A stretch of DNA of 25,644 bases from a virus, in the IMG/VR virus record IMGVR_UViG_3300031629_000070, positions 1 to 25,644 of that record, one strand, 5' to 3'. The position numbers were made by a program, and so were the translations under genes. The notes below the pieces were generated by a model. That model made no database searches, had not been told where the DNA came from, and was given only the letters and a program-made list of their open reading frames with translations. Shown piece after piece: positions 1 through 25,644 of the stretch (within the stretch, counting starts at the first letter, position 1; each line of letters opens with the position of its first letter).

Positions 1-87
1 TTAGTGGGTAATTCCCCCAACGCAGGGCAATTGATCGCAATGGCATACCTTTCAGTGATTATGGTTTGGTTGAGTAGAAATGCCTGA
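1..87 (+). CDS. partial C-terminus of a small, possibly membrane protein
   Basis: Frame 1 is open from the first base of the window to a TGA at 85-87 and encodes 28 residues ending in AYLSVIMVWLSRNA. The stretch is hydrophobic and could be a C-terminal membrane segment. Its stop lies 16 bases before the ATG at 104, which fits the tight spacing of the following genes and argues against the alternative ATG at 80 for the next gene. Only the tail is visible, so no family can be named. A chance open frame of this length is possible. Confidence 0.35.
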   Translation, partial: LVGNSPNAGQLIAMAYLSVIMVWLSRNA

Positions 88-103
88 AATGGGAGAGGAA
101 GAG

Positions 104-268
104 ATGGCAGACATCATTATGGCTGAGGTAACACGACTGCGGGAGGTCGAGAGGCTGGCTGAACGAGTTGTATGCCTTCAGGATAGAGTAGACAGAGGGC
201 TTGCTGCGCCCTTCAAGCGTAAGGAGGCTATCACCAGACTGAAAGAAGCATTAGAGGGAGTGGAATAG
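104..268 (+). CDS. small hypothetical coiled-coil protein
   Basis: This gene encodes 54 residues starting MADIIMAEVTRLREVERL. I chose the ATG at 104 because GGGAGAGGAAG lies just upstream. An in-frame ATG at 80 would give 62 residues but lacks such a site and would overlap the preceding partial frame. The protein is charged and helical-looking, with regularly spaced Leu/Val typical of a short coiled coil, and ends in LKEALEGVE. Its stop codon directly abuts the next ATG (TAGATG), so the two genes are probably translationally coupled. I do not recognise a family. Position in the rightward cluster suggests an early or middle phage gene. Confidence 0.6.
   Translation: MADIIMAEVTRLREVERLAERVVCLQDRVDRGLAAPFKRKEAITRLKEALEGVE
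250..265 (+). repeat. 16-bp direct repeat, first copy (second at 433-448)
   Basis: The 16 bases ATTAGAGGGAGTGGAA occur here and again at 433-448. Both copies encode LEGVE near the end of a small gene. The GAGGGAG core here also serves as the ribosome binding site for the gene starting at 269. The repeat suggests a local duplication of a gene end. Confidence 0.6.
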
Positions 269-478
269 ATGACTACACTAATTGATATACTTGAGGCGGA
301 TAACGCCAGACTGCGGGACGAGAACGCCAAGTTGCGGAAGGCTGCGCAGGCTGTGGTGGATACCGCTCGCAGGGCAAAGAGCCAGCAGGTGACGTATCAC
401 TACTTGCCAGAAATAGACAGCCTAGCGGCAGTATTAGAGGGAGTGGAAACCACCAACACCATAGGAGATAGAGAATGA
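269..478 (+). CDS. small hypothetical coiled-coil protein
   Basis: This gene encodes 69 residues starting MTTLIDILEADNARLRDENA. The N-terminal half (about residues 3-30) has the heptad-like Leu/Ala spacing and Glu/Arg/Asn composition of a leucine-zipper-like coiled coil. The GAGGGAG ribosome binding site sits inside the end of the preceding gene and the ATG follows that gene's TAG without a gap. It contains the same LEGVE peptide as the upstream neighbour, followed by a short tail TTNTIGDRE. The stop overlaps the next start (ATGA). No function is recognised. Such zipper-like proteins are often small regulators or structural adaptors in phages, but that is inference. Confidence 0.65.
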   Translation: MTTLIDILEADNARLRDENAKLRKAAQAVVDTARRAKSQQVTYHYLPEIDSLAAVLEGVETTNTIGDRE

Positions 479-696
479 GTGAAGTAAGAACAATTTCAGA
501 TGTCGTAATGACATCAATCCAAGCAGAAGATTCTGGGGTTGTAGTTAACTGGAAGCAAACATGCCTTCAATTAGTTAATTCAGCGCAGCAGGAGTTTAAT
601 AGGCTGGCCGCTGCTATTAAGGAGTTAGAGGATGCCCTTGAGAAGGAAGAGACTATTCTTGAGAAGGAAGAGACTATTCTTGAGAAGGAAGAGTAA
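475..696 (+). CDS. hypothetical protein with C-terminal Glu/Lys repeats
   Basis: This gene encodes 73 residues starting MSEVRTISDVVMTSIQAEDS. The start overlaps the previous stop as ATGA, with AGGAGA upstream. Residues 1-50 look like an ordinary mixed alpha-helical domain. From about residue 53 the protein consists of LEKEETI repeated twice plus LEKEE, matching a 21-bp tandem repeat in the DNA. The tail is very acidic and probably forms an extended helix. The last 23 bases overlap the end of the convergent minus-strand gene ending at 674. No family is recognised. Copy number of the repeat may vary between relatives. Confidence 0.65.
   Translation: MSEVRTISDVVMTSIQAEDSGVVVNWKQTCLQLVNSAQQEFNRLAAAIKELEDALEKEETILEKEETILEKEE
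637..693 (+). repeat. 21-bp tandem repeat (2.7 copies)
   Basis: The unit begins CTTGAGAAGGAAGAG and ends ACTATT. Copies lie at 637-657 and 658-678, and a 15-base partial copy at 679-693 runs directly into the TAA stop. The copies are identical, which points to recent slippage or unequal exchange. The third copy also lies within the 3' end of the convergent gene. Confidence 0.9.
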
Positions 697-1087
697 AGGC
701 TCTCGTAATACTCACGGTAAATTCATCAGGTAATCTAGTCAGCAGCTTCCTCAAAGTGGAGAGGCTGCTGGTTACATCAAGAACACTGTCTTCATCCAGG
801 TACTTAATACTGTTACCCACTAAAATACACCCTTCAACATCACGGGTGTAATTACCTGCGTGGATCTGAATATAGGATCTATCTGGGACATCAGCCAGCA
901 GTATGACCGCACCATTCTTATAGGAGTTGTACTTTGATGCCTTGTACTTTCCTTCGGGGATGCAGGAGATGTTACGTTCGTTGTCTCGCCAAGGCAGCTC
1001 AAGAGTCAGGCAGCGGAATAGCCCATACTCCAAAGTGCCTATCGTGCTAGTGTCAGTACACCAAGTGTTGATGTGCAGGGTGTTCAA
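674..1087 (-). CDS. DUF5675 family protein, candidate lytic enzyme
   Basis: This gene encodes 137 residues and begins at a TTG codon. The N-terminus (HINTWCTDTSTIGTLEYG), ISCIPEGKY (residues 40-48) and IHAGNYTRDVEGCILVGNS (75-93) fit the phage-associated DUF5675 family. Its biochemical role is not established to my knowledge. The HAGN/GCILVG pair (His76, Cys87) loosely recalls the His/Cys arrangement of YkuD-type L,D-transpeptidases, an inference only. It is the last gene of the leftward late block, directly after the holin, and no classical lysozyme, amidase or transglycosylase gene is visible nearby, so a role in host lysis is plausible. Its upstream frame stays open to the holin stop, but no ATG or GTG occurs there. 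The TTG has only a weak AGG nearby. Confidence 0.8.
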   Translation of the reverse strand: MNTLHINTWCTDTSTIGTLEYGLFRCLTLELPWRDNERNISCIPEGKYKASKYNSYKNGAVILLADVPDRSYIQIHAGNYTRDVEGCILVGNSIKYLDEDSVLDVTSSLSTLRKLLTRLPDEFTVSITRAFTLPSQE

Positions 1088-1164
1088 AAGCCTGTTGTAT
1101 CCACAGGTAGGCCAAGCCTGCCATGTGTGGAACGGAGCATTAGGACACCGCCCATAGGATGCAT
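1084..1164 (-). CDS. possible 26-residue leader ORF coupled to the DUF5675 gene
   Basis: A short frame starts with ATG 1162-1164 (MHPMGGVLMLRSTHGRLG...) and ends in a TGA whose first two bases lie inside the TTG start of the DUF5675 gene (TTGA overlap). It fills the gap between the holin stop and the DUF5675 start almost exactly. No strong ribosome binding site precedes it and the peptide resembles nothing I know. It could be a translational coupling leader or a chance frame. Confidence 0.2.
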   Translation of the reverse strand: MHPMGGVLMLRSTHGRLGLPVDTTGF

Positions 1165-1165
1165 G

Positions 1166-1588
1166 TCATCTACGAACTTCTTTGACTATCTTCTCAATTG
1201 ACCGAGTGCCTATATAGCCACCGATTCCAATTTGAATCAGCATCCACAACTGGTCGTATTCTGTCTGGCTCATACCCTCGGCCTGAAAGCCTAGAAATCG
1301 AGCGACTACTAGCCCAGTGAAGATCAACATAACAATGGGCCGCCATGTGGCTGTCACCCAGTGTTCCGAGTTCGCCTCTGAGTTGACTATCTGAGCCTTA
1401 GCTTCAAGTGCCTTTGACTCGTAGTCGAGGGCGCTATCCATGACCGCTGCCTGCACAGATAGTAGCCGACCCTTAGCATCTAGCCTCTCCTCTTCTGAGG
1501 TGTGTAGAGAATCTATCAGTTCAGCAGCAGGTTTAAATATCCCCGTTATGAGCTGTGTTATCAATGGGTTCACTGTAGGGAGGCCCAT
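1166..1588 (-). CDS. holin, GTA_holin_3TM-like
   Basis: This gene encodes 140 residues. The motif WVTATWRPIVMLIFTGLVVA (77-96) followed by a second hydrophobic helix QLWMLIQIGIGGYIG (113-127) is characteristic of the three-transmembrane holin family first noted in gene transfer agents. The N-terminal third contains an amphipathic segment and a charged helix (residues 30-70). Holins form inner-membrane lesions that release or activate the lytic enzyme at the end of infection. The start overlaps the previous gene by 19 bases. The C-terminus is basic (KEVRR). The DUF5675 gene follows in the same reading frame after one TGA. Confidence 0.85.
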   Translation of the reverse strand: MGLPTVNPLITQLITGIFKPAAELIDSLHTSEEERLDAKGRLLSVQAAVMDSALDYESKALEAKAQIVNSEANSEHWVTATWRPIVMLIFTGLVVARFLGFQAEGMSQTEYDQLWMLIQIGIGGYIGTRSIEKIVKEVRR

Positions 1589-1776
1589 GCTGATAGCTTA
1601 GGCATAATCTCTAGCACCACCACGACACCCATACCTGCGTACATGACTCGCTCAAGAGCGGTTAGCCGTCCATCGTGACCGTCTATACGCTTGTGCGCCC
1701 GTGACACCGCGCTCTCTAAGGAGTGCATCTCACCTTCCTTTAGCCCACGGGCGTAAGCGGCCTTTACATCATCCAT
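1570..1776 (-). CDS. XhlA-like small membrane protein (lysis accessory)
   Basis: This gene encodes 68 residues. Residues 20-42 (ESAVSRAHKRIDGHDGRLTALERV) form a charged coiled coil and residues 45-62 a single hydrophobic segment (MYAGMGVVVVLEIMPKL). A soluble coiled coil followed by one C-terminal membrane helix is the layout of haemolysin XhlA-like holin partners. The gene overlaps the upstream small membrane gene by 13 bases and the downstream holin by 19, so the three are translated as a unit. The XhlA assignment rests on architecture and not on clear conserved residues. A spanin component is less likely because there is no N-terminal anchor. Confidence 0.6.
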   Translation of the reverse strand: MDDVKAAYARGLKEGEMHSLESAVSRAHKRIDGHDGRLTALERVMYAGMGVVVVLEIMPKLSAWASLQ

Positions 1777-1988
1777 TGTACAAGCTCCGTAATACCGCAG
1801 CCTAGAATGCTAGCCACGGTTAGATAGGTTAGGGTTTGAGGCAAGGTGCCATAAGTGGCTTCAATAAAGCCCACCAGTACAGCAAAGACATTAGTATCAT
1901 CAAAGTGAAGCGATGAGTCTTTAAGTTTCGATACGCTGTCAGACATCTCGGTGCGCCATGCCTTTAGTTCTGCTTTGATTGTTTTCAT
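1764..1988 (-). CDS. small membrane protein, possible second holin
   Basis: This gene encodes 74 residues starting MKTIKAELKAWRTEMSDS. The ATG is preceded by GGAGAG at good spacing. The first 32 residues are polar and charged. Residues about 33-70 are hydrophobic and could form two membrane helices separated by the turn around ATYGTLPQ. It is the first of three overlapping small membrane genes ahead of the DUF5675 gene, which suggests a holin, antiholin or related lysis regulator. No family is recognised from the sequence. Confidence 0.6.
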   Translation of the reverse strand: MKTIKAELKAWRTEMSDSVSKLKDSSLHFDDTNVFAVLVGFIEATYGTLPQTLTYLTVASILGCGITELVQWMM

Positions 1989-2033
1989 ATTATCTCTCCA
2001 GGTTACCCATACTTCTGTTTTGATTTCAGCCCA

Positions 2034-2648
2034 TTACCAACTAAGAACAGGCAGGTCATCAACGATACTCTCAAACCCTGTAGGTACGGGGCGTGTTCCT
2101 GCGCGTATTTCATCAAGGATGACGTACAGAGCTTCCCATGTGGCATCCCGCAACTCTACAGCCCGTAGGCCATCTTGAGTAAACCTTGGATTGTTGCTCA
2201 CAGAATAGCTGGCGGCGGATAATATGCCTTCGTAATTGCGTGTTTTAGCGAACGTATCTAATCTATTTTGAGCGCCATCGGTTACGCGCTGCTGCAAGGC
2301 CATCTCTGCCTCTGTCGTTTCTTCTGGAGATAGGGGGACTTTCCCCCACACAGTGTACATCTTGCCATCAATGGCTTCTGTACCCTGCTCAACCAGCTTT
2401 TCAGTAAGCTCATCAAACTCAGGCTGTATACCCGTGAAGACAAAAGCAGAGTAGAAGGCCATAACTTCCGATACTTGATCTTCTGATAAGTCCTTATTCC
2501 ACACGCCTTCAGTATGGGTTTCAACAAACTGGGTTGAGTTTTCATCTATAAGAAACCAAGCGTAATCAAAACTAAAAACAGGCTTGATAGCGATGTCTTG
2601 ATTTTCAACAGTCCCTTTAGCTTTTCTATCTTCCCAAGTTATATACAT
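2034..2648 (-). CDS. tail-fibre-associated protein with a conserved C-terminal domain
   Basis: This gene encodes 204 residues starting MYITWEDRKAKGTVENQD. Its start overlaps the preceding stop by one base (TAATG). The C-terminal 75 residues (RLDTFAKTRNYEGILSAASY ... AVELRDATWEALYVILDEI ... TRPVPTGF) match a pattern I associate with proteins encoded beside phage tail fibres, often annotated as tail fibre assembly or DUF4376-like. The N-terminal 90 residues are acidic and aromatic. Location between the fibre genes and the lysis cassette supports a role in fibre assembly or as a fibre component. The precise function is not established. Confidence 0.65.
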   Translation of the reverse strand: MYITWEDRKAKGTVENQDIAIKPVFSFDYAWFLIDENSTQFVETHTEGVWNKDLSEDQVSEVMAFYSAFVFTGIQPEFDELTEKLVEQGTEAIDGKMYTVWGKVPLSPEETTEAEMALQQRVTDGAQNRLDTFAKTRNYEGILSAASYSVSNNPRFTQDGLRAVELRDATWEALYVILDEIRAGTRPVPTGFESIVDDLPVLSW

Positions 2649-3250
2649 TATGCACCTATACCTATTGCTTGCTTCAATTCAATCTTGAGCGGGTTATCGT
2701 TGGCTTCAATTAAGAAAGCATCATCAGGGATTAGCCCGATATTCTTTAACGCTTTAAAGGTTTGTGGACATGACATGGCATTCCTAAGTTTTGCTGGGGA
2801 GGGTCGCCCTGTAGCAATTATCTCTGCTTGTATCTCTCTGGCAATCCATACAGTAAATTCATTGAGCGCATTAGCTTCAAACATCTGCTCATCAGAATAC
2901 CCTTCTATCCTAGTAGGCTCGGCTAACTCATGTGCCTCTTCAAGAAGTCTGTGCAGTAAATCCACTTCACCAAGGTTAAGTTCATACGCCTCCTTAACGG
3001 TGTCTAAGGTAGACTCTATCTCAATGATATCAGCCTCAAGCTCTAATACCTCATGCTTGAGATTGGTGGTTTCTTTTAACCACTTTAACTTCTCTACCTT
3101 TGCTTGATACTTCTTTGCACCGACCTCCTCAAGGGCTACAGCGCGTAGTCTTCCTTCAAGAAATCCGTTAAGTGTTTTTATCTTAGCCCAAGCAGTCTCA
3201 CCCTCAACTTGGGTGCGATAGTTAAACTCAGAATTCATTACAACGGGCAT
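2648..3250 (-). CDS. hypothetical tail-region protein with coiled coil
   Basis: This gene encodes 200 residues starting MPVVMNSEFNYRTQVEG. AAAGGAG lies 6 bases before the ATG. Residues 60-115 (LKHEVLELEADIIEIESTLD and following) have heptad periodicity and probably form a coiled coil. The remainder is helical and mixed in charge. It lies between the propeller-like gene and the fibre-associated gene and is linked to the latter by a TAATG overlap. I do not recognise the family. A chaperone or connector for the distal tail proteins is one reasonable guess. Confidence 0.6.
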   Translation of the reverse strand: MPVVMNSEFNYRTQVEGETAWAKIKTLNGFLEGRLRAVALEEVGAKKYQAKVEKLKWLKETTNLKHEVLELEADIIEIESTLDTVKEAYELNLGEVDLLHRLLEEAHELAEPTRIEGYSDEQMFEANALNEFTVWIAREIQAEIIATGRPSPAKLRNAMSCPQTFKALKNIGLIPDDAFLIEANDNPLKIELKQAIGIGA

Positions 3251-3261
3251 TCTATACTCCT

Positions 3262-4230
3262 TTAAGTTGAGCTGTAGCCAGCGGCTGCAGGGCCACTTCT
3301 AACTGTTCCAACACCAGTAGTATCACTAGCCACTACTCCAGTGTTAGAGACTAAGTTTGTCATTGATACCCTAGAGCCATCATAGCCATAGCCAAATATA
3401 GCTTTATCACCACCGTAGCCAGCAGCAGCAAGAACATATCTCCCCGTACCTACTCCTGTTGTATCGCTAGCTACTACTCCAGTGTTAGAGACTAAGTTTG
3501 TCATTGATACGTAGGAGGGCGTACTCCCATACCCAAATATAGCTTTATCACCACCATAGCCAGCGGCTGATGGAAATCCCCTAGCTGTACCAACTCCAGT
3601 TGTATCTGTAGAAACAACACCCGTGTTGGAGACTAAGTTTGTTATTGATACATAGGCGGAACCATTATAGCCATAGCCAAAGAGTGCTTTATTCCCTCCA
3701 TAGACAGCGGCTGCAGGGCCGCTTCTAGCCGTTCCAACACCCGTAGTATCTACAGAAACAACACCTGTGTTAGAAACAAGATTTGTAATTGATACCCTAG
3801 AGCCGTCATAACCATAACCAAAGATAGCTTTATCGCCTCCATATCCAGTGGCTGCTAGACTGTTCCTGGCGGTACCAACGCCAGTGGTATCAGTAGAAAC
3901 AACGCCAGTATTGGAGACTAAGTTTGTCATTGCTAAAAAGCCGCCACCAGTCCCATACCCAAACAGGGCCTTATCCCCGCCATATCCTGCGGCCGCTAGA
4001 TTTTGCCTTGCTGTACCTACTCCTGTTGTATCGCTAGCTACTACTCCCGTATTAGAGACTAAGTTTGTTAGTGATAGGGCGGCTAGGCCATTATGACCAT
4101 ACCCAAAGAGTGCTTTCTGAGTAGGCGTAAACGCTGTAAACACTTCAGTCCCGTTCAGGAAGGCATCGTCAAGAGTAACCCCATTGAGGACGACAGCATC
4201 ACAGACAACACCATTTAGCGTGAAAGGCAT
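3262..4230 (-). CDS. six-repeat propeller-like tail protein, candidate receptor binder
   Basis: This gene encodes 322 residues. A short N-terminus (1-38) has three LNG-containing motifs. It is followed by six repeats of 47-48 residues: 39-86, 87-133, 134-180, 181-228, 229-275 and 276-322. Each begins KA[LI]FGYG and contains TNLVSNTGVV, DTTGVGTAR and AAAGYGGD. The size and Gly/aromatic pattern fit a Kelch/RCC1-like beta-propeller blade, so six blades could close a ring. Variation is concentrated in two loops per repeat, after FGYG and after GVGTAR. The gene follows the fibre gene with a one-base TAATG overlap, which suggests a second distal-tail or adhesin protein. The fold and role are inference. 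Confidence 0.75.
   Translation of the reverse strand: MPFTLNGVVCDAVVLNGVTLDDAFLNGTEVFTAFTPTQKALFGYGHNGLAALSLTNLVSNTGVVASDTTGVGTARQNLAAAGYGGDKALFGYGTGGGFLAMTNLVSNTGVVSTDTTGVGTARNSLAATGYGGDKAIFGYGYDGSRVSITNLVSNTGVVSVDTTGVGTARSGPAAAVYGGNKALFGYGYNGSAYVSITNLVSNTGVVSTDTTGVGTARGFPSAAGYGGDKAIFGYGSTPSYVSMTNLVSNTGVVASDTTGVGTGRYVLAAAGYGGDKAIFGYGYDGSRVSMTNLVSNTGVVASDTTGVGTVRSGPAAAGYSST
3265..4116 (-). repeat. six tandem 141-144-bp coding repeats
   Basis: The six protein repeats of the propeller-like gene are nearly identical at the amino-acid level, but the DNA differs at many third codon positions. For example, TGVV is spelled several different ways. Repeats 3 and 6 share the same two variable loops (YDGSRVS and SGPAAA) and are more alike in DNA there, which suggests exchange or duplication of loop cassettes. 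Confidence 0.85.
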
Positions 4231-5588
4231 TATGCAACTGTCCCATCGTATGTCAGATACGCCGTTGTCCCGTTAAGCCGCGCCCTCATAAGGCCGTCAG
4301 TGGAAGTTCCTGCGCGAGGAAGGGTTGCATCTGTACCTGTACTGCTAGCAATCACGCGGGTAGCGTCTGTGTAGGTGAGATCGGTAGCAGGAGCACTGGT
4401 AATGTAACCTGAGTCATTCGTCCACTGACTGATAGCACCACTCTTATTAGTGAATGTGTCTGTTGAGCTAGGGGTTACTGTACCTGTAGTGGTTGAGTAA
4501 CCCGAGTCATTCGTCCATTGCGAAATAGCACCCGATTTGTTGGTAAAGGTATCTGTTGAGCTAGGCGTAACAGTACCTGTTGTTGTGGAGTAACCTGAAT
4601 CATTTGTCCACTGAGAAATTGCTCCAGTTTTGTTAGTAAATGCTGTGGCACTAGCAGCCGTAACATAGGTCGTTAAGTCAGGGGGCGTGTAAGTGAACAC
4701 ACCAGTGGTGTTGTCATAGCTTAGGTTGGCAGTACCAACTGCGGCTACAGATGCACTCAGGTCAGTAAGTGCAATACCGCTATCACCAGTCCAAGAAGCT
4801 AATGTAGCAGGAGTGACGGCTCGACCTGTGTCTGTCCCAGTATTAACCTCGGCTTGAGTCGCTAATTCAATAATACCCACTACTGTCTCAGAGCTAGTAG
4901 GTAAGCCTGTGTAGGTCGTAGCATTAAGGGTAGTGAAAGTACCCACTGCTGGAGTTGTACCGCCAATCAAAGCATCAACCGTACCTGCTTCAATGTCAGC
5001 AGTCGTCGCCACCAGTGAGGATATTGTGGATATACTCGCATCACTTACTACAATGGCGCTGGTAACATCCCATGTATTGGTAGACAGTTCATAGCGTAGA
5101 GTCTGCCCATCAGTACCAACAGGTAATCGACCAGCAGGGTTAGCAACTTGAATCTCCCATGCTTGATCTGTGGTTTGATCCCAGACCAAAGTATCACCGT
5201 CAGCAGTGCCATCAGGGACTGTACCTGAGCCACCTACAACAGCTACTGCATCCCAAGCCAGTGTGACTGAGTTATACAACTGTGCGCCTGAAGCGTTCCA
5301 GCGCATAATATCAGCCGTTAATACGGCAATTCGCAAATCACCGCCATCGAATCTATAGAATCCAGTGGTATTTTCGTTAACCCATGAGGCTCCTGGAAGT
5401 AAGTTCGTTCCATCAGCAAAACGGAAGGGCGCTAACATACCACCTCTACCGTTACGGTCTAATGAGTCAGACAAGGCTGTTGATACATCATTCAGCGTGT
5501 TGTTTGCCCATGTTGAAGAGACAATCTCTCCAGACTGAACTGGGTTTCCTGCTACTAAGGAATAATTTCCTGCACTATCGCGTGGGAT
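4230..5588 (-). CDS. tail fibre protein, 5' end displaced by an HNH element
   Basis: The intact protein would have 452 residues. The piece here starts at fibre codon 2 (PRDSAGNYSLVAGNPVQ), preceded by ATC, with AGGAGA at 5595-5600. Later residues include DSLDRNGRGGM, ATTADIEAGTVDALIGGTTP, VGIIELATQAEVNTGTDTGR and three 31-residue repeats of the NKSGAISQWTNDSGY type, all typical of phage tail fibres. Fibres bind the host surface receptor. The next ordinary alternative start is TTG at 5474, which has no ribosome binding site and would drop the conserved N-terminus. The native ATG lies 700 bases away at 6286-6288. As drawn, the gene begins at the non-standard ATC; ATT at 5589-5591 is another option. 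Whether a full-length fibre is made in this state is unclear. Confidence 0.75.
   Translation of the reverse strand: MPRDSAGNYSLVAGNPVQSGEIVSSTWANNTLNDVSTALSDSLDRNGRGGMLAPFRFADGTNLLPGASWVNENTTGFYRFDGGDLRIAVLTADIMRWNASGAQLYNSVTLAWDAVAVVGGSGTVPDGTADGDTLVWDQTTDQAWEIQVANPAGRLPVGTDGQTLRYELSTNTWDVTSAIVVSDASISTISSLVATTADIEAGTVDALIGGTTPAVGTFTTLNATTYTGLPTSSETVVGIIELATQAEVNTGTDTGRAVTPATLASWTGDSGIALTDLSASVAAVGTANLSYDNTTGVFTYTPPDLTTYVTAASATAFTNKTGAISQWTNDSGYSTTTGTVTPSSTDTFTNKSGAISQWTNDSGYSTTTGTVTPSSTDTFTNKSGAISQWTNDSGYITSAPATDLTYTDATRVIASSTGTDATLPRAGTSTDGLMRARLNGTTAYLTYDGTVA
4404..4640 (-). repeat. 31-residue tail fibre repeats
   Basis: Within the fibre gene the unit FTNKSGAISQWTNDSGY plus STTTGTVTPSSTDT occurs twice in full and a third time in part. 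The amino acids are almost identical between copies while the codons differ, as in the neighbouring propeller-like gene. This spacing is common in the shafts of trimeric phage fibres. Confidence 0.8.
5566..5585 (-). repeat. 20-bp direct repeat, left copy flanking the HNH element
   Basis: TTTCCTGCACTATCGCGTGG on the plus strand is identical to 6266-6285, exactly 700 bases apart. On the minus strand it encodes fibre residues 2-8 (PRDSAGN). The bases outside the repeats differ. Confidence 0.95.
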
Positions 5589-5655
5589 AATGTCTCTCCT
5601 GTTGAGACTCAGGGCAGATAATGTTAAACTGCCAGCTCATCTTATGGTGATTAAA

Positions 5656-6261
5656 ATGCTTAAAAAAGAATGCAAAGTTTATGGCATCTGGAATGGAATG
5701 AGAAGCCGCTGTAACAACCCAAGTAATATCGCCTACCTGAATTACGGTGGAAGAGGTATTACTGTATGCAATGAGTGGGTTAGTCTTTGGGTTTTTGAGG
5801 CCGATATGGGGCCGAGACCAGCAGGATATACGCTTGATCGAATTGACAATGACGGGCCATACAATGCGAGAAATTGTCGTTGGGCTACCAAAAAGGATCA
5901 ACAGCGAAACCAAAGACGGACTCGCTATGTTGTAATTAATGGGGCTAGGTACAAGGCTGTTGATCTTGCTGAAAAAATTGGTATAAAAACGGACACTCTT
6001 GTCATGCGTGTCAATAATGGCTGGAGTATGGAAAAGATTATGGATAGAAGCCCAAAAATAACGATTTCTGAGGAGCATAAAGCTGCTATTAAATCTGGGC
6101 AAGAGAGAGCAAAGAAGGCTAGAACACATTGCCCAAGTGGGCACGAGTTCACTGAGGTTAATACCCGTATTACACCCCAAGGATGGCGTGTATGTAGAAG
6201 TTGCCATAGAGCCAAAACAAAACGGCAATCTGAACGAAAGCGTTCTCGTAAAGACTGCTAA
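5656..6261 (+). CDS. HNH homing-type endonuclease
   Basis: This gene encodes 201 residues from ATG 5656, chosen because GGTGAT at 5647-5652 pairs with the 16S rRNA end at normal spacing. In-frame ATGs at 5590 and 5644 exist; the first would add 22 residues. Residues 8-85 (YGIWNGMRSRCNNPSN ... YGGRGITVCNEW ... GYTLDRIDNDGPYNARNCRW) are the conserved core of a phage HNH family. Residues 91-131 resemble the helix-turn-helix repeat that follows such nucleases (VDLAEKIGIKTDTLVMRVNN). A C-terminal CPSGHEF...CRSC set (159-183) is a probable zinc-binding finger. The product presumably cuts fibre alleles that lack the insertion. It is the only plus-strand gene inside the late block. Confidence 0.9.
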   Translation: MLKKECKVYGIWNGMRSRCNNPSNIAYLNYGGRGITVCNEWVSLWVFEADMGPRPAGYTLDRIDNDGPYNARNCRWATKKDQQRNQRRTRYVVINGARYKAVDLAEKIGIKTDTLVMRVNNGWSMEKIMDRSPKITISEEHKAAIKSGQERAKKARTHCPSGHEFTEVNTRITPQGWRVCRSCHRAKTKRQSERKRSRKDC

Positions 6262-6265
6262 TCTG

Positions 6266-6285
6266 TTTCCTGCACTATCGCGTGG
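6266..6285 (-). repeat. 20-bp direct repeat, right copy flanking the HNH element
   Basis: This second copy is identical to 5566-5585. It directly follows the native fibre ATG on the minus strand and encodes residues 2-8 of the fibre. Confidence 0.95.
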
Positions 6286-6288
6286 CAT
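6266..6288 (-). pseudogene. separated 5' end of the tail fibre gene (native start)
   Basis: ATG at 6286-6288 is preceded on the minus strand by AGGAGA at ideal spacing and lies 3 bases after the stop of the upstream gene, so it is the original fibre start. It reads MPRDSAGN and then enters the HNH element antisense. As the sequence stands, this frame continues for 237 codons and stops at 5575 inside the other repeat copy, out of frame with the fibre body. Confidence 0.75.
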
Positions 6289-6291
6289 TGC

Positions 6292-7623
6292 TTATTCTCC
6301 TATTAATATCCCTTCTGCTTCCAGCTCATCGTTAGTGCGAGAGGCAAGCACAAGGAGCATATTCGCTTCTTTTTTAGTAAGTGTCGTTAGCAGCGCAGAG
6401 TCGCCGCGCCTTAGTTTATTTATCCCTAAAGCCAGTCTTGACTTAATAGATGGCATATCCATCGCGCCAACAGCATAGCCAAGCGCCGCGCCTATAGTGG
6501 GACTGCCAACCACAGATCCCAGCAGACTGCCTAAACCACTCGTACCAAGTGCATGTAAGGAGACTATGTTTCTGTGTTGCATCGCAGGGACTCTCTGATT
6601 TAGACCTTTTTGCAATTCTAAGGCTGGCCCTATGTCTGCATTTATATCACCAATTTCAGGAATAACCGTTCCCAACTTTTCCCTTGTAGAGTCGGCAAGA
6701 ACCTTATTAATATCCTCCGCTATTGGGTCTGCGCTCATCCGATCACCGCGATTTGAATAATTAACCAGATCATCCCCCCTTCTGCGGAACTCAAGCGCCT
6801 CTCTCGGGGTTAGTGCGTCTATTTTTTCTTGGTCGGAGTAGTTAATTAGATCGTCTATCTTGCTGTCTACTGCGCGGCCATACGCAGGGCTGTCTGGGAG
6901 GAATCGGCCTTTACTTGTTTTTGAGGCCTCAAGATCGGATAGTATATCAAGTGGATCAATTGTAACCCCGCTATCTACTCCTGCATCCACAATATCGTCA
7001 ATCCGCTGCCCTTTTTCGGCAATATATTTTGAGAGCTTTTGTTGCCCTTTTTTGTTTGGGAGGATGTCATGCTCTAATGCAGCGGAAATTGCTCGTGGTT
7101 CATCTATGCTACGCCCGAACTTGGCCGCACTGCTATATAGCCTTTCTGGCAGCGATTTAGGTATGGTCTTTGCTGCAAGCGATAGCCCTTCCCCCACAAC
7201 AGTCAAAGGCTCCATCTTGCTTGCAAGGTTAAGAGCTTTTGATAATGCGGGGACTTTGGTAGTTAGCCCTGCCCCGCCACTTAATACCCCAGACAAGTCA
7301 CCAATAAAACCTACAGGGTCAGTGTTAATTGTATTTTTTATACTATCTGCACTGCCGTAGCGATCTTTCATTGCGGCCCATACTGTGTCGGCGGCTTCAC
7401 TTTCGTCAATGCCGTTGAAATCCATACCCATTTTATCGCCAACACCTTTAGCTAGATGCCATAAGCCTGCTGCCGTATCTATCGGGTTCATTACGGTTTG
7501 GACTATATCGCCAGCATACTGTGCTGCGCTAGGGCCAGCATTTTTTTTAATCTCCTGGAAGCTAAGATCAACCGACATCTTCGATTCAGCATCCCTAAGT
7601 ATACGTTTTTGAGCTTCGTTCAC
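6292..7623 (-). CDS. probable internal virion (ejection) protein
   Basis: This gene encodes 443 residues and starts at GTG, with AGGAG 8 bases upstream and 2 bases after the previous stop. The N-terminal 120 residues are alpha-helical, with VMNPIDTAAGLWHLAKGVGD and a Gly-rich segment near 115. The middle is charged. Near residues 355-390 a hydrophobic Gly/Ala stretch (LGSLLGSVVGSPTIGAALGY) could insert into a membrane. Large helical proteins with late hydrophobic segments, encoded between tail and fibre genes, are usually podovirus internal core proteins that leave the capsid with the DNA. No enzymatic motif is evident. The assignment rests on position and composition. Confidence 0.55.
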   Translation of the reverse strand: MNEAQKRILRDAESKMSVDLSFQEIKKNAGPSAAQYAGDIVQTVMNPIDTAAGLWHLAKGVGDKMGMDFNGIDESEAADTVWAAMKDRYGSADSIKNTINTDPVGFIGDLSGVLSGGAGLTTKVPALSKALNLASKMEPLTVVGEGLSLAAKTIPKSLPERLYSSAAKFGRSIDEPRAISAALEHDILPNKKGQQKLSKYIAEKGQRIDDIVDAGVDSGVTIDPLDILSDLEASKTSKGRFLPDSPAYGRAVDSKIDDLINYSDQEKIDALTPREALEFRRRGDDLVNYSNRGDRMSADPIAEDINKVLADSTREKLGTVIPEIGDINADIGPALELQKGLNQRVPAMQHRNIVSLHALGTSGLGSLLGSVVGSPTIGAALGYAVGAMDMPSIKSRLALGINKLRRGDSALLTTLTKKEANMLLVLASRTNDELEAEGILIGE

Positions 7624-7625
7624 AG

Positions 7626-8834
7626 TCAGTCTCCTGCCTCTATGAATTCTTTATGTTGTTCTGGCGACATGGACTCCCATAATTTAGGATCAACGCCATC
7701 AGGGACATCTATCGGGACATCTATCAGGACATCTTGATCCACCTCTATGCTTGCCTTTGGCTTCAAAAACGCATTCAGCCACGCCTGTTCTTCCTCACCT
7801 AAATTTGTTGGCCGAGTCAGGATGACGTTTTCAGGGTTGTAGCCGTATCCCTCTGCAAGTTTTCGGTATCTGTCGGCAGTCTGCTGATAACCTTGAGACG
7901 CGCCTTCATAAAGTCTTGAAGCCCTGTCCACAAAATCCACTCTTTGTTCATCAGACATGCGCTCTCCAGTTGCCATCATCCTAACCATTTTCGCAATCGG
8001 ACGAGGAACCTCATAATCCTTATCCTCAAGTGCCTGCATCCACCTCGACGCTTGCTCTGCGGTTTTAAACTCACTCTCACGAACAACCGAAAGAGGGTCA
8101 AGTATTTTCATGTAGTTAAATATGAGCGCTAAATCACCAGCAGCACTTGAGTCTTGGGCAGAGTCAACCACCCTTAAATATGCACTATCCTGTGTTTTAA
8201 AGTCTTTGATGTGGGTTAAGCTAGAAAAATCCTTACGCAAGTCATTCTCGCCTTTCCTTACGCCACTATTAGTCTCTACCCCCGCAGCAGCTAGTTTGGC
8301 TTTGGCTAAGGATTTTTGATCTTTCACCTTCCATTCTCTCTCTTGCAATCGGTCATCACGCCCCTGCTTTTCAAGACGCGCATTCTCAAGCCCACGCTCT
8401 ATATCTAATTCAATATCAGCTTCGTTGGCCTTTCCAGCCATATAGCCGCCCATCAACTGATTTCCAGCATATTCAAGTGACTGCCCTATGTTAGGGCCGT
8501 AATACACATCCAGTGGCCCAGCAGTCATGCCTTGTGGCGCTGCTCGTCCTCTTAAGCTATCTGCATAGCTCCTCTGGGAATCAATCTTACCCTCACGGCC
8601 CTTTAACGACATAGCCCTTGCCTGCGCATCTCTTTGTTCAACGGCGGCTTCTGCTTGATCTACATAAGCACTAGCCATGCCAGATGAAAGAGGGGTAGAA
8701 GTTATATCCTCAACTTGGGATTCCATTGTTATAGCATTAGGTTGGCCAATGCCCTGCTTATTACGCATAGACTCTGCATACATGCGCATCAAACGCTGCT
8801 CAGGTGTTTCTTGCAATGTCATTCCATAAGCCAT
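7626..8834 (-). CDS. probable internal virion or structural protein
   Basis: This gene encodes 402 residues starting MAYGMTLQETPEQRLMRM, with AGGAGA 7 bases upstream. The N-terminal half is helical and rich in Gln, Glu, Arg and Ala. Residues about 230-325 (GDLALIFNYMKILDPLSVVR ... ESEFKTAEQA ... GERMSDEQRVDFVDRASRLY) match a segment I associate with internal virion or tail-associated proteins of many phages. The C-terminus carries DVLIDVPIDVPDGVD from a short 12-base tandem repeat, followed by a helix with SPEQHKEFIEAG. It lies in a run of four similar-sized genes with no gaps, suggesting co-assembly. No catalytic motif is seen. Confidence 0.6.
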   Translation of the reverse strand: MAYGMTLQETPEQRLMRMYAESMRNKQGIGQPNAITMESQVEDITSTPLSSGMASAYVDQAEAAVEQRDAQARAMSLKGREGKIDSQRSYADSLRGRAAPQGMTAGPLDVYYGPNIGQSLEYAGNQLMGGYMAGKANEADIELDIERGLENARLEKQGRDDRLQEREWKVKDQKSLAKAKLAAAGVETNSGVRKGENDLRKDFSSLTHIKDFKTQDSAYLRVVDSAQDSSAAGDLALIFNYMKILDPLSVVRESEFKTAEQASRWMQALEDKDYEVPRPIAKMVRMMATGERMSDEQRVDFVDRASRLYEGASQGYQQTADRYRKLAEGYGYNPENVILTRPTNLGEEEQAWLNAFLKPKASIEVDQDVLIDVPIDVPDGVDPKLWESMSPEQHKEFIEAGD

Positions 8835-8846
8835 TCTATTCTCCTA

Positions 8847-9827
8847 TTATCGGCCAGCTAAGTAGCCGCCGCCTAGTGATCCTGCCATCCCCATAAGGCC
8901 GTTCATTGGATTGGCTGCATTAGCTGCACTAGCGTCCTGTGCTGCCCCTGTCATTAGCGGAGCAGGCTGTGCTGCTTCAGCCGCAGAGAAGTTGGGCATA
9001 CTTGGCATACCAACTTGCTGGCCGCTCAGAAGGGCGTTGATCTCATTCAAGCTAAATCCGCGCTTAGTCATTGCTTCAGTCAACTGCTGCTGGCGTATCT
9101 GGTTAGCATAAGCAGAGTTACCCATAGACTGGCTATAGTTCTGCTGGTTAGCACCAAGAGCTTGATTGTAAGCATTCTGGTTCATGCCCATCTGCTGTCC
9201 ATACATCTGTCCAGATTCGGCAAGACCAGCCTGATTAGCACTCCATAGTGCTTGGTTGTTCTGATCGTTGAATTGATTGCCTTGGCTTTCCATTTGAGAC
9301 TGCCATGCTGCATCTTCAGGTCGTAGACCTTGGTTACGCATCTTTATCTCAAGGCCTTGTCTTTGTGTTTCTTGCTGCGGAGCAATACGAGACTGTGCTT
9401 GGTTATACACAGAATCTTCAGCGCGCTGGCGAGTACTATAGGGGTCATCAATACCGCCTTCAGGTAAGGTGTACTGGGCCGTAGGAACCTGACCCATCGG
9501 GTTTAGTCCACGCCAGTCCATAGTCTGACCAAACTCACTACCCATGCGCCCTGTAAGCATCCCAGCAATATCACTGCGACCGCCTTGAATGGCTACCTGT
9601 TTGGTTAGTATGTCCTGTAGCTCAGGGGTTAACCCTTGAGTTTGAGTCCAATTGGTTATGGGGTTTCCGTTTTGGTCTGTAGCCTCATCCTGCTGCCAAG
9701 ATGAGTATCCCCAAGGGGTGTACTGATCGGGACGGTTTGCATATAGCTGGTCACGAACGACTCCAGCGTTTTCGATGCCTTGCTGTGCCGCTACATCTCC
9801 GAAATCTGGTTGACTCTTGCCACCCAT
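8847..9827 (-). CDS. Gln/Asn-rich virion protein
   Basis: This gene encodes 326 residues. The start overlaps the previous stop as TAATG and AGGAG lies upstream. Features are YTPWGYSSWQQDE near residue 36, a helical middle with RNQGLRPEDAAWQ, a long Gln/Asn-rich stretch (about 185-245), FSLNEINALLSGQQVGMP near 258, and an Ala/Gly-rich C-terminus ending GGGYLAGR. The PWG...W and NEINALLSG patterns occur in a conserved class of podovirus structural proteins found near internal core proteins. It is probably an ejected or tail-associated protein. The exact position in the virion is unknown. Confidence 0.6.
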   Translation of the reverse strand: MGGKSQPDFGDVAAQQGIENAGVVRDQLYANRPDQYTPWGYSSWQQDEATDQNGNPITNWTQTQGLTPELQDILTKQVAIQGGRSDIAGMLTGRMGSEFGQTMDWRGLNPMGQVPTAQYTLPEGGIDDPYSTRQRAEDSVYNQAQSRIAPQQETQRQGLEIKMRNQGLRPEDAAWQSQMESQGNQFNDQNNQALWSANQAGLAESGQMYGQQMGMNQNAYNQALGANQQNYSQSMGNSAYANQIRQQQLTEAMTKRGFSLNEINALLSGQQVGMPSMPNFSAAEAAQPAPLMTGAAQDASAANAANPMNGLMGMAGSLGGGYLAGR

Positions 9828-11050
9828 TATCCTTCTCCTGCTTCTGCATATGATGCTAGGGTTTCTGCATATCCTACTGGCACAGAGGGGGCTAAATTGC
9901 CCTGCTTGCCGTACATGCCGCTAAATACTTTAGTAAGCCAATTTCTATTGGCCCCTGTTATTGGATCGTCGCCAGCACCTAACTTATTGATGAGCTTTTG
10001 TGGATCGCCAGCATTAGCCCAGTTAGTGTCTGTAAATAAACTATCTTCTGTTCCATCTTCCCTTTCAACTGGTGTTAGCCAATTGTTAAATCTTTTCTTA
10101 TCATCACCACTCCACTGCTCCCACATACTAGCTTTTCTTAGTACATCAGCATTAGTCATATCTGTATCGAAGCCTTCATTAAGACCCCAAACACGATTAT
10201 CTTCAGGTGTTCCACTGCTTATTACAGTTTCTCCAAGACCTGTACCGTTATTAGCCCACGACCAGTCGGTAGGTGTAGCCTCAAAGGGGTTATCTATAGC
10301 ATCTTGACGGCGATCTTGTGCTGCCCTCTCGCGGCTTTGATAGCCTTGCTCATCACGTAGTTGATTTACAAACTGCTGCTGATAGAACTCTTCATTCCCA
10401 CCTTCAACATTAGGCATTCCCCACGGAGAATCCATTCCAGGTTGGTATCTCTCAAAGGCTTGATAGTCTTGATCGTATCCACCCCACGCATTAGCTCCTT
10501 GAGGCTTAGGTGCAAAAGCATCCCAGTCCCAAGAGGTATCTTTCTGCCCTAACGTACCATGCCACGGTCTAATATTTACACCTGATGATGACTGGGGTTG
10601 GTTGTTACCTGAATCTGGAGTAAGTGGATCACTTGATGCACTTGGTGGCCCTCCTAGCGACAACCCATCATTATCATCCTCAGCAAGGGGTATAAATGCG
10701 CTAAAATCACCGTCTGGTGCACCTCCCAGACTTAATCCACCAAGATCTCCACTAGGTACGTAGGGATTGATACCCTCCTGCATCATTTCATTAGTATTAT
10801 CGTAATACCAGTTTTCAGGTCGCTTACCGTATTGGTAATTACCATTGGTATCCGTGTACTGTTTGTTAGCATCTGCCTTAGCAAACGCAGCGGCCTGACG
10901 CGCTTCTGCCTCAGATCTACCCGCAGCAATCGAGGCTTGATAGGCTTTAGAGGCTGGTTGGTCTTGATAAAATTGACCTTCACCCGCGCCCCCAGCACCA
11001 TAATATTCACGGCCTGCTTGCTGGATGTCTTCTTCGGTCATGTTTCCCAT
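9827..11050 (-). CDS. hypothetical structural protein
   Basis: This gene encodes 407 residues if started at ATG 11050 (MGNMTEEDIQQAGREYYG). That ATG forms a TAATG overlap with the preceding gene and has AGGAAG upstream. An earlier ATG at 11086 would add 12 residues but overlap the neighbour by 37 bases and lacks well-placed pairing. The protein is acidic, rich in Gly, Asn, Asp, Gln and Trp, and looks largely disordered over residues 60-200, with LGGLSLGGAPDG and DGLSLGGPPSAS repeating a SLGG motif. The C-terminal 100 residues are more globular (VFSGMYGKQGNLAPSVPVGY). No family is recognised. Its place among the virion genes suggests a minor structural protein. Confidence 0.55.
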   Translation of the reverse strand: MGNMTEEDIQQAGREYYGAGGAGEGQFYQDQPASKAYQASIAAGRSEAEARQAAAFAKADANKQYTDTNGNYQYGKRPENWYYDNTNEMMQEGINPYVPSGDLGGLSLGGAPDGDFSAFIPLAEDDNDGLSLGGPPSASSDPLTPDSGNNQPQSSSGVNIRPWHGTLGQKDTSWDWDAFAPKPQGANAWGGYDQDYQAFERYQPGMDSPWGMPNVEGGNEEFYQQQFVNQLRDEQGYQSRERAAQDRRQDAIDNPFEATPTDWSWANNGTGLGETVISSGTPEDNRVWGLNEGFDTDMTNADVLRKASMWEQWSGDDKKRFNNWLTPVEREDGTEDSLFTDTNWANAGDPQKLINKLGAGDDPITGANRNWLTKVFSGMYGKQGNLAPSVPVGYAETLASYAEAGEG

Positions 11051-11484
11051 TATGCTGCTTCCTGTTGTTGTTCTGGGGTCAGCCATCGGCTAGTTTCTTT
11101 CTCCATGACAAGTACCACGGAGTCTACCCCTGTCTTGAATGCGTTGGGTATTCTGGCAACTTCTTTGAATCCCATGTGGATGTCGAGTTTGAGAGCTTTC
11201 TTGTTGTTAGCTGGCACCACGCCAAAGATACGATTTCGGCCACATATGATAAATAAGTGGCGAGCAACTTCATGGAAAAAGCCAGCGCGAATAACAAAAG
11301 GATTAGTAATAGAAAAGTGTACGCAGCAAGCATCGACAGTAAAGCTGTCAGCAATACAAACTGCTTGGACGCCACGTTCGTCAAAGGCAACAATACCAAT
11401 ACTATCTTCGCACTGTATGACACTTGTCTTCCCCTTAACCCATTCCCACTCATGTTGTTCAGTAAGAGATTTAAACTGGATCAT
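11050..11484 (-). CDS. GNAT-like N-acetyltransferase
   Basis: This gene encodes 144 residues. The ATG overlaps the previous stop (ATGA) and follows GGAGG at 6 bases. The C-terminal half has FGVVPANNKKALKLDIHMGF (87-106) and TGVDSVVLVMEKE (118-130), the pattern of GNAT acetyltransferases, where A-x-N-x-x-A and the G-F turn shape the acetyl-CoA site. A clear R/Q-x-x-G-x-G/A pyrophosphate loop is not visible, so the domain may be divergent or substrate-specialised. Small GNAT genes in virion operons are known from other phages. The target could be a virion or host protein. Location inside the tail gene series suggests modification of a structural protein, which is inference. Confidence 0.65.
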   Translation of the reverse strand: MIQFKSLTEQHEWEWVKGKTSVIQCEDSIGIVAFDERGVQAVCIADSFTVDACCVHFSITNPFVIRAGFFHEVARHLFIICGRNRIFGVVPANNKKALKLDIHMGFKEVARIPNAFKTGVDSVVLVMEKETSRWLTPEQQQEAA

Positions 11485-13544
11485 AGATAACCTCCCGTCT
11501 GGAATAAGCAGTCCCAGCCCACAATATTAATGCGGGTATTGGCGTTGCCATTCATCGCTACAGCAAAAGTTCTTCCCATACCTAGTGTTCCAGCAGGAAA
11601 TGACTCACCTTCCGCACTAGAGTCCCACAGACTTGTATTCCAGACTGCTGAATCCCATCCATCGTCCCCTGTCACTGATACAACAACAGGAGGTGTGACA
11701 GTTTCTTCAATAGAATAGTCGTATATAGCTCTTACACTGAGTGATATATCGCCAGCGAGTATACCTATCGTTCGCACAAAGCCCACACGATTGAAGTTAG
11801 AGTGTCCTGCGGGTGCCTGAAAGGACGTTAATGATCTAAACCCTATAGCAGAGCCTGTGCCCCTCTCAAGCCTTACTGAGACACTGTAGAATGTGCCTAC
11901 AAAATCTACATCTCCAACCAGTGAAAGTGTGGTTTCAGCCGCTACAGCGACAAATGTCTCCGTATAGGAGCTTGAACCTGTTGAGCTAACTGTTATATCA
12001 GTTGTTCCAGCCTGCATCTTATGACTACCAAGAATACTGTCTTTTACACGGTAAGATACAGTGTAAGTCTCGCCAATAACTAGCGGGAATAAAGCATCTG
12101 TCGTGTACTTAGTTTCAGCAACTTGTGTTCCATCACAATCATACTCAAGTGAGACTGTCGAAGTCCAGCCAACCCCCACAACAGGGTTAACATCTGTCCA
12201 GTGATTGTCTTTATTGATCTCGGTTCCATCCAATACCCCGTCATTGATGTAAACAACACCGTCTGGCCCCGCCATAAAGTAATCACCAACCCATGAGTCA
12301 GCGCCAAATATTGGCACGCCTTCCCAAAATCCCCATGCTGCTGTTTGAAGATTCTGTGTGTACTGGAGATAAGGCGTTTGTGCTGGCTTTGGCGTTACAA
12401 TCTGGAGGAATCCATCGCCTGGATGAACTGTTAGCTGCCACGCGGGGGAACTTTTACCTGTTTCAACATCGGCGCGAAGGAATCTATTAATCTTGCGAGA
12501 AGGTGTTTGGCCAAATATTGGATTACCACGCAGTAAATCGTTAAGTGAGGTAACCCCAAAGGTAGAAAGTACATACAGGTCAGGGCCGTAATCAGTAACA
12601 ATGCGCCTAGATTTGGGAACTTCACCGATAAACCATGTTCCGCGAGTAGACCACGGGCCTAGATTGCTCCCATTAGGGGTAATCTCTGGGTCTTCACCTT
12701 GATAGACAATGACATCGCCGCCTTGACCAACTGCGACCAGCATATCGTCTACACCATCGCCGCCATCTACCGTCCAATTCCATAATCCTACTAATGTACC
12801 GCCATGAGGCATCTTGGATCCAAAGACAAACTTCTTTAGCTCTCCAGTAATAGAGGCAATAGGCAAATACCAAGCGTCATCTTCATCTTCAAGAATCACC
12901 CAGATACGCTGCTTAAAGACCATTACAAAGGCAATATCATCGACAGGGAAAGCGGTAGTCACGCCAGCAAGATCATAGTGCCAGTCTGTCGCTGCGGTTC
13001 CAGAAGGAGGTCGTGACCATAGGCTTGTCGCCTCTTCATACTGCCACAAACCGTTTAGACCATCAGCATAGAGCAAGTAGTGACCGCGCAGGCCAGCTCC
13101 TGCTGCATCTCCTGTAAATTCAGTCCATACACCATACCCAGCGGGGCTGTCAGTCTGAGAGAAGACGACTTCTTGAACAGGCTCAATCGTGTTAAATAAT
13201 GTTGTGTTCCAGATACCCTCAGCAGTAACAGCGAACAGGCGGTTATTAGCATCGTCTTGGATGTTTGATTCAAAAGGTATGATTGTGTGTACGTCTGAGC
13301 TTGCGGCTCTTGGAGGCGTTTCTACGCACCCTGTGGCCCACTCTCTGTATCCCTTCCTCAATCTCATGCCATATTCAGACGGCATTAGGTTGTAAGAGTA
13401 GATACAGTCCTCTGGAGGCATCATCATTAATGAGTCAACAGAGTTAATCCCGCCAACACTGGCAGGAAATGTATAGGGCTGTACAGTTGGCTGACTTAGC
13501 TGTCTACCGTACCTACCTAATGTCTTCTGGCGGGTATATGACAT
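11481..13544 (-). CDS. tail/DNA stabilisation protein with inserted carbohydrate-binding-like domain
   Basis: This gene encodes 687 residues from ATG 13544, which lies one base after the upstream stop. An ATG at 13580 would add 12 residues but overlap that gene. The N-terminal region (FPASVGGINSVDSLMMMPPE and NLMPSEYGMRLRKGYREW) is characteristic of a large podovirus tail-hub or packaged-DNA stabilisation protein. Repeated beta-rich segments (RLFAVTAEGIWNTT, LYVLSTFGVTSL, VVYINDGVLDG) suggest a propeller-like body. Residues about 468-560 (LVIGETYTVSYRVKDS ... TETFVAVAAETTLSLVGDVD ... GTFYSVSVRLE) look like a carbohydrate-binding-module beta-sandwich inserted before the C-terminus. The following adaptor and Ala/Gly-rich neighbours fit a connector-tail role. 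Confidence 0.75.
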   Translation of the reverse strand: MSYTRQKTLGRYGRQLSQPTVQPYTFPASVGGINSVDSLMMMPPEDCIYSYNLMPSEYGMRLRKGYREWATGCVETPPRAASSDVHTIIPFESNIQDDANNRLFAVTAEGIWNTTLFNTIEPVQEVVFSQTDSPAGYGVWTEFTGDAAGAGLRGHYLLYADGLNGLWQYEEATSLWSRPPSGTAATDWHYDLAGVTTAFPVDDIAFVMVFKQRIWVILEDEDDAWYLPIASITGELKKFVFGSKMPHGGTLVGLWNWTVDGGDGVDDMLVAVGQGGDVIVYQGEDPEITPNGSNLGPWSTRGTWFIGEVPKSRRIVTDYGPDLYVLSTFGVTSLNDLLRGNPIFGQTPSRKINRFLRADVETGKSSPAWQLTVHPGDGFLQIVTPKPAQTPYLQYTQNLQTAAWGFWEGVPIFGADSWVGDYFMAGPDGVVYINDGVLDGTEINKDNHWTDVNPVVGVGWTSTVSLEYDCDGTQVAETKYTTDALFPLVIGETYTVSYRVKDSILGSHKMQAGTTDITVSSTGSSSYTETFVAVAAETTLSLVGDVDFVGTFYSVSVRLERGTGSAIGFRSLTSFQAPAGHSNFNRVGFVRTIGILAGDISLSVRAIYDYSIEETVTPPVVVSVTGDDGWDSAVWNTSLWDSSAEGESFPAGTLGMGRTFAVAMNGNANTRINIVGWDCLFQTGGYL

Positions 13545-13545
13545 A

Positions 13546-14319
13546 TCAGAACCATTCCCACGGTTTAGCCATCTTCTCAAGATACCGACCAGACTCAGAT
13601 ACTAGGCTTCCAACTGGCCCTCCAATTTTATCTCCAATCTTATTTATATCTTGACCAGCTGTTGCTCCAGTTAGTAGATCAATAGCATATTCGCCGTCAT
13701 CTTCGGCTCTTCTTCCCTTGTCTCTAGCTTGTCTTTCCTTGAGTACAACTGCAGCGGCCAGTGCAGCCCAAGGCCCAGCAGCAGCCAATGCTCCTCCTCC
13801 AGCGGCAGCTCCCCCTCCAGCAGCGGCACCTCCAGCAGCACTACCTCCTATAGCAGCACCTCCAGCAGCACCACCAGCAGCGGCAGTACCACCAGCAGCA
13901 GCGCTACCTACAGCAGCGCCCCCACCAGTAGCAGCAGCGCCTCCACCAGCAGCGCCACTTGCAAGAGATGCAGGAACTTGTGCGGCTTGAGCGGCACTTT
14001 GAGCCATAGTTGCTGTTTCGGCGGCTGTTAATGGGCCTCCAGCAGAGCCAGCAGCAGCGGCAGATGATCCACCTTGGCGCATAAACTGACTTGGGTTAAT
14101 TCCACCACCACCTCCGCCACCTTGTTGCTGTTGTTGTGGCATTTGGGGGTCTTCTCTCCTTTGCCGCTTTGGAGCATTTACTCTTTGTTGTTGAGGTGCT
14201 TGCCCATACGGATTCTCCATAGAGCCGTAATCAACACGCATCTCCTTAACTTGGGACATCTGCCGCATTAGAGCCTGCTTCTCTTCAGTTGAGAGTTGTG
14301 CGAACTCCTCTTCAGTCAT
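13546..14319 (-). CDS. Ala/Gly-rich low-complexity structural protein
   Basis: This gene encodes 257 residues starting MTEEEFAQLSTEEKQALMRQ. The ATG overlaps the previous stop (ATGA). A helical, charged N-terminus gives way to Gln-rich and seven-Gly runs (61-73), then a low-complexity block of alternating Ala and Gly (about 119-182). This block leads into an Ala-rich hydrophobic helix (GPWAALAAAVVLKERQARD, 182-200), and the C-terminus is globular (DLLTGATAGQDINKIGDKIG). The composition could allow a flexible or membrane-penetrating element. Its position between adaptor and tail protein suggests a virion component delivered at infection. No homologous family is recognised. Confidence 0.6.
   Translation of the reverse strand: MTEEEFAQLSTEEKQALMRQMSQVKEMRVDYGSMENPYGQAPQQQRVNAPKRQRREDPQMPQQQQQGGGGGGGINPSQFMRQGGSSAAAAGSAGGPLTAAETATMAQSAAQAAQVPASLASGAAGGGAAATGGGAAVGSAAAGGTAAAGGAAGGAAIGGSAAGGAAAGGGAAAGGGALAAAGPWAALAAAVVLKERQARDKGRRAEDDGEYAIDLLTGATAGQDINKIGDKIGGPVGSLVSESGRYLEKMAKPWEWF
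13774..13965 (-). repeat. GCN/GGN low-complexity coding repeat
   Basis: This stretch encodes the Ala/Gly block of the protein above and is built from short runs of Ala and Gly codons. The plus strand reads as repeats of AGCAGC and CTCC-type words. It is imperfect and not a simple triplet expansion. It creates long antisense open frames that are not genes. Confidence 0.8.
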
Positions 14320-15056
14320 GCTCCACCGTATCCTGTGTCCCCAGTGTTACCGTAAGGAGAGATATAAGGGAATGCTCTTGAACTTCTGGAGGCGCTTAGG
14401 ATAGGCGCTCCTGTTGATTTTCCAATTCTACTTTGCAGTAAAGTATCAAACTCCATAGCAGCGGCTGAATAATCAAAGCCTTTAGCTTGAAGGAACTTGA
14501 GTTTAAGGAATTTAATGCTTAATAAGGGATCTAGGGCGCAGGTATCACTGCCTGCACCTATCGTGTCTCGGTTTGGTGTAGTCTGACCCTGCTCTGTTAG
14601 CCAGTTCCGACTCATGTACTCAAAGGTAAGTTCTAGATTAGCAGGAGCGGGTTGTGGAAATATATCGACCTTGCCATCCATGATTCTAAAAGAGGCGTAA
14701 ATAGTCTGACTAACTAAGTCTCTACCTGCAAGATACGTCCAGTCTTGAGGGGATAAAGGGCCACCAACAGCAACTCTGTTTCCTCTATCCCAGCCTGTCT
14801 GGTCAATCATGTAATTAAAGTCATCGGGTAAGGCATATGTACCGCTTACGCCGTCAATACTCGTATCTATTGTGTAGGTCTGAGTAAGAACCTGCCAGTC
14901 ATTCAGTTCGCATAGCTCTTGACCAGACGAATTGAGTAGCCCCACCAACTGAATAAATGCTTCATCCGTATCGGTGACAGGGCTGGAAGAAGTCGACAGA
15001 CCTACCTCAAGGGCAACTCTGTTGATTATATCGTTGACTGACAGGTATCGTGCCAT
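14316..15056 (-). CDS. head-tail adaptor (tail tubular A / gp4-like) protein
   Basis: This gene encodes 246 residues starting MARYLSVNDIINRVALEVGL, with GGAG 7 bases upstream. The opening helix with DIINRVALEVGL, FIQLVGLLNSSGQELCELND (34-53), and YALPDDFNYMID (74-85) is the pattern of podovirus adaptor proteins that form the dodecameric ring below the portal, comparable in role to T7 gp11 or P22 gp4. A beta-rich middle (DGKVDIFPQPAPANLELTFEY) and a late helix (LSIKFLKLKFLQAKG) agree. It is placed between the capsid and tail genes as expected. The C-terminus is Gly/Ser/Tyr-rich. Confidence 0.75.
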   Translation of the reverse strand: MARYLSVNDIINRVALEVGLSTSSSPVTDTDEAFIQLVGLLNSSGQELCELNDWQVLTQTYTIDTSIDGVSGTYALPDDFNYMIDQTGWDRGNRVAVGGPLSPQDWTYLAGRDLVSQTIYASFRIMDGKVDIFPQPAPANLELTFEYMSRNWLTEQGQTTPNRDTIGAGSDTCALDPLLSIKFLKLKFLQAKGFDYSAAAMEFDTLLQSRIGKSTGAPILSASRSSRAFPYISPYGNTGDTGYGGA

Positions 15057-15059
15057 ATT

Positions 15060-15686
15060 TTACTCCGTTACAGCCTCTTCCGACTTTACAGCTTCAAGTT
15101 CAGCTTTAGTACGACGAGTACGTTTAGTCTTCGTAGCCTCCTCTGCAGGACTTTCACCCATCTGGGCCATCAAAGACTCATACTTGGCCTGAAGATCAGC
15201 CAATGCTTCTTTAGTCGCTTCACCAGCACTGTCATCAATGTACTTATTAGCTTTTTCCTTTAGAAAGCCAATACCCATGATGCCCTGACCGTTGGAATCA
15301 CTCACTGAAGCAAGCTGCTCAACTGTCTTGATGTTCAGGTACTTCAATTCCTCACATTGACTGCGAGTAATGCCTGCCCATTCTTCAAGCAGAGTACCTT
15401 CAACCTTCTCTTGGTCTTCGCGAGCTTCAAACTTGCGGAAATGCTCTGCAAATCTAGCCTTATCCATCTCAGTAGCAGGGCGGATTACAATTGAATCTTT
15501 GTTTCCAGGCTGCATGATCTGAACATAAGCAACTTCTTTGTAAATTGGCCTTCCAGCCTCTTTGGTTTTTGCACTATTGATACGAGGGTTGTTAAAGAAC
15601 TTCACCAGCAGGTTTTCATCCCCGTGGTAACGCCCGTTATTCATCGCCAGATCAGTAATGCCGTGTTCTGCTTCCATTAAACTCAT
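15060..15686 (-). CDS. conserved phage head-region protein of unknown function
   Basis: This gene encodes 208 residues starting MSLMEAEHGITDLAMNNGRY. Residues 45-90 (GRPIYKEVAYVQIMQPGNKD and IRPATEMDKARFAEHFRKFE) and 97-130 (EGTLLEEWAGITRSQCEELK YLNIKTVEQLA) are typical of a widespread uncharacterised phage protein encoded near the capsid genes. The LNIKTVEQLASVSD part resembles a helix-hairpin-helix. The C-terminal 55 residues are charged, with a basic KTKRTRRTKAELEAVK segment that could contact DNA or another protein. It lies downstream of a structured intergenic stretch. Virion membership is likely but unproven. Confidence 0.65.
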   Translation of the reverse strand: MSLMEAEHGITDLAMNNGRYHGDENLLVKFFNNPRINSAKTKEAGRPIYKEVAYVQIMQPGNKDSIVIRPATEMDKARFAEHFRKFEAREDQEKVEGTLLEEWAGITRSQCEELKYLNIKTVEQLASVSDSNGQGIMGIGFLKEKANKYIDDSAGEATKEALADLQAKYESLMAQMGESPAEEATKTKRTRRTKAELEAVKSEEAVTE

Positions 15687-15708
15687 AATATAGCCCTTCT
15701 TTAGTTGT

Positions 15709-15781
15709 GCGCTCTATGGCGCGTTATGTTTCAACCGCATAAGCGGATGAGTGATAAGTAGGCTGGGCTATCTATGTAGCC
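15709..15781 (-). other. structured intergenic region with three hairpins
   Basis: The 106-base gap 15687-15792 contains three perfect short inverted repeats. These are GCGC-TCTATG-GCGC (15709-15722), CCGC-ATAA-GCGG (15735-15746) and GGCTA-TCTATG-TAGCC (15766-15781). Two of them share the same hexaloop. No T-run follows on the minus strand, so a simple terminator is not supported. An RNA processing signal or a protein-binding element is possible. Confidence 0.5.
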
Positions 15782-15792
15782 AAACACTACTA

Positions 15793-16140
15793 TTATGGCG
15801 GTGTTAAAGTCCCGCCAACGCTAGAATTCGATGTATACCCAATTCCATTCTCATGGTGCGTATTAGCGCCAACAACAAAGACAAGATGGCCCGTTGCATT
15901 TAAAGGTGCTGCGCCATTTCCAAATCGTGCTGGTGCACCTGTTAATGTAATCGCAAGTCTACCAGTGGATGTATAGCCTAAACCTTGATGGTAATGATCT
16001 ATAGTGCCATCTATATCAACTGCCAAAACTTGGCCTGCATCGAAAGGAAGACCATTCTGGAAATGAGAAGGAGCAAGAGCGCCGTCCACATAAGGGACAG
16101 CGCCACCACTCTTTGGGTTTGCATTAAGTAATGCAGACAT
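15793..16140 (-). CDS. His-containing 23-residue-repeat capsid-associated protein
   Basis: This gene encodes 115 residues. Four repeats with a strict 23-residue period begin at residues 26, 49, 72 and 95: HFQNGLPF, HYHQGLGY, RFGNGAAP and HHENGIGY. Each is followed by a small turn and a hydrophobic strand (GQVLAV, GRLAIT, GHLVFV, last one degenerate). This suggests a repeating beta structure. Similar short repeat proteins are encoded beside major capsid genes in other phages, so a head decoration or fibre role is plausible. The ribosome binding site is weak. It follows the neighbouring capsid-associated gene by 20 bases. Function is not established. Confidence 0.6.
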   Translation of the reverse strand: MSALLNANPKSGGAVPYVDGALAPSHFQNGLPFDAGQVLAVDIDGTIDHYHQGLGYTSTGRLAITLTGAPARFGNGAAPLNATGHLVFVVGANTHHENGIGYTSNSSVGGTLTPP

Positions 16141-16160
16141 TAGACAATAATCAACTAACT

Positions 16161-16664
16161 CTAGTTAGACGCATTATTGCAAGACGGACGATTCAATGCT
16201 ACCAAAGCAAGTCCAGCCGCAGGAGTCGCAATAGCGCCTACTGAGATTGTTCCTGCAATGATGTCACCAACTACTACGGCATCATCAATTGATCCTGCTG
16301 TAGAGGTCAGATAGCATAATTTGCCAGATGCAAAAGAGGCGAGAACTTTTGCTACCGCTTTTCCGCCAATCTGATACCAGCCATACTGACTGCCCAAAAC
16401 AGGAGCCATTGCCGTAGCGACTAATGCGCCGACAGCATTTGCACTTGCCAGAGTAGTGGTAAAGTCGCCCATATTGACCAGTACAACACTGCCTAAAGCG
16501 GTAGCTGCTACACCTTCACAATAGATGAACTCTCCAACACCGTAGTCAGTATCGTCTGTGTCATAAGCACTAACGATTTGTCCAAGACGCTGTTCTTTTG
16601 TGGTGTGGACAGAATTAAAATCTCCGCCTCCACCGATTACTTCGTTACTTTGAAATTGTGACAT
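16161..16664 (-). CDS. probable capsid decoration-type protein
   Basis: This gene encodes 167 residues starting MSQFQSNEVIGGGGDFNS, with AGGAG 7 bases upstream. It is rich in Ala, Val, Gly and Thr with alternating hydrophobic residues. Segments such as GEFIYCEGVAATALGSVVLV, GSQYGWYQIGGKAVAKVLAS and STAGSIDDAVVVGDIIAG recur in small proteins encoded next to major capsid genes of podoviruses. A beta-rich fold that coats the capsid surface is the best guess. It lies just downstream of the capsid gene, behind a candidate partial terminator, which would set its dose below that of the coat protein. No direct functional evidence is visible. Confidence 0.6.
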   Translation of the reverse strand: MSQFQSNEVIGGGGDFNSVHTTKEQRLGQIVSAYDTDDTDYGVGEFIYCEGVAATALGSVVLVNMGDFTTTLASANAVGALVATAMAPVLGSQYGWYQIGGKAVAKVLASFASGKLCYLTSTAGSIDDAVVVGDIIAGTISVGAIATPAAGLALVALNRPSCNNASN

Positions 16665-16676
16665 TTTAATTCTCCT

Positions 16677-16740
16677 AAAAAAGAGGGCTGTTAAACCCTA
16701 AAAGCCCACCCCCGAATTATGAGCGGAGGCAGGCTGGGCT
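16677..16740 (-). terminator. candidate (partial) terminator after the major capsid gene
   Basis: Two hairpins follow the capsid stop on the minus strand. The first pairs AGCCCA with TGGGCT (ends at 16735-16740 and 16703-16708) and contains an inner CCTCCG/CGGGGG stem, followed by TTTTA. The second pairs AGGG with CCCT (16684-16687 and 16696-16699) and is followed by six Ts. Downstream late genes presumably rely on readthrough. Confidence 0.45.
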
Positions 16741-16746
16741 TACTTA

Positions 16747-17712
16747 TTAAGCGTTAAGATCAAGACGACCTTGGAATTGCGCACCAGAGGAAGTCAAGTT
16801 GCCAGCCCATGCAAGGATCTGCACTTCAGCATCTTGGTTAGTTGCGTAGCGGCGGTTAGGCGACAACGGAACCATGTTACGGCTTGCATGTGGACGATAG
16901 TGGATATAGTCGCAGTTCAAGAAGAACGCTGTTCCAGCAGGGCAATACCCGCCGATACCACCATCCAGACACACATCAGCATCCATGTACTTGATAGTTG
17001 GGAAACCAAGGTTTCCGACTTCAGGTGACATAAAGCGTTGTTGTGCTTGCAGAGACTCTACATAAGTAGACCACACTACGTTATCGACCATGATTAGGTC
17101 AGGACGATCAGTACCACGAACTTGCTTGACCCAAAGGTCGTTGAACAAGCCCTGAACAGTCGTAGGATCAGCAGCGCCAGAATCGACAAACTGGTTACGC
17201 CAGAAAGTCCAAGTAGCACGATCAATACCACCGTAAGTGCCAGTAGTAGGATCAAGAGGGATAGCAGCGTTTAAGCCATCAATCTCTTTACCGCCAGAAC
17301 CAGTACCGTCAGAGTACAATCCACCTGAGATCAGGTTAGCCAGTGTAGACTCAGCTACAGACAAGCGAGCATCAAGAAGATCAATCATCTTCTCACGGCC
17401 AGCATTCTGGAGCATTTCCAGACCAGAGATAACTACGGGTACAGCAGCCTGCTTGATGTTGAACTCAGCAGCACTAATCACATCACTTACGCCAACAGGC
17501 AAGATGTCATAGCCAGAGTACCAGCCGCCATTAGTATTCTCAGCAAAGCTCAGTTCCTGCATAATCTTAGAGCCGCCAGAGAATGTCTTGATCTTGCCCT
17601 TAGAGGACAGCTTCATCAAGATAGCGTTGTTTTTGGTTACGTTGTCAGCAATCTGCCGAGTACGCGATTCAATCGTGGTAGCGAGAATGTCGCTAATATT
17701 TGGGAATGCCAT
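16747..17712 (-). CDS. major capsid protein
   Basis: This gene encodes 321 residues starting MAFPNISDILATTIESRTRQ. AGGAGGA lies 8 bases before the ATG, the strongest ribosome binding site in the window, as expected for the most abundant virion protein. The sequence has the features of the HK97-fold coat family: an N-terminal helix with NNAILMKLSSKGKIKTFSGG, AEFNIKQAAVPVVISGLEML (spine region), DLIMVDNVVWSTYVESLQAQ near residue 205, and a beta-rich C-terminus (PNRRYATNQDAEVQILAWAG). It follows the scaffold gene across a 188-base gap with a candidate promoter and precedes the decoration-type genes. No prohead protease gene is seen, so maturation probably occurs without cleavage. Confidence 0.93.
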   Translation of the reverse strand: MAFPNISDILATTIESRTRQIADNVTKNNAILMKLSSKGKIKTFSGGSKIMQELSFAENTNGGWYSGYDILPVGVSDVISAAEFNIKQAAVPVVISGLEMLQNAGREKMIDLLDARLSVAESTLANLISGGLYSDGTGSGGKEIDGLNAAIPLDPTTGTYGGIDRATWTFWRNQFVDSGAADPTTVQGLFNDLWVKQVRGTDRPDLIMVDNVVWSTYVESLQAQQRFMSPEVGNLGFPTIKYMDADVCLDGGIGGYCPAGTAFFLNCDYIHYRPHASRNMVPLSPNRRYATNQDAEVQILAWAGNLTSSGAQFQGRLDLNA

Positions 17713-17794
17713 CAGGCGATCCTCCTATCAGTTAAAGTTAAGTTACACTTCAGTCGCCGCTTGAATAGCTTCTGCTGACAAGAGAATCGCGTGA

Positions 17795-17823
17795 ATGATT
17801 CAACTTGAGAATTCTAGTATCAA
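17795..17823 (-). promoter_or_regulatory. candidate promoter for the major capsid gene
   Basis: On the minus strand TTGATA (17818-17823) and AATCAT (17795-17800) are separated by 17 bases, matching sigma70 elements at 5 and 4 of 6 positions. It lies 82 bases before the capsid ATG in a 188-base noncoding gap. The match of the second box is modest. Confidence 0.35.
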
Positions 17824-17827
17824 AATC

Positions 17828-17852
17828 AGGGTATCGCTTGATTGATAACCCT
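17828..17852 (-). terminator. hairpin downstream of the scaffold gene
   Basis: AGGGTATC (17828-17835) pairs with GATAACCCT (17844-17852) with one bulged base and an 8-base loop. On the minus strand it is followed by GATTTTG, a weak T-run. It could attenuate transcription from the scaffold or be an RNA stability element. Confidence 0.35.
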
Positions 17853-17900
17853 TAATATTGGGTAGTTTATACTCAATTTTACATTTGTCCAGCTTTCAGA

Positions 17901-18932
17901 CTACATGCGTCCAGCAGAGTCCCATGCATCATTTAGAGCAGAGGCCACTGAATTAGCGGCTTGGCCCTGCATTCCCCCTCCAGGCGACCCTGATATTGAG
18001 CTAGCAGCTTGCCTTTTCTGGTTTACTGACTTCTGTGAGGATCTTCCAGACATAATCTTGGATATTTGCGGATGATTAGAGCAGGCAAGGTTATAAGCCT
18101 CATCCATGCTCATCTCTCTGCCACGGTTAGCAGCCATATCCAGTAAATCAGCCATATCACCGCGAACATCGTTATAGAACTCGTTACTTGACCCAAAGTT
18201 GTTCACTTCTTGGGCAACTTGTCCTTGAACATGCTGTCGCTCCTGTTGTTCTCGCTGCTGATACCCTTGAAGCTGCTGCTGCATAGGCCCAAGGCGTTCA
18301 TTAAACATCTGTTCCATCTGACTCTGCTGCTGGGATTCGGCAGAGGGCGCTTCACCCACAAGCATTGAGTCTAGCGACTTAATATCAACACCAAACTGCT
18401 TGATGATAGAGGCTACAACTTGTGCCTTTTGAATGGGTGAACCCATCTGTAGCGTTGATCCAGTCTGCAATAAACCTTGGATAGACTGACCAGCACCCCC
18501 GTTCATCTGAAAGTACTGCTGATAGGGCTGAAGAGACTTATCCATTGCTTCAGCACGTTTAGCTTGCTGCGAATATTGGACAATTCCTTTCTCGTAGTCC
18601 TGCTCACGCTTGACGATGTCAGCTTTTACTGCATCTGGGACATCATTCCAGACTTCTCTGGATTCAAGTGATAGACCTACGGGAGGCTTTGAGTCTTCTT
18701 CTGGCTGCGCACTGACTGGGCTAAAATCGTCCTCGCTTTGTCGTATTGGGCTTTCGTCACTTGCTTGTTCTGTATCTCCTGTTGTATCTGCTGCTCCAAG
18801 GCTGACTGGCTCTTGGACTTCTGCTGCGTCTTCTCCTCCATTATCTATCTCCGAGGCATCCCATGCGTCTGCCAGTGCGCTATTGAGTGAGTCTTCTTCT
18901 ATCTCTACTTCTACTTCATTTGCTTCGTTCAT
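17901..18932 (-). CDS. capsid scaffolding protein
   Basis: This gene encodes 343 residues. The first 80 are strongly acidic and probably disordered. Residues 87-145 (LSLESREVWNDVPDAVKADI ... EKGIVQYSQQAKRAEAMDKS) match a common podovirus scaffold core. A Gln-rich coiled coil spans about 200-245, and a helical, basic part follows (NQKRQAAS). Scaffold proteins drive prohead assembly with portal and coat protein and then leave. The gene lies between portal and capsid genes as expected. A peculiarity is that almost the same motif occurs near both ends: SLNSALADAWDAS at 15-27 and SVASALNDAWDSA at 328-340. GAGGG precedes the ATG at 18932. Confidence 0.8.
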   Translation of the reverse strand: MNEANEVEVEIEEDSLNSALADAWDASEIDNGGEDAAEVQEPVSLGAADTTGDTEQASDESPIRQSEDDFSPVSAQPEEDSKPPVGLSLESREVWNDVPDAVKADIVKREQDYEKGIVQYSQQAKRAEAMDKSLQPYQQYFQMNGGAGQSIQGLLQTGSTLQMGSPIQKAQVVASIIKQFGVDIKSLDSMLVGEAPSAESQQQSQMEQMFNERLGPMQQQLQGYQQREQQERQHVQGQVAQEVNNFGSSNEFYNDVRGDMADLLDMAANRGREMSMDEAYNLACSNHPQISKIMSGRSSQKSVNQKRQAASSISGSPGGGMQGQAANSVASALNDAWDSAGRM

Positions 18933-18936
18933 AATT

Positions 18937-19278
18937 TTAGCCCTCGCGCTCTAGGCGCATTATATTGTTATATATCTCCTGCTTTCTCTCGAACTTCTCT
19001 GCTGTCGTATGCTGACCAGTGTAGAGTCGGTCGCGTTCCTTTCTTTTTCTATCTAAAAACCCTTGGTCAAACTCTGAAGAATTGACAACATTGTTTCTTT
19101 CGTTGTGTTCACGGAGTTGTTTTCTGTCAGAGATAACTGAGCCATCTACAGGGGATACGAAGCTCTGCACATCATTCCATATCTGTGCCGAACGGGGAGA
19201 AGCCTGCCGCGCAGATTCATCAATTGGGATAAATTCATACTTCCCTGTTTCTTCGTTTAAGGATTGCTTCCATCTCAT
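18937..19278 (-). CDS. small conserved head-region protein
   Basis: This gene encodes 113 residues starting MRWKQSLNEETGKYEFIPID. The ATG overlaps the portal stop (ATGA). The central part FVSPVDGSVISDRKQLREHN (40-59) resembles a motif in small proteins encoded between portal and scaffold genes of several podoviruses, with a turn (SPVDGSVI) followed by a basic helix. The C-terminal half is highly charged and helical (DRKRKERDRLY, EKFERKQEIYNNIM). Function is unknown. Coupling to the portal and scaffold genes suggests a role in head assembly. Confidence 0.6.
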   Translation of the reverse strand: MRWKQSLNEETGKYEFIPIDESARQASPRSAQIWNDVQSFVSPVDGSVISDRKQLREHNERNNVVNSSEFDQGFLDRKRKERDRLYTGQHTTAEKFERKQEIYNNIMRLEREG

Positions 19279-21461
19279 TGGTTTCGGCCTCTTGCTTGGG
19301 CTTCTATCTCACTCATTGAGTATTCGTGATTAACTCCTTGAGATTCAATATCGTAAACAGCCTGCGCCTTCTCAATCATTAGGTCAGCCTTCATATTGGC
19401 TTGTATCTCTTGGATACTCGCCTGAAGATCAGAGGCTATCTCCTGCAAGCGACTCTGAGAGCGCATTTGCTCCATCGTCATGTCTCGCTGGTTATCAGCT
19501 TCCATCTTGGCCATTTCAGACTGTATTTTAGCCTGCTGAACTTGCATGTCGGCCTGAGCTTTGATTTGAATCTTCTGAACTTCACCCGCTTGCTTTTGCT
19601 GGCTCGCTTGAATCTTCATCTGCTCTATCTGGAGCTTAACCTGATTATCCTGAGCGGCACCATTATCATCTTGTCCAGGCGGTGGCATCTTCTTGGCCCC
19701 CTCAATCGCTAGATCAAACGTGCCTTCAAGATATTCCGCTCCTTTATACCCAGCCATAGCCCATTTGAGCATTTCAAGCAGTATAGGCAGGGATTCTGGG
19801 AGAGCGGCAGCAGCACTTGAAGCAGATTGGATGTACTGAGACATTGCCATCAGGAATTCACTGCGCTCAGACTTAATCTGGGCATAGTCAACCATCGCAA
19901 TAGACTCTGGCTTGATGTTTACACGCCACTTCACATCCGTTGACTGCATTAGGTCAATGGCATCGGAGACATACGTTTTATCAGCTTCTGGTAGAAATCC
20001 AGCGTTAGATTGCTCAACAATAGTCTCTTTGCTGAAGTGCTTTGATATAACTTCAGCTTTTAGAGCCTCAAGATCACTAGCAAACCTAGCGAACTCCTCT
20101 TGCAACGCCTGAATACCGATAGACCCCATCTTGGCTTTAATAGCCTGAGTACCGCCAGAAGTGTACTGATCGGTAGCACCTCCGCGCATAATGTCACTCA
20201 TACCTGTTATTTCATACAATTGTTCAGTCTTAGCCTGCTGTACAAGTTGCAGTGTTTGCAATACACCCACTATGACCTCAACGGGGAACCACTGGATACT
20301 TCCTTGCAACCCACCCTTCTCAGCAAACATCGCCCAGTTATCAACGGGTATGAGATCATTTTCAACACCCTCTTTGAGCATACGTCCCACCGAATCGCCT
20401 GCCGCCTTGTCATATACACCCACTACCTTAATAGCGCGAGTAATAGTGCTTATACGGCTTTGTAGCTCATCAATTTCATTGTATAAGTCCTGAGCGAGTA
20501 TAAAGTCAGCTCTAGGCGTAAATAACGTGGTTGTGCAGTTGGCTATCATAGGGCGGGGCATAGGTAGAAACCCATCCAGACCTAGTGGATCTTCTTTATA
20601 GTCCAGAATGAGGTCTGCACCTTCAGAATACCAATACACATGCTTGTCTTTTTTGTTCCAAATTTCCCAGATTTCTGCCTTTTGGACATTATCTCTTTCA
20701 TCAGTATCGGCAGCACCCATATTGCCACTATTGCCTTCTGGGGTTTGGTTTTTGTACTCAATGTTTTTGGCTACTTTCTCGCCAAAACGCTCAGTAACTT
20801 CATCTTTATCAAGCCAAGCACGAAATCCCCACCAAGGGATCTCTTTCCATGTCCTACCCCAGCCCCATCTGACATCTTGCCAGTGGATGTAGTCGATAGG
20901 AGCATCTTCGTAGTCTAATACCTCGATTTCTTCATTTTCAAAAGAATCGGGGTTCATTTGAGTCTCGGTCATGGTCGCCATATCGTAACGAACACGCGCA
21001 CAGCCCATGCCAGGAAGCAATCTATCCTGAAGTGCTGCTTTTAATACAGTCGATAGGTCTTCACCGCTGGGTTCAACGTCAGTCATAAGCATTCGTTGAT
21101 ACATTAATGAGGCAACCCGCGCTATATCGTCATCTGGGTCATAATGTTCGCGAACAACATCAATCTTTGGCGTATTTCCGTATAGCATAGCCATTGTTGT
21201 AGAGATATTCTTATGGAACAGATTTAGCTTTGAAGACGCATTATTGCTGAAGTTATCCCCGTAGGAGTCACTAGAGCCTTGTCTGTCATCCAGATAGCGA
21301 TTAACAACAGAGTTGCCCTGCTTCAGGTACTTGCGTAAGCGTTTATCAGCCGCTGACATCTCTTTCTGCCAGTGCTGGTGCCATTGTGCGGGTGTCTTGC
21401 TCTTTTTGGGAGCTTTCATGTCCACAACTGTCTCGTAATCAATCTCTATATCAACGTCCAT
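19275..21461 (-). CDS. portal protein
   Basis: This gene encodes 728 residues. AGAGG lies 7 bases before the ATG. The core contains the portal signatures FHKNISTTMAMLYGNTPKID (82-101), ILAQDLYNEIDELQSRIST (321-339) and LYEITGMSDIMRGGATDQYT (415-434) with GTQAIKAKMGSIGIQALQEE just after, typical of P22-like podovirus portals. A long C-terminal coiled coil (about 607-715) has repeating Gln, Lys, Met and Glu and would form the helical barrel that extends into the capsid. Twelve copies form the ring through which terminase packs DNA and to which the adaptor binds. The protein is long, consistent with barrel-bearing portals. Confidence 0.93.
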   Translation of the reverse strand: MDVDIEIDYETVVDMKAPKKSKTPAQWHQHWQKEMSAADKRLRKYLKQGNSVVNRYLDDRQGSSDSYGDNFSNNASSKLNLFHKNISTTMAMLYGNTPKIDVVREHYDPDDDIARVASLMYQRMLMTDVEPSGEDLSTVLKAALQDRLLPGMGCARVRYDMATMTETQMNPDSFENEEIEVLDYEDAPIDYIHWQDVRWGWGRTWKEIPWWGFRAWLDKDEVTERFGEKVAKNIEYKNQTPEGNSGNMGAADTDERDNVQKAEIWEIWNKKDKHVYWYSEGADLILDYKEDPLGLDGFLPMPRPMIANCTTTLFTPRADFILAQDLYNEIDELQSRISTITRAIKVVGVYDKAAGDSVGRMLKEGVENDLIPVDNWAMFAEKGGLQGSIQWFPVEVIVGVLQTLQLVQQAKTEQLYEITGMSDIMRGGATDQYTSGGTQAIKAKMGSIGIQALQEEFARFASDLEALKAEVISKHFSKETIVEQSNAGFLPEADKTYVSDAIDLMQSTDVKWRVNIKPESIAMVDYAQIKSERSEFLMAMSQYIQSASSAAAALPESLPILLEMLKWAMAGYKGAEYLEGTFDLAIEGAKKMPPPGQDDNGAAQDNQVKLQIEQMKIQASQQKQAGEVQKIQIKAQADMQVQQAKIQSEMAKMEADNQRDMTMEQMRSQSRLQEIASDLQASIQEIQANMKADLMIEKAQAVYDIESQGVNHEYSMSEIEAQARGRNQ

Positions 21462-21464
21462 TAT

Positions 21465-21824
21465 TTAGCCTCTATTCTGCTGTGCCATCCCTTGTGGGGG
21501 CATACCTGCTATTGGCTGGCTTGGGGCATTTTGCCTGAGCATTTGAGCCATCATTTGTTGCTGTTGCATTGGATCTGGGGCTGCTGGAACAGGTTGTGAA
21601 GGTTGCTGGCCTTGTTGTGCTGGGCCAGACATCATTGTGCCATCTGGCATCATGTGACTTTCTGGCTGTTGTGGCGGCGCATTGGGAGATGGAGCTTGCT
21701 TTCCCGCTGGCTGTTGACCTTGAGGCATCCCAACGGCTGGGCCTGATGGGAATGCTTGAGGGGCCATGCCCTGTGGAGCCATACCTTGCGGTGGCATACC
21801 TTGTGGTGGCATTTGTCCGTTCAT
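21465..21824 (-). CDS. Met/Pro/Gln/Gly-rich low-complexity protein
   Basis: This gene encodes 119 residues starting MNGQMPPQGMPPQGMAPQGM, with AAAGGA 9 bases upstream. It consists almost entirely of Pro, Gln, Met, Gly and Ala. PQGM repeats at the start and end, and a Gln/Met run (DPMQQQQMMAQML) lies near residue 85. It is surely disordered. It lies between terminase and portal, 3 bases before the portal start, so it may be a virion or packaging-related flexible protein. The low-complexity composition prevents family assignment, but the ribosome binding site and tight placement make it a real gene. Confidence 0.6.
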   Translation of the reverse strand: MNGQMPPQGMPPQGMAPQGMAPQAFPSGPAVGMPQGQQPAGKQAPSPNAPPQQPESHMMPDGTMMSGPAQQGQQPSQPVPAAPDPMQQQQMMAQMLRQNAPSQPIAGMPPQGMAQQNRG

Positions 21825-21855
21825 TTTAGCAATCCTTTGGTTAATTTGTGTTCAA

Positions 21856-23202
21856 TCATATCCTAATCACACTTCTGCGCCAATTATCCTCTTCTTGAGA
21901 CTTATAGAGGTCATCAAGTGTGTAGGTAACGGTTTCAAGTAGTGGTTTGTTATCATCGACCACTTGAAGTGCTGTTTTACTGGTTTCAGTGACTAGTGAG
22001 AAGTATCTGAAGGAGTCTGAGCCATTACTAGCCCAGTCATGTAAGGGTTTATTGGCAAATTGTTGGGTTTTCTCGTTAAAAGAGCGTTTATAGGCTCGAA
22101 GCGCCTCTATTCCTGAGTAACAGGTGGCTTTATTGATTCTACACTGCGGCATGATGAGTCTTGCGGCATCAATTCCATGTTGAACTGCCAGTTTCGGAAC
22201 AACACGGCAGGGAAAGCCTGCGTCAAGGAACTGTTCAACCGTTGATCGGCCTGTTTGCAGTGATGTTGCCTTAGCATCGTGAGGTAGCCACATATCGGCA
22301 TACTGATAGCCTTTGTTTTTAAGCATATCAAAGTAGAACTCAAGAGGTTGACCATCATACTCCTCATAATCTATTAGAATTGGCCCTTCTTCCGTTAATT
22401 GCCAAAACCAGAAGGCAGTAGAGTCTGTATAGCCAAGATCGGCTGAACAATGAACAACTTCATGTGGGTCGTAGGGGTAGTCACCAATGCGGGGTTTATC
22501 GTGGTCAACACAGATCTTCTCCATCTCAGCAATTATGTCTGAGTAGTAAGCGCCTAGAACAGCCGCTTCAAACGAACACTCCATCTCTTGTTGGTACTGA
22601 GCATCGGTCATCTCGGCTTTGGCTAGGGCAAGTGAGTCTTCGTCTAAAAGACCACTATCACTGGCTTTAAGGGTAAGTTCATACCAGTTGTCTTCAGTCT
22701 TAGCCCTTTGAACCATCTGATAGAAGTGGTTCTTTCCTTTGGGGGTGCCAATAAAGACAGACCAACCCTTACGATCCAATAACGTAGGCAATACAACTTC
22801 ACCCCAAATGCTAGGGCGCATATCACCGTACTCATCAAGGACAATGCCATCAAAGAACAATCCTCGTAAGGCATCAGGGTTATCAGCGCCGTACAGGGTA
22901 ATGGTCGCACCACTGTGTAGAGTGACAGATAGATCAGATTCTCTAGGTGGGCCTTTTCTCAATCCTTCGGTAAAGTCTTTAAGGTAAGTCCAGGCTATCT
23001 TCTTAGCTTGTGCGCGGAAGGGGCCAACGTAAGCATACTCAGCTCTCTTCTTCTTGGTGTACATACCGCGAGTGACTAGCTCACCAATACAGGAGACTGT
23101 CTTGCCAGCACGACGATGACAGACCATAGCACCAAAGCGGGTACTGCGTTGATGGAAGTCTATAAACTGCTTTCTAGGGTGATAAGGGAGTGTGAGATCC
23201 AT
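21856..23202 (-). CDS. terminase large subunit
   Basis: This gene encodes 448 residues. The ATPase domain has Walker A CHRRAGKT (28-35), Walker B GIVLDE (119-124, with catalytic Glu124) and the coupling motif GTPKG (152-156). The RNase H-like nuclease domain has acidic residues in SADLGYTDS (Asp255), PHDAK (Asp309) and SNGSDSFRY (Asp396). The enzyme cuts concatemeric DNA and pumps it through the portal. The ATG overlaps the previous stop as TAATG. Length and motif order match podovirus terminases. The type of DNA end it produces cannot be told from this sequence. Confidence 0.97.
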   Translation of the reverse strand: MDLTLPYHPRKQFIDFHQRSTRFGAMVCHRRAGKTVSCIGELVTRGMYTKKKRAEYAYVGPFRAQAKKIAWTYLKDFTEGLRKGPPRESDLSVTLHSGATITLYGADNPDALRGLFFDGIVLDEYGDMRPSIWGEVVLPTLLDRKGWSVFIGTPKGKNHFYQMVQRAKTEDNWYELTLKASDSGLLDEDSLALAKAEMTDAQYQQEMECSFEAAVLGAYYSDIIAEMEKICVDHDKPRIGDYPYDPHEVVHCSADLGYTDSTAFWFWQLTEEGPILIDYEEYDGQPLEFYFDMLKNKGYQYADMWLPHDAKATSLQTGRSTVEQFLDAGFPCRVVPKLAVQHGIDAARLIMPQCRINKATCYSGIEALRAYKRSFNEKTQQFANKPLHDWASNGSDSFRYFSLVTETSKTALQVVDDNKPLLETVTYTLDDLYKSQEEDNWRRSVIRI

Positions 23203-23360
23203 TAGCTACTACGATTGGATACTTTGCGTATATTGTCAGCAATTAGTTTCTGCCGACTGGTATCCTTCTTTTTAGACTTAAGTTCAGCATCCCACTTAGC
23301 TGCTATCTCAGGTTCATTGATATGCAGATAGGCCCGTTGTTTGTCAGAAGCGTATGGCAT
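23202..23360 (-). CDS. small conserved phage protein of the MPYASDKQR type
   Basis: This short gene encodes 52 residues starting MPYASDKQRAYLHINEPEIA. GGGAG lies 7 bases before the ATG and the TAA overlaps the terminase ATG (TAATG). Small proteins with this opening (MP-x-x-S-D-K-Q-R-x-Y/F) and a following KW acid pair are common in phages, often in the packaging region. The second half is basic (LKSKKKDTSRQKL). Function is unknown; a DNA- or terminase-associated accessory is plausible. The 116 bases between this gene and the next one upstream hold no convincing gene, only a 22-codon GTG frame with a hydrophobic stretch and no ribosome binding site. Confidence 0.75.
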   Translation of the reverse strand: MPYASDKQRAYLHINEPEIAAKWDAELKSKKKDTSRQKLIADNIRKVSNRSS

Positions 23361-23476
23361 TAGATCTCCCTTACTAAAAAGCGCACTGCTACTCTAAGCC
23401 AGTTATGAGTATTGTAATCAGATAGCACGCAAACACGTTGATCTGCTCTGCTTTCACAATGCGCTTATTGGTAAGA

Positions 23477-23767
23477 TTAATCATCTAAAGCTGAACGAGG
23501 TAAGTCATTAGAGATACGGATATTAATGTCACCTTGAAGACCAGAGGTAGGGGCTAGAGTAGGAACCATCTTAACGAGCATTGTCAGATACTTAGAAGGG
23601 TTATCTTGCGCCCATTCAAATAAGAACTGCTCACCACCAAGACGTTCAAACACATTCCCATAGATACCCATAAGAGCATGTTGAGAACGTAAGACTTGAA
23701 CTAACTTCTGAGTATCATCATCAGCAAGAACAACACCTTCAGAGAGAACACTCTGAGATTGACTCAT
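23477..23767 (-). CDS. putative terminase small subunit-like protein
   Basis: This gene encodes 96 residues starting MSQSQSVLSEGVVLADDDTQ, with AAGGA 7 bases upstream. Residues 36-71 (YGNVFERLGGEQFLFEWAQD, then NPSKYLTMLVKMVPTLAPTS) match the LGG...WA..NP..F...L.K..P pattern in small terminase-related proteins of podoviruses. The C-terminus GDINIRISNDLP also recurs there. Its place just upstream of the large terminase gene supports a DNA-recognition role in packaging. It is short for a terminase small subunit and no obvious helix-turn-helix is visible, so it could instead be an associated protein. Confidence 0.5.
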   Translation of the reverse strand: MSQSQSVLSEGVVLADDDTQKLVQVLRSQHALMGIYGNVFERLGGEQFLFEWAQDNPSKYLTMLVKMVPTLAPTSGLQGDINIRISNDLPRSALDD

Positions 23768-23780
23768 CTAACCATCCTTA

Positions 23781-23966
23781 TTAATACGGCAAATCAGCTT
23801 CAGGGAAATTAAACAAAGGTCGTTCAACAGGGCCGAACACCCATCCTATCATCTTCCCATCTTCAGTCCACTTATGAGGATAAGGGACTTTAGGAGGAGC
23901 AGATTCAGAGGCTAGTACTTCAAGCGTTCTTTCCAGTAATGGCTCACTACCAATGAATACAGACAT
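23781..23966 (-). CDS. small hypothetical protein, first gene of the late block
   Basis: This gene encodes 61 residues from ATG 23966 (MSVFIGSEPLLERTLEVLAS). An in-frame ATG at 24197 would give 138 residues, but the added part is low-quality (runs of Phe, Leu and Ser, no family likeness) and crosses the control region, so I favour the short form. The protein is acidic, with PPKVPYPHKWTEDGKMIGWV in the middle and a Pro-rich end. The site before the ATG is weak (GAGTAGAG). No family is recognised. It precedes the packaging genes by 13 bases. Confidence 0.5.
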   Translation of the reverse strand: MSVFIGSEPLLERTLEVLASESAPPKVPYPHKWTEDGKMIGWVFGPVERPLFNFPEADLPY

Positions 23967-24022
23967 AGCTCTACTCGCAGAAAGAGGGGCCGCAGCCCTA
24001 AATGAGTGAAACGAATGTCTCT

Positions 24023-24051
24023 TTAATAGCAGGAAAATAGGGACACTGCAA
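24023..24051 (-). promoter_or_regulatory. weak candidate leftward promoter
   Basis: On the minus strand TTGCAG (24046-24051) and TATTAA (24023-24028) are 17 bases apart, 57 bases before the first late ATG. Agreement with sigma70 boxes is 3 and 4 of 6. Late genes may instead use a phage-specific or activator-dependent signal. Confidence 0.25.
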
Positions 24052-24262
24052 ACCAAGGGCTTGAGAGCTAGGAAAGACGGGGGAGTGAAAAACTCAAAAA
24101 ATATGTGAGGCTTAGTCCGTATCAGTAACAATTCTTTTTTCAGAAAGGGTTGGGGGGTGTCGCCTAAGGATACATGTCGCGCCAGGCTACAGGTCATGAC
24201 GGGTCATTACATGCCATAGGCAACCGCTACCAATACGGGAACATGGAGTGAGTGTTGGGTAG

Positions 24263-24272
24263 TGTTGCAACA
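24263..24272. promoter_or_regulatory. 10-bp palindrome TGTTGCAACA, possible operator
   Basis: This is a perfect inverted repeat in the control region, preceded by two AGTGTTG words (24251 and 24261). It could bind a dimeric regulator. No repressor gene is in the window. Confidence 0.25.
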
Positions 24273-24350
24273 TAGACATATAAACTCACACCCACCTATT
24301 CACCCATTACAGCAATCCACGAGCCAGATAATAGGCAACTATATATAGGT

Positions 24351-24366
24351 AATATAATTGTATATT
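24351..24366. promoter_or_regulatory. AT-rich palindrome just upstream of the rightward promoter
   Basis: AATATA-ATTG-TATATT is a 16-base inverted repeat ending 4 bases before the -35 box at 24370. It may be an operator or an UP-like element for the RNA polymerase alpha subunit. Confidence 0.35.
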
Positions 24367-24369
24367 GTA

Positions 24370-24398
24370 TTGACACTGTAATTGCATGGGTTTAAATT
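24370..24398 (+). promoter_or_regulatory. sigma70-type rightward promoter
   Basis: A perfect -35 box TTGACA (24370-24375), a 17-base spacer and TAAATT (24393-24398) precede the rightward gene at 24460. This is the best promoter match in the window and implies use of host RNA polymerase early in infection. The AT-rich upstream block would strengthen it. Confidence 0.75.
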
Positions 24399-24423
24399 GG
24401 TTCTAGTGATTACGTCGCTGCCC

Positions 24424-24440
24424 GCTCGGGGGTTCCGAGT
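24424..24440 (+). promoter_or_regulatory. hairpin in the 5' leader of the first rightward gene
   Basis: CTCGG (24425-24429) and CCGAG (24435-24439) form a stem with a GGGTT loop, extendable by one G-T pair. It lies between the promoter and the AGGAG ribosome binding site and could stabilise the messenger or regulate translation. Confidence 0.4.
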
Positions 24441-24459
24441 TCCGATAGGAGTTACCACA

Positions 24460-24846
24460 ATGACAACACTCAATGACATTGGCGAGCACGATCAGGTTAT
24501 GCAGGATTTGGACGCTGGCAGATTTTCCCAATATGTACCGAACCATGAGCGACCCGTGTTATCTATGCTTATCAAGTTGGTATTAGAATATGGCAACAAT
24601 GTATCTGTTTTTGACGGGGAAGAGTATGTACTTAAACGTTCTACTTCGTTTACTGCCATACGCGCAGAACTTGGCGGCACTGGCGAAGATCAACTGGTAA
24701 TTCTGAATACTTTAGGCGAGCAAATTGGATGGTTCTTTCTGATCTATGACAATGGCAGTGAAGGCGAGCCAATGGTTGTTATTAGCGACCTGCAAGCCAA
24801 CCCGTTTTGTGAGGCAATTTACAACCAACTAGATTCCAAGTATTAA
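24460..24846 (+). CDS. hypothetical protein, first gene of the rightward operon
   Basis: This gene encodes 128 residues starting MTTLNDIGEHDQVMQDLDAG. I chose ATG 24460 because AGGAG lies 9 bases upstream. The earlier in-frame ATG at 24382 lies inside the promoter and cannot be transcribed from it. The protein is acidic and looks globular, with RPVLSMLIKLVLEYGNNVSV (37-56), a beta-rich centre (EEYVLKRSTSFTAIRAEL) and GEQIGWFFLIYDNGSEGEP. No family is recognised. First position behind a strong host-type promoter suggests an early protein that acts on the host, which is inference. A double hairpin follows the stop. Confidence 0.6.
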   Translation: MTTLNDIGEHDQVMQDLDAGRFSQYVPNHERPVLSMLIKLVLEYGNNVSVFDGEEYVLKRSTSFTAIRAELGGTGEDQLVILNTLGEQIGWFFLIYDNGSEGEPMVVISDLQANPFCEAIYNQLDSKY

Positions 24847-24854
24847 ATAATAAC

Positions 24855-24868
24855 GGGGCTTCGGCCCC
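24855..24868 (+). terminator. GC-rich UUCG tetraloop hairpin
   Basis: GGGGC-TTCG-GCCCC forms a very stable hairpin 8 bases after the preceding stop codon. It lacks its own T-run and probably acts together with the terminator 20 bases further on, or protects the messenger 3' end. Confidence 0.5.
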
Positions 24869-24889
24869 AACCACTAACCTAATCAAACG

Positions 24890-24908
24890 CCCCTTCAGTG
24901 GGGTTTTT
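24890..24908 (+). terminator. rho-independent terminator
   Basis: CCCC (24890-24893) pairs with GGGG (24900-24903) around TTCAGT and is followed by five Ts. It lies between the first and second rightward genes, so the second may depend on readthrough or another start site. Confidence 0.65.
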
Positions 24909-24947
24909 GGGTGGGAGCTGGCCCAACCAGTATTTAGGAGATAAGAA

Positions 24948-25274
24948 ATGTTTAAACTTAAATCAGATTGTATTACCGCAGTTCACCCCGATCAGTGGCC
25001 GAGCTGGGCTTTCTTGAGCGTTGATAATGAGAACTTCACTGATAGCACATGGGCTGGATGTGACTACCGCGTTAATGACGAATCTTGCAATTCTCACGGG
25101 TTAGCTATCGATGTTTATATCACTGGTAGGAAGTCAATCTGGAATGGCGTTACATTCGAGACAAGGGCGAAGATTGTTTTCCCTAATGACGGGCACGAGA
25201 AAGACGAGCACACAAGCGGGAAGGTTTATAGTACTAGTCCTATTCTGGGCGACAACAACGAGGTTTCAAAATGA
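24948..25274 (+). CDS. hypothetical protein
   Basis: This gene encodes 108 residues starting MFKLKSDCITAVHPDQWPSW. TAGGAG lies 8 bases before the ATG. The first half is rich in aromatic residues and Cys (DCITAVHPDQWPSWAFLSVD, STWAGCDYRVNDESCNSHG), and a beta-like stretch follows (LAIDVYITGRKSIWNGVTFE). The last 30 residues are polar and probably flexible. No family is recognised. Its stop overlaps the next start as ATGA, so the two genes are translated together. Confidence 0.6.
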   Translation: MFKLKSDCITAVHPDQWPSWAFLSVDNENFTDSTWAGCDYRVNDESCNSHGLAIDVYITGRKSIWNGVTFETRAKIVFPNDGHEKDEHTSGKVYSTSPILGDNNEVSK

Positions 25275-25600
25275 AAACATTAACTACGATTAAAAACGGC
25301 GCGGTAAACGGCAAGAATGCCCGTACCTGTATTCAACGCAGAGATCTGGCAGAGTATGGGTTTGATTGCCATCAAGCTATTGAAATTGGATTCTATTCCG
25401 ATCACATCGGCATAAGGGCGCTAGAGCAGGGCGACAAGAAAGTTTCTTGTGTTAATGACAGGCGTAGGGGCTTTGTTTATCAAACGATTGATATTAGATA
25501 CAAGCCAGAGGTTAGACAATCAATGTTCGGCAATGCCGAGCGGTTAGCGGTCAAGGTATCGGATAACTATATAGTTATAGAAGTTGACAAAAGTATCTAA
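25271..25600 (+). CDS. hypothetical protein
   Basis: This gene encodes 109 residues starting MKTLTTIKNGAVNGKNARTC. The ATG overlaps the previous stop (ATGA). The protein is basic, with RTCIQRRDLAEYGFDCHQAI (18-37), HIGIRALEQGDKKVSCVNDR (45-64) and a C-terminal beta-like segment (AERLAVKVSDNYIVIEVDKS). Four-residue-spaced charged positions suggest a small alpha/beta fold. No family is recognised. A GC-rich hairpin lies 27 bases after the stop. Confidence 0.6.
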   Translation: MKTLTTIKNGAVNGKNARTCIQRRDLAEYGFDCHQAIEIGFYSDHIGIRALEQGDKKVSCVNDRRRGFVYQTIDIRYKPEVRQSMFGNAERLAVKVSDNYIVIEVDKSI

Positions 25601-25627
25601 ATAGCAATTTCCAGGTTTTACCCTGCT

Positions 25628-25643
25628 GCCCCTTAATTGGGGC
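25628..25643 (+). terminator. hairpin at the window edge, likely terminator
   Basis: GCCCC (25628-25632) and GGGGC (25639-25643) flank TTAATT. The window ends one base later, so a following T-run cannot be checked. The stem resembles those behind the gene ending at 24846. Confidence 0.45.
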
Positions 25644-25644
25644 T

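Follow-up and report, generated by a model that had tools for sequence, protein, structure and literature searches.

The tail fibre gene in the 25,644-nucleotide stretch of viral DNA analysed here (the window) is interrupted at its start by an HNH endonuclease gene, and sequence comparisons indicate that the insertion is probably a free-standing homing endonuclease element that is adapted to the opening codons of phage fibre genes, carries a recoded replacement 5′ end and lets the fibre re-start by translational coupling. An exact 20-bp direct repeat (TTTCCTGCACTATCGCGTGG, positions 5566-5585 and 6266-6285, 700 bp apart) flanks the antisense HNH gene at the fibre start (Table 1). Read on the minus strand (CCACGCGATAGTGCAGGAAA), the repeat is exactly fibre codons 2-8 without the ATG, and an exact repeat of 20 bases is expected by chance about 3e-4 times in 25.6 kb. 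Removal of 700 bases joins the ATG at 6286-6288 in frame to the fibre body, giving 452 aa. The repeat, this in-frame joining, the AGGAGA ahead of the native ATG and the opposite strand of the HNH gene had been described in an earlier sequence-only reading of this DNA, and all of them were recovered as described, the repeat as an exact match at both places. The stop codon of the upstream gene (6292-6294, minus strand) lies just 3′ of the native AGGAGA.

Table 1. Features of the interrupted fibre gene in the window, and read-through frames in six elements.
Feature	Position or length	Strand	Basis or remark
HNH endonuclease gene, 201 aa	5656..6261	+	PHROG 3377, family alignment
Promoter-like site for HNH, TTGAGA-17-TAAACT, TG before it	5602..5630	+	Consensus match alone
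Native Shine-Dalgarno AGGAGA	6296..6301	-	Sequence; inside end of upstream gene
Left-behind native fibre start, ATG + codons 2-8 (MPRDSAGN)	6266..6288	-	33-bp identity to L005 fibre start
Element-borne Shine-Dalgarno AGGAGAG for re-started fibre	5594..5600	-	Sequence
Probable re-start codons ATT (5589-5591) / ATC (5586-5588) replacing ATG	5586..5591	-	ATT likewise in four relatives
Inner 20-bp repeat copy, codons 2-8 of re-started fibre	5566..5585	-	Sequence
Short imported (co-converted) tract, putative	5544..5588	-	8/46 bases differ from L005
Tail fibre gene re-started at ATT/ATC	4230..5591	-	452 aa from ATC, 453 from ATT
Frame from native ATG through HNH antisense, 237 codons	5575..6288	-	TAG (5575-5577) overlaps fibre re-start
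Read-through frame, window	237 codons		Stop +14 nt from re-start triplet
Read-through frame, L003	225 codons		Stop -1 nt from re-start triplet
Read-through frame, L208-1	307 codons		Stop +11 nt from re-start triplet
Read-through frame, L208-2	64 codons		Stop -1 nt from re-start triplet
Read-through frame, L245	217 codons		Stop -5 nt from re-start triplet
Read-through frame, L248	219 codons		Stop +8 nt from re-start triplet

We compared the window with a related viral contig, L005, in which this fibre gene runs without interruption. The L005 gene encodes 450 aa, of which the first 119 are identical to those of the window, and the DNA of the two agrees at 97% over 929 bp; the L005 record holds no HNH gene of the window type. 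Hence, the insertion in the window is real, and the intact relative that the sequence-only reading had proposed to look for exists. Over 33 bp including AATAAGCAATG, the left-behind start matches the fibre start of L005 exactly, so that the left copy is the native one. The inner copy differs from L005 at 8 of its first 46 bases, compared to 15 of the next 854 (1.8%, P ~2e-6), and the changes in this tract are all silent except for the start codon (AAC TAC AGT to AAT TAT TCC, GGG AAT to GGA AAC); over the first 300 codons of the two fibres, 20 codons differ, 19 of them silently. This local excess of differences indicates that the inner start came in together with the element. The window and L005 represent an occupied and an empty allele of one site in related genomes, the pattern by which homing endonucleases are recognised. 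As the gene directly upstream of the fibre is unlike between the two, L005 is a relative and not an isogenic empty-site control. This upstream gene (window 6292-7623, minus strand; L005:2265-4997) is unrelated in length and sequence, the flanking DNA is 91-97% identical, and a gene exchange boundary coincides with the site of the HNH insertion. No relatives of the upstream gene of the window were found in the viral contigs searched, in which the 20-mer occurred outside the window in L005 only, and there was no close DNA relative of the window among 50,697 phage records.

The best start of the HNH gene is the ATG at 5656, picked from the family alignment and an upstream GGTGA, with the stop at 6259-6261. 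The protein consists of an HNH core, an HTH-like middle and a C-terminal Cys/His (zinc-ribbon-like) domain, and it matches the PHROG 3377 "HNH endonuclease" profile (E 3.4e-47, residues 6-197 of 206), with no Pfam-A match at 0.001. Its AlphaFold model is of fair local quality (pLDDT 82.8, pTM 0.51). Foldseek returned nothing for this model at E <= 0.001 and no close solved structure, a second fold comparison gave none at Z >= 5 (HNH nickase 4h9d at Z 2.4 only), and a search of solved structures by sequence gave no meaningful match; in the absence of a convincing match, the fold is not to be called new. Promoter-like sites numbered three against 2.1 expected in shuffles, which is weak evidence for the one ahead of the HNH gene. 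Flanking direct repeats are not a general trait of HNH genes, being absent at the other HNH loci checked.

Related HNH genes are present at fibre starts in at least seven further, distantly related lineages (L003, L208, L244, L245, L248, L249 and L251), so that the set comprises nine interrupted fibre genes in eight lineages including the window, two of them (L208-1 and L208-2) in L208. The members were found by HNH or fibre searches. By protein search, the nearest HNH relative belongs to L003, a Rhodomicrobium sp. R_RK_3 prophage (also L089); L208 was reached by a search with the L003 fibre start; and a scan for nothing but an HNH C-terminal motif gave L244 (near copy L242), L245, L248, L249 and L251, all at a fibre start, as well as L243, L246, L247 and L250, which are without this HNH type. 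L236 carries an HNH gene of the fibre-start clade, cut short by the end of its stored stretch. The fibre-start HNH genes form one clade (support 99/96), apart from other HNH genes. They share a common layout, in which the native ATG with 0-8 fibre codons is followed by the HNH gene in either orientation, a second Shine-Dalgarno and the re-started fibre, whose frame is intact in 9/9 cases (253-533 aa). The left-behind starts are MPRDSAGN, MPRDGS, MPRND, MPRDGSGS, MPRAS or a bare ATG; five elements have a peptide-level duplicate of the fibre start, three a bare ATG, and L249 has no left-behind ATG. In L003, with an antisense HNH gene, ATG CCG AGA GAC GGA is left behind and the re-start lies at GGGAGGCTGAC TTG CCC CGA GAC GGA. 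L208-1 has an antisense HNH gene in front, and in L208-2 a shortened sense HNH gene is fused to a left-behind MPRN and followed by GGGAGGCTGAC ATT CCA CGC. An internal deletion has reduced this gene (L208:3816-4012) to 64 codons, with MPRNDPDKPLYASWSSMRA running directly into RTHC..., and it has the appearance of a decayed element, in which the gene-end replacement remains without the nuclease core. Given the intact gene of L005 and the recurrence of this anatomy elsewhere, including a prophage of an isolate, an assembly artefact, which the sequence-only reading had named as refuting it, is very unlikely. Annotated phages gave weaker HNH relatives only; in Myxococcus Mx9 and Sulfitobacter phages, proteins of the fibre N-terminal family carry the annotation tail fibre. 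Among 397 order, 385 class and 398 phylum genomes of the Rhodomicrobium host, there were no members beyond the host genome itself.

We then examined how the interrupted fibres could be started. At the position of the native ATG, the inner copy in the window has ATC, preceded by ATT; the only other near-cognate start before an in-frame stop is a CTG eight codons upstream of ATT/ATC, and RNA folding at the re-start is ordinary (hairpin z -1.3). The re-start triplets of the nine interrupted fibres are ATT (four), ATT-ATC (the window), TTG (one, L003), GTG (one, the own GTG of L249) and ATG (two, including the own ATG of L251). By comparison, 93 uninterrupted relatives, counted where starts could be aligned and leaving out nine with an N-terminal leader, have 90 ATG, two TTG, one ACG and no ATT (Fisher 2e-7 for the non-ATG excess). 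In L244, the HNH stop lies in the fibre frame 9 nt before the ATT, so that there is no other usual start; in L245 and L248 (10 codons upstream) and in L208-2 (18 codons upstream), an in-frame ATG is available, so that ATT need not be the start there. With an adjacent ATT and with ATT in relatives, a non-ATG start of the fibre in the window, where the ATC is known from one assembled record, is credible, if not certain. Gene callers would be expected to shorten such fibres by about 38 residues (to TTG 5474 here). The uninterrupted fibre relative at L225:3001 has, as the sole candidate start after an in-frame stop, an ACG behind AGGAGG, which is possibly a further non-ATG fibre start. The window fibre itself matches the PHROG 910 tail collar fibre weakly (E 2.7e-6). 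The gene after it (3262-4230, minus strand) is built of tandem repeats that are nearly identical (ALFGYG...TNLVSNTGVVSTDTTGVGTAR), several of them carrying exact DNA repeats of 16-30 bp, and is a candidate for a beta-propeller-like tail or fibre tip, with no family match.

An alternative is that an ordinary free-standing HNH homing gene arrived by illegitimate recombination in or beside the fibre start, leaving the repeat as a passive target duplication and the fibre damaged or poorly expressed. This would fit with ATC being a very poor start codon, with the many places in which HNH genes of the wider family are found, and with the window being one sequenced genome. However, the same anatomy recurs in eight phage lineages with HNH genes of a single clade, no fibre frame is broken, and ATT recurs with a Shine-Dalgarno ahead, which makes a chance landing unlikely.

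In the elements that allow a comparison, the left-behind and inner fibre starts specify identical residues in different codons, with 2/4 codons differing in L003, 2/3 in L208-2, 4/6 in L244 and 2/4 in L248 (67-83% nucleotide identity in these four), and 1/7 in the window. The typical change is at arginine, between the CGN and AGR boxes. The inner copies hence look like an imported, effectively recoded gene end. Decayed extra fibre starts (PRYGNG, PRDGSN and MPRNARG) lie upstream of the re-start at L003:3850-3960, L208:2960-3003 and L249:7225-7300, as if the element retained the starts of earlier host fibres. Signs of a relic of an older fibre start, some 26 nt ahead of the inner one, were suggestive in L003, L208-1 and L249 (P 0.013-0.023) and L248 (P 0.087), with nothing similar elsewhere; as its fixed spacing is partly forced by the GGA of the Shine-Dalgarno, which matches a conserved Gly codon, it was not used as evidence.

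The exactness of the 20-bp repeat, and the ATG and 452 aa that excision would give back, had suggested in the sequence-only reading a reversible switch, by which recombination between the repeats would remove or restore the element and toggle the full-length receptor-binding protein. Such a switch would need conserved repeats and is not supported, since elsewhere in the family the peptide has been kept while the copies have diverged in DNA and are no longer long exact repeats; moreover, the inner copy has a ribosome site of its own and the fibre frames are intact. A deletion between the repeats would also lose the HNH gene and so would not be reversible without homing from another phage. We therefore regard the switch as very improbable; repeat-mediated excision in the window phage is possible and would be plain loss of the element. 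What stands of the earlier interpretation is a homing-type HNH gene in a fibre gene, with duplicated codons, an intact relative and an unusual target.

In six elements, the reading frame that begins at the native ATG stays open across the entire insert and ends between -5 and +14 nt from the re-start (Table 1). Five of the six frames run antisense to the HNH gene, and there the antisense stops number 0 against 9.7 expected when synonymous codons are resampled from the usage of each phage (0 against 4.6 in the window, P 0.005). When all seven antisense elements are taken without selection, five are stop-free (P 0.0034), and 0/19 comparison HNH genes of similar GC are stop-free over their length; in the GC-rich members, an open antisense frame comes cheaply (P 0.18-0.45 each). 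Stops do occur in two antisense elements, L251, where the fibre starts at an ATG of its own, and L249, which lacks a left-behind ATG and uses its own GTG, so that coupling is not universal, and the sense-orientated L244 has many antisense stops, as expected if its antisense strand is unread; the contrast between elements that need an open frame and those that do not was chosen after seeing the data. The simplest reading of the frame would be termination-reinitiation at the re-start, together with shielding of the operon message from Rho. Elsewhere in the window, long open frames antisense to structural genes (10832-11530 and 13718-14031, plus strand) are probably composition effects. Intron-like splicing of the RNA, or bypassing by the ribosome with the repeats as take-off and landing sites, as T4 gene 60 bypassing near a homing gene might suggest, could also join the native ATG to the fibre body, yet is the least probable reading, since the DNA of the left and inner copies has not been conserved within the family, each inner start has a second Shine-Dalgarno, and the frame is open up to the re-start.

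In summary, we favour a homing element with a replacement gene end, for which we propose the following course. The HNH enzyme would cut within roughly codons 1 to 9 of an unoccupied fibre start, and the element would then be copied into the break by recombination repair. The anatomy shows that the native ATG and up to eight codons remain upstream, cut off from the gene, and that the far side of the element supplies a Shine-Dalgarno, a start triplet and the same N-terminal peptide in different codons; as the element supplies this substitute 5′ end, the fibre gene would survive. The codon differences may protect the carrier of the element from cleavage by its own enzyme. To judge from the anatomy and the stop statistics, ribosomes from the native ATG would read through the element, mostly antisense to the HNH gene, and stop at the re-start, where the fibre would be made by termination-reinitiation from a weak start triplet, the read-through keeping the operon mRNA covered by ribosomes. 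A wider proposal, which we put forward as plausible though short of probable, is that a natural home-and-rescue family drives through the receptor-binding-protein genes of phages, with selection keeping the HNH antisense strand free of stops for ribosome run-through and an AUU re-start. If so, one strand of a homing gene would code for the enzyme while the other acted as a conduit for translating ribosomes. The proposed homing element with its replacement gene end would explain how a homing gene can occupy an indispensable structural gene; recoded start regions, AUU-initiated tail fibres and coding-strand constraint from translation of the opposite strand are predicted.

In fungal mitochondria, it is established that a homing endonuclease can replace the 3′ end of a gene (atp6 of Allomyces macrogynus, atp9 of Rhizopus oryzae, and atp6, atp9, cox2 and nad3 of Glomus); the original end persists beside the element, and the duplicates differ far more in DNA than in protein (PMC3630166). 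The phage element likewise combines a free-standing endonuclease near one end of an essential gene with a replacement end beside it and a native end left behind, and its two gene-end copies share protein sequence and differ in DNA. The fungal mobile ORFs, however, are mitochondrial, use LAGLIDADG or GIY-YIG enzymes and exchange the 3′ end (C terminus), whereas the element of tailed phages has an HNH enzyme, mostly antisense, exchanges the 5′ end (start codon and N terminus) and involves a translational re-start. With its N-terminal end and HNH enzyme, it would work like the fungal mobile ORFs without being a member of them. T4-like phages have free-standing HNH genes (mob), co-conversion and a split nrdA, in which Aeh1 MobE leaves "genes in pieces", a structural gene that keeps its function, as here, but as two polypeptides (PMC2988022). 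The phage element shares with the mob genes an HNH nuclease with a separate, presumed DNA-binding C-terminal region and, as proposed, copying into cut alleles with co-conversion of the flanks. The mob targets are genes of nucleotide metabolism and those of the phage element tail fibre starts, and to our knowledge mob genes carry no replacement gene end. Tail fibres go unmentioned in a survey of nuclease genes that lie at exchange boundaries in phages (PMC10448857), and our literature search, which covered few subscription journals, found no phage homing gene that replaces the start of a gene. Hence, a homing element with a replacement 5′ gene end appears to be new for phages, as a variant of the fungal 3′-end replacement. 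Engineered home-and-rescue drives (e.g. HomeR, PMC7968924) also home into an essential gene with a recoded rescue of the disrupted part; they are synthetic, CRISPR-based and made in insects, so that the likeness is one of function without relatedness, and the phage element, if our reading is true, would be a natural counterpart of these drives, on a gene that sets the host range of phages.
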